The position numbers and the translations under genes are program-made. The notes beneath the pieces are model-generated. The model ran no database searches, was not told the DNA's origin, and worked only from the letters and a program-made list of their open reading frames with translations. A DNA stretch of 53,313 bases from Pseudobdellovibrionaceae bacterium (GTDB taxonomy: Bacteria; Bdellovibrionota; Bdellovibrionia; Bdellovibrionales; UBA1609): positions 1 through 53,313 of the forward strand of contig JANXMF010000142.1 of assembly GCA_025354795.1 (NCBI GenBank), given 5' to 3'. This document shows positions 1 to 53,313 of this stretch, one piece after another (position 1 is the first letter of the stretch; each line of letters starts with the position of its first letter).

Positions 1-270
1 TTCCCGGCTTTCAGCACCTGAACTTGCGATGCATAATCCGCACTGGTGGCGCAAGGTACTCCGATAGCGGGCGCATTCGGCGGTACCAATTCCAGGGACA
101 TACGCTCCCAGCGCTGGGGAGCGGATTTCTACACCCTAGATCTCACCTCAGTTGAATAAATGGGTGAAATCAGCTCCACCGACATCGGCGGTCCGTTAAC
201 ACTTGGCCATCGATACGAATTAAAAATTTTCTGATCAAAAATCAATTCCACCTGCAGTTTGATCTCCTAG

Positions 271-382
271 GGCCTGTCTGCCAGTTTCTTGGGGACTCGG
301 GCTTCTGCCCTTGCCGCGATCGGCCCTTCGGGCCGATCGCATCACGCTTGGCGGAAGTCCCCGAGAACCTGGCAGACAGGCC
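271..382. repeat. Large nested inverted repeat: 27-nt arms 271-297 / 356-382 (25 of 27 positions complementary) enclosing a perfect 11-bp palindrome with triloop (316-340)
   Basis: Read directly: ggcctgtctgccagtttcttggggact ... gcgatcggcccttcgggccgatcgc ... agtccccgagaacctggcagacaggcc. Confidence 0.9.
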
Positions 383-493
383 TCGACGGGGAGCGACCCG
401 CTCGCGCTTGATCTGGTCTTCGCAGCTTTTTGAGACTTTCCAGGACTCCTTTCCCTGTGGCGCGACCCCGATTCTTTCGACGCTGCCCTATTT

Positions 494-1180
494 TTACAGG
501 GTGAGCTGTACTGCCTTCGCTTGGCGTTCACGCCTAAATTTATAATTTTTTTGTAGCATGAGTTGAAATGGCGGTGCCAAGGTTTCGGCTTTGGCCCAAG
601 CATCCTCCACGGAAATGTTCGCGGCCTTGATCCACACCTCTTCAAACAAAATCCGCGTGGCCCCGAGCGCCACCGATGGAAAGGCCCCCTCATCGACTTC
701 ACCAAAAATGCTAATTAGAAGATGGGACCACAACTCTTTGAGCGCAAGATTGTAGCGGGGCTCATTGTCCTTGCCTTGGAGGTCGGCGAGTCGCTTCAAT
801 TGTTTGGTGGAAATCGGTGAGTCTTCGTTGAGGAGATCCAAGATTCCAGCGGCACTGCTGGTGAGTTCGCTGAGTGCCGGAAACTCAGGATTGACTAATC
901 GTAGGAGGTACGGAAATAACTCGAGCGCGATCAACGTGGCACGTCCGCGAAAGAATTTGGTGTAAATCACCCTTCCGGAGGACGAAAGCTGCTCACGTAA
1001 ATGCCACAGGTCCGCGACCCGGGAGTCGCCGTCTTGGTCCCACTCCCAGCGCATCGGCGTGCGCGGGAAAAATGCCGTCCACAGCGACGGAATATCTTTG
1101 CGATTCGCTAAGGGAAAAACCAATAGCATCGGTTGGGTTTGCAAGTGTTTCAGGGCGGCAGCTACCGTAAGACGCTTCAT
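494..1180 (-). CDS. AlkZ-related (winged-helix DNA glycosylase-like) protein, tentative
   Basis: Long ORF; internal ATG at 1180 is the likely start; LWHLREQL...YTKFFRGRATLIALELFPYLL...TKQLKRLADLQGKDNEPRYNLALKEL pattern resembles AlkZ-related proteins. Confidence 0.55.
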   Translation of the reverse strand: MKRLTVAAALKHLQTQPMLLVFPLANRKDIPSLWTAFFPRTPMRWEWDQDGDSRVADLWHLREQLSSSGRVIYTKFFRGRATLIALELFPYLLRLVNPEFPALSELTSSAAGILDLLNEDSPISTKQLKRLADLQGKDNEPRYNLALKELWSHLLISIFGEVDEGAFPSVALGATRILFEEVWIKAANISVEDAWAKAETLAPPFQLMLQKNYKFRRERQAKAVQLTL

Positions 1181-1392
1181 GGCGGTCAGCCTACCGAGAT
1201 CCGGTGACGATTTCAACCGGCGAGTTGTAGAGATTTCCGTCACTGTTGCCTTTAGCCGGCTCTCATTTTATGTTCGCGTTCTAGGAGAGTTAAATGTTCA
1301 AGGTAATGAACGCGGAGTGGACACTCATATCGCCCTCTCAGAAAAAAGCTGGAGCTCTATGGCAATTTGGTGATTTGAGTTTACGGCAAGGG

Positions 1393-1698
1393 CTATGCCT
1401 TTGGCGCCAACCATTCAGAACTCAAAGCCGGATAGGAATAGCGTGAAACAGCTTCGAGCAGCGAATAGCGATCCACCGGTTTACTTAAGTGGTCATCAAA
1501 GCCAAACTCTAAAAATGCGTCGTTGGCGAACTTCATACGTTCGCGGCGGTCCAGATGACCAAGTAAAACTGGCGCGGCATTGGTGATCAAACTCAGTTCC
1601 CGCTCACGCTGGCGCAGTTCACCGGTGCGACTTTCGACCCGGCGCTCGAGATCTCGAGCGAAAGACTTTTCCACCAAGTCGCGCGCACGGGGCCCCAC
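1393..1698 (-). pseudogene. Remnant of a hybrid sensor histidine kinase (coiled-coil/PAS start fused to receiver-domain end)
   Basis: ERRVESRTGELRQRERELSLITNAAPVLLGHLDRRERMKFANDAFLEFGFDDHLSKPVDRYSLLEAV: PAS beginning joined directly to a receiver-like GFDDHLSKPVD..LL end; kinase core missing. Confidence 0.6.
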
Positions 1699-1845
1699 AT
1701 TCCCTTCGATAAATTCTTGTTAAGTAAGGAGGAGGTCAGAGGATATTTCAGCCATTTTTACCGAATGATAACATCTGACGCCACGCAAAAGTTTAGCGAA
1801 GCTTGGCCCCACACCGTCTCGGAGCGGAGCCATTATAAACACAAT

Positions 1846-2529
1846 CTATATATCTGAGTCAGTCGCGGGCGCGGGTTGTAAGACTCCATCAGTGCACACG
1901 CTGGACTGCGAGTAAAAGTGCAGCATGTACTTGGCGTTCGCGGCGCCTTCAACGTCCAGCGCGTGGAACAAGGTGACCTCATCGGGAGACTTCACCTGGA
2001 AAACGCCCGCCGGCTTTTCTTCCACACGACACTCACGCAGCGCGATTCTGCGGCCATGATGTATCCAACCAGGGCCAGGACCAGGGTGGTGCCCCCCCCA
2101 GCCAGGATGGCGTGGACGAAAGAACACAGGCGGCGGGAGGTCCGGACCAATAAACACCTGGGGCGGTGGCTGAGGAAAATATTCCGGCCCATACTGTGGT
2201 GGATAGACGGGAACGAGTCGACGCTGCGGCGGATAAGGCAAGGTCGGCTCTCGGCACTCGTCGTCACACATGTAATCACCTTCGGGATTGTAGCGGCGGG
2301 GGGGGCGGCGTTCGTAGCGTTCGTCGTCGTCGGGGCGGCGCGGTTCGCGTTCAATAATAATCACCTGTTGTTGTTGTTGTTGTTGCGGCGGCGGCGAGGG
2401 TGCATCGGGTGGCCTCGGTTGAGCGTGGGGCCGCGGAGCCGGCTTAATAATAATTTGCCCGTCGGCAAAAGCTTGCGCGCCTAACAGCAAAATCGTAACG
2501 CTCAACACACTTTTAATTCTAGTAACCAT
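1846..2529 (-). CDS. Secreted Pro/Gln/Arg-rich low-complexity protein
   Basis: ORF with signal peptide (MVTRIKSVLSVTILLLGAQAFADG), poly-Q, poly-P and GWGGHHPGPGPGW tracts. Confidence 0.65.
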   Translation of the reverse strand: MVTRIKSVLSVTILLLGAQAFADGQIIIKPAPRPHAQPRPPDAPSPPPQQQQQQQVIIIEREPRRPDDDERYERRPPRRYNPEGDYMCDDECREPTLPYPPQRRLVPVYPPQYGPEYFPQPPPQVFIGPDLPPPVFFRPRHPGWGGHHPGPGPGWIHHGRRIALRECRVEEKPAGVFQVKSPDEVTLFHALDVEGAANAKYMLHFYSQSSVCTDGVLQPAPATDSDI

Positions 2530-2602
2530 TCGACCTCCACAAATTCTGTTGACTCATCTCTAGCATGCGCCGCATTAAACGACTACTGTAACCTTTGCAA
2601 AC

Positions 2603-3649
2603 CTAGTTCTCTAAAACGTCTGCAATAGCACGTATCATATCTTTTGAAAAAGTGGGTAGACCCGCGGTGATGCCGGTGGCTGTTGGTCTGATAAGTCGCG
2701 ATTTGCCCTCAAGGACTGCGCCCAGACCGAGCTTGTTGTAAGTGTCATAAGAACTTTTTTTGAGGCCGACCACGAAGAAAGCTGTCATTAAAGTCTTCGA
2801 CGAATCGCCCGGCATCGCTTGAAAAACGGCGATCACTTTTCCGTACTGAAACAATTGATTCCAATAGAAAATACTTTGCTCGAGACCGCCTCGAATGGGA
2901 GTGTCCACTTTGGTTAACGTTTTCAATGCCACCGGTAGACTGAGCTCTTGCTCGGATTCGAAGTAACGGACCTCGGACTGAAGCCCGACTCCCGTGTCCT
3001 TGCGTGCATCTTCATTCGAGCTGAAATTGGCCATTATATTCGCCGTTCTTAATCCTTGCCGCCAAAATTCGTTGAACGAGTAGCACGACTCGAGACATAT
3101 AGACCGGTGGGCGTCGCTACACCAACTGCGGTTCAACGGATTGATGTGCGCCAAGTCTAGTTCTCGCGCCGGGCGCATCACATTGCCCTGGCAATTGCCC
3201 CACTGAAAATTGGTGAACGGTGTGCGTCCCACCACCGCGCTCATAAACTGATTTGGTTTAATCTCGGCGTGTTGAATTTCACGGTCGAACTGGCGAATGG
3301 TTTCAATTTGCATGAGCTGCTTCAAATTGAGCTGTGCGGGAGCCTTGTTTAAGATCAACTTGGCGCTCGAGGTGAAAATCTTAAGGCGCGTTTGCACTTT
3401 CTTTTTCACGCCATTTTTTATGGTAGTGATGTCGGGTTCCTTATAGCCGGGGTAAAGCATCAAGTCCTGGCTTTCCGCAGGGGACTTCGCGGCCCAGTCT
3501 TTGTAGTCCAGCATTTCGTACTTGTAGTAAAGGTTGTCGGCGCTCATTTCAGCAGGTGCGAGCGTGTCGGGGAGAGGCTGGTCGGCGCGCGTGCGAGCGA
3601 AAGCCTCGGTGTTGATAAACAAACATAAAACTATAAATAATTTGTACAT
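2603..3649 (-). CDS. Exported hypothetical protein
   Basis: 348-aa ORF with N-terminal signal sequence MYKLFIVLCLFINTEAFA. Confidence 0.75.
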   Translation of the reverse strand: MYKLFIVLCLFINTEAFARTRADQPLPDTLAPAEMSADNLYYKYEMLDYKDWAAKSPAESQDLMLYPGYKEPDITTIKNGVKKKVQTRLKIFTSSAKLILNKAPAQLNLKQLMQIETIRQFDREIQHAEIKPNQFMSAVVGRTPFTNFQWGNCQGNVMRPARELDLAHINPLNRSWCSDAHRSICLESCYSFNEFWRQGLRTANIMANFSSNEDARKDTGVGLQSEVRYFESEQELSLPVALKTLTKVDTPIRGGLEQSIFYWNQLFQYGKVIAVFQAMPGDSSKTLMTAFFVVGLKKSSYDTYNKLGLGAVLEGKSRLIRPTATGITAGLPTFSKDMIRAIADVLEN

Positions 3650-3659
3650 GACAATCCCC

Positions 3660-6515
3660 TCAATAAATTCTTCCTAACAAATCTCTATCGATGTTCCGTG
3701 GCGGCAGAGGTTGTTCAAGGCCTGGGCGGTAACTCAGATCACTTGCCTCTTCACTGCGGCGCGAATCACCCTCGTCCAAAGTGGTAAAGGTCGGATCTTC
3801 GTCACCGTCTTCCATAGTCTCCTGAGCGATCGGAGCGCCCACCTCTTGCTCATTGATCAGCGTTTCGCGCGTGTCTAAAGGCATCCCGGGACGGTTCGGG
3901 TCTAGGCGCAATGCTTCCATAAAGTTTCCGCCATTCAACGCACCACTGAGAAAGTTGATCGGATATTCGACCACTTGCGTGCGAATTTCGTCGGGCGGAC
4001 CCCGGAGCGGTTCTTTCGGTTTGTAAATCATAAAACTCTCGCGGATGATTTTTTCGGCGATAGGCAAGGCGACGTGGCCACCGGTGTACTTGTTGCCTAA
4101 GGAGCTGCGTATGTGTGTGTTGTCATAGCCCACCCACGTCGCCACCACCAGATCATTGGTAAAGCCAATAAACCAGGCGTCGCGGTGGCTGCTGCTGGTC
4201 CCGGTTTTGCCAGCCACACAGCCTGCGAGGTCAGACATTTTCGCCGCTGTTCCGCGCGCCACTGTGCCTTCCAAAATGCGCCGCAACTGATAAAAGGCCA
4301 CGCGGTCAATGCGGTTTACTGGCGTTTTGGAAAAGCGCGGGCGATGATAAAGTTCGACGCCGTTCTGGCTGACGCTGTCGATAAAAGTAGGCATTGGGCG
4401 CTCACCGATGTTGGCCACGGTGGCGTAGGCCGTCGCCATATCAATGAGTTTGGCGTCTTGAGTCCCGAGAACCGAGGCCGGATTAGTCTGGGCCTTTTCG
4501 TGAATTCCCAGACGCTCCTCGGTCAAGCCGATATATTTTAAGCCGTCTTCAGGAGTGTCACCTATGCGGAGCGACAAGCGCACAGTCGGGCGATTGAGGG
4601 ATTTCTCAATCGCACGGCGAATTGTTACTTTGCCTAAGCTGGCCGCGCCGGCGTCATAGTTATTGGGCGACCAAATTTTGTTGCCGACCTTGATGCTAAT
4701 CGGCGCATCCAGCAGCTGCGTATTGGGCTGCAACCCCAGCTGCAGCGCCGCTAGGTAAACAAATGGTTTCAAGGTGGAGCCCGGCGGACGTTGGGTTTGC
4801 GTGACCCGATTGACTTGTTCGAGCGGAAACGAAAATCCTCCGACCATGGCCAAAACTTTACCCGTCTTCGCTTCCAACACGACTGTCGATCCCTGGACCG
4901 CCGGTCGCACCCGCACCGTGGCCGCGGTCCCGGCTTCATTGGGCTTCACGTAGAGTAAATCGTATGTATTTAGTCGAACGCCACCGGCATTGAGGGCCAA
5001 GACTTTGCCGTCGGCCAGTCCCACCCGCAGTCCACGCACTTTCGCATCCGGAGGCAGCACCACGGCGAGTGGCCACTGCACATCATACAGTTTAGGGCGC
5101 ACCACGCTCATAACTTCCTGCCAGGTAGCCTTTGGCTTCTTCATTTTTTCGGCGATCGAGCCTTCGCTTGTAAACCGCGATAGGCGTCGGCCGTCGGCCG
5201 CCTCTTCGTAATCTCCCAAGCCATCTTGCAAAGCCCGGGTGGCGATCTTTTGCAAGCCACTATGAATGGTGGATTTCACCACATAGGACGAGGCGGTGAG
5301 TGACCCGACGTTAGGTAGGTTCCGGGCATTTTTGCGAATCTCATTGAGAAAATAAAATCCGGCGCGGGCATTGGGACTTTCGAAGTCCGCAAGCTTTGGC
5401 TTAAAGGCCTGCGCCGCGGGCAAATCGAGATCGGCAACAAAGCGGTCTTTGGCGCTGTCTTTGTTCAATTTGTTGACTTTGTCCATCTGCCCCAGCACGT
5501 ACTCGATGCGCTCCTGCAATCGGTCAAGGTGCGTTACTGGACTATAGAAAGTCGGCCCACGGGTAAGCGCGGCTAACATCGCGGCCTCGGTCATGTTGAC
5601 CTGCTTCACCGATTTTCCAAAGTAACTCTGGGCGGCCATGTCCACGCCCCACGAGGCGCGCCCGAGGTAAACATAATTTAGGTAGAGTTCGAGAATCTCA
5701 GCTTTGCTCATCAGGCTTTCAACCCGCAAGGCCAGTACCATTTCACGAATCTTGCGTTCAAAGGTGAGATCGTCGCCGGTCAGAAGATTTTTAACCACCT
5801 GCTGTGTGATGGTGGAACCGCCCTGAGGACGTCCACTAGACGCGGTATTGCTCATGAAAGCCCGGATAATGCCGCGTACGTCGAGACCGTTGTGTTCGTA
5901 AAAGCGTTGGTCCTCGGTGGCCACAAAGGCCAGCTGAACCGATTTTGGGATGTCACGGATCGCGATCCAGCGGCGGCGATTGTTATCGGTGTAAATTTCA
6001 CTGAAACGATTGCCGTCGTCATCTAGAACCAACGACGAACCCGGTAATTTTAGGCCTTTGAGTTTGTTATGGTCAGGCAGATCTGCTACCGCGCGGTTGA
6101 AAAATTCGATCGCCGCGGTCAGCGTTTGATTGGATTCCGTCTCTTCTGATGAGCTGAGTTTCTCACCTTTGCAGTAGCGTTTATAAATCGGATACATCGC
6201 CGGCACATCGCGTTCGAGCTTAAGGCTGGCGGTCAGTCCCCCTGGACCTGAAGCCACTTCCGCCGCGGGCGGAGCCTCGCCGGAAGTCAGAGGTTTCTCA
6301 AGATTTTCTTTCATGGTGGTGAAAAGCAGATCAAAATTGATGTTCTCGGCGCCAAATTTTTCGGTAATGAACTTACAACCGGTGCGCAACGTGGCTTCCG
6401 CTTCCGCTTGCTCCGATGCGGGATCAAAGTGATCTTTAAATTTCTCGACGGGTTTGGTGAAGAGTTGGCTCAGGGTTAGCCCGACGGCTAAAACTTTGAT
6501 AATTAGCGGATTCAT
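3660..6515 (-). CDS. Class A penicillin-binding protein (PBP1-type transglycosylase/transpeptidase)
   Basis: Glycosyltransferase motifs EDQRFYEHNGLD, GGSTITQQVVKNL; transpeptidase STLKPF (SxxK-type), SLN, KTGTSS; likely start M at 6515. Confidence 0.95.
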   Translation of the reverse strand: MNPLIIKVLAVGLTLSQLFTKPVEKFKDHFDPASEQAEAEATLRTGCKFITEKFGAENINFDLLFTTMKENLEKPLTSGEAPPAAEVASGPGGLTASLKLERDVPAMYPIYKRYCKGEKLSSSEETESNQTLTAAIEFFNRAVADLPDHNKLKGLKLPGSSLVLDDDGNRFSEIYTDNNRRRWIAIRDIPKSVQLAFVATEDQRFYEHNGLDVRGIIRAFMSNTASSGRPQGGSTITQQVVKNLLTGDDLTFERKIREMVLALRVESLMSKAEILELYLNYVYLGRASWGVDMAAQSYFGKSVKQVNMTEAAMLAALTRGPTFYSPVTHLDRLQERIEYVLGQMDKVNKLNKDSAKDRFVADLDLPAAQAFKPKLADFESPNARAGFYFLNEIRKNARNLPNVGSLTASSYVVKSTIHSGLQKIATRALQDGLGDYEEAADGRRLSRFTSEGSIAEKMKKPKATWQEVMSVVRPKLYDVQWPLAVVLPPDAKVRGLRVGLADGKVLALNAGGVRLNTYDLLYVKPNEAGTAATVRVRPAVQGSTVVLEAKTGKVLAMVGGFSFPLEQVNRVTQTQRPPGSTLKPFVYLAALQLGLQPNTQLLDAPISIKVGNKIWSPNNYDAGAASLGKVTIRRAIEKSLNRPTVRLSLRIGDTPEDGLKYIGLTEERLGIHEKAQTNPASVLGTQDAKLIDMATAYATVANIGERPMPTFIDSVSQNGVELYHRPRFSKTPVNRIDRVAFYQLRRILEGTVARGTAAKMSDLAGCVAGKTGTSSSHRDAWFIGFTNDLVVATWVGYDNTHIRSSLGNKYTGGHVALPIAEKIIRESFMIYKPKEPLRGPPDEIRTQVVEYPINFLSGALNGGNFMEALRLDPNRPGMPLDTRETLINEQEVGAPIAQETMEDGDEDPTFTTLDEGDSRRSEEASDLSYRPGLEQPLPPRNIDRDLLGRIY

Positions 6516-6661
6516 TGGGGCACTTATATCACCCCTATGACGCGATGTCCAAAAAGTGCCTAACCATGTGAAAATATTTTGCAAGTGTCTAAGCGCCAAG
6601 CATTGCCTGGGAGTCCGTTTGCAGTTAATTTTCATTTAAACCCTATTAAGGAGACACAGCG

Positions 6662-7021
6662 ATGCAAAGACGCGAATTTTTACAATTAGGCCTTGGCACA
6701 TCGGCGGTTTTGGCTGCGACTGGCGGATTGATTTTCCCTCAGGCTTCCTCAGCGGATGCGGCCAAAATTACCAAGAAAGATATTCTTAAAGAAGGCACGC
6801 CCACCACCATCGCGAACTACTGCCTCAAGCCTGAAAAGAAGCCGAATAAATTTTGTCCGGAATGGAAAGAAGGCCATTGTGACACCTGCCAATTTTTTAA
6901 TAAAGACAATAGTCTAACGTCGTTTGAGGGCGGAAAGTATGCGCGCTGCCAGCTGCTCACTACCGATCCGAAATTTGTGAGCATTGGGGCCTACTGCGCG
7001 ACTTACGTCAAGAAGGCTTAA
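6662..7021 (+). CDS. High-potential iron-sulfur protein (HiPIP), Tat-exported
   Basis: QRREFLQLG twin-arginine signal; CDTC-x19-C-x15-C cysteine pattern. Confidence 0.85.
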   Translation: MQRREFLQLGLGTSAVLAATGGLIFPQASSADAAKITKKDILKEGTPTTIANYCLKPEKKPNKFCPEWKEGHCDTCQFFNKDNSLTSFEGGKYARCQLLTTDPKFVSIGAYCATYVKKA

Positions 7022-7242
7022 GGTCCGTTTGCCAACTCCTTGTCTCGAGTTCCCAGTCTTTGCTATTCGGTTTGCAATTCGTTAGTTTCTAAGCCAGGAC
7101 GTGGTCGATATTTCGGCAAGTGGAATTCTCCACGTCGTTCCAGTCAAAGAAGAATTTGCCAACGATGTCTGTGGGCACTGCCCACCAATGTTTGCACGCG
7201 AAGAAAAATAATCAAAGTGAGAAAAAGACGCCTTTTGACTCC

Positions 7243-8151
7243 TTATTTTCTTGTGCCTGCTCGTGCCACCACATTATGTGCGTGCAAACTCTCAAAGTGC
7301 CGGACTTCGATGCTGAAGTCTACGATATCACTGCGTTTCATCAATGCACTTTGCAAGCGGCGGGCGGCATCCTCGCAGAACATCAAATTTTGGGCGTTCC
7401 GCCGAGCAAACTCCTGTTCGTCTTCGCGCTTCACCGCCGCTTGCACCGGAGTGCCCAATGCGTTTTCGATGGTGTCGATCATAGTGAGTGGCGACGGATT
7501 GCCGATCGCTGGATCAATGCCGAATTCACACACGGCCTCGCTACGTTGGGCATGAGGCACGGCAACCGCAGCGGTTTGTGCCAGCCATTCCGCCACCCGA
7601 TCCGTGTCTAGCGTTTGATTTGCAAATTCCGCGACAAAGCGTTCGCTCACAGCCTCTTGGCTTAAGCTCGCGGAACATGGACAAGTGCTGGAATATAATA
7701 TGCGCATGGAAAGTGAAAAGCGCACCTCTGCGCTCTTAATGGCAGCCGTATAAACTAGCGGGTAGGAGCGCCAGCCCAAGGTTTCGCTCAGCAAGGCTTT
7801 GCGCTCAGTCAGCCAATCAAAACCGACACTCAATTCGGCGCTGTCCGAAAGCGATTTTTGCGAAGCCAACATTTGCTCCGCACAACTGCCGAGCCATGCC
7901 CAAGACAAATCCTGCGAATGAAGATCGCTCAATATTCTAAACAACCGCGACATATGAATACCGCGCGCACCACTATTTATTAGCGAGACCTTGGCCTGCG
8001 CCCGGGCTGGCGTCAGCGCGCCGGCGACGCGCACTTGGGTCGCCACATCTTCGAGGCCCACTTCCGCCAGCGGCAATTGCAGGGCTGCAGTCGGGGCACT
8101 GAGGGCCACATCACTCAATTTTTTAAACTTGGGGTCCATGAACGAACTCAC
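7243..8151 (-). CDS. folE2: GTP cyclohydrolase FolE2 (GCYH-IB)
   Basis: GARGIHMSRLFRIL, SSTCPCSASLS, VPHAQRS motifs of the FolE2 family. Confidence 0.88.
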   Translation of the reverse strand: MSSFMDPKFKKLSDVALSAPTAALQLPLAEVGLEDVATQVRVAGALTPARAQAKVSLINSGARGIHMSRLFRILSDLHSQDLSWAWLGSCAEQMLASQKSLSDSAELSVGFDWLTERKALLSETLGWRSYPLVYTAAIKSAEVRFSLSMRILYSSTCPCSASLSQEAVSERFVAEFANQTLDTDRVAEWLAQTAAVAVPHAQRSEAVCEFGIDPAIGNPSPLTMIDTIENALGTPVQAAVKREDEQEFARRNAQNLMFCEDAARRLQSALMKRSDIVDFSIEVRHFESLHAHNVVARAGTRK

Positions 8152-8217
8152 TTTTTGGCTTTGCGTCAGTTAGGAATAGTACATGTGAATTGCAGTTGCA
8201 ACGGGTATAAACCTTCC

Positions 8218-8637
8218 ATGAAATTCAGCAAAGATGTCGAATTCGCTTACGCTGAGGCGCTCAAGATCCGCGCCCATTCGCACTCTCCCTATTCGCGGTT
8301 CGCGGTCGGCGCCGCTTTGAAGTTGCGCGATAACCCCCGTGCGGTAGGCGGCTGCAATGTGGAAAACGCTAGCTTCGGTGCCACCATCTGTGCCGAGCGG
8401 GTGGCCCTCCATGCGGCCGTCGCGCAGGAGGGGAGTATCAACCCTGAATTTATAGTAGTCGTCACGGGCGAAGAGGATGCCACCGTTCCGTGCGCACTTT
8501 GCCTACAAACCCTGGCTGAATTTTGCGCGGACGATTTTAAGATTTACCTGGGCAATACGCAGACTCTACTAAAATCATATAGCTTGCGCGACCTGCTGCC
8601 CTATCCCTTTCGCCATTTCAGCCAGGATAAGAAATGA
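8218..8637 (+). CDS. cdd: Cytidine deaminase
   Basis: SPYSRFAVGAAL, GCNVENASFGATICAERVA, PCALCLQTLAEF motifs; ATG at 8218. Confidence 0.93.
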   Translation: MKFSKDVEFAYAEALKIRAHSHSPYSRFAVGAALKLRDNPRAVGGCNVENASFGATICAERVALHAAVAQEGSINPEFIVVVTGEEDATVPCALCLQTLAEFCADDFKIYLGNTQTLLKSYSLRDLLPYPFRHFSQDKK

Positions 8638-9389
8638 GCGTAGCCCTCATCACCGGCGCCACCAGCGGCATTGGCCGCGCCACCGCCGAAAAATTAGCGG
8701 CGCGTGGCTACAACTTGATCTTACTCGCCCGGCGGGGCGAGCGGCTTGAGCAGATGCGAGTGAGGCTGAGCCAGACCGTTCAGGTTACGGTTGCGACGGT
8801 CGATGTGCGCGAGCCCAAGCAAATTCAGGCTTTTGTGACCGCCCACACCAAGGCGTTGTCGGTGGTGACCGTTCTCATAAATAATGCTGGTTTAGCTAAG
8901 GGCGCTGACAAAATTCAAGATGGCAAGCTTGAAGACTGGGACGCGATGCTCGACACCAACGTCAAAGGATTGCTCTACATTACTCGCGCGGTGTTGCCTT
9001 TTTTGCTGAAAAATAATCGTGGTGATATCGTCAATGTCGGCTCTGTGGCCGGGCGCTGGGTTTATCCGGGCGGCGGGGTTTATTGTGCCAGCAAATTCGC
9101 GGTGCGGGCGCTCAGCGAAGGCCTGCGCATGGATTTATTCGGCACCCCCCTTCGGGTCACCAACATTGAGCCGGGTCTGGTTCAAACTGAATTTTCGCAA
9201 GTGCGTTTCGACGACTCCGCTCGGGCCGAAGCCGTGTACCACGGACTCAAGCCCTTAAGTGCCGGAGACATCGCGGACAGTATTGTGTGGTGCGTGGAGC
9301 GCCCGGCGCATGTCAATATTCAAGAGCTCGTCATTTTCCCCACCGCGCAAGCCTCAGTCACTCAGGTTCACCGCGAAAAACTGGATTGA
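8634..9389 (+). CDS. Short-chain dehydrogenase/reductase
   Basis: TGATSGIG, NNAG, YCASKFA motifs; ATGA overlap with cdd. Confidence 0.92.
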   Translation: MSVALITGATSGIGRATAEKLAARGYNLILLARRGERLEQMRVRLSQTVQVTVATVDVREPKQIQAFVTAHTKALSVVTVLINNAGLAKGADKIQDGKLEDWDAMLDTNVKGLLYITRAVLPFLLKNNRGDIVNVGSVAGRWVYPGGGVYCASKFAVRALSEGLRMDLFGTPLRVTNIEPGLVQTEFSQVRFDDSARAEAVYHGLKPLSAGDIADSIVWCVERPAHVNIQELVIFPTAQASVTQVHREKLD

Positions 9390-10222
9390 ATTGCCTCCGA
9401 CAGCGCTTGAATTGTGCGTACCGGTCGATTTTCAACCCGGTAGATCAAATAGATTTCGTCATTTAAAATCGGAGCATTTTTAACCCGCGACAAATCACTG
9501 CTCGCAGCTTGCGCCACCCGTGTCGGTAAAATGCCCAGGCCAAGGCCGCCATCGGTGAGACTGGCAATCACCTCGAGACTGGTCGACTCGACCACCCGGC
9601 GAAAGTGAAAACCCGCGCGCTGCAATCTGGCTTTCAGCTTTTGCGTCTGCATCAGACTGGGTTCGCACACCAAGATATCGTGAGACGTTAGGCCCTTTGA
9701 TTTCCACAGCGTCACCACGTCCGTTGCGAGCGGTTTCATAATTAGATCTGGATGCGGAGCCGGATTCACCACGATGCCGAGATCAATCTCGAGATTCAAA
9801 ACCCTTTGCGTGATATTGCGCGATAGATCGTGCACTAGTCCGAGCTCAAGCTCCTTATGTTCGCGCAGAACCTGCGGCATAAAAAGCGGCAGGCTGTAGC
9901 GCGCCACCGAGGGATGACAACCTATCAAAAAGCGCCCGGTAATCTCATTCATGGTGTCAAGAGTTTGCTGGCGCAAATCCGCCCACTGGCTCATGAGCCC
10001 GCGCGCATCCAGAAGCAGGCGATCGCCAGCCTTAGTCAGCTTCACACCCTGGCGCGACCGTATAAACAAATTTGTACCTACACTGGTTTCGAGCCGCTGC
10101 ATGGCTAGTGTGAGCGAGGGTTGGCTAACCCCCAAACGATTGGCGGCGTGAGTGAGATTGCCCTGTTGGGCGATTTCCAAAAAGAAAGTGAGATCAGCAC
10201 TGGATGGGAGCATAAGTATCAC
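9368..10222 (-). CDS. LysR-family transcriptional regulator
   Basis: N-terminal HTH: FFLEIAQQGNLTHAANRLGVSQPSLTLAMQRLE. Confidence 0.92.
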   Translation of the reverse strand: MILMLPSSADLTFFLEIAQQGNLTHAANRLGVSQPSLTLAMQRLETSVGTNLFIRSRQGVKLTKAGDRLLLDARGLMSQWADLRQQTLDTMNEITGRFLIGCHPSVARYSLPLFMPQVLREHKELELGLVHDLSRNITQRVLNLEIDLGIVVNPAPHPDLIMKPLATDVVTLWKSKGLTSHDILVCEPSLMQTQKLKARLQRAGFHFRRVVESTSLEVIASLTDGGLGLGILPTRVAQAASSDLSRVKNAPILNDEIYLIYRVENRPVRTIQALSEAIQSSFSR

Positions 10223-10500
10223 CTATGAATTTTAGAGTTATACGGACTTTAACTTATATCTTAGTTTCCCCAACTGATTAAAACCGTATGTTTTCCTACA
10301 CGCAGAAGTTGTAATAGATTCCATAAATGACTAAACGCATGGCAGTTCTACATTAAAATTCATTAATAATTACAAGCAGATAAAAACTAATTTTGAAATA
10401 GTTCCAATTTGGAACCAAAGTCATTGCAATCTTTTCAATAATTGCTCTACTTGCACCTGTACCAAGGTCGAGGTTGATCTTGGCAATCAGGGGGGAATCG

Positions 10501-12168
10501 ATGTTTGTTAGGAATGTAAAAGGATTTGCCGCAGTTCTCTTAGGCCTAGGGCTGGCACTCAACGCCAGTGCAGCTGTCACGAGGCGTTATTTGGTTCAGT
10601 TTAAATCTGCCAACGCGTTTTATGGTGTTGCTCAAACTTTCGCTATGAACAATAGCCGCCTAAGCATGAACCTCCAGGATGGAGTCCAACCCACGCGCCT
10701 CTTTAATACCAGTGTTGAAGTCACGGCCGCTTTGTCCAACCTGCAAATGATGGTTGTACAATCCAATGATCGTCTGCTGATTGAATCGTTAAAGACACAT
10801 CCCGATGTAGCCTCGATCGAGCAAGAGGTTTTCCACCCGGCTCCTCAACCGTTGGCCACCGGTTCTCCCGGTCCGACAACTGCCGTGCGCCCGAGTGATC
10901 GAGCACCGGTGGCAATGCCATGGGGTATTGCGGCGGTGAAGGCTCCCGGAGCGTGGGCTGTAACGAAGGGCGCTGGCGCCCGCGTAATGGTTCTCGACAC
11001 CGGTATCGATAAAACCCATGAGGCACTCGTAACACGCTTTGAAAAGGGCCAAAACTTTTCCGGTGGCGATGCCGCGGATATTTCGGATCAAGTCGGCCAT
11101 GGCAGCCACGTTTCGGGCACCATTTTAGCCGATGGCTTGAACGGCGGTTTGGTGGGCGTAGCGCCCGAAGCCAAAGTGTTGATGGGTAAAGTGTGCACCG
11201 CCCAAGGCTGCAGCAGCATTGCGATTGCTAGTGGCTTGGATTGGGCTGTGAAAGAAAAAGTTGACGTCGTGAACATGTCCCTTGGCGGAGCGTTCATGAC
11301 GGCGGCGGAAGGCGCGGCCATGGCCGCGGCTGAAACCGCAGGCGTGATGGTTGTGGCGGCAAGCGGTAACGATGGCAAAGCTACCGTTTCCTACCCAGCT
11401 GCGGCCTCGACGGCTTTGGCAGTTGGTGCAATCGATGCAAAAATGGCAAAAGCTAGTTTTTCCAACTGGGGTCCTGAGCTCGGCATCGTCGCTCCGGGAA
11501 CCGACACTTACTCTTCGGTACCTAAAGGCAGTGGCCGTGGCGCAGAAACTAAACTCAACTTGGATGGCAAAGGCCTGGGCAATGTAAACTCCCTTCCAAT
11601 GCAAGGTTCGCCAATCACGGCGCCTGCCACCAACACCTTAGTTTTCGCGAATTTGGGCAAACCCGATGATTTCAAAAACATCGACGTGCATGGCAAATTT
11701 GCCTTGATTTCTCGTGGCGAAATTGCCTTTAAAGACAAAGTTGCCGAAGCTATTAAGAATGGCGCAGCTGGCGTGGTCATCTACAACAACGTCGCGGGTC
11801 TAATTCAAGGTTCGCTCACGACTGATGGTTCGGAAGTGGCCGTGCCGGCGGTTATGATTGAGCAAACCGTAGGTGAGTCTGCAAAGGCCGTGTTGGCCAA
11901 AGGACAAATGATTTCGGCCTCGCTTGGTGTGGTTAAAACTGACTATGCCACTTTCGAAGGCACTTCAATGGCAACTCCGCACGTTGCAGGTGTAGCGGCT
12001 CTAGTTCGCGCCGCGAACAAATCTTTGACCCCCGCGCAAGTGCGAGCTCTCTTGAAGAAGACGGCAACCCCGCTGACTCCCAATGATCAAAATCAAATGG
12101 GCGCGGGATTGATCAATGCTGAAGCGGCGGTGAAGCAAGCTTCGGCTGTTAGCCTCCACCTGCTCTAG
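10501..12168 (+). CDS. S8 (subtilisin-like) serine protease with PA-domain insertion, secreted
   Basis: Catalytic D (VLDTGID), H (GHGSHVSG), S (GTSMATPHVAG); PA-like insert before the Ser motif; signal peptide; ATG at 10501 with gggggaa upstream. Confidence 0.93.
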   Translation: MFVRNVKGFAAVLLGLGLALNASAAVTRRYLVQFKSANAFYGVAQTFAMNNSRLSMNLQDGVQPTRLFNTSVEVTAALSNLQMMVVQSNDRLLIESLKTHPDVASIEQEVFHPAPQPLATGSPGPTTAVRPSDRAPVAMPWGIAAVKAPGAWAVTKGAGARVMVLDTGIDKTHEALVTRFEKGQNFSGGDAADISDQVGHGSHVSGTILADGLNGGLVGVAPEAKVLMGKVCTAQGCSSIAIASGLDWAVKEKVDVVNMSLGGAFMTAAEGAAMAAAETAGVMVVAASGNDGKATVSYPAAASTALAVGAIDAKMAKASFSNWGPELGIVAPGTDTYSSVPKGSGRGAETKLNLDGKGLGNVNSLPMQGSPITAPATNTLVFANLGKPDDFKNIDVHGKFALISRGEIAFKDKVAEAIKNGAAGVVIYNNVAGLIQGSLTTDGSEVAVPAVMIEQTVGESAKAVLAKGQMISASLGVVKTDYATFEGTSMATPHVAGVAALVRAANKSLTPAQVRALLKKTATPLTPNDQNQMGAGLINAEAAVKQASAVSLHLL

Positions 12169-12190
12169 TAGATCCATTCCAATTTCCGCT

Positions 12191-12220
12191 AAAAAGAGGG
12201 CCGCGAGCCCTCTTTTTATT
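12191..12220. terminator. Intrinsic (bidirectional) terminator after the S8 protease
   Basis: AAAAAGAGGGC-CGCGA-GCCCTCTTTTT. Confidence 0.9.
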
Positions 12221-12257
12221 TTTTGCCAGCGCGGATTTCGCGCTCTATGCTGTGGTC

Positions 12258-13028
12258 ATGCGCTTGCGCGTCCTAACTTACAATATCCATAAGGGCTTTT
12301 GTTTCTACAATCGGCAATACGTGCTGCATGAGTTGCGCGAGGCCGTTCGCAGCGTCGACGCCGATATCGTTTTTCTGCAAGAGGTGATGGGAACCCATCC
12401 ACCCAAAGTCAGCGCCGATATGGAATCCCAGTTCGCCTATTTAGCCCATGAAATCTGGGCCCACGTGGCTTACGGCAAAAACGCGATCTATTCCAACGGC
12501 CATCACGGCAACGCGATTTTAAGCAAATATCCCATTCACAGGTTTGAAAACATCAACGTCTCGACCAATCCGCTGGAAAAGCGCGGGCTGCTGCATGCCC
12601 ACGTGCGACCTGAGCGGGGCGGCCCGACCTTGCACTTAGTGTGCTTGCATCTCGACCTGTTCGAGCGAGGGCGCAAACAACAGATGCAGCGTTTGATCCG
12701 GCACACTAACGACCAAGTGGGAATGGACGAGCCCGTGATCATTGCCGGCGACTTCAACGATTGGCAGCGGCGATTTTCCGATCCTCTGCAGCTCGAGTTG
12801 GGCTTGAGCGAAAGCGGCGTGGACTTCACCGGTGAACATGCCATGACTTTTCCAGCCTGGAGGCCATTTTTGCCCTTGGACCGGGTCTATATACGCCGTT
12901 TTAAAGTGCGTGATTATCAAGTATTGTGTGGTGGCCGTTGGCGGCGCATGAGTGACCATGCGGCCGTGATGGTGGATCTGGAGTTAAAAGTTGCAAAGCC
13001 CTTGACTCGGCGAAAAAAAAGAAGCTGA
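12258..13028 (+). CDS. Endonuclease/exonuclease/phosphatase (EEP) family protein
   Basis: LTYNIHKG, FLQEV, AGDFNDW, SDHAAVMVDL motifs. Confidence 0.88.
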   Translation: MRLRVLTYNIHKGFCFYNRQYVLHELREAVRSVDADIVFLQEVMGTHPPKVSADMESQFAYLAHEIWAHVAYGKNAIYSNGHHGNAILSKYPIHRFENINVSTNPLEKRGLLHAHVRPERGGPTLHLVCLHLDLFERGRKQQMQRLIRHTNDQVGMDEPVIIAGDFNDWQRRFSDPLQLELGLSESGVDFTGEHAMTFPAWRPFLPLDRVYIRRFKVRDYQVLCGGRWRRMSDHAAVMVDLELKVAKPLTRRKKRS

Positions 13029-13097
13029 ACAAAACTTAGTGTTGAAAAAATACCGTAAAAGATTTATGTTCAGTCAAGTCACCAAAAGGAGGTCACG

Positions 13098-13163
13098 ATG
13101 GATCAAATTCTAAAAAATGATGGAAGTCGTACGATGACCTCTATCCCAGTAACCGTCTGTTAG
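13098..13163 (+). CDS. 21-codon micro-ORF (MDQILKNDGSRTMTSIPVTVC) with strong Shine-Dalgarno
   Basis: aaaaggaggtcacgATG...tgtTAG; SD AGGAGG well spaced. Confidence 0.5.
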   Translation: MDQILKNDGSRTMTSIPVTVC

Positions 13164-13205
13164 TTCAGACTGCCGTAGTTCAGACTCCCGTAGTTCAGAC
13201 TCCCG
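13161..13205. repeat. Three tandem 15-nt repeats TAGTTCAGACTSCCG
   Basis: tagttcagactgccg / tagttcagactcccg / tagttcagactcccg. Confidence 0.95.
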
Positions 13206-13317
13206 TTTCATAATTATCCCAGTTTTAGTTTTTTAATTTCGTACATTTATTTTTTTATTTTCCATTCGCCATTTCGGCGCGTGGCTTACGTGGGCCTTTT
13301 GCCCAAGAGGAGACGTT

Positions 13318-13518
13318 ATGCGCAAGCATAATTTGAACGCAGCCGAACGGCTGGCCAAGCCCGAGGCCAATCAGGCAGAACAACAACCCGCGCAATTGTG
13401 GGTGCAAGAAGAGAACGAGGATCTGGAACACCAGTTAAGGAAGTTCCTTAACGAGAATGCGCAGGAAAAAATCCAGCGTTTGATCCCGGGCTTTGACCTT
13501 AAAAGGTTGATGCTCTAA
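13318..13518 (+). CDS. Small hypothetical protein
   Basis: 66-aa ORF preceded by gaggaga RBS. Confidence 0.55.
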   Translation: MRKHNLNAAERLAKPEANQAEQQPAQLWVQEENEDLEHQLRKFLNENAQEKIQRLIPGFDLKRLML

Positions 13519-13605
13519 TGACAGAGAATTGTTGTTTAGGACCCAAAACTTTATTCGTCAAAGTTTGTAAGTCCTGTCGTAAACGGAGCAGTTCCGCAGG
13601 CAGGA

Positions 13606-13788
13606 TTATTTTATTTCTTTGTGCAGAGTATGGCGGCGTAATGAAGAATTGTACTTCTTCTTCTCCAAGCGCTCAGGATGAGTCTGGAAATTCTTTTTAG
13701 TCGTGTAGCGCGACGGCGATTTGCCTTCTTTGCGCGCTTCCGTACATTCCAACGTTATAATACGAACTTTGCCTTTTTTCTTTGCCAT
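13606..13788 (-). CDS. rpmG: 50S ribosomal protein L33
   Basis: [33 protein letters not shown]...[21 protein letters not shown]. Confidence 0.95.
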
Positions 13789-13850
13789 CTGTGTTCTCCG
13801 GAATCGATTGGTATAGCGAACAATTGGCGCCAAGCCAATCAAATAACGGA

Positions 13851-14063
13851 TTAAGGGTCGCGGACGGTTAAAAAGCGCGGCACCGGCACTTTGAGCTTCG
13901 GCTCCACCTCAATTTTTGAAAACCACGCCCAAAACCTTGAAAGTACATAAGATTTCCGCACCATCCGACTCAGCGGATAGGCCTCGTACAGGAGCTTTGC
14001 GCTGAGCCAATAGGGCGGTTGCGGGAGCACGGGAGCCACCTGTTTCTTAGCGGGCTTTTTCAT
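13851..14063 (-). CDS. Hypothetical protein
   Basis: 70-aa ORF overlapping the end of the TlpA-like gene. Confidence 0.5.
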
Positions 14064-14584
14064 GTGCCTCGCAGGTGGCGCATTATGCGCTCTTCAATCT
14101 CGGCCAGAGTGGCGTCACCCTCCCAAGAGTCGAGAATTTCAAGTTTAGGTCCCGTCAAAAGCGATGTCGGCACGGCGCCTTCCCACTTCGGGTAGATCTG
14201 CGTCACGAATTCCAATGACTGTCCGCCCTTGTAAAAAGTCTGAAAGTCGACGTGATTGGCCCTTAGGAATGCCTCCGCCGCGGGCAAATCCCTGGGTTCG
14301 TCAATCGACACAAAAATCACTTTGAAACCCTGATCCGCCAGCTTTTTTCGCAAGCGCAGAAGCTGCGGAAATTCTTCTTTGCACGGTTCGCACCACGAGG
14401 CCCAAAAATTAACCAGTACGAGTGGACTCTTGAGGTCTTTGACGTAAGATAAAATCACTTGCGGAGAGGCTTCGCGAATCAAGCCGGCGCTTTGTGGAGC
14501 CGCTGCCGGACGCGATGGCCTGAAATAGAGAAAAATGCCTAGCGCCACCATCGCGGTCAGTGCCAAAGGGAAGAATAGTTTCAT
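14060..14584 (-). CDS. TlpA-like thioredoxin-fold protein, membrane anchored
   Basis: LVNFWASWCEPCKEEFPQL motif; N-terminal TM. Confidence 0.9.
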   Translation of the reverse strand: MKLFFPLALTAMVALGIFLYFRPSRPAAAPQSAGLIREASPQVILSYVKDLKSPLVLVNFWASWCEPCKEEFPQLLRLRKKLADQGFKVIFVSIDEPRDLPAAEAFLRANHVDFQTFYKGGQSLEFVTQIYPKWEGAVPTSLLTGPKLEILDSWEGDATLAEIEERIMRHLRGT

Positions 14585-14679
14585 GGCTGTATTTTGGCTC
14601 GATGTTGGGCTGGGGTCAATTCTTTGGTCACGACGGATAGCCCGACCAATATCTAGAGTGGCAAAAATAAGTCATTAAA

Positions 14680-16545
14680 ATGACTGGAAATTCCGAAATA
14701 GAAGTAAGCATGAAGCCGCGTATTCGTATACCTATAGCGTTTAAACTTATTTTCATTACGGTGGCCCTACTCCTGGGAGTTTCGGTGTGGATTGCATTGC
14801 AGAGCACCGACCGCTTTGAGCAGATTTCGACCGATCGTGAGGAACAGGCGAGCCGTGATCAGTCGCGCGCCCGCGCCACTGAGGTCGAGGGGTTGCTACT
14901 TTCGTACATCGACAAAACCAAAGTCATCGGAGCCCTGCTGTTGAAGCAAAAAGGCGAGGAGCGCGACCGCTCAATCGAACTCACCTTTGGCCGCGACAAA
15001 GATTTCGTGGCGGTGGAAGTGCTGTCGAAAACGCCGGGGGCGTCGCCGTTGCGAGTGGTCAACGAGGCGTATTTGAAGCAGTACAAATTGGATCAGTCCT
15101 TCATGGATTCGCTGCGGAGTGCGCAACGGATGCGGGGGCTGGTGCATATTGAAGAATTATTCAATGGTAAAGATGGTTATATCGAGATCCGCAATTCGAC
15201 GGTCGAGGGCGGTGCCCCGCTATTCACGGTTGGGTTTCCGCTGGCCAAGGATGAGTTTGGCAATGTGACCGACGTGGTGTTGGCTGAACTGCGCCTGGAT
15301 CGCTTGCAAAAGGCATTTTCCGCCATCAGCGAACACACGCAGTATTTGGTCGATAGCGAAGGTAAACTTCTGGCTCATCCCGATGAAGCCAAGGTGCTTA
15401 AAGGCGAGTCGATGCGTGAAGTCCCAATCGTCAAGGCCGCGCTGGCGTCCGACTTCAAACAGGGGCAACTGCATTTCAAAGATCAACGCCTGAATCAATC
15501 GTTCACCGGCGCCTACACCAAAACCGCGATCGGGGTCACCAGCATCGCGGTGGCGTCGGATGAGGTAATTCTCGAGGCCGCCCGCAGCGTGCGCAGAGAA
15601 GCTTTTTACATCGCCGGCCGCATTGTTTCGGTTTCACTGTTCTTGATGTTCCTGGTTTCGATCACCTTGACCTCCCCGATTGAAAAGCTGGCCGAACTGA
15701 CCAGCGAAGTGGCAAAGGGCAATTTCAACGTTCGAGCTCTGGTTTCTTCGCGCGACGAAGTAGGACAGTTGGGTGAGGCGTTCAATCAGATGATCTTGGG
15801 TCTCCTCGAGCGCGACAAAGTGAAAAACATGTTTAGCAAGTTCCACGGCTCGTCGGTCACTGAAGATTTGATGAAGGGCGACCTCCAGCTCGGCGGTAGT
15901 AAAAAAATGGTAACGGTGTTTTTTTCCGATATCCGTGATTTCACCAAGTTTTCCGAAGGCCACACTCCAGAGCAGGTGGTGGAAATGCTCAATGAGTATT
16001 TTGAGATCATGGTGAAGATTATTAATGTCAACGGCGGCGTGGTCGACAAGTTTATCGGTGACGCCATCATGGCAGTTTGGGGCGCGCCAAAGGCCACCGA
16101 GCGGGATTCGCAAAACGCGGTGAAAGCCGCTTTGGCGATGCGCATGGCCCTGGCCGAACTGAATGTTAGTCGTTCCACGCGCGGCAAGGTGCCGATCAAA
16201 ATCGGGATGGGTGTCCACCGCGGTGAAGCGATCTCAGGAACGATCGGCTCCACCGAGCGCATGGAGTACACCGTGATCGGCGATACTGTGAACCAAGCCT
16301 CGCGGATCGAAGCCTCAACGAAATCCTTTGGTACAGATCTATTGTTAAGTGAGGAACTCGCTGAGTTTGCCAAAGAAGAATTTATCGTGGAAGTCGCCGG
16401 CAGCGTCGAGGTCAAAGGTAAGAGCGAACCGTTGAAACTGTTCAAGGTCCGTGGCTATTTCGACGCCGAGAAAAAGCCGGTCCTCTTGCAAACCGAATAC
16501 TCAGACTACGAAGCCGGACATGATGCCAAGGTTAAAGTCGCTTAA
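14680..16545 (+). CDS. Adenylate/guanylate cyclase with periplasmic sensor domain and HAMP
   Basis: TM-sensor-TM-HAMP, then VTVFFSDIRDFTKFSE...VDKFIGDAIMAVWGAP...YTVIGDTVNQASRIE. Confidence 0.92.
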   Translation: MTGNSEIEVSMKPRIRIPIAFKLIFITVALLLGVSVWIALQSTDRFEQISTDREEQASRDQSRARATEVEGLLLSYIDKTKVIGALLLKQKGEERDRSIELTFGRDKDFVAVEVLSKTPGASPLRVVNEAYLKQYKLDQSFMDSLRSAQRMRGLVHIEELFNGKDGYIEIRNSTVEGGAPLFTVGFPLAKDEFGNVTDVVLAELRLDRLQKAFSAISEHTQYLVDSEGKLLAHPDEAKVLKGESMREVPIVKAALASDFKQGQLHFKDQRLNQSFTGAYTKTAIGVTSIAVASDEVILEAARSVRREAFYIAGRIVSVSLFLMFLVSITLTSPIEKLAELTSEVAKGNFNVRALVSSRDEVGQLGEAFNQMILGLLERDKVKNMFSKFHGSSVTEDLMKGDLQLGGSKKMVTVFFSDIRDFTKFSEGHTPEQVVEMLNEYFEIMVKIINVNGGVVDKFIGDAIMAVWGAPKATERDSQNAVKAALAMRMALAELNVSRSTRGKVPIKIGMGVHRGEAISGTIGSTERMEYTVIGDTVNQASRIEASTKSFGTDLLLSEELAEFAKEEFIVEVAGSVEVKGKSEPLKLFKVRGYFDAEKKPVLLQTEYSDYEAGHDAKVKVA

Positions 16546-16612
16546 ATGTTCCAGGTACTTATTGGTAGCGCAGCCGCGTTATAAAGTTGCTCAGGGGTAC
16601 CCGGTTCATGTG

Positions 16613-16930
16613 TCAACGAGCTTTGCTCGCCGCCGCTAAATAGCCGATTTTCCAGCCGCCGCCTATATTGAACCTGAAGTTTTCCGAGACCCGGCGGGTG
16701 CCTAGTAACGAAGCGAAGGTGCGTGAAAAAATCGCGGGATGGATTCCGGTGATCTGATTCACTTCGAGTCTTAATTCCTGCAATTTCTGACTTAGTTCCG
16801 AAGGCCAAATAAACATTTTCCAATCGCGAACATGACCCGGCGAATTCTTGATAAACCAATCCAAGCCCTTGGCGGCGATCAGCCAGGACAGCCACGCGCG
16901 ATTCAGGTTTTGAAAGCCCGAGATAAACAA
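16613..16930 (-). pseudogene. C-terminal remnant of a UbiG-like O-methyltransferase
   Basis: LNRAWLSWLIAAKGLDWFIKNSPGHVRDWKMFIWPSELSQKL... resembles the UbiG C-terminus (..HdwkkFI.PSEL..); SAM-binding half absent. Confidence 0.6.
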
Positions 16931-16989
16931 AACCTAGTTTTTGGCGTTGTACGGGACTCCCACAAGGAGTTTATGCCGTGTACTGCCCC

Positions 16990-18594
16990 CTAGAAACTAA
17001 ACTCTAAAATGAAATTAAGATAGTGGCCCTCAATAGCAATAGAATTGATTCCCCCAGTTTTATCGTAAGATTTGGGATCCATCTGTTTAGGTATAGATTT
17101 ATAGTTGGCTTGATCGAGACGATAGGCGTACCCGGCGTAACCCATCCAAGCTGGCGCCAGACGGTAACTGCCGAGGAGCCCGTACTGATAAGAAAGTGCC
17201 GGAGCGACGGCTTGACCGTTGACTGAGTGGCCCGTCATCACCTCATAGGCTCGGGCATTGACTTGCACGCCAAAACGTTGGTTAAAGGGAACCCAATAAG
17301 TAAAACCCAAGTGCGGACCGATGCTGCTCATTTTGCCGACACTGGTGAACGTGGCGCCTGAGCCTTCGATCGCAGGTAATTCTTTAGAAAAAATTCCGGC
17401 GCCGAGCAGAATCAGGCCCGATTGCCCCAGCTCCAGTTTGTGCGTCAAGTGAGCCTCGATGGAAGCGAATTTTGGATTTTGCCCCGAGATAATAAATCCG
17501 CTCTGGTCCACGATGGCAAAGCCTCCCCACTCGGATTCTGGATTGTGATAGCCGATGCCGATGCGCCCAGTCCCACCGCGGGCTTTAAAAGTGGAGACGG
17601 CATTGGCCTCGCGGTTAATGGCTTGATATTGGATCTCAGTGACTAAGTAACTGGCGATAGCGTAAAAATTGGTCGGCTTGGTGATTGAATCGCGTAGCAT
17701 TTCGCGGTTGAGAGCGGCAGGGTCGCGAAAACCGCCGCGGGTTTCTACGTCCAGCTGCACAGTGCGGGAGGGTTGGCGTCTTTCGCCCACCGCTTGCACT
17801 TTCAAGCGGTAGAGGCCCGATGGGCGTTCGCTCTTGAATTTAATGGTGTTGCTTGAGTAACCTTCCTTGTGCTCGATCAAAAACCATTTTTTCTTTACTG
17901 GATTGTAGTACTTCACTTCGTAATTATAGGTTTTGGCATTCTCGCTGGCGGACCAATGCAGTTCTTCAACATATCTATTGAGGGGTTTTTCAATTTCGGG
18001 TTTTGTCACCGGCGGCCCGATCACCTGCACCCCCGAGGCCGTGGCATTGACTTCGCCCGGTTGGCCATTGGCTTCGATCGCGGTGACATTCCAGCTGAAG
18101 CTTTGCGCCACCGGAACGTCGACTTGCCATTTCGCCTCCCTGACTTCGTTGTCCGCATGCCAATCAGTGGTGGTGGATTTGATTTCTACTTTGTAGTGAG
18201 CGGCGCCTGGAACTGGCTCCCATGCCAACTGCAGAGAGTGCGTGCTCCCGGATTTCTCAGTGATCACGGCTTCCGGTTTGGGCTCGGTCATCACTACTGA
18301 AGGTAGTTTGACTTGAAGTTCTGAAGGCGGCGACCAGTCGCCAGGTGCTCCGCGCTCGTCAAAGCTACGGAGTTGCATTTTGTAGAGACCGGGTCTAACT
18401 GTTGCCGACCAGGTGGGAGCCTGAAGCTTCACGCGCAATGGCTTGGCGTTTTTCTCGTCTTTGCGCACGATCTGTAATTCGTAGAGGGTGGCGTCGGGCA
18501 CTGCCTCCCACTCGATTTCGACGTTGCGGCGAGTGGCCGAGTCGGCAACGGCCCGCGTCTGGCCCAGGCAGGCACTGAAGAGCAAAACCCACAA
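16990..18594 (-). CDS. Exported protein with FN3-like repeats and C-terminal beta-rich (OMP-like) region
   Basis: 534-aa ORF, signal peptide, repeated E.W..vpgA..Y.v.i modules, C-terminus ends ...YLNFILEFSF. Confidence 0.75.
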   Translation of the reverse strand: MWVLLFSACLGQTRAVADSATRRNVEIEWEAVPDATLYELQIVRKDEKNAKPLRVKLQAPTWSATVRPGLYKMQLRSFDERGAPGDWSPPSELQVKLPSVVMTEPKPEAVITEKSGSTHSLQLAWEPVPGAAHYKVEIKSTTTDWHADNEVREAKWQVDVPVAQSFSWNVTAIEANGQPGEVNATASGVQVIGPPVTKPEIEKPLNRYVEELHWSASENAKTYNYEVKYYNPVKKKWFLIEHKEGYSSNTIKFKSERPSGLYRLKVQAVGERRQPSRTVQLDVETRGGFRDPAALNREMLRDSITKPTNFYAIASYLVTEIQYQAINREANAVSTFKARGGTGRIGIGYHNPESEWGGFAIVDQSGFIISGQNPKFASIEAHLTHKLELGQSGLILLGAGIFSKELPAIEGSGATFTSVGKMSSIGPHLGFTYWVPFNQRFGVQVNARAYEVMTGHSVNGQAVAPALSYQYGLLGSYRLAPAWMGYAGYAYRLDQANYKSIPKQMDPKSYDKTGGINSIAIEGHYLNFILEFSF

Positions 18595-18617
18595 TAAGAA
18601 AAAGCGTAGGTCGACGA

Positions 18618-20753
18618 TTATTTCACCTTCATCGCTTTAATTTTTGGCGCCCGGATGTCACTCGAGTTGGGCACGCTGACTTTACGTTTGTCGCCGTTGA
18701 GGCCGGGTCGTTTCAGCCCATCCACCGATTTAAGATGGACATGGTATTCGCCGGGCTTCAGGCGGCTGAGCGAAGCGGTGGTGCGCGAAATTTCCTTTTG
18801 CTCAATCACGGCGCCATCAGGGGATTCTAGAATCATCAAGTAGCGCTCGGCACCTTCCACTTGTTGCCAAGCAAAGGTGAGGTTGCCTTTGCTATCCGAC
18901 TTCAGCACTTCCGGAGTGTCGGCGGCCCAGCGCGGGGCGGGCAGCAGCGGTCGGCGTTTTACCGTGAAAGTCTTAGGTTCGCTGCGCGCGACCAGAAGGT
19001 CGCGGTTGTTCAGGGCCTCGACCACGGCAATGAACGCGCCTTCACTCGGCACTGCGATATCAAACAATGTTTGTTTCGTCATTTGCCACTTTCCGGTTTC
19101 GCCTTCCTCTTGAGCCGGGCTGACTTTGAAACGGTATTTGAGCTCGTTGCCGACCGGAGCTTTCCAGCGCGCGCTGAGCGAGGGCGCCGGGGTGGAGAAT
19201 TCGTATTCCACGGTGGGCTCGACGTTGACCCATTCCAAGTGCGCCAAATCCTCAATAGTAAATGAAAAAAGTTTAGAAACTTTACTGCGTTCGCTGTCCT
19301 CTTCGTAGCTTGCGACCTGCCAGCGGTACTCACCGGGTGTCAGATCTGTGACTTTGGCGGCTGCGAGATCGGTGTCTTGATCGTAAATCTTTTTCCATGC
19401 GTCCTTGTTTTTCATTTCAACCAGTACGTGCAATCGCTCAACGTCCTTAGGCTTTTGCCATTTAAGAGTGAGATTATTTTTTTGCACTTCGGGCAATGTC
19501 AGGCGATGTTGGTGGGGAGGCCATAGCAGCGTCGGCGGCTTGAGTTCGCGTTGGGCGACCACGCTGAATTTTCCAGGCGCGCTGGAAAGAGGCTCGTTTT
19601 TTTCTTTGTGCTTTAGAAATCCGGTGACGCGCCAGTAGTGCGTCCCCTCGCTGATCTTTTTGCGAAAGTTCGTGGCTTCGCCAGTGAGATTCTCGCGCAC
19701 GTCTGCGTTTTTAAAACTGGGATCGCTGGCCATTTCAAAAACCTGCGACACAAATTTATGCCGGCTGAGCCACTTGAATGTAACCTGCGATCCAGTGTCG
19801 ATTTTTAACACGGAAGCCTCTTGGCGCGGTTCGACCAGCGTCGGCGGCGACTTGGGTCCAACCGTAAACGGAATCACAGAAGAAGCCAGCGCTGGCAGTT
19901 TGCTGTCGGGGGCCGTGGGGGTAGCGGTTAGTCGCAGGAACCAGCGGCCGGGCTTGGCTTTGAAGGCGACCTGCCCCACTTCGCCGGGGGCGGAAGCGGC
20001 TCCCTGCTTGGTGAGCGCGCCGCGAGTTTCGCCGAATTCGGTGGTGATCGTGTATCCGGGTGCTAAGGGTTTCCAAGTCAGGTTTAATTTTTCGCTTTTC
20101 GCCAAATTCAGGTAAACGGACTCGCCCGCGAGGGGGCGAAATACCTGGATATGATCGGTGGCCAAAGTAACGCCCTGATCGGAGAGCTCGGCGGAGTGGG
20201 TAGTGTCGAGCGCGGTTTTCTTATTGCCTTGTTTGAGCGTGGCTTCGCCGCGGTGGACTTCCAGATCCACTCGGCCATTTTTGTTCTTTGATAAACTCAA
20301 ATCCGCAGAATTCACCTTGATTTCGCCGCTTCCCGATTTCAGGGTCAGTTCCTGAGCGCCGGCATCGCCTTTACCGCTCGCTTGCACGAACAAGTTCCCT
20401 TGCAGGAAATCGAGGATCAGGCCCTTGTCGTTTTCCTCAAGCACCACCAGCGAATCGGGATCGAGGTGCACTAGCGTTCCAGTTTTCAAAAACAGCAGTT
20501 GCGCTTCCGCATTAGGGGCGGTGCGGATGGCTTCGCCGGTGAACAATTCATCGTTCTTGTTGACGCTTTCCCAAATCACGCGTTGCAAAGGTTTGCGCTG
20601 CACTTCGTTGGTGGACTGGCTCAGCTGCGCCAAGGGTTTGCGTGTGCCGTGGGCCCTGTCGTCTTTGCCAAGCTTAAACCACACCACCGTGCCGCAAAAG
20701 CCGCCGACCGAGATCACCGTGGCTATGAAAAAGCGCCAAAAATTCCGTTTCAT
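18618..20753 (-). CDS. FecR-domain protein with FN3-like repeats
   Basis: N-terminal TM; FecR-like region (AIRTAPNAEAQLLFLKTGTLVHLDPDSLVVLEEND...GNLFVQ); multiple Y.W.v modules; likely start 20753. Confidence 0.8.
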   Translation of the reverse strand: MKRNFWRFFIATVISVGGFCGTVVWFKLGKDDRAHGTRKPLAQLSQSTNEVQRKPLQRVIWESVNKNDELFTGEAIRTAPNAEAQLLFLKTGTLVHLDPDSLVVLEENDKGLILDFLQGNLFVQASGKGDAGAQELTLKSGSGEIKVNSADLSLSKNKNGRVDLEVHRGEATLKQGNKKTALDTTHSAELSDQGVTLATDHIQVFRPLAGESVYLNLAKSEKLNLTWKPLAPGYTITTEFGETRGALTKQGAASAPGEVGQVAFKAKPGRWFLRLTATPTAPDSKLPALASSVIPFTVGPKSPPTLVEPRQEASVLKIDTGSQVTFKWLSRHKFVSQVFEMASDPSFKNADVRENLTGEATNFRKKISEGTHYWRVTGFLKHKEKNEPLSSAPGKFSVVAQRELKPPTLLWPPHQHRLTLPEVQKNNLTLKWQKPKDVERLHVLVEMKNKDAWKKIYDQDTDLAAAKVTDLTPGEYRWQVASYEEDSERSKVSKLFSFTIEDLAHLEWVNVEPTVEYEFSTPAPSLSARWKAPVGNELKYRFKVSPAQEEGETGKWQMTKQTLFDIAVPSEGAFIAVVEALNNRDLLVARSEPKTFTVKRRPLLPAPRWAADTPEVLKSDSKGNLTFAWQQVEGAERYLMILESPDGAVIEQKEISRTTASLSRLKPGEYHVHLKSVDGLKRPGLNGDKRKVSVPNSSDIRAPKIKAMKVK

Positions 20754-20869
20754 CTTGCACCCCAACTCTGTGTTATTTTTCGGATTAAGTAGATATAGGC
20801 GAGAGCCTCGTGGCGCAGACTTGGCCAAAAGCCCTTCACTTTTTGGCGTGAAAAATGCTAGATCTAAGT

Positions 20870-21211
20870 ATGAAAAAGAATGACGAGACGGCGAGTGTTG
20901 AAGAATTGAAATCTTGGGTCGAGGAATTTTGTGGCGTGCGCGGGTGGACCCCTTTTCATGACCCCAAAGACTTGGCCAGTGGCTTGGTCACGGAGGCTAG
21001 TGAGCTGCTCGAAGTGTTTCGCTTTGTGCCAGAGCGGGAATTGGCGGCACTGGTCGAAAGTCCGAAGGCGCGGGCGGCCATAGCCGATGAGTTAGCCGAT
21101 AGCTTGTATTTTATTTTGCGTTTTGCTCAGTTATATAAATTTGATTTAGTTACGTGTTTGCGCGAGAAATTGGTTAAGAACGAAGTGAAGTACCCGGTGA
21201 ATAGAGATTAG
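20870..21211 (+). CDS. MazG-like nucleotide pyrophosphohydrolase (dCTPase-type)
   Basis: HDPKDLASGLVTEASELLEVFR...IADELADSLYFILRFA. Confidence 0.88.
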   Translation: MKKNDETASVEELKSWVEEFCGVRGWTPFHDPKDLASGLVTEASELLEVFRFVPERELAALVESPKARAAIADELADSLYFILRFAQLYKFDLVTCLREKLVKNEVKYPVNRD

Positions 21212-21918
21212 TACTTGTCACGCCGTTCGCGCCAGGCGCGAAACTCGGCTACGGTCTTGGCCTGCAGGAAAGGGCTGAGTTCGAGTTCGGTGCGGAGATT
21301 TCCGGGAGTTGTGACCGGCTTGCTCTCACACGCTTCTCGATAGCGCGCCAAAGCCGGGCTCTCTACACCTGAGTCGGTTAAAAACTGCAGATTACGCAGT
21401 GTGTACTCGTGGCCAAAGTAGAGCTGGGTATTCGGCGGTAGCTTGGCGATTTTCTGTAGCGAAACGAACATTTGTTCAAAGGTACCTTCAAACAGTCGCC
21501 CACAGCCGCAGGAAAAGAGCGTATCGCCCGCGAACAGCGCGGCCTGCTGGGGCAGGTAATAGGCAATCTGACCGAGTGTGTGTCCAGGTAAATCAAAAAT
21601 GTATAATTCCTCGTCCAAAATTTCATAAGAAGCACCTTCGCCGACGACCTGAGAGGCGTGCGGAATGCGCGCGTGATCCAAACGCGAGGTCCACACCGGA
21701 ACGTCGAATTGGTCGACCAACTCCGGCACCCCAGCGACGTGATCATGGTGGTGGTGGGTGCACAAAATCGCGCCAAGACGCAAATTCTCACTGCGCAAAA
21801 ACTGGCGCACCGGTTCTGCCGAACCCGGATCGACGATGGCGCAACGGCCATCGGCATGAATCAAAGCGTAGATGTAATTGTCGCGCAGAGCGGGAATGGC
21901 GGCAATTCGCAAACTCAT
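21208..21918 (-). CDS. gloB: Hydroxyacylglutathione hydrolase (glyoxalase II)
   Basis: THHHHDHVAG, GHTLGQIAYYL, FAGDTLFSCGCGRLFEG motifs. Confidence 0.95.
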   Translation of the reverse strand: MSLRIAAIPALRDNYIYALIHADGRCAIVDPGSAEPVRQFLRSENLRLGAILCTHHHHDHVAGVPELVDQFDVPVWTSRLDHARIPHASQVVGEGASYEILDEELYIFDLPGHTLGQIAYYLPQQAALFAGDTLFSCGCGRLFEGTFEQMFVSLQKIAKLPPNTQLYFGHEYTLRNLQFLTDSGVESPALARYREACESKPVTTPGNLRTELELSPFLQAKTVAEFRAWRERRDKY

Positions 21919-22670
21919 AAGGTTTGCAAAATACGCAAGTAGTTGCGCACCGTGGTTTCCAGACCCTGCTCAAGCGCCTCACAGATTAGAGCGTGGCCAA
22001 TCGAGACCTCGGCCAACTGCGGAAGCTTGCGCACGAAATGACCTAGGTTTTGCTGATTGAGGTCGTGACCGGCGTTGACTCCGATGCCCAGTTCCTCGGC
22101 TATTTTAGCGACGCGCTGGTATTTGGCGGTGAAGAGTTCACGATCGGCGAGATGAAAATGATCGGAGTACGCTTCGGTGTAGAGCTCAATCCGATGTGGA
22201 CGTAAGCGTGCCAAAGCTTGTTCTTGGGCCGCATCAAAAGTGGCAGGATCGATAAATAATGAAATGCGGGATTCACTCGGGCGCAAAGCCTCAAAAACTT
22301 GGCGCAGAGTTTTCTCCGCCCGCACCAAATCCCAGCCGGCATCCGAGGTCAAGCTCTCGGGCGGATCGGGGACCAAAGTGCATTGGTCGGGCCGCAAATG
22401 ATTCATGCGTTGAACGAAATCGTCGGAAGGATATCCCTCAACATTGAATTCCAACGGATGGGCCGCTGAGGTCCACCGCACCACCAGCTGGTGCAACAGA
22501 GTCACGTCGGGCCAGCGAATATGGCGGCCATCGGGGCGCGGATGGACGGTGATCCCATTCGCACCATAGGTAATGATTTTTTCCGCGAGCAATCCGACAT
22601 CGGGCAGGTTTTTTGCACGTGAATTACGCAGTGTCGCGAGCTTGTTCACATTGACGCTTAAGTGAGTCAT
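21915..22670 (-). CDS. pdxJ: Pyridoxine 5'-phosphate synthase
   Basis: LSVNVNKLATLRNSR...GANGITVHPRPDGRHI...EFNVEGYPSD...LGIGVNAGHDLNQQNL. Confidence 0.96.
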   Translation of the reverse strand: MTHLSVNVNKLATLRNSRAKNLPDVGLLAEKIITYGANGITVHPRPDGRHIRWPDVTLLHQLVVRWTSAAHPLEFNVEGYPSDDFVQRMNHLRPDQCTLVPDPPESLTSDAGWDLVRAEKTLRQVFEALRPSESRISLFIDPATFDAAQEQALARLRPHRIELYTEAYSDHFHLADRELFTAKYQRVAKIAEELGIGVNAGHDLNQQNLGHFVRKLPQLAEVSIGHALICEALEQGLETTVRNYLRILQTL

Positions 22671-22704
22671 GGGCCATGCTCTATCATGGAGCGAGGAAAA
22701 AAGC

Positions 22705-23205
22705 ATGCTACAAACCTTAGTTTTGATTCGACACGCCCACCGCGACACCAGTAGACGCGAGCAGGACAATGGTTTGGACGACAAGGGCCGCGATCAAGCG
22801 AAAGCGCTCAAGCGTTTCTTCAATGAGCGTTTCAGCAGCGACGACTTTAAGAAAGGCCTGTGGTTGGTGTCGAGTCCCAAATTTCGCTGTCAGGAGACGC
22901 TCTCACCCATCGCCAGGGACCTCGGTCGCACCGTGGATTCCCACCCGGATCTTAACGAACGCAGTGGCCGTGAAGATGAAAAGACGCTCAGCGCCCGGGT
23001 AAAGCGCTTTTTGGACGAGTGGCGGGAGTCAAAAATGTCCCTTACGCTCCTCTGCAGTCACGGAGACTGGCTTCCGATTGCCATTTCACATCTGCTCGGT
23101 TTGGCCGATGAGCCGCGCAAAGGCTGTTGGCTCGAACTGGATCGTCAGGACGATCGCTACCAACTGAAATGGTATATCCCAAGCTTTAAACCACTTTTTA
23201 AGTAG
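22705..23205 (+). CDS. SixA-type phosphohistidine phosphatase
   Basis: LIRHAHRD...GRDQAKAL...SSPKFRCQET...LLCSHGDWLP. Confidence 0.88.
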   Translation: MLQTLVLIRHAHRDTSRREQDNGLDDKGRDQAKALKRFFNERFSSDDFKKGLWLVSSPKFRCQETLSPIARDLGRTVDSHPDLNERSGREDEKTLSARVKRFLDEWRESKMSLTLLCSHGDWLPIAISHLLGLADEPRKGCWLELDRQDDRYQLKWYIPSFKPLFK

Positions 23206-23362
23206 GTGAAGTCTAACCAAAACCTGACGCCCGCAAAAGTTGCTTTCAGGGCTCGCCCTTGCTACAAGTCTCGCTATGACAAAATCGTCATCGGACGACA
23301 AAAATGATTTTAATTTCTCGTCTACTACCCCTTACAATATTGGCAGGTCGGGGGGAAACGAA

Positions 23363-24037
23363 ATGGTTCATCATATAGATTCGGAATTGCAGGGTTTGAA
23401 AGATTTGGCATTGCAGATGGGCGGTTCGGTGGAGATGGCTCTTGAAAAGATTTGCACCACCATTTTGACCGGCGATCTCAAGGCTTGTGAGGATGTGCTC
23501 AAGCATGAACAGCGCATCAATCAGCTGCAAATTATGATCGATGAAGCCTGTGTGAGTGTATTGGCGAAGCAAGCTCCGGTGGCCAAGGATTTACGGCTGG
23601 TGATCGCGATCACTAAGATTAATACCGATCTTGAGCGCATGGGAGATCAATCCGTCAACATCGCTCACAGCGCACGGGATTTGTTTACCGAATGGCCCAA
23701 AGTGGTGTTGCCGCCTGAAATCACCCAAATGATCGATGAAGTTCGGGTCATGGTGCGTTCGGTACTCGACGCTTTTGCCCGCCGTGATGTGCAGTTGTCG
23801 CATCAGGTTTTAGAACAAGACGACACGGTGGACGCGCTTAAAGATGGCTTGATTGATCGTATGACCGAACAAATGAAGCAAAATCCTAAACAAATTGAAA
23901 CGGGCCTGGCCTTTATTATGATCGCCAAGAATCTCGAACGTATGGCGGATCATGCCACCAACATCGCCGAAGAGGTTATTTATCTTGCAACAGGAAATGA
24001 TATCCGCCATGGACATTCCGCCTCAGCTAGCTCCTAA
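23363..24037 (+). CDS. phoU: Phosphate transport system regulator PhoU
   Basis: Two PhoU-like repeats; KDLRLVIAITKINTDLERMGDQSVNIA and FIMIAKNLERMADHATNIAEEV. Confidence 0.95.
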   Translation: MVHHIDSELQGLKDLALQMGGSVEMALEKICTTILTGDLKACEDVLKHEQRINQLQIMIDEACVSVLAKQAPVAKDLRLVIAITKINTDLERMGDQSVNIAHSARDLFTEWPKVVLPPEITQMIDEVRVMVRSVLDAFARRDVQLSHQVLEQDDTVDALKDGLIDRMTEQMKQNPKQIETGLAFIMIAKNLERMADHATNIAEEVIYLATGNDIRHGHSASASS

Positions 24038-24764
24038 CCGCTCGGGGGAAGCAGCCAAGCGTGTGCTGGTCGCTGAGGACGAGGATCAGATTCGTCACCT
24101 GATCGTGTTGCATTTGCGCCGCGAAAATTTCGTGGTTGACGAAGCCGCCGATGGCGAGGAGGCGCGGCAGTTGCTCCTTGCCAACAAATACAATTTAGCA
24201 ATTTTGGATTGGATGCTCCCTTCCCTTAGCGGTTTTGAGCTTACCCGATGGGCCAATCGCTCGGGAAATTTTCGCCATATGCCGATTTTGTTTGTGACGG
24301 CCAAAACTGAACCTGAGTCTATCGCGCTTGGTTTGGATGCGGGAGCAGACGACTATCTGCCCAAGCCCTTTGACACGCTGGTGCTTATGGCGCGGGTGAA
24401 GGCGCTTCTTCGCCGCCAAGAATGGCTTAGCAAAGCCACCGAAGCAGGTGTGCCCACGGATCCAAATCTCAGCGTCGGTCCTTTGACGCTCAATTCGGAA
24501 ACGTACGCGGTGACCTTGGCGGGCAGCCCGCTAGAGCTGACCCGTTCCGAATTCCGCCTGCTCGAGTCTCTCATCATGAACCAGGGCAAAGTTTGCTCGC
24601 GTGAGTCCTTGATCGAACAAATTCAAGGCGAAGGCGTCAATGTCGTTGGTCGCACCGTGGATACCCATGTATTTGGTCTACGCAAAAAGTTGGCTGAATT
24701 CGCCGATGTCATCGAAACAATCCGTGGCGTGGGATACCGAGTTCGTTACCTTCCGAGCAAATGA
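23997..24764 (+). CDS. phoB: Phosphate regulon response regulator PhoB-like
   Basis: VLVAEDEDQIRHLI...LPSLSGFEL...GADDYLPKPF plus OmpR-type winged helix; overlaps phoU. Confidence 0.9.
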   Translation: MISAMDIPPQLAPNRSGEAAKRVLVAEDEDQIRHLIVLHLRRENFVVDEAADGEEARQLLLANKYNLAILDWMLPSLSGFELTRWANRSGNFRHMPILFVTAKTEPESIALGLDAGADDYLPKPFDTLVLMARVKALLRRQEWLSKATEAGVPTDPNLSVGPLTLNSETYAVTLAGSPLELTRSEFRLLESLIMNQGKVCSRESLIEQIQGEGVNVVGRTVDTHVFGLRKKLAEFADVIETIRGVGYRVRYLPSK

Positions 24765-26209
24765 AGAGTTCGTCGTTTTTCCCGGCGCGCTTGTTCCGGT
24801 GGTTCCTATTCCAACAGATTCTCTTCTCAGCGCTAATCTTTTTAGTGGCGAGCGGTGTCCTGTGGGCGCTCGTCGAGCGTTCGGGTTGGTCGGCAGAGGC
24901 CCTATACGCCGGGCGTTTGATCATTCTCTGCAGCTTTTTGAGCGCATTCGTTGCCGTGACTTTGGTGTCGGTCTTAGTGGCCCGACGGCTTTTGGTGCCG
25001 CTCGGCCGGTTGATCGACAAAACCCGCAAACTGCGGGAGTTTCCCTTCGAAAGTGACGAAGTCTCAGCGGAAGAGTTGACCTTTGACGAACCGGGCGAAT
25101 GGTTCGATCTTGAGCGGGCGTTAAACCGACTCGGCCGCGACCTGCGCCAAAAGACGATCCGCCTCTCGCGTGAAAAGACCGAGCTGCGCACGATTATGTC
25201 TGCGGTCAGTGAGGCCGTTTTGGCCATCGCCAAAGATAAACGCGTGTTGTTTTATAATCCTCAGTTTGCCTATCTGTTCAACGTTCAGGTCCCCAATCGC
25301 GAAGCGCGCATCAGTGAAATCTTGCGCTCCCCCGATGTGCTGGATGCTTACAGCGAAGCGCTCAAAACCGGTTTGACCACGCGTCGTGAGGTCGAAGTCA
25401 TGGTTAGCTCGGAACGGATCGCCCGGCACTTTCAGTTGTCGGTGGCGCCGCTAAAGAAAAAACACAATCAAGCCATTTACGGGGTGGTTGGCATCCTCCA
25501 CGATATCACCCAGCTCAAACAGGCCGACCGCATCCGTATCGAGTTCGTGGCCAATGTCTCTCACGAGCTGCGCACGCCACTCACGACCATCAATGGCTAT
25601 TTGCAAACCCTAGTGAGCGATGTCGAAAGCGGCCGGCTAGAGCAGGCCCGGGACTTTTTAAAAATCGTCACTCAAAACGTCACTCGCCTAAAGAGTTTAG
25701 TGGATGATCTGCTCGATCTCTCCGCGCTTGAATCCGGCACCGAACTGAAAGTGGAATCTGTGAGTGTGCGCGAAATCACCGAGGCCGTGCTTCGCCAAAT
25801 CGATCCCCAAAATCACAAAGTCCATATCTTTTACGATTTCGAAAATATTTGGGCGGATTCCTCCCGCCTCGAGCAAGTGCTGCGTAACCTTATGGAAAAT
25901 GCCGTGCGCTACGTGCCCACCGGTAAGAACATTGAGATCCGCTGGAGCAAATTCTCCCCCAAAAGTTGTGAACTGCACGTCAAAGATGACGGACCGGGCA
26001 TCGCCTACGAGCATCAAGGTCGCCTGTTCGAACGCTTCTACCGTGTTGACGAAAGCCGCTCGCGCGCCGAGGGCGGCACGGGGATTGGCTTATCGCTGGT
26101 TAAGCATATCGTGCAGGGCCATGGCGGCCACGTTTACGTCAAAAGCCAGGTGGGCCGCGGCGCCGAGTTTGTGTGCGAGTTCCCCAACCAAGAGCAACCT
26201 CCGGTATAA
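24761..26209 (+). CDS. phoR: Phosphate regulon sensor histidine kinase PhoR-like
   Basis: VANVSHELRTPLTTI H-box, NLMENAVRY, DDGPGI, GGTGIGLSLVKHIV; ATGA overlap with phoB. Confidence 0.9.
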   Translation: MKSSSFFPARLFRWFLFQQILFSALIFLVASGVLWALVERSGWSAEALYAGRLIILCSFLSAFVAVTLVSVLVARRLLVPLGRLIDKTRKLREFPFESDEVSAEELTFDEPGEWFDLERALNRLGRDLRQKTIRLSREKTELRTIMSAVSEAVLAIAKDKRVLFYNPQFAYLFNVQVPNREARISEILRSPDVLDAYSEALKTGLTTRREVEVMVSSERIARHFQLSVAPLKKKHNQAIYGVVGILHDITQLKQADRIRIEFVANVSHELRTPLTTINGYLQTLVSDVESGRLEQARDFLKIVTQNVTRLKSLVDDLLDLSALESGTELKVESVSVREITEAVLRQIDPQNHKVHIFYDFENIWADSSRLEQVLRNLMENAVRYVPTGKNIEIRWSKFSPKSCELHVKDDGPGIAYEHQGRLFERFYRVDESRSRAEGGTGIGLSLVKHIVQGHGGHVYVKSQVGRGAEFVCEFPNQEQPPV

Positions 26210-26276
26210 CATTCTCTTTGTCCGGTCATCGTCATCGAGTATCCTAAAAGGGGACGCAAGAGGAGGTTGAATCAAA

Positions 26277-26597
26277 ATGAAACACCTAATTATCATTGGT
26301 ATTTTTTTAAGCGGCGTCGGCGCTTCGGCCCAGGATCACAAAACCGATCCAAAACAATGCGCGCTTGAAGACCTCCAAATGAAGGAAATCAAAACCCAGC
26401 TCGAACAATTCAAAGCGGATTGCGGAAAATACCCTGCAAACTTAATATATTTATTGGAAAGATCCAGCGACTGTAAGAACTGGGGTTCCAAGGGCGCTTA
26501 CATCAAACGCAAACCCACCAACCACAAAATGCTCCGCAGTTTCTCCTACGCATTGTCTGCCGATGGCTACACTTTGAAATCGAAGGATTGCTACTAG
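26277..26597 (+). CDS. Small exported protein resembling a pseudopilin (GspG-type) globular domain
   Basis: Signal peptide plus LEQFKADCGKYPANLIYLLERSSDCKNWGSKGAYIKRKP...FSYALSADGYTLKSKDCY. Confidence 0.6.
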   Translation: MKHLIIIGIFLSGVGASAQDHKTDPKQCALEDLQMKEIKTQLEQFKADCGKYPANLIYLLERSSDCKNWGSKGAYIKRKPTNHKMLRSFSYALSADGYTLKSKDCY

Positions 26598-26617
26598 AGG
26601 GTGCCATGTTTTGAAAC

Positions 26618-26887
26618 TTAACCCTTTTCCCGCCGCCGCATTCTTGCCCGCGCCCGCGCTGAAGGCGGCCTCGGGTTCTCCGGAAACTTCCCCGTGCTCT
26701 GATAGCGCTCGAGAATTTTTCGCAACGTCGGCTGACAACTTCCGCCACAGGCACCAACTCCGGCTGTGGTCGCATCAAAAATCTTGCTCAAAGAATCACA
26801 CCCGCGCGCAATAAAATGCTCAATGTGTTCCTGTGAAACTCCGTTGCACAGGCAAATCAGCCTATTTTTTGTGGGAGGTTGGGCCAT
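26618..26887 (-). CDS. BFD-like [2Fe-2S] (bacterioferritin-associated ferredoxin-type) protein
   Basis: ICLCNGVSQEHI...GVGACGGSCQPTLRKIL (CxC...CxxxC). Confidence 0.85.
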   Translation of the reverse strand: MAQPPTKNRLICLCNGVSQEHIEHFIARGCDSLSKIFDATTAGVGACGGSCQPTLRKILERYQSTGKFPENPRPPSARARARMRRREKG

Positions 26888-27911
26888 CGGCCTGGCCTTG
26901 CGAGGAGGAGTCCAAACGGTCGATGAGCAGCTGCACGATCACCGGTTTCACGTCCGCATAAACGCCGCGAATGGTAGCGCCCGCAGCAAACATATGGCCA
27001 CCACCTTGAAACGCTTCGGCGATTCCTAAAACTTCCAATCGGCCCTTACTGCGTAACGAGAGTTTGTACTCATTGGGCGCGTCTTCGCGAAACAGCGCCG
27101 CCGCTTCCAAAGTATTCACGTTCATCAACATATCAATCACGTCGCGCGAATCATCCATGTCCAAGCCGTGGTCTTTCAAATCCTTGGCATGCAATTTCAA
27201 CACTGCGACTTGGCCCGCGCCGAAGTATTCGATTTGACCCAACACCTTGGCTAAAAAGGCTACTTTTCCAATGGTGTGGGTGGCGAACAAATGGCGATGG
27301 ATTTCTTCGGCGTTGTTAATATGCATCAACAATTCCGAGGCAATCAAATGAGAGTTCACCGAATTTTTTACGAACTTAAATAGCTGAGTGTCAAAGGCAA
27401 TGCTGGTGTAAAGGGCCTGGGCCATGCGCTCGTCGAGCCGAATTCCAAGCCCCTTGATGATAAAGTAGGAGATTTCACCCGTGCTGGCCGCGCGCGTATC
27501 TATATATGAACCCGCGGTCGGCTCGGGACCCTGATTCAGCACCGGGTGGTGATCGACAAATAAAATCTCGCGACAGGAATTCTGAATCGAATCGTATAAA
27601 GGATCTACCAGGCGACGGTCGTTGGTGTCGAAAATTAGGCTGATATCGGTAGTTTCAATGGGTGCATGTGGGCAAGAAAACACCTCAACGTGTTTTTCGG
27701 GCTCGAGGAATAAGTATTTTTTGGGCACTTCGTCAACGAGCAGGGCCCGCACCTTTTTGCCAGATTTGCGCAGTCCATGATAGAGCGCTAGGAGCGCCCC
27801 CAGGCCATCTCCGTCACATTGCCTATGAGTAGTAAGTAATACACTTTTAGCCGCTTTGATTCGGCGTACAAGAGAGTCTACATTGAGTGCGGAAAGACTG
27901 GGAGTTCCCAT
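26862..27911 (-). CDS. DHH-family phosphoesterase (NrnA-type)
   Basis: THRQCDGDGLGALLAL, FVDHHPVLN, C-terminal DHHA1-like GGGHMFAAGATI. Confidence 0.92.
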   Translation of the reverse strand: MGTPSLSALNVDSLVRRIKAAKSVLLTTHRQCDGDGLGALLALYHGLRKSGKKVRALLVDEVPKKYLFLEPEKHVEVFSCPHAPIETTDISLIFDTNDRRLVDPLYDSIQNSCREILFVDHHPVLNQGPEPTAGSYIDTRAASTGEISYFIIKGLGIRLDERMAQALYTSIAFDTQLFKFVKNSVNSHLIASELLMHINNAEEIHRHLFATHTIGKVAFLAKVLGQIEYFGAGQVAVLKLHAKDLKDHGLDMDDSRDVIDMLMNVNTLEAAALFREDAPNEYKLSLRSKGRLEVLGIAEAFQGGGHMFAAGATIRGVYADVKPVIVQLLIDRLDSSSQGQADGPTSHKK

Positions 27912-28024
27912 AATTTACATGTATTGTAACGCCCTTGAACGAAGTTGGCTGCACGTAAATGTTTTGTTTGACTGCGTCACGACTTCCGCTATGATTTTTA
28001 GTTCAGTTTTTCAGGGAGTAAAAC

Positions 28025-28501
28025 ATGTCTGATAGACAACCGATGACCGTGGCCGGAAAGGCCAAGCTCGAAGGCGAGCTTAAATTTTTGCTGACTTCCG
28101 AACGTCCTGCCGTCATTAAAGCGATTGAAGAGGCTCGTGGGCACGGCGACATTAGTGAAAACGCGGATTATGACGCCGCTAAAGATCGCCAGGCCATGAT
28201 CGAGGGCCGTATTGCCGATATTCAAGGCAAGCTCGCCAACGCGGAGGTGGTGGACATCGCCCAACTTCAGTCGAGTAAAATTATTTTCGGCGCAACGGTG
28301 GATTTGCAGGACCTTGAGACCGATGAAAAAGTCCAATATCAAATCGTTGGCGAAGATGAGTCGGACGTGAAACACGGTAAGGTGTCCGTGTTCTCGCCTA
28401 TCGCCCGCAGTCTGATTGGCAAAACCAAGGGCGATATCATCGAATTCAAGAGTCCGAAGGGTGAGAGAGAGTTCGAAGTCTTGAACTTTTTTTTTAAATA
28501 A
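28025..28501 (+). CDS. greA: Transcription elongation factor GreA
   Basis: EEARGHGDISENADYDAAKDRQAMIEGRIADIQGKL...SPIARSLIGKTKGDIIEFKSPKGEREFEVL. Confidence 0.96.
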   Translation: MSDRQPMTVAGKAKLEGELKFLLTSERPAVIKAIEEARGHGDISENADYDAAKDRQAMIEGRIADIQGKLANAEVVDIAQLQSSKIIFGATVDLQDLETDEKVQYQIVGEDESDVKHGKVSVFSPIARSLIGKTKGDIIEFKSPKGEREFEVLNFFFK

Positions 28502-28514
28502 TTAATTCTTAGGA

Positions 28515-30431
28515 ATGCGGATTCTTCGCGGCCGATCCAATCTGGAAGTCTCTTCCAAGGGCTTTGCACTTTTTGTGCTGGGCCTAATCTTAGCCACATT
28601 TTTTGGTGGCGGTCTGCGCACGCTCTTGAGTTCCGAGCAAGTGCATCGCCGTATTGTCAGTGAGTTAAAAAATCGCTTTCCCAAACATGAGTTTCAAATC
28701 GGCTCCACCGAAGTTTTGCTGTCGCGTGGAATATGGCCCGGCTTGGGTCTGCAAGTGCGCGAGCTGATTTTCAAGCAAGAGGTGTGTGGCAAACTGAGTT
28801 TTGTGTTGACCTTGCCGCAAGCGGTTTTACCCCTGGACATCATGAGTTTGTGGCGGGGCAAAATTCGCATGGACCATGTGCAGATCAGCGAAGGCCGTAT
28901 GCATGTGGATTACCATGATTGTCCAGCGGTGAAGACCACTGCCGAACCGTCGGCGCCGTCCACTGTATCGACGCCGCCCGTGCGGCCTGTGCCGTTACCG
29001 AATTTGGAATGGCAGCGCGGCGTGGACGTGATGAACGGCATCGAGCTCAAGACCTTCACGATAACTTACGAAAAAAATCCGACCTGGAAACTTGTGCTCA
29101 ACTCGGTTTACGTAACCATCGGCAACGAGTTGAGTGCCCGGGCACTTCTGGATTTAGAAAAAAGCTTACCATTTGGTGCGCTCAACCATCCCGTTGAGAT
29201 CGATGTGCACGGCGAGGGCAAGGCGCTCGATTGGAATGTGCAGACCGATTTTAAAGAGGGCCACATTCATCTCACCGGCAATGTGGATATGGAAAGCCAG
29301 GCGGCCCGAGTAAAGCTCGAAATTCGCCAGGTTCCGATCAAGGACCTAGTGGGCGAAATCTATCAAATGGGTTTAATCGATCAAGAGTTAAAGCTTAAAG
29401 CCACGTGGCTCAGCTGTGTGACTGCATGGGAAGGGCTGCTCAAAAATTACGCCGCCACACCTCTGGTGGCGCAAGGGTGCCAAATCGAGGGTGGTTATGG
29501 CCACGCCGAGCTGGACCGCGCGGAATTTTGGCTTAGCGGCGAATATCTGAAGATGCCGGCGCATATTAAAGTCGACCAGTTGGCGCTGCAACCGGTGGCC
29601 GAGGCGTTCAACCGGCAGGTACTCCCCGCGGTGTTCTCGCGTCTCGGGGTTTGGTCGGGTGCGGTGGATTTCAATAGTCCTGCCCGGTGGCGCGCGGACG
29701 GGCATCTAGAAAACGCCGAATTTGTGATTTCCAATCAAAGCTTGCACGGCAAACAAAATATTGATCGCGTGCGCACGCGGGCGACGCGCGCGCACGGACA
29801 AATTCAGGGTCGCGTTGATGAAATGAAACTTCGCGATGGCGAATTTTTGGGCGCGGTGGAATTTGATTTGGGCGAAGACGGACGTGGCGGTCGCTTCGAG
29901 GCGAAAATTGAAAAGTTGTCGTTCAGTCCCGCTATACAAAACCTGCTGGTGGGCGGGAGTTTGGGCCCTCTCGTCGGAAGCGGTCAGGGCAGCCTCAGCG
30001 GCGGCGAGCTGACTCAGTGGCTTGGAAATTTCGCCATTGCTGAAATCAGTGGCGCTGGCTGGCGGGCCGAAAGCTTGCAAATGACCTCGAGTTTTAACAG
30101 CGGTATTTTTCATATCGACGGTAAAATAAAAAACGCAACCACTGAAAGTCGCTGGCGACTTTTCTCACAATTGCTCAGCGTGAATCCGCAGCTTCCGCCG
30201 GCAGTGGCTTGGCGCAATCTGGGTTTTAAAGTGGATGTGCACAAAACCGGCGGTACCGTGCAGTCGCTTACGGCGACCGAAGTGGGCAGCGGCCGCACTT
30301 GGAAGAGCCGCGGCACTTGGCTGCGCGATGGGGATTTTAGCGGTGTGCTGGATTTGGGTACCGGTAAGAAGGCGGATGCGTTTGCGTTGCGGGGGGAAAA
30401 GGGGAACATGGTGGTGCATCAGAGTCATTAG
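28515..30431 (+). CDS. AsmA-like membrane-anchored protein, hypothetical
   Basis: 638-aa ORF with N-terminal TM and long beta-rich region. Confidence 0.65.
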   Translation: MRILRGRSNLEVSSKGFALFVLGLILATFFGGGLRTLLSSEQVHRRIVSELKNRFPKHEFQIGSTEVLLSRGIWPGLGLQVRELIFKQEVCGKLSFVLTLPQAVLPLDIMSLWRGKIRMDHVQISEGRMHVDYHDCPAVKTTAEPSAPSTVSTPPVRPVPLPNLEWQRGVDVMNGIELKTFTITYEKNPTWKLVLNSVYVTIGNELSARALLDLEKSLPFGALNHPVEIDVHGEGKALDWNVQTDFKEGHIHLTGNVDMESQAARVKLEIRQVPIKDLVGEIYQMGLIDQELKLKATWLSCVTAWEGLLKNYAATPLVAQGCQIEGGYGHAELDRAEFWLSGEYLKMPAHIKVDQLALQPVAEAFNRQVLPAVFSRLGVWSGAVDFNSPARWRADGHLENAEFVISNQSLHGKQNIDRVRTRATRAHGQIQGRVDEMKLRDGEFLGAVEFDLGEDGRGGRFEAKIEKLSFSPAIQNLLVGGSLGPLVGSGQGSLSGGELTQWLGNFAIAEISGAGWRAESLQMTSSFNSGIFHIDGKIKNATTESRWRLFSQLLSVNPQLPPAVAWRNLGFKVDVHKTGGTVQSLTATEVGSGRTWKSRGTWLRDGDFSGVLDLGTGKKADAFALRGEKGNMVVHQSH

Positions 30432-30450
30432 TATTGGTTAGAAGCGAATT

Positions 30451-31479
30451 TTAGCCAAGATAGCGCGAGCTACGCGGCCTGAGCAAAGTTCGCTCCAAAG
30501 AGTCACCCAGCAACGAAGCGATGTTCTCCGCCAATTTCTCAGACCACTTTTTGCGCGCCTGAATCTCCACTTTAAAGATATTGGCGGTGTCGCGTTGGCG
30601 GAATAAATAATCATCGCTGGAAACGATCTCATCGACCAAATTCAATTCCTTTGCCCGCTCACCCAGCCAATACTCGCCGGTCGCGACCGCGGTCAGATTG
30701 AGCGATGGACGATAATTGTGCACAAAGTTTTTAAACGCGTGGTGGATTTCCTCTAACTGCTCTACGGTTTTCATCTTGCCCTTTTCGGTGATCTCGCCGA
30801 AGTAGCTCACGGTGCGTTTGAACTCCCCTGCTGTGTACTGTTCGAAATCCACGTTATGCTTTTTAAGCAGGCGGTGAAAATTCGGAATCTCCGCCACCAC
30901 CCCAATTGAGCCAATCGCCGCAAAGGGTGCCGCAGTGATACGATTGCCGGTGCACGCCATCATGTAGCCGCCGCTCGCTGCCACTTTATCCACGCAAATG
31001 GTGAGCTCGATCCCTGCTGTGCGCAAACGCACCAGCTGGGCCGCCGCTAAACCATAAGGCGACACCATGCCGCCCGGACTTTCGAGGCGCACGGCGACTT
31101 CATCTTTGCCGGGGCGCGCAATAGTCAATAGGGACGTGACTTCTTCGCGTAGATTTTCCAGATGGGTGGCGCGGATATCGCCGATAAAATCGAGCACGAA
31201 TATACGTTTCTTGTCGGGATTCGGTTTTGCCTTTTCAGCCTTGCGCTTGCGTTTTTCATCCTTCTGGTCGGCTTTAAGCGCTTTTGCTTCAAAGACCGAA
31301 GCCTTCAAGGAGGCGGCCATATTTTCAAACTTCTCGTTTAGATTTTCCACGCTCAGCAGGGGTTTTGACTGGCGGGCTTTGGCCAGCAGGGTGAAGAAAA
31401 TGATCAAAAGCGCGCCAATGGCCACCGCCAAAACGAAGACTTTGCCGCTGAAAACCCCGAGCTCGCTTAAATATTCCAT
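30451..31479 (-). CDS. sohB: SohB-type peptidase S49
   Basis: TM, then KKRIFVLDFIGDIRATHLENLREEV...RLESPGGMVSPYGLAAAQL...CVDKVAASGGYMMACTGNRITAAPFAAIGSIGVV; start M at 31479. Confidence 0.9.
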   Translation of the reverse strand: MEYLSELGVFSGKVFVLAVAIGALLIIFFTLLAKARQSKPLLSVENLNEKFENMAASLKASVFEAKALKADQKDEKRKRKAEKAKPNPDKKRIFVLDFIGDIRATHLENLREEVTSLLTIARPGKDEVAVRLESPGGMVSPYGLAAAQLVRLRTAGIELTICVDKVAASGGYMMACTGNRITAAPFAAIGSIGVVAEIPNFHRLLKKHNVDFEQYTAGEFKRTVSYFGEITEKGKMKTVEQLEEIHHAFKNFVHNYRPSLNLTAVATGEYWLGERAKELNLVDEIVSSDDYLFRQRDTANIFKVEIQARKKWSEKLAENIASLLGDSLERTLLRPRSSRYLG

Positions 31480-31560
31480 ATCACTCCCATTCTCTGACCA
31501 AGGTCTGATCTTGTACGTAAAACATCTCGTTTTGGCAAAGACTTCGCTAAGATCAAAGAT

Positions 31561-31983
31561 ATGGATTGGCTCGCAATTATTTTTATTTTTTGGCTCCCCC
31601 ATCACTGTGTTGCGAAAGACACAGATGAGAACCCGCACCTTATGGTCGAGCGCATCAACCTGCGCTATGACGATTTTTTTCGCCGTATGGGTGAGGTGGA
31701 TGCGAAAGAACAGCGCCGCGACAGTGAGGCCAACGAAATAAAAGGCGTGCGCCGCCTGCATGCCGAGCAGGTGGAGGCGGCCCGGGCCGACTACGTGAAG
31801 TCGCGCAAGAAGGCTATTGTCGATCCTGCGCTCGAGGCGGCGTGGAATCACCAGCAACAAGAGCATGTGGAAGAACTCAAAATGGCGCGCCACCGGTACG
31901 TACTCAAGAAGCAAGAGATTGAAAATGTGCTCCAACGCGGCCGCCGCATCCCTGAGAAAAAGGAATACGACCTTGAAGACTAG
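31561..31983 (+). CDS. Hypothetical charged coiled-coil protein with N-terminal hydrophobic segment
   Basis: 140-aa ORF starting upstream of and divergent from sohB; coherent helical composition. Confidence 0.55.
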   Translation: MDWLAIIFIFWLPHHCVAKDTDENPHLMVERINLRYDDFFRRMGEVDAKEQRRDSEANEIKGVRRLHAEQVEAARADYVKSRKKAIVDPALEAAWNHQQQEHVEELKMARHRYVLKKQEIENVLQRGRRIPEKKEYDLED

Positions 31984-32034
31984 GTTGACAATTGACGCCA
32001 TTAGACCAAACAATTTGCATATAGGAGGTGTTGC

Positions 32035-32637
32035 ATGACAAAAACACTATTGGTTTTGGCGGGGGCGTTGCTGCTTTCCTCGGTGGCGCAGGCGCAGGAT
32101 TATGGACTCACGGTTGGCATTCATCAAACTAGCGGCTCTATCGACAACTCTCCGGTTGCTAGCCAGCTGAGTGGCGCCACCGGTTCGGTGAGCGGAAAAT
32201 TAGGCTTTGATGCCGGCCTGACCTTTTCAATGGAACTGTTGCCCAATATTCGCTTTCGTTCGGGTCTCTTGTATGATCAGCGGCAATTTGATTACAAGCT
32301 CGATGGCGCGCTCTCCGGCCACACCATCGGTTTAAACTTTTATTATTTAGATGTGCCCGTCAATGTGCAGTACAACTTCACGCCCATGATTGGTGTTTAC
32401 GGCGGCCTGATTGTCGGTATTCATGCCGGCGACAGTGTCACCAAGGGCGGGATTACAATCAATCCCGACCCCGGCCAAAATGTAAAGTCGATGTATCCGT
32501 TGATTAACGTCGGCGCTAACTTCATGTTTAACGACATGATCGGTATCGACCTGTTCTTCGAAAACGGTCTGGGTGCCGCTTCGGATAACGTAAAGAACTT
32601 TAGCACTTTTGGAATGCACTTCATCTATTGGCTTTAA
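32035..32637 (+). CDS. Outer-membrane beta-barrel protein (PorT/OmpW-like)
   Basis: Signal peptide; alternating aromatic/hydrophobic strands; aggaggtgttgcATG RBS. Confidence 0.85.
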   Translation: MTKTLLVLAGALLLSSVAQAQDYGLTVGIHQTSGSIDNSPVASQLSGATGSVSGKLGFDAGLTFSMELLPNIRFRSGLLYDQRQFDYKLDGALSGHTIGLNFYYLDVPVNVQYNFTPMIGVYGGLIVGIHAGDSVTKGGITINPDPGQNVKSMYPLINVGANFMFNDMIGIDLFFENGLGAASDNVKNFSTFGMHFIYWL

Positions 32638-32738
32638 GACTTTGTGGGGTGCGCGCAATCGCCTTGCGCGCCCGCTGTTGCTGGCTTTTGAAAATGCTGG
32701 CAATCGGTAGTGTTAAACGTGCCACCCCATTTCCATTT

Positions 32739-33040
32739 CTATCGGTGAATACTTTGATCATGGATTTTCCGGAGCGCACGGCCGTCGATCGCTCGACCAA
32801 ACGCATGCTTTGAAGATACGCCGTTATTTTTGACCAGCGTTGAGGTGTTTTCGTAATCGATCGAGGCATCGCCACTCCAGTCGCAGTGGCCGATAGGCAA
32901 CGCGAAGTGAACCGGATAGCCGAGCTCATACATCTTGGCGAAGAATTGCTTGAGATCCGCAACCTCGTTGTTGACCACGAGCTTGCCTGATCTCAGACGT
33001 CCAGTTTGATTCTTGGGTCAACCTTGGGATTGAGCGCCTC
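32739..33040 (-). pseudogene. M15-family metallopeptidase (D,D/L,D-carboxypeptidase-type) remnant
   Basis: GRLRSGKLVVNNEVADLKQFFAKMYELGYPVHFALPIGHCDWSGDASIDYENTS...SKHAFGRAID followed by out-of-family sequence; no full-length frame. Confidence 0.65.
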
Positions 33041-33084
33041 CATCAGGTCGGACCACGCGTTGACCCGTAAGAATAGGAAAAGCA

Positions 33085-33789
33085 CTAGGTCTTCATCAAA
33101 GCGTCGATCGGCACGTCCACCAGCCGCGACAGGCGCTTTAAAAACACATAAATCAGAATGCTAGAGAAGACCATCAGCGGCAGCGCGATCACCAAAGTGC
33201 CCACCCACGCCATATGCGCAATTTGCGTGTTTAAAATACGCATAGTTTCGTCCTGTGAAAGGGCCGGGTCAATGGCTTCGAATATTCTGTAAGCGAGGAA
33301 AAAGTTGGCGACCGCAGAAAAGAAAAAGGATAGCGACAGCCACAGGGTTGTGCGTTTCAAGCTAGCGCTAAACTCAGTGCCTTTATTGTACTGCGACAGC
33401 CGTTCATCAATCAGCGCCATATTCAACACATGTGGATTGCAGAAGAGCAACTTAGCCGCAGGGTTGAGAGTCCACGCTGAGCCCAGTACCAGTACACCTA
33501 GAATCAGTGGCAGCGAAGCATCCTTGATCGCGAACCATATGCCATTGAGTTTTAAGATGGCCAGACTGCCTGTCAGCAAAACATGCACGACGCCCATGAG
33601 TGAAACATAATTTTTATGGCGGCGGCGAATGTAATCTTGCACTCCGTAGACAAGCGGAAAGCAAAGTGCGAGCGCCAACAACGGTTGCGGATCTAGAAAA
33701 CGCGCGCCCTTAATCAAGATCAATACCGGCAAAAGGATATTAATAACTAAACTTAGTAACGGATTATCGGGTGAAGGGGCTGGTTTCAT
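33085..33789 (-). CDS. VC0807-like integral membrane protein
   Basis: Multi-TM 234-aa ORF; NPAAKLLFCNP...LSLSFFFSAVANF pattern. Confidence 0.65.
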   Translation of the reverse strand: MKPAPSPDNPLLSLVINILLPVLILIKGARFLDPQPLLALALCFPLVYGVQDYIRRRHKNYVSLMGVVHVLLTGSLAILKLNGIWFAIKDASLPLILGVLVLGSAWTLNPAAKLLFCNPHVLNMALIDERLSQYNKGTEFSASLKRTTLWLSLSFFFSAVANFFLAYRIFEAIDPALSQDETMRILNTQIAHMAWVGTLVIALPLMVFSSILIYVFLKRLSRLVDVPIDALMKT

Positions 33790-33895
33790 CGCTAAAAGTC
33801 TTGGTTTCGCTTGTTTTTAGTTGAGAGTCTGGAATCGACTGAGACTATAATAGAATATCGATGAGTCAACCCTAACTGAATGACAGCGTAAGTTA

Positions 33896-34282
33896 ATGAC
33901 CATTAATGTTGAAATCCTACTCTGGTTACTGATCTTTTTCCAGATCAAACATTTTATTGCAGATTTCGTTTTGCAAAATGTGTGGATGCTGCAAAAGTCG
34001 CGCGCCGATTGGGACTTTGTGCCACCGCTCGCTATTCATTGCGGCGTGCACGCGGGGATGTCGCTCGCCGTGATTCTATATTTAAATCCTATGTTTTGGT
34101 GGCTTGCGGTTTTGGACTTCCTGGTGCACTTCACTATGGACCGGATCAAGGCGGGACCGCGCTATTTGGGCCGCTATCATGACGTACGAAGCAAGGCTTT
34201 TTGGGTGACGTTTGGTATCGATCAAATGGTGCACCATATGACTCACCTCTACATCGCGTGGGTCCTCGCCAGCCATACTTAA
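33896..34282 (+). CDS. DUF3307-type membrane protein
   Basis: FQIKHFIADFVLQNVWMLQKSR...HCGVHAGMSL...HFTMDRIKAGPR...GIDQMVHHMTHLYIAW. Confidence 0.75.
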   Translation: MTINVEILLWLLIFFQIKHFIADFVLQNVWMLQKSRADWDFVPPLAIHCGVHAGMSLAVILYLNPMFWWLAVLDFLVHFTMDRIKAGPRYLGRYHDVRSKAFWVTFGIDQMVHHMTHLYIAWVLASHT

Positions 34283-34537
34283 TCGTTGAGTGACGCTTTG
34301 GAGCACGGAGCGCCTTACAGCGATATTATCAGTTGGCAGGATGTGACAGCCGCTACGAAGGTGGGCGGGTTCAGCCAAAAGGGGTCGCGGTGGTAGGGCC
34401 GTTGGGTTAAATTCGCGCTTTCTCGATAGCGAAGGGCAGTTGAGTTTTCAGATTCCAAACTTCCTGTTCGGCGTTGAAGTTCGAGTTGGCACGCACTCTA
34501 CAGGACCCAGGACCCGGGGCCAGGAGCAAGAACTGAT

Positions 34538-35272
34538 TTACCGCGGTTTTCCTGCATCAATCCAGCGCACGATGTAATTAATCTCCTCCGGCGTCAGCGG
34601 CGGATTGCCGTTCTTATCGGGCGGAGGCATGCGCTTGTCGGTCTTATCCGTCAGGCGTTGGAAAACGGTGCTTGTGTTCCCAGGCGCTTGCCAGTGCTTG
34701 GTGTCTTCCATAATCCGATCATAGTCATCGAAAAGCACTTTGGCGGCATCGCTTGGCTCGTCCATGTTGTGGCAGGTGAGGCAACGGCGTCCGAGAATTT
34801 CGCTCAACATGATTTTATAGCTCAAGGGCTGATTTTGAATCGGATCAATTTTATTCTTCGGCGTCGACGGCAAGCATTCGGGCAGCGAGGCCACCACCAC
34901 CTCTGAGTGTTCAGGCGTGCCTTGCGTGATCCAGCTCTTGAGGGCCGCGATTTTGCAAGTCGATAGTGGATGAGAAGGCGGCATGGCGCGATGGCTGACA
35001 AAGGTCCACACTTGGTCGAGATTTCTTTGGAACTCCTCGAGCGATCCCAGTATCGGAGTGCGGCTGCCTTTATGACATTGCGAACATTCATTCAACACTG
35101 CCGTTTGCATTAGCGCGAAGTCAATTTTTGAGGTGGCCAGCAGAGCCCCTTCGTCGGTGGGAGAGTCTTGAGCGTCTTTGATTTCAAAATTGCAAGCGGC
35201 GAGTACCAAAGTAACAGCCACAGTAACAGCCATAATAAATTTATTTAGTGCGCCTATAGATTTGCTTCCCAT
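34538..35272 (-). CDS. Cytochrome-c-like lipoprotein with two CxxCH motifs
   Basis: Lipobox LVLAAC; CSQCHKG and CLTCHNM. Confidence 0.8.
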   Translation of the reverse strand: MGSKSIGALNKFIMAVTVAVTLVLAACNFEIKDAQDSPTDEGALLATSKIDFALMQTAVLNECSQCHKGSRTPILGSLEEFQRNLDQVWTFVSHRAMPPSHPLSTCKIAALKSWITQGTPEHSEVVVASLPECLPSTPKNKIDPIQNQPLSYKIMLSEILGRRCLTCHNMDEPSDAAKVLFDDYDRIMEDTKHWQAPGNTSTVFQRLTDKTDKRMPPPDKNGNPPLTPEEINYIVRWIDAGKPR

Positions 35273-35569
35273 GCGCCCTCCCGAGCTGTGCCGGTTAAAG
35301 CATCGTTGCTTTGAACTGTCGAGAGCGGGGAGGGGGTTGTAAAATTTTTCGTGGGAAACATATGTTTCCACAAATGCAACAAACGCGCTCAATCGACACG
35401 TGTTTTGCAGCCTAATCCGAGGCGATTGTGCAAAGTCGGCACGGATGATTTTGCGATGGAAATGTAAGTAAGGTCGCCACCATTTGTGGCTCTGGTTCCT
35501 TCCACTCGCCAAATCGCAGCGACCCATTAGTTTGGCCATCGCAATAAGGGCGAAGTTGAGCGTGAATGA

Positions 35570-35926
35570 TCAAAGAGTGATCAGTTCACCATTTTGAATC
35601 TCGTTGGTCTCGGCCATGGGCTCGGTGATCAAAGCCTCAATCGCTTCAACGTTTTCAGCCTTTTTGGCGCGTTTGGGTCTTTCGGGCCGCGGGGCCAAAG
35701 TCACATTCGCTTCAGCAAAGCCATGTTCAAAAAGCGAAAACACACGATCTTCGATGACCTTCTTGAATTTCGCGCGCGGGATGCCAGCTTCTTCGGCTTT
35801 ACCTATGACATCCTCATAAACTTTTTTACTCTGCTCAAGGCTGGCTTTGGCATTTTCGAGCGCCCGTCGCGCTTGTTCTAAATCAAAACCGGCCTTATCG
35901 GCTTCAGATAAGAGATTAAAATCCAT
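35570..35926 (-). CDS. Hypothetical coiled-coil protein
   Basis: 118-aa ORF, charged helical composition. Confidence 0.6.
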   Translation of the reverse strand: MDFNLLSEADKAGFDLEQARRALENAKASLEQSKKVYEDVIGKAEEAGIPRAKFKKVIEDRVFSLFEHGFAEANVTLAPRPERPKRAKKAENVEAIEALITEPMAETNEIQNGELITL

Positions 35927-35995
35927 GCGCCTACATCCTTTTTGTCGATGTTTTCAATCTCTATTCAATGTGTAAGTTAGGTGTAAGTCAATTAA

Positions 35996-36282
35996 ATAAT
36001 TTTAGTTTCAGAAAGATCAATCACCACAGCTTGCACGCGAATGACTCGCTGCGGATGGGCAGCGGCCATTTGCTCTTGCACGCTTAAGACGAAGTCCTCA
36101 CGGGATTCGCGCCTGAAGTCCGCGGGTACAAAAACATGCACCTAGAGGGGTTCACGGTCGTCGGTCACCAGGTTCGCATGGTCGCCAAGTTGGGAGGGCA
36201 AATTTCCTAGGTCTTCCATCGCCATTTCGCCGAAGTCGATGGTAAAGCAGGTGCTGTCGATGTCTCTGAGTGGGCGTTTCTA
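35996..36282 (-). pseudogene. Degenerate gene with in-frame stops (possibly OpcA-like, weak)
   Basis: Continuous frame RPLRDIDSTCFTIDFGEMAMEDLGNLPSQLGDHANLVTDDREPL*VHVFVPADFRRESREDFVLSVQEQMAAAHPQRVIRVQAVVIDLSETKII*. Confidence 0.6.
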
Positions 36283-36527
36283 AAAACAGGCGCAGGCCTT
36301 CGTTTTCTCGAGCTCAGAGTGCAGGCTGCGCGAGCGCCAGGCCGAGCGCAAAAAACAGTGCGAATCTTGAAACAGGACTTGTAGTGAAAAGGCGGCTCTA
36401 CGCATGGCAAGGCCCTGTGCAGAATGGGAATGGTGAGCGCCGCAGGCTGCTCGCGCTAGCGAGCCACACAACAGAACGAAGTAAGACTCGGGAGGCAGCA
36501 AGCCGACCACAGGTCGGGCTTACGAAG

Positions 36528-36582
36528 TGGTCCCCAGGACTGGACTTGAACCATCACGCCCTTGCGAGCGTCAGCCCCTCAA
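36528..36582 (-). pseudogene. 3' half of a split tRNA-Leu(GAG), from the anticodon loop to encoded CCA (attR-like)
   Basis: RC: TTGAGGG GCTGA CGCTCGCAAGGGCGTGATGGTTCAAGTCCAGTCCTGGGGACCA. Confidence 0.88.
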
Positions 36583-36818
36583 GCTAGTGTGTATACCAGT
36601 TTTGGAAAGACCTATAGCGTGGAGTCTGAAAAGGACAACTAAATTATTGAAATCACGTTATTTTTTACGTGGAGCATTGCGCTCAAAGAAGTTCTATCAA
36701 CTAGACTTTTGCTGGGTAAACAAGGCCCCGAAATAAAGTCCACTTTAAATTGTTATTTATGTTATATTTGTGAATAATGGTATTTATGCTATTTAAGCTG
36801 AAGCCCTTATGAAAGGAA

Positions 36819-37220
36819 TTGGCTTTGGAAATCGTCATTACCCAATGGGCTTTGTATTCATATTTGGAGATGAAGCACGACAAGACTTTCGCGGACCAGG
36901 AATACAAGCAGGTGATCCGCCCAGACGTTTTGCTGCTGAAGAATTACCCGAATGACCCAAAGTTTTCGAATGCAAAATTTTGGTCCATTGCGGAGTCGTC
37001 GGGAGCACGAATTCCTGATGGATACAAAATGAAATGGCATCAAGTGGGGAACGGCAAGGTTCAACTGCGGCTGCCAGTGGGAATTATGAATGAGGCTTAT
37101 TTGTGTGAGGCGTACGTGAAGGGCGATCCTAAGAAAGAAAAACGTAGGCTTGAGAAATTTCGAACTCACTTGGAGTTGATTCGAAAGAATCGGTTTATCG
37201 AGTGTGGGAGGTTAAAATGA
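36819..37220 (+). CDS. Putative toxin of a TA-like module (TTG start)
   Basis: Basic 133-aa ORF overlapping a downstream HTH gene by ATGA. Confidence 0.5.
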   Translation: MALEIVITQWALYSYLEMKHDKTFADQEYKQVIRPDVLLLKNYPNDPKFSNAKFWSIAESSGARIPDGYKMKWHQVGNGKVQLRLPVGIMNEAYLCEAYVKGDPKKEKRRLEKFRTHLELIRKNRFIECGRLK

Positions 37221-37708
37221 GAGCGCAGAAAATGACTCCTGACTTAAAGGTTGAGTTGATTGAGGTCGGCCACATGATGAACCAATCCGGGCTTCCTCAT
37301 AAATTTATCGCAGCCGCAGTTCAGACGGCCTTTGAATTTGAGGGTGTCTATAATCTTATGAAAATGTGGGTGGATGAAACTGATCAAAAAGAGCGAGATG
37401 AGATTGTCGCTGACATTCAAGATTTAATCGATGATTGCGCCCAGAAAGAAAAAGTCGAAGGGGTTTATATTCGGTTCGATGATCTTGAAACAATCGCTAA
37501 AGACGTTCGCAAATTTAAAGATAACCTGCGGATGACGATTGATAAAAATGGCGGTATTAAAAAGTTAGCTGAATTGACTGGTATTCCGCAGCCGTCGCTG
37601 TCTCGCTTCTTCGGAAGCGCAACCATGCCGAGGCGAGCAACGCTTCTCAAGATCGCTCGTGCCCTGAATCTCAGTCAGATTGAGATTGCGACTGAGTGGT
37701 CGCGATAG
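37217..37708 (+). CDS. XRE-family HTH antitoxin-like protein
   Basis: C-terminal HTH: GGIKKLAELTGIPQPSLSRFFGSATMPRRATLLKIARAL. Confidence 0.75.
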   Translation: MRAQKMTPDLKVELIEVGHMMNQSGLPHKFIAAAVQTAFEFEGVYNLMKMWVDETDQKERDEIVADIQDLIDDCAQKEKVEGVYIRFDDLETIAKDVRKFKDNLRMTIDKNGGIKKLAELTGIPQPSLSRFFGSATMPRRATLLKIARALNLSQIEIATEWSR

Positions 37709-37772
37709 CGACACGACTGCGCCATGGGATTTCTCGCTGTATGACGGAACCTGCCGCCCCGAGCAATCTGGA

Positions 37773-37808
37773 CAAAAGTCGCATTCCATCGGCGACATAC
37801 GACTTTTG
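37773..37808. terminator. Hairpin downstream of the TA-like pair (terminator-like, weak)
   Basis: CAAAAGTCG (37773-37781) ... CGACTTTTG (37800-37808), perfect 9-bp inverted repeat. Confidence 0.45.
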
Positions 37809-37886
37809 AACTCAGACCGTTATTCCTATTAACAATTTCTTGAAAATATCCGACACTAAATCACTAAATTGTGCTCCTATATATCT

Positions 37887-37918
37887 CGCGCCTTGCGCGG
37901 CTGCGCCGCTTAGGCGCG
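37887..37918. repeat. GC-rich hairpin palindrome inside the element
   Basis: CGCGCCT-tgc-GCGGC-tgc-GCCGC-tt-AGGCGCG. Confidence 0.85.
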
Positions 37919-38174
37919 CAGTCTGGATCTAGAAGCGGGTCTTCAGGCAACCGGCGAGAGTGTTGGCTGTGTTGAATTTTCGTCAATTGATTTCAAGAAT
38001 AGAAAACTTGAAATCGGCGGCTCATGGCTCAAAAGTAAAATCCATCGGACAGTTGTGAATAGTGAAAGTATCTCCTGCTAAAATATATTTTTGAAGATCT
38101 TCGTTTTGTTCGCGTTCAATTTACGACCCATACCTTGAACTTAGCCAAATACATGGAATCAACTGGCGGGTCTG

Positions 38175-38366
38175 ATGCTTGAATTGAAAGATTTTTATTT
38201 TGTTCGACATGGCGAAACGGATTCGAAAATAGAGCGGCGCGGAATGGGTCAGCAGGATATACCGTTAAATACACGCGGAATTGAACAGGCGCACATGGCA
38301 TCGAGGATTCTTGAGAAGGAATCCATCGAGCTGGTTTGTTTTAGTCCATTGCAGAGGTGGGAATAA
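38175..38366 (+). pseudogene. Truncated histidine phosphatase (phosphoglycerate mutase-like) N-terminus
   Basis: YFVRHGETDSKIERRGMGQQDIPLNTRGIEQAHMASRIL...CFSPLQRWE*. Confidence 0.75.
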
Positions 38367-39135
38367 TGGAAATAATTTCGCAGAAAAGGCTTGTCTGAAT
38401 CTTAACTTGAGCCTTCTCCAAACCGAGTTCAGTAAACAAGCTGTGATCACGTTCGGCGGGATTCCACTGCCGCAATGCCGAGGCGATACCATCCCATAAA
38501 AAAAGCACCGGTGCTACCGGAGCAATCCAACACCAGAGTATTCGCCGCATGCGCTGGGGTTGTCGTAAGTAAACCAATGGCAAGAGGAGAGCCGGAATGA
38601 CCGAACAGAGTACGAATAAAACAGAGGATGTTTTTTTGCGCAGGGGCTCCGCAATCATAATGTGAGCATTGTCCGCGAGGAGTGCCTTCAATAAGATGAT
38701 TCGATTCTCAAACTTCAGATGGTGAAAGGTGGCGGACAACAAGAGTAGTGAACGGTCGGAGTTCTTGGACCATGGTTTCGCCTTAAAATAATCAACGGAT
38801 TCAAATAGGGGCACCACGTTTCCTCCCGATCTTTGCTCAAGAGCGTGAAAGCTAGCGACATCCGGGTGTAGATCGCAAGGGTGCAGAGTTTTTGGCCAAT
38901 GATTTCCGGTTGGCAAGCGTTTTTGAACATGTCTGCTGATGGGCGCCGTGCCGGCCCCCAGTTCATAGAGTGCGGAGATTTTATATTCCTCACACAATTG
39001 AATAGCTTCGTTCGTTACAGAATCGTAATAGCGGCGAAATGGCTGGGAATTACCGACATCTAAAATTTCACGTAAGGTTTCTCTGAGCCCACGACCCAAC
39101 CAGGGCAAATCCATAAACTCAAATAACTGCGGCAT
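38341..39135 (-). CDS. SAM-dependent class I methyltransferase with C-terminal TM segments
   Basis: ALYELGAGTAPISRHVQ motif I; hydrophobic LFVLCSVIPALLLPLVYL and ILWCWIAPVAPVLFLWDGIA. Confidence 0.75.
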   Translation of the reverse strand: MPQLFEFMDLPWLGRGLRETLREILDVGNSQPFRRYYDSVTNEAIQLCEEYKISALYELGAGTAPISRHVQKRLPTGNHWPKTLHPCDLHPDVASFHALEQRSGGNVVPLFESVDYFKAKPWSKNSDRSLLLLSATFHHLKFENRIILLKALLADNAHIMIAEPLRKKTSSVLFVLCSVIPALLLPLVYLRQPQRMRRILWCWIAPVAPVLFLWDGIASALRQWNPAERDHSLFTELGLEKAQVKIQTSLFCEIISIIPTSAMD

Positions 39136-39145
39136 GCGTTCTCCC

Positions 39146-39187
39146 CCCAAGGTATGAGGTGGTAGTACCGTTCCATTACCTTGGGAG
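39146..39187 (-). promoter_or_regulatory. Hairpin overlapping the Shine-Dalgarno of the methyltransferase gene
   Basis: Minus strand: CTCCCAAGGTA-n22-TACCTTGGGGGGAGAACGCATG. Confidence 0.6.
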
Positions 39188-39228
39188 CACCATGCCCCTA
39201 AATCGACAGAACGGATTGATTCGAGGGT

Positions 39229-39693
39229 CTATGTAGCAAGGTTGGGATCTCGCTTCAAGAAGAAATCAAGAAAGTGGCGGCGAAGATGCGAATATCGCTG
39301 TTTCACAATTCCTTTGGTGGGGATCTCCGCATCCAATTGTTCATAAAATTCTTGGAGTAAGGCTGTGGAAATAAAAGCTGACTCGATTTTGAATCGGTCC
39401 CGCATCCGCTGTTCACGGTCTTGATTAAAGTTGAGTCGAGTGATCAGTTTTTCCAATTCTTCTTTTTGAAGATGGCCGTAGATTTTTCGAGGGAGCCGCT
39501 GGAAGGTTTTCTTGCCTGTGGCTGTGATTTTAATATTTCGTTTGATATAGAAAACCCCACCTTCGTCGGTGAGCATCCATCTATATTTGCGATCCGACTG
39601 GACCCATTTCAGGTTCAGCGCGCGTATTGCTTTTTCGAGTTGAGATTCGTCGATCATACCGTTACCCCTTTCGGAAGTTAGCGGTATAAACAC
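39229..39693 (-). pseudogene. Truncated tyrosine-recombinase-like (integrase N-terminal/core-binding) ORF
   Basis: ...SAFISTALLQEFYEQLDAEIPTKGIVKQRYSHLRRHFLDFFLKRDPNLAT* resembles an integrase core-binding domain; no catalytic domain; lies just 3' of the intact tRNA-Leu. Confidence 0.5.
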
Positions 39694-39759
39694 AAGCCAA
39701 CGGTGGACTTAAATCTTGAGGCGGGTTAAAATCAAAATAGACTAGTGATATCAAGTAGA

Positions 39760-39846
39760 TGGTGCGCGCGAATGGACTTGAACCATCATGCCCTTGCGGG
39801 CGCCAGCCCCTCAAGCTGGTGCGTCTGCCAATTTCGCCACGCGCGC
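39760..39846 (-). tRNA. tRNA-Leu(GAG), intact, CCA encoded
   Basis: RC: GCGCGCGTGGCGAAATTGGCAGACGCACCAGCTTGAGGGGCTGGCGCCCGCAAGGGCATGATGGTTCAAGTCCATTCGCGCGCACCA; 7-bp acceptor stem, long variable arm. Confidence 0.97.
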
Positions 39847-39956
39847 ATATGTCTCATATCTTGGCATCTTGGTTACCAAAATCGAGTAATTTCCGTATAC
39901 CAATTTTTAGTCTAAGTTGTTAACTCCTTTAACTTTCCCGCACGAGCGACACAAAT

Positions 39957-39995
39957 CCCTCAAGCTGATGTGTCTGCCAATTTCGCCACCCGGGG
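39957..39995 (-). pseudogene. 5' half of the split tRNA-Leu(GAG) (attL-like)
   Basis: RC: CCCCGGGTGGCGAAATTGGCAGACACATCAGCTTGAGGG, then diverges (ATTTGTGTCGCTC...). Confidence 0.88.
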
Positions 39996-40177
39996 ATTTT
40001 TGAGTCGAATGACAATTTTTCTAGTGATATTCGCGTGTCTACCCGGTGTCAACAAGGGAGCCGATTTCGCAGGCCGTTACGCGGGTTTACAGTCGGGGCC
40101 GTGCCTCCAGGTAAGCTGCCCCGCTCGCAAGTGAGGGACTAACCTTTGGGCATCGCCCGCGGGTCATTAGAGCAGAG

Positions 40178-40199
40178 GAGCACGGATGCTCTTTTGTTT
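40178..40199 (+). terminator. Intrinsic-terminator-like hairpin in the queA leader (1)
   Basis: GAGCA-CGGA-TGCTC-TTTTGTTT. Confidence 0.65.
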
Positions 40200-40211
40200 G
40201 AACCCAGTGGT

Positions 40212-40240
40212 GGGAGGCCGGAGGCTTCCCTGGTTTTATT
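40212..40240 (+). terminator. Intrinsic-terminator-like hairpin in the queA leader (2)
   Basis: GGGAGGCC-GGA-GGCTTCCC-TGGTTTTATT. Confidence 0.6.
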
Positions 40241-40297
40241 TTCCCGCCAAAGCCAAGCTAGACAGGGCGCTCCGCGATGACATAAGATCGCCGCCTC

Positions 40298-42417
<2,120 letters not shown>

Positions 42418-42480
42418 GTGCAAGGTTGATTTTTTTCACTCCGGGTGTTCAGTAAGACGAAAACACGGAGGCTACCTTCA

Positions 42481-42813
42481 ATGTTCGACGGATTTTTTAT
42501 TTCCACCGCGTGGGCGCAGGATGCTGCGGCGTCTCATCCCTCTCTGATGGAGCAGGTTTTTCCTTTTGTTATCATTTTTCTCATCTTCTTTTTCCTGGTC
42601 ATCCGACCCCAACAACGACGGGCGCAAACCCACAAAGGATTCATCACCGCTCTTAAGCGCGGCGATTCGGTTTTGACTTCGGGTGGAATACTCGGGACGA
42701 TTGAGGGTCTTACCGATCAATTTGTAACATTACAGGTTGCTGATGGTGTGAAAATTCGCGTGTTAAAGGCTCAGATTGCCTCTAGCGTGGCGGGAGAGTT
42801 GGAGAAAAAATGA
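42481..42813 (+). CDS. yajC: Sec translocon accessory protein YajC
   Basis: FVIIFLIFFFLVIRPQQRRAQTHKGFITALKRGDSVLTSGGILGTIEGL. Confidence 0.95.
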   Translation: MFDGFFISTAWAQDAAASHPSLMEQVFPFVIIFLIFFFLVIRPQQRRAQTHKGFITALKRGDSVLTSGGILGTIEGLTDQFVTLQVADGVKIRVLKAQIASSVAGELEKK

Positions 42814-44501
42814 TCGAAAGCATGCGCGTCCGAACCCTGATGGTTTTGTTCTTCTTATTATTTTCCGTGCTCTATTTGTTGCCAAGCGTGACCACACTGC
42901 CCGCGGGCTGGTGGTTCAACACCAAAAAATTGCATTACGGCCTCGACATTCAAGGTGGCGCGCATTTGGTTTATGGCGTGGACGTAAATGGCGTTCTAGC
43001 CGAGCGCACTGACCGCATGGCGCGCGGTTTGACTCAAGAGCTTAAAGACAAAAACGCGCAAGTCGAAAGCGTTGCTCCTAACGAGAGTCATGATGCGATT
43101 GTGATCAAGGCGAAAAGCGATGCCGACAAAGCGACGATCCTGGGTCATTTGCATGATCAACACGGTTCTACTTTGCAAGTGGTGCGCGAAGCCGGCAATG
43201 ACATCGAAGTCCGTTACTATGATACGGTCATGGAAGAGTATCGCAGCCAAATTATCAATCAAGCCATCGAAGTGATCCGTAATCGTGTGGACGAATTCGG
43301 CGTGGCTGAACCGGTGATCGCGGCGCAGGGTCGGGATCGCATTTTGGTGCAGCTGCCGGGCATTAGTGATCCGGCACGGGCCAAAGAACTGATCAATAAA
43401 ACCGCCAAATTGGATTTTCGCTTGGTCGACAACACCGTCGATGGCCCTAAGGTGCAACAGATGGTGAGTGACGCCGAAAAAGCTGGCGGCTTTGCGCTCG
43501 GCAAAGATGGGCTTTCCTATAATCAGTATGTGCGCAAACTCAATGCGGCGCTAAAGGATAAGCTGCCGCCCGCGACTATGGTGGCCTTTGAAAAAGCACC
43601 TCAGGCGCAGACGATGGAAGCCGGCAAGATGCCGTGGCTGGTGCGCCTCGACAGTGATGTGTCGGGCGATCAGCTCGAAGACGCGTTCGTCAGCCTTGGC
43701 GAATTTGGTGAACCGAAAGTGAGTTTTCGTTTCGGTAGTGACGGGCGCCGCAAGTTCGCGGACCTGACCTCTAAAAACGTGGGCCGGCAATTGGCGATTG
43801 TGCTCGACGAAGTGATTTATTCCGCGCCGAATATTCATGAACGCATTGACGGCGAAGGCCAGATTTCGCTGGGCCGTCGCAGCGGTGAAGAGGCGCAAAA
43901 GGAGGGGAGTTTGATTGCCACCGCTCTGCGCGCGGGCGCACTTCCCGCAGCTCTTCAGCAATTGGAAGAGCGTTCCGTAGGCCCCTCTCTTGGCATGGAT
44001 TCCATTGAAAAAGGCAAGCGCGCGGGCATGATCGGCATGGTGTTGGTCATCCTCTTCGTATGCTTTTACTACAAAATGGCCGGCGTAGTGGCCTCGATTT
44101 GTTTGGCGCTAAATGTGTTTGGTTTATTGGCACTGTTGAGTGCGCTGGGTGCGACGCTAACTCTGCCGGGCATCGCCGGTATCACTTTAACCATGGGGAT
44201 GGCGATTGACGCCAATGTGATTATCTTTGAGCGCATTAAAGAGGAACTCGCGCGCGGGGCGACCTCGCGCACGGCCATTCGCGAGGGGTTTCACCATGCT
44301 TGGACGGCGATTTTCGATTCAAACGTTACCAACGCCATAGCCGCTGCGGTGCTGGTGTACTTTGGCTCGGGTCCGGTGCGCGGTTTTGGCGTCACGCTGA
44401 TTGCCGGCATTGTGACCACCATGATCACCGCCGTCTTTATGAGTCACTACATCCTCGATCTTTTAAGCAACACATTTAAAGTGAAGAAAATCACGATTTA
44501 A
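42810..44501 (+). CDS. secD: Protein translocase subunit SecD
   Basis: GLDIQGGAHLVYGVD...GITLTMGMAIDANVIIFERIKEEL. Confidence 0.96.
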   Translation: MIESMRVRTLMVLFFLLFSVLYLLPSVTTLPAGWWFNTKKLHYGLDIQGGAHLVYGVDVNGVLAERTDRMARGLTQELKDKNAQVESVAPNESHDAIVIKAKSDADKATILGHLHDQHGSTLQVVREAGNDIEVRYYDTVMEEYRSQIINQAIEVIRNRVDEFGVAEPVIAAQGRDRILVQLPGISDPARAKELINKTAKLDFRLVDNTVDGPKVQQMVSDAEKAGGFALGKDGLSYNQYVRKLNAALKDKLPPATMVAFEKAPQAQTMEAGKMPWLVRLDSDVSGDQLEDAFVSLGEFGEPKVSFRFGSDGRRKFADLTSKNVGRQLAIVLDEVIYSAPNIHERIDGEGQISLGRRSGEEAQKEGSLIATALRAGALPAALQQLEERSVGPSLGMDSIEKGKRAGMIGMVLVILFVCFYYKMAGVVASICLALNVFGLLALLSALGATLTLPGIAGITLTMGMAIDANVIIFERIKEELARGATSRTAIREGFHHAWTAIFDSNVTNAIAAAVLVYFGSGPVRGFGVTLIAGIVTTMITAVFMSHYILDLLSNTFKVKKITI

Positions 44502-44515
44502 GAGGGACGTTGTCA

Positions 44516-45475
44516 ATGGCAGCACAAATGAAGCAGAAAAAAGAAGAGAGCTGGGGCCGCTACGATTTTCTCGGCGTCGCAAAATATATTACGGTCATGT
44601 CTATGGCTTTGGTGGTTATCTCCATGATCATCATAGTCACCAAAGGCCTCAACTATGGAGTCGACTTTGTTGGCGGTATCGAGGTGCAAGCGCAGTTCAA
44701 TCCCACCGTCGACGCCAGTCACGTGCGCAAGTTTATGGCGGACGAGGGCTTTGCCCATGCCAATGTGCAAAGCCTGGGCGATAAGAACGAGTATCTGATT
44801 CATTTGGAAACTCCCGCCGGAAAATCCGAGCAAGAAACCAACGCTTTTATCCAGCAGACCATCGATAAAATCAAAGGTGGCATCACTGAGCATTTTGCCA
44901 AAGATGGCGCGGTCATTCGCCGAGTGGACACTGTGGGTCCTCAAGTCGGCGCCGAATTGCGCCGTAACGGAATTCTCGCGGCGTTTTATTGCCTGTTGTT
45001 GATTTTAATTTTTGTGGGGCTGCGGTTCGACTATCGCTACGCACCCGGCGCCGTGTTCTGCCTTTTTCATGATGCGATCATTACAGTGGGAATTTATTCT
45101 CTCTTTAATTGGGAATTTACAACCCAAACCATGGCTGCCGTCTTAACAATTATCGGCTATTCGCTCAATGACACTATTGTGATCTTCGACCGGATCCGGG
45201 AGAACCAACAGCATTTTCGTGACAAAGATATTTACTGGATTTCCAATCGTTCCATCAACGAAACGCTCTCGCGCACCGTGCTCACTTATATGATCACTTA
45301 TCTGACTGTGGCTTCGATGTTCTTTTTTGCCGATGGTGTGATCCATGATTTCTCGGTGGCGATGATGATCGGGATGTTCTTGGGCGCATACTCGACAGTT
45401 TATGTCGCGACACCTTTGATGCTGATTCTTGATCGCTATCAAAAATGGAAACGTCATCAATTGCAAACCGCCTAA
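44516..45475 (+). CDS. secF: Protein translocase subunit SecF
   Basis: GLNYGVDFVGGIEVQ...TIIGYSLNDTIVIFDRIREN. Confidence 0.96.
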   Translation: MAAQMKQKKEESWGRYDFLGVAKYITVMSMALVVISMIIIVTKGLNYGVDFVGGIEVQAQFNPTVDASHVRKFMADEGFAHANVQSLGDKNEYLIHLETPAGKSEQETNAFIQQTIDKIKGGITEHFAKDGAVIRRVDTVGPQVGAELRRNGILAAFYCLLLILIFVGLRFDYRYAPGAVFCLFHDAIITVGIYSLFNWEFTTQTMAAVLTIIGYSLNDTIVIFDRIRENQQHFRDKDIYWISNRSINETLSRTVLTYMITYLTVASMFFFADGVIHDFSVAMMIGMFLGAYSTVYVATPLMLILDRYQKWKRHQLQTA

Positions 45476-45489
45476 TGAGAGGGGAACTT

Positions 45490-45693
45490 ATGACTGACCT
45501 TTCGCAGATGCTGCGTTGGAACGCTGGATTTGTACGTGGCCTCGCGCAGAGCGTGCTCGAACGGGCGCGTTTGATTCGCAGCACATTGTCACCCGTAGCG
45601 GCTGAAGCCGTGGTTAAGTCGGCAAAGCCTAAGGCTAAGAAGACGCGGGTCAAAAAGAAGGCTATGCGCAAGACCAAACGAGCACATGCCTAG
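45490..45693 (+). CDS. Small Lys-rich basic hypothetical protein
   Basis: ORF with RBS agaggggaac; C-terminal KPKAKKTRVKKKAMRKTKRAHA; overlaps queC start. Confidence 0.6.
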   Translation: MTDLSQMLRWNAGFVRGLAQSVLERARLIRSTLSPVAAEAVVKSAKPKAKKTRVKKKAMRKTKRAHA

Positions 45694-46387
45694 GGCTAAG
45701 CCTGCTGCGGTTGTTCTTCTGTCTTCGGGCTTAGATTCCACTTACGGTTTTCTCCATGCGCTTGCAGATTACGAAGTGAAAATGGTCTTGACCTTCGACT
45801 ACGGCCAAAAGGCCGCGGTCCGTGAAGTCGAGCGCTCGCGTGGGCTTGCGAAGCTCTACGGCTGTCGGTTTGAACTGGTTGAGCTGCCCTGGTTTCACGT
45901 GTTCACCCGCACTTCATTGATCGACCTCGCGGCGATGATTCCGACCGGCGGCGACGTGGCGATCGATGATCTCAAGCGTTCGCAAGCAACGGCTAAGAAC
46001 GTTTGGGTGCCTAATCGCAACGGTATTTTTTTAAATATTGCGGCTGGGTTCGCTGAAGGCTTCGACGCCGATTTTGTGGTACCTGGGTTTAATATCGAAG
46101 AGGCGCAAACTTTTCCCGACAATAGCGCGGCGTTTTTGAGCACGCTCGACCAGTGTTGGACTTATTCCACCAGCCGCCGAGTGCAGGCAAAGTGCTTTTC
46201 CTTGGATATGAATAAAACCGAGATTGTGGCGCGGTCGATAGAGCTTGGAGTGCCTTTTCATAACCTATGGCCGTGTTATTTTGCGGGCGCGCAGTGGTGT
46301 GGCGAGTGCGAATCTTGCCAGCGTTTCAAGCGCGCGTTGACCGCCAATGGACTTGCGTTTACGGAGTTGCGGGAGAGAACACAGTGA
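45686..46387 (+). CDS. queC: 7-cyano-7-deazaguanine synthase QueC
   Basis: PP-loop VLLSSGLDSTYGF, FDYGQKA, VPNRNGIFLNIA, CGECESC. Confidence 0.88.
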   Translation: MPRAKPAAVVLLSSGLDSTYGFLHALADYEVKMVLTFDYGQKAAVREVERSRGLAKLYGCRFELVELPWFHVFTRTSLIDLAAMIPTGGDVAIDDLKRSQATAKNVWVPNRNGIFLNIAAGFAEGFDADFVVPGFNIEEAQTFPDNSAAFLSTLDQCWTYSTSRRVQAKCFSLDMNKTEIVARSIELGVPFHNLWPCYFAGAQWCGECESCQRFKRALTANGLAFTELRERTQ

Positions 46388-46953
46388 AGACCAAGTTTCT
46401 ATCGTCAGATGAAAAGTACGACGGCGCCCAGCTGGTTTCACTGCGCAATTACTTGCAGCACGGCATGCTGGGCGACTCGGTGGTGGCTTGGGTCGGCGCG
46501 TGCGATGTGGCGTTTGAGCACATGGTGGACGGCGAGGATCTGCTCGAGCGCGCTAGCATCGCGGGCGAAAAGATGCTGCATTTTATCGTGGAGAAATTTG
46601 ACATTTCGCTTTTCGCAGCTGTCGGTTTACAGCGATTGCTGGCCGGAATTGTCAAAGATCAAATCCTAATCTCGGCTCCTGAAAGAGCTCTGGCGCAGAT
46701 CATGGTTCGTCGCGGTGACGATTTGTACTGTGGTGAGCGTAAGCTGAGTATTTCGATTGCGACACAAAGTCCGGTGAGTTCACTAGTACACTTCGCCGTC
46801 AATGTGAATAATCAGGGGACCCCGGTGCCCACGCTTGCGCTCGAAGATCTGGGTTTGGAGGCGCAGAAACTGGCAGTCGAGGTTATGGATATCTTTGCAG
46901 CCGAAGTGGAGTCGATGAGTGAGGCCACGCACAAGGTGCGTTGGGTGAAGTAA
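46384..46953 (+). CDS. DUF366-type protein of unknown function, GTGA-overlapped with queC
   Basis: KFLSSDEKYDGAQLVSLRNYLQHGMLGDSVVAWVGACDV...EDLLERASIAGEKMLHFIVEKF...RRGDDLYCGERKLSISIATQSPVSSLVHFAVNV. Confidence 0.7.
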   Translation: MKTKFLSSDEKYDGAQLVSLRNYLQHGMLGDSVVAWVGACDVAFEHMVDGEDLLERASIAGEKMLHFIVEKFDISLFAAVGLQRLLAGIVKDQILISAPERALAQIMVRRGDDLYCGERKLSISIATQSPVSSLVHFAVNVNNQGTPVPTLALEDLGLEAQKLAVEVMDIFAAEVESMSEATHKVRWVK

Positions 46954-47086
46954 GGGCTTGGTCGCGGCTTCCTTTGCCCGCGTAATAAGACATGCAAATA
47001 TTTTTCTTGATACCATCTCTATTTTCGAACATCGCCTCAGCCCCGTTTTGACCTTGCTGCGAAGCCCTTGCAAACGATAAAGATCC

Positions 47087-47626
47087 CTAAATCGAAACCA
47101 CTTCAAGAATCTCGGGAATCGCCTGCTTTAACCGCGTTTCAATTCCGTCTTTCAAAGTCAGCGCCGAACTGGGACAACCAGAACACGCTCCCTGCATATG
47201 CAAATAAACCCGGCCCTCTTCAAACTTATCAAAAACAATATCGCCGCCATCCATCGCCACCGCCGGGCGAATCTCGTCGCGCAGAATCTGCTTAATTTGG
47301 CGCACCGTCGTCGAATCATTCGGGTCTTCCACTTCAGCCGTTACGGTGGACAAAACCACCGCGCCACTTTGCAAATGCTCCTTAATTAATTCAGACAAAG
47401 GCTCCGCGAGAACCTCCCACTCTACCCAATCTTGTTTAGTCACCGTGACAAAAGTTGGCCCGATAAAAACTCCCGCGGCCCAGGGGAAGCTAAAAATCTT
47501 TTGCGCCAACGGACTGCGCGCGCATTCGCTGGCAGAGGTAAAGTGCGCAGATTCAGACGCGATCGTGCCGGTAACCATGTACTTCATGGATTGCGGATTG
47601 GGCGTAGCTTCGTAATAAACATCCAT
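47087..47626 (-). CDS. Nfu/NifU-like Fe-S scaffold protein
   Basis: Nfu N-domain (YYEATPNPQSMKYMV) and C-domain RDEIRPAVAMDGGDIVF...GACSGCPSSALTLKDGIE. Confidence 0.92.
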   Translation of the reverse strand: MDVYYEATPNPQSMKYMVTGTIASESAHFTSASECARSPLAQKIFSFPWAAGVFIGPTFVTVTKQDWVEWEVLAEPLSELIKEHLQSGAVVLSTVTAEVEDPNDSTTVRQIKQILRDEIRPAVAMDGGDIVFDKFEEGRVYLHMQGACSGCPSSALTLKDGIETRLKQAIPEILEVVSI

Positions 47627-47649
47627 AGATTCCTCCGGGAGCGAAGAAC

Positions 47650-48876
47650 CTAACACTGTTCCGCGCCATATGCACGCCGATTGAGCACCGCCAGAACTAG
47701 TGAGCCCCCCCCAAACAGCCCGGCGCTTAAAAAGATCGTCGTGGGTGGGCCGGTCCTATCCGCAAGGTGTCCCCAAGGAAAGCTCATCAACGGCCCGATC
47801 GATGAAAAGCCCATGCCAATCACCGAACTTAGCCGGCCGCGATATTCCTCGGCCACATCCAATTGCATTGCCACCGTGAGCGAGGCAAAAGTCAAATAAA
47901 GCCCGAAGCCCGTGAGCGACATCAAGAGCACGGTCGCTCTCAGATCCGCCAGCCAAGGCAGCAACAACAGAGTGCAAAAAACCAAGGGTACGCCAAAAAG
48001 CAGCGCCCGTCCCGGCTCGCGGGGTTTGATTACGGCAAAACTCAAAGCGCCCGCCATCGAACCCATAGCTGGAAAGCTAAAGACCGTGCCAAATTCGTGC
48101 GCATCTAAAGCAAACTTGCGCTGCACATACACGCGAAAGACCGAGATCATCAGCGGATAAACGCAACAGATGGTCAACATCAATTGCGCCATTTGGTAGC
48201 GTAGTGAACTGTGCCTCGCAATGTACTTTAAGCCGGCGCGCACGCTGTTTTTGCTGTTCAAAGCGAGAGTGGGCCGCTGCACGTCGTTCAACCGCACGTT
48301 CATCAGCACTAAGGCGACGCCTAAGTAAGTGAGGCCATCAAACAAGAACACTAGACTTGGACCGTGCCACGCCAACAACCACGCGGCCACGATCGGGCCT
48401 AACATGCGCGACGTGTGGAAATTGGTCGAATTCAAAGCGATCGCTTGCTGAAATTCAGAGCGCGGCACCAAGCGCACCGTCAGCGCCTGGAAGGCCGGTG
48501 AGTCAAACGCCACGATCGCGCCCTCGATCAGGCCAAACAACAACAAATGCCACATTTGCAAATGCGAAAATTCAGCGAGCACGGCCAAAATCAGAGACGA
48601 AACCGCAAGCAGCGATTTGGTGCGCTGAATAAGCTTGCGCACATCGGTGCGATCGACCAGCACTCCCCCCTGTAAAATTAAAAACAAGCACGGCACCGCG
48701 ATCACCATATTCAGATTGCCGAGGGCACCGCTGCTGCCGGTGGCGGAAACGATAATCCATGCGCGCGCGAGGTCGTGGGACCACGAACCCACCATGGAGA
48801 GCGACTGGGCTAGAAAAAAACTGCGGAAATTACGGTTGCGAAACGGGGCTAGACGGGCGTTCAAGAGTTCCTTCAT
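47650..48876 (-). CDS. MFS transporter (TMS5/enterobactin-exporter-like)
   Basis: FRNRNFRSFFLAQSLSMVGSW...; about 12 hydrophobic segments; start M at 48876. Confidence 0.85.
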   Translation of the reverse strand: MKELLNARLAPFRNRNFRSFFLAQSLSMVGSWSHDLARAWIIVSATGSSGALGNLNMVIAVPCLFLILQGGVLVDRTDVRKLIQRTKSLLAVSSLILAVLAEFSHLQMWHLLLFGLIEGAIVAFDSPAFQALTVRLVPRSEFQQAIALNSTNFHTSRMLGPIVAAWLLAWHGPSLVFLFDGLTYLGVALVLMNVRLNDVQRPTLALNSKNSVRAGLKYIARHSSLRYQMAQLMLTICCVYPLMISVFRVYVQRKFALDAHEFGTVFSFPAMGSMAGALSFAVIKPREPGRALLFGVPLVFCTLLLLPWLADLRATVLLMSLTGFGLYLTFASLTVAMQLDVAEEYRGRLSSVIGMGFSSIGPLMSFPWGHLADRTGPPTTIFLSAGLFGGGSLVLAVLNRRAYGAEQC

Positions 48877-48989
48877 GCGGATTTCGATTATGACCCCAAG
48901 CTTGTGCCGATGGCGAGCGTTTACTCTTGATTTCACGAACGCATCTGAATACTTTGGGGCCCCATAAGCGCAGCAAAAGGAGTCCTTGG

Positions 48990-49907
48990 ATGACGCCAAG
49001 AGTTAGAGAGATTTTAAGCTGGTACGGAGCCGACAACCCGGGTGTGTTGGCCAACATGGCGCGCATGATGAACCATGGCACTTTGGCCGGCACGGGCAAG
49101 ATGGTCATTCTGCCGGTGGATCAGGGTTTTGAACACGGGCCGGCGCGCAGCTTCGGGATGAATCCGGATTCCTACGATCCCACCTACCATATTAGTTTAG
49201 CGATTGAATCGGGCTGCAACGCTTACGCCGCACCTTTGGGCTTTGTCGAAGCCGCCGCGCGCGAGTTCGCCGGCGAAATTCCGCTGATCCTCAAAATAAA
49301 CAATTCCGATTCACTTTATAAAGCGAAGGGAAATCCCATTTCGGCAATGACCTCGGGCATTGACGATGCACTTCGCCTCGGTTGTTGTGCGGTGGGTTTT
49401 ACGATTTATCCCGGGTCGTCCCAGCGCAATGATCAATATGAACAATTGCAGGTCGCCGCCAGTGCCGCGAAAAAAGCTGGCTTAGTGGTGGTGGTGTGGT
49501 CTTATCCGCGCGGTGAGGGGATCAGCAAAGAAGGTGAAACCGCAATTGACGTGGTGTCTTATGGCGCCCAGATCGCGGCCCAGTTGGGCGCGCACATTAT
49601 CAAAGTCAAACCGCCGACCGCGCACATCGAACAGGCCGAAGCTCTGCGCATTTATAAACAGCAAAATGTGCGCGTCGATAAATTGCAGGACCGCATTCGC
49701 CACGTGGTCGAGTCTTCCTTCAATGGCCGCCGCATTGTGATCTTCAGCGGTGGCGAACCTAAGGACACCGAAGAACTCATGAAGGAAGTGAAGGAGCTCG
49801 CGATTGGCGGGGCCTTTGGCAGCATTATGGGGCGCAACGCTTTTCAACGGCCGCGCAAAGAGGCCGTGGCTCTGCTTAAAAATGTCATGGCGGCTTTCGC
49901 CGGTTAG
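48990..49907 (+). CDS. fbaB: Class I fructose-bisphosphate aldolase (FbaB/DhnA type)
   Basis: ILPVDQGFEHGPARSF, AGLVVVVWSYPRG, HIIKVKPPT, FSGGEPKD. Confidence 0.9.
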   Translation: MTPRVREILSWYGADNPGVLANMARMMNHGTLAGTGKMVILPVDQGFEHGPARSFGMNPDSYDPTYHISLAIESGCNAYAAPLGFVEAAAREFAGEIPLILKINNSDSLYKAKGNPISAMTSGIDDALRLGCCAVGFTIYPGSSQRNDQYEQLQVAASAAKKAGLVVVVWSYPRGEGISKEGETAIDVVSYGAQIAAQLGAHIIKVKPPTAHIEQAEALRIYKQQNVRVDKLQDRIRHVVESSFNGRRIVIFSGGEPKDTEELMKEVKELAIGGAFGSIMGRNAFQRPRKEAVALLKNVMAAFAG

Positions 49908-49918
49908 GAATCTGAAAA

Positions 49919-51400
49919 ATGGAAATCACCAGCGAACCCCGCGACAATCCTCTGCGCGTAGAAAAACGCCGCAAGCTTGCCGATTTGCGCGCCAAGGGTC
50001 ACGATCCCTATCCGCACAATTTTAAGCCGTCGCACAAAGCCCAGCACATGGTTGAGGCTCATAGTCATTTGGTGGCTGGCGACAAAACCGAAACCGTGGT
50101 GACCATGGCGGGCCGCTTGATGACCCGCCGGGATATGGGTAAAGCCGCGTTTTTTAACTTCCAAGATCAAACCGGAACCTTGCAGGGTTACGTTAAACTC
50201 GAAGAGTTGAGTGCGGCGGATCAGGATTTTTTCAATTTGGTTGATCTGGGGGATTGGGTCGGGCTAACGGGGTTTATTTTTAAAACCAAGCGCGGCGAGC
50301 TCTCACTTCACGTTCAAAAATTTCAAATCATATGTAAATCGCTCGAGCCCCTGCCGGAAAAATTCCATGGCATAGCCGATGTAGAAATCAAGTACCGTCA
50401 CCGGCATTTGGACCTGATGAGCGATGCAACTTCGCGCCAAGTTTTTATCACGCGATCAAAGGTGTTTAAGGAAATTCGCAACTTCTTGGACGCGCGTGGC
50501 TTTTTAGAAGTGGAAACGCCAGTGCTGCAACCCATTTACGGGGGCGCCGCCGCCTATCCGTTTTCCACCCATCACCGCGCCCTCGATATGAAGCTGTTTT
50601 TGAAAATTTCGCCTGAGCTGTATTTGAAGCGCTTGATTGTCGGCGGCTTTGAAAAAGTCTATGAGCTTGGTAAGAATTTTCGCAACGAGGGGATTGATCG
50701 CTCGCACAATCCGGAATTCGCGATGCTTGAGTACTATGAGGCGTACACCGACTACAACGACCAGATGGCGCAGTTTGAGCAATTGGTGGGACATGTGGTT
50801 AAGTCCATCACCGGCGGTTTCAAAATCACTTACCAAGGTAAACCAATCGACTTTAGCCCACCATGGCGCAGGCTTTCGGTGATGGCCGGTCTGAAAGAGT
50901 ACGCGGGCTTTGATCCCGACACGGTGAGCGATGCCGACTTGAACGCACGTTTGAGGGCGTTGGGCGCTGACCCGAAAAAGCTTGGCGCGCGTGGCGAAAT
51001 GCTGATGGAAGCTTTTGCGCTTACGGTTGAGGAGCATCTATGGGAGCCCACGTTCATCGTCGATTTCCCAGTCGAGGTTTCGCCGTTGACTAAAAGTCAT
51101 CGCTCGCAACCAGGCTTAGTGGAACGCTTTGAGCCGATGGTCGCCCATATGGAACTCGGCAACGCCTACACCGAGCTCAATGATCCCGAAGAACAACGGC
51201 GTAGACTTGAGGCGCAGGAATCCAAACGCAAAGTGGACGAGGAGGCGCAGCCCATGGACGAAGATTTTTTGCAGGCCATCGATTCCGGTATGCCGCCGAC
51301 GGGCGGAGTGGGCCTCGGGGTCGAACGACTGGTGATGTTGGTCACCGATTGTCCGTCAATTCGCGATATTATTTTATTCCCGACCATGCGGTTTAAATAA
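49919..51400 (+). CDS. lysS: Lysyl-tRNA synthetase, class II
   Basis: GFLEVETPVLQPIYGGAAAYPF, FRNEGIDRSHNPEFAMLEYYEAY, GGVGLGVERLVMLVTD. Confidence 0.97.
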   Translation: MEITSEPRDNPLRVEKRRKLADLRAKGHDPYPHNFKPSHKAQHMVEAHSHLVAGDKTETVVTMAGRLMTRRDMGKAAFFNFQDQTGTLQGYVKLEELSAADQDFFNLVDLGDWVGLTGFIFKTKRGELSLHVQKFQIICKSLEPLPEKFHGIADVEIKYRHRHLDLMSDATSRQVFITRSKVFKEIRNFLDARGFLEVETPVLQPIYGGAAAYPFSTHHRALDMKLFLKISPELYLKRLIVGGFEKVYELGKNFRNEGIDRSHNPEFAMLEYYEAYTDYNDQMAQFEQLVGHVVKSITGGFKITYQGKPIDFSPPWRRLSVMAGLKEYAGFDPDTVSDADLNARLRALGADPKKLGARGEMLMEAFALTVEEHLWEPTFIVDFPVEVSPLTKSHRSQPGLVERFEPMVAHMELGNAYTELNDPEEQRRRLEAQESKRKVDEEAQPMDEDFLQAIDSGMPPTGGVGLGVERLVMLVTDCPSIRDIILFPTMRFK

Positions 51401-52267
51401 TTGCGCAACTTAGCGTGTCTCCTCGCACTGCTGATGACGGGTTGCCAAATGAAGCCGACGAAAGTGGGTGAGACACAAACGCGCGAATTCGTGCAAGTGA
51501 TGCAAAAAGCTCAGCGTCCGCTTGAGATCAGTGAGCACACCCAGATTCTCGATGTGCGCTCGAGTTTTGATTACGGTTTGAATCACGTGCAGAATTCCCT
51601 ATACTTTCCGTGGGAAAATCTCGCGGAGAGTCGCCAGTCCGGCGAAGTGTTGCGCAATAAACATCAGGCCGCGCAGCGTTTGGCGTTGCTGGGCCTGACC
51701 CCCTCAAGCCCGGTGGTCATCGTTGGCTACGGGCCCGCGGGTAAAGGTGAGGAGGGGCGACTTGCGTGGACTCTCCTTTATCTCGGCTTCCAGGACGTGC
51801 AGATCAGTTCGGTCGAGGCCCTGCGCAAGACCATGACAACGCAAGCGACGCCGCCGCCGCAAAATGTTCCGGAGTGGCCGCTCCATCCGCGTGAGGAAAT
51901 GCAAATCGACAAAGCTGGGTTTTTAAAATGGGCCCATGATGAACGTCAACGGGGTGAGGCTCATGTGTACATCCTTGACGTGCGCTCTCCACAGGAATAT
52001 CTGAAGCGCCCCGAAGCCAAGAGTTCCAACCCCGGTATCGACGCGATCAATATTGAATGGACGGAATTTTTCACCCCGCAAGGTCGCCCCAATGTGCGTT
52101 TTCGTCACAAGCTCGGCGCGCTCGGAATTTCCACCGGAAATCGGCTGCTCATCGTCAGCAACCGAGGAGTGCGCTCGGCCGCGGTGGCCTATGCTTTGCT
52201 CTCCCTCGGTTATGGTCACACGCAGAATTTCACTGGTGGTTGGGACTCGCTGGGGTCCGCTAAATAG
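51401..52267 (+). CDS. Tandem rhodanese-like lipoprotein lacking catalytic cysteines (TTG start)
   Basis: Lipobox LMTGC; ILDVRSSFDYGLNHVQNS, ILDVRSPQEYL, IVSNRGVRSAAVAYALLSLGY; no Cys after the lipobox. Confidence 0.8.
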   Translation: MRNLACLLALLMTGCQMKPTKVGETQTREFVQVMQKAQRPLEISEHTQILDVRSSFDYGLNHVQNSLYFPWENLAESRQSGEVLRNKHQAAQRLALLGLTPSSPVVIVGYGPAGKGEEGRLAWTLLYLGFQDVQISSVEALRKTMTTQATPPPQNVPEWPLHPREEMQIDKAGFLKWAHDERQRGEAHVYILDVRSPQEYLKRPEAKSSNPGIDAINIEWTEFFTPQGRPNVRFRHKLGALGISTGNRLLIVSNRGVRSAAVAYALLSLGYGHTQNFTGGWDSLGSAK

Positions 52268-52302
52268 ATTCCAGCAACGCTTGCAGCACCAGCAAGCGCA
52301 AA

Positions 52303-52581
52303 TTTTAAATGGTGATTTGTACGGGCAGATCTTCTGCATTCAGGACCTGGGCTTTTAAAGCGTCGGTCTCGAGCTGTCCGTGTTGAAAAGGTAAGTCTTC
52401 AAATCCGGCGGGAGGGATGCTGGCTACCAGCGGGCGATTGCCAAGCAATGGCCTCGATTAACTCTAGCGCCAAGCGCACCACACTCGCTTGGACTTTGTC
52501 GTCGAGCAGGTGGCTGCAGTCGGCGGTCGAGCGTACGGAGAACAGGATGATTGCAAAAAATATAAGGTTTTTGATAAGTTC
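52303..52581 (-). pseudogene. Frameshifted small exported protein gene
   Basis: Frame A ..KNLIFFAIILFSVRSTADCSHLLDDKVQASVVRLALELIEAIAWQ then frame B NRPLVASIPPAGFEDLPFQHGQLETDALKAQVLNAEDLPVQITI*. Confidence 0.45.
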
Positions 52582-52729
52582 CTCACCTTTTCAGAGTCCA
52601 AGTCATGCGTAGCTTTGCCTTTTTGTTTGACCGTTTGAAGAGCAAAATTGGTACCACCCCGCCCTGCGCGCTTTGTCGTAGTGAAAACCAAATTGTAGTT
52701 CCTTATTTCGCATGGTCTCCTGGTTAAGC

Positions 52730-53313
52730 ATGTCACGCGTCGGAAATATCCTCATCATTGCTGAAAAACCATCGGTGGCGCGCGACTTGGCTCGAGCCGT
52801 CGGCGCTTTCCAGCAAGGCAAGGGTTGGCTTCAGGGCGCGGGGTACACTGTCACTTGGGCGATTGGCCATCTGGTGACCCTTCCCGAACCCCATCAAATC
52901 AATCCTGCGTGGAAAGCCTGGAGTCTCGGCGCGCTGCCGCTATTGCCACAGGAATGGCCACTGGTGGTGGTGGACAAAACTCAAGATCAATTCGAGGTGG
53001 TGCGCCAGGCGCTGGCGCGGTGTGATGAAGTGATCTGCGCAACCGATGCCGGGCGCGAGGGTGAACTGATTTTTCGCTATATCTATGAAAAGTGCAACTG
53101 CCACAAGCCGGTGCGGCGACTATGGATCTCGTCTCTGACTCCGGAGGCGATTCAAACCGGACTGCGCGAGCTAAAACCCAGTGCGAACTACGATCCCTTG
53201 GCCGATGCCGCCCGCGCGCGCAGTCGTGCCGATTGGTTGATTGGCATGAATCTTTCGCGGGCCTATGCGCTCACAACTCATGAACCATTGTTTGTGGGGC
53301 GGGTGCAGACTCC
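52730..53313 (+). CDS. topB: DNA topoisomerase III, N-terminal part (runs off window)
   Basis: ILIIAEKPSVARDLARAVGAF...ICATDAGREGELIFRYIYE...RLWISSLTPEAI...RSRADWLIGMNLSRAY. Confidence 0.93.
   Translation, partial: MSRVGNILIIAEKPSVARDLARAVGAFQQGKGWLQGAGYTVTWAIGHLVTLPEPHQINPAWKAWSLGALPLLPQEWPLVVVDKTQDQFEVVRQALARCDEVICATDAGREGELIFRYIYEKCNCHKPVRRLWISSLTPEAIQTGLRELKPSANYDPLADAARARSRADWLIGMNLSRAYALTTHEPLFVGRVQT

Follow-up and report, generated by a model that had tools for sequence, protein, structure and literature searches.

Temperate actinobacteriophages, among them Fionnbharth, Gaia and the Cluster L phages, were described in 2024 as establishing tRNA-dependent lysogeny, in which the integrase acts at a host tRNA gene through a short core and the element supplies a tRNA of the same isotype, the requirement for which was proven (PMC10865867). 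The authors speculated that a plasmid-borne tRNA could become the next attB, and asked how far the phenomenon extends (PMC10865867). In Sinorhizobium meliloti, the excerpted account of one report describes the replacement of host tRNA genes by phage-related sequences (PMC11476347). The ICEMh1/ICEPmu1-like ICEs of Pasteurellaceae insert into the anticodon loop of tRNA-Leu with an 11-bp repeat, and the ICEMh1 study noted a third, disrupted tRNA-Leu upstream of a full-length one, the latter being read by its authors as restored at attL (PMC6861422). Canonical tRNA islands (Islander; PMC4383910) use a tyrosine integrase and a tRNA target, commonly with an anticodon-centred crossover, and the target is regenerated at one end.

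We analysed a stretch of 53,313 nucleotides from a Pseudobdellovibrionaceae bacterium (the window, contig C150), which belongs to an assembly of 3.15 Mb in 243 contigs that is 94% complete. The tRNA sequences, presumed attachment arms and host flank are the following:

36528..36585, (-): displaced 3' half of the native tRNA-Leu(GAG) (BLAST q13-87, 88%; repeat D2)
36586..36693, (-): element left end, presumed attP P arm, in which ACTGGTATACACACTAG adjoins the core
39760..39846, (-): intact element-borne tRNA-Leu(GAG), acceptor GCGCGCG/CGCGCGC, CCA encoded (ARAGORN, Rfam RF00005)
39847..39956, (-): spacer of 110 bp with TTGGTA boxes, presumed attP P' arm
39957..39995, (-): orphan 5' half of the native tRNA-Leu(GAG) on the queA side, cut after TTGAGGG (BLAST to tRNA-Leu(GAG) genes q1-39, E 2.7e-8)
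40024..40052, (-): native tRNA promoter-like site TTGACA-17-TATCAC, upstream of the orphan 5' half (z 2.7 against shuffles)
40298..41317, (+): queA, host flank, followed by tgt (Queuosine_synth 4.4e-93)

ARAGORN reported tRNA-Leu(gag) at 39760-39846 (-) as the sole tRNA in the window, and this sequence scored 49.6 bits (E 5.5e-8) against the Rfam tRNA family (RF00005). The first-pass annotation had described a single intact tRNA inside the insert, about 110 bp from one half of a split gene, with the same GAG anticodon as that gene and a different acceptor stem. All of this was borne out: the distance to the orphan 5' half measures 110 bp, the intact tRNA and the disrupted host tRNA are of one isotype, Leu(GAG), and the acceptor stem GCGCGCG/CGCGCGC is unlike the CCCCGGG/CCTGGGG of the split gene, the intact gene and the rejoined native sequence being 85% identical. 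As to whether it is the sole GAG isoacceptor, which the annotation had proposed to check, the assembly, at 94% completeness, yielded no second GAG tRNA, although one could sit in the missing part; the remaining leucine tRNAs found there have the anticodons TAA, TAG and CAG. As a separate observation, tRNA-Leu(CAA) was not seen among the ARAGORN-checked tRNA loci of G000, an incomplete assembly in which part of the loci were typed.

The two native halves have in common a 10-bp core, AGCTTGAGGG, and joining them at this core produced a complete 87-nt tRNA-Leu(GAG) (ARAGORN), with a paired acceptor stem, CCCCGGG/CCTGGGG, containing one G-U, and the anticodon stem TCAGC/GCTGA. The repeat match D2 at the displaced 3' half reaches on to 36602, and GCTTGAGGG is present in four copies in the window, with 0.38 expected. 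In three genomes of the same genus (G001, G002 and G003) the tRNA-Leu(GAG) gene is uninterrupted and of the CCCCAGG/CCTGGGG type, and the rejoined native sequence shares 91% identity with this genus type. Beyond the window's 3' half, the sequence corresponds to the hairpin region that lies downstream of the gene in G001 and G002. The TTGACA-17-TATTTT ahead of the intact gene of G001 and G003 resembles the window's TTGACA-17-TATCAC, and tRNA-Leu(GAG) lies within about 1.5 kb of queA in many relatives. With flanks that on both sides match uninterrupted same-genus loci, the split gene is, by sequence comparison, the native one. A GCGCGCG-type tRNA in element-free relatives, which the first-pass annotation had named as counter-evidence, is absent; the same-genus relatives carry CCCCAGG/CCTGGGG. 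These matching native flanks also speak against an assembly chimera, an explanation to which a fragmented metagenome-type assembly with so many contigs lends some substance; the same arrangement was moreover present in eight other assemblies, including contigs of 3.26 Mb and 505 kb, and we regard the chance of such an artefact as next to negligible.

Another explanation is that of an ordinary tRNA-targeting island, in which one junction restored the host tRNA and the remaining half is the residue that such insertions commonly leave. Such islands typically have their crossover in the anticodon loop and an intact tRNA close to one end, and the related-integrase islands of G014 and G119 do have an intact tRNA and a displaced 3' half with the same acceptor stem. 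At the window, however, the tRNA is rebuilt at neither insert junction: both native halves are orphaned and together make up one gene, the acceptor stem of the intact gene fits neither of them, and the 10-bp core, at an attB that overlaps the host tRNA gene, is too short to rebuild the gene. Orphaned halves that complete one another were likewise found at G094, G046, G037 and G036. Restoration by the element is thus ruled out by the two orphan halves at the window locus, while it may still hold for G014 and G119, and we consider the ordinary-island explanation very unlikely. The proposal of the first-pass annotation, that the host tRNA was not restored and a different, complete gene took its place, is well supported.

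The two core copies enclose an insert of about 3.38 kb, whose left end is the displaced 3' half at 36528 and which contains these genes:

36819..37220, (+): 133-aa protein, possible toxin partner, overlapping the HTH gene
37202..37708, (+): 168-aa HTH protein, antitoxin/repressor-like (HTH_3 2.8e-5, above cut-off; weak addiction-module antidote match)
38175..38366, (+): truncated histidine phosphatase (His_Phos_1 profile 1-55 of 194, E 2.9e-14)
38341..39150, (-): 269-aa protein with no Pfam match
39229..39693, (-): truncated tyrosine recombinase, N-terminal 154 aa, beside the intact tRNA

Over 141 aa, the 154-aa recombinase fragment shares 85% identity with the N-terminal end of a Phage_integrase protein of 411 aa in G014, and the catalytic part was not found anywhere else in the window. 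The left end of the element is 81-83% identical to those of the G014 and G119 elements, and the right end (tRNA and spacer) is 74% identical to locus L076 of G086 across 230 bp. No phage structural genes were recognised in the window element. The 133-aa protein had no match in Pfam, NCBIfam, PHROG or PADLOC; its gene forms an operon with the overlapping HTH gene (36819-37708, +), and the two look like a toxin-antitoxin pair within the element. As judged from these sequences, the insert is a decayed integrative element, and since the integrase catalytic domain is gone it is probably immobile now. The earlier suggestion that excision could regenerate the original tRNA is sound in principle, but such an event is unlikely now with an integrase that lacks its catalytic half.

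We scanned 142 genomes of the order for two GAG D-arm/anticodon matches 144-216 bp apart. The pattern was present in 9/142 genomes, the window genome included, a count that is a lower bound given that the consensus patterns miss diverged orphan halves. In every one of the nine the upstream copy was an orphaned 5' half ending at TTGAGG(G), and the downstream copy was an intact tRNA-Leu(GAG) in eight; in the exception, G036, a second orphan half follows the first and a third copy starts at the contig end. The spacer between the orphan 5' half and the further tRNA-Leu(GAG) ranged from 105 to 177 bp across the recurrent loci. The integrases are of several types. The window has type A; in G094, G037 and G030 an integrase of 362 aa, type B, comes directly after the tRNA; G040 and G059 have type C, of 367 aa, and G046 has type D, of 465 aa. 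The post-cut sequences sort into classes that track these types. A displaced 3' half was located at a distance of 112 kb in G094 and of 28.8 kb in G046, whereas G037 and G036 each had theirs on a different contig; all four rejoined to a tRNA-Leu(GAG). The cores at four other loci are in the 6-8 bp class, and the core-adjacent attP arms form imperfect inverted repeats modestly above shuffles (five sites, p about 0.01).

Two similar tRNA segments about 150 bp apart on one strand could also have arisen by tandem duplication of the tRNA, with decay of the upstream copy and an unrelated insertion nearby, and tandem tRNA-Leu(GAG) copies are known at L124 in Myxococcales and at L126 and L128 in Prolixibacter. 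This history would not account for upstream copies that end at TTGAGG(G) in 9/9 cases and not at random points, for orphan halves completed by displaced 3' halves at five loci and up to 112 kb off, or for classes of post-cut sequence that go with integrase types, and it is accordingly a highly improbable one. The Myxococcales and Prolixibacter pattern matches themselves were set aside as tandem pairs of tRNAs in a different arrangement. Also left out of the cases were G062, G117 and G120, which have an element-like tRNA and in which a native remnant was undetectable in the stretches fetched. The G062 locus (L105:15202-16188) carries a tRNA-Leu(GAG) of the GCCCGGG/CACTACC type, its congeners being mostly of the GTACG type; sequence resembling an integrase C-terminal remnant lies nearby, and a trace of the native gene was absent in 20 kb. 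In a Bacteroidetes MAG (CAILUD010000191.1, L127:6569-6814), and so in another phylum, an intact tRNA-Leu(GAG) lies about 110 bp beyond an orphan tRNA-Leu(GAG) 5' half that is cut at TTGAGGG, with an ilvA-like gene next and no integrase in 8 kb of sequence.

Among the sampled proteins of the G046, G040 and G094 elements we obtained replication, FtsK-like, DNA-transfer and defence matches, and neither capsid nor tail proteins. Relatives of the integrases were traced in phages, plasmids and viral contigs, and no unintegrated attP or element copy was found there. In G094 the tRNA halves are separated by 112 kb (G094:C1, about 424-536 kb; L151-L155, L077), and the genes noted in this stretch, for a family A DNA polymerase, a DUF3854 protein and proteins resembling FtsK and DNA-transfer proteins, are such as an integrated element like a large plasmid might carry. 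The G040 element (L078:7488-10676) encodes a type I restriction enzyme subunit, and the G014 element (L088:3031-6671) carries a CBASS-like set consisting of a cyclase, TRIP13 and a SAVED-HNH endonuclease.

Replacement of the resident tRNA-Leu(GAG) appears to be serial, a reading based on the fact that some cut resident tRNAs look element-borne. It is supported in G040, where 39 nt of the cut resident tRNA equal the 5' part of the element-borne tRNA of the window and a spacer of the element type lies ahead of this cut gene, and in G036, with its two consecutive orphan 5' halves; it is suggested in G119, where a short match to the element-A integrase-proximal sequence follows the displaced 3' half. 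One identical 87-nt tRNA was found in G086 and G119, which belong to one family, and in G037, which belongs to another, adjoined by differing native remnants in G086 and G037. That unrelated integrative elements of Bdellovibrionales converged on a whole tRNA-Leu(GAG) inside the attachment region, so that each insertion would kill the resident gene and install both a replacement and a new target, is a broader proposal that we judge to have an even chance of being correct; if true, it would amount to a ratchet by which a core tRNA gene is taken over repeatedly by mobile DNA and moved between bacterial families. We conjecture that the 40-bp direct repeat formed by the orphan half and the intact gene could later collapse by deletion to leave an ordinary-looking restored tRNA, and that this might account for G014 and G119. 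The other possibility for these two is a truly restoring attP, an alternative for which the phage pairs Boilgate/Fionnbharth and Omega/Gaia provide a precedent (PMC10865867).

Taken together, these results make it highly probable that an element with a tyrosine integrase split the host's single tRNA-Leu(GAG), that the element's own complete tRNA takes over, and that later elements can replace it. As the anatomy of the locus shows, the tyrosine integrase recombined the element at the 10-bp core in the anticodon loop of the host gene; with an attP devoid of the tRNA 3' part, the gene was not rebuilt at the junction, and the complete tRNA-Leu(GAG) of other ancestry is carried about 110 bp inside the element end. 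The element tRNA would then take over CUU/CUC decoding. With a whole tRNA on the element, a matching anticodon loop may suffice and a match to the acceptor stem may be unneeded, so that hosts with a different tRNA-Leu(GAG) could be entered, as the identical 87-nt tRNA in two families suggests. The newly installed tRNA would be a fresh target for later elements, and in the window genome, with an integrase lacking its catalytic half, the replacement is probably fixed.

With the sole GAG gene lost, dependence of the host on the element would follow. CUU and CUC make up 34% of the leucine codons in 21 long window ORFs. Broad wobble by a UAG tRNA relies on the cmo5U modification, and such decoding is unlikely here because no CmoA orthologue was found above cut-off in the window genome. 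Since no other GAG tRNA was found, CUU and CUC are in use and broad wobble is unlikely, the element tRNA is probably needed by the host. An evolved hostage or addiction strategy, as the first-pass annotation had framed it, can at most be inferred from this; selection for viable integration would explain the element tRNA without any addiction function. No promoter-like site was found in the window's 110-bp spacer, and read-through from the native promoter would suit the window element tRNA. Promoter capture was not supported as a general rule, with host-side promoters scoring low at several loci and candidate promoters in two spacers.

The anatomy of the tRNA-dependent integration that was proven in actinobacteriophages recurs in islands of Gram-negative Bdellovibrionales; their integrases are of several types, and some of the islands carry defence genes. 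This could explain sharp differences in a core tRNA gene among relatives, and it suggests a route for elements across families with different tRNA sequences. The signature of an orphan 5' half, a short spacer and an intact isoacceptor is searchable, and island finders that need regenerated targets may miss such loci.

Compared with canonical tRNA islands, the window shares the tyrosine integrase and the tRNA target, but its target stays split and replaced and is regenerated at neither junction, and its integrase, in contrast to that of an active island, is truncated. Like the ICEMh1/ICEPmu1-like ICEs, it combines insertion in a tRNA-Leu anticodon loop with a full-length tRNA-Leu and a disrupted copy upstream, although the anticodon is another one there. 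The S. meliloti case, as far as its excerpted account goes, is similar in that a host tRNA gene was swapped for an element-borne isoacceptor of other ancestry, and differs in that alphaproteobacterial phage-related sequences are concerned (PMC11476347). The closest resemblance in operation is to tRNA-dependent lysogeny, with which the loci share a tyrosine integrase (an N-terminal part in the window, intact at related loci), an attB located within a tRNA gene and an element-encoded tRNA of the disrupted isotype; in Fionnbharth, as here, the core is of 10 bp and does not rebuild the tRNA. The systems differ in that the elements are temperate phages there and non-phage islands in Bdellovibrionota here, that the tRNA is elsewhere in the phage genome (overlapping gene 37 in Fionnbharth) and here lies 105-177 bp from the core, that a measured promoter and proven dependence there stand against a dependence inferred here, and that replacement appears to be serial here. 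Because the locus operates as in tRNA-dependent lysogeny, yet the window contains no recognised phage gene, we file it as a variant of that system, the tRNA-replacing integrative elements of Bdellovibrionales, whose new features are non-phage islands in Bdellovibrionota, a tRNA inside the attachment region and an apparent serial turnover.
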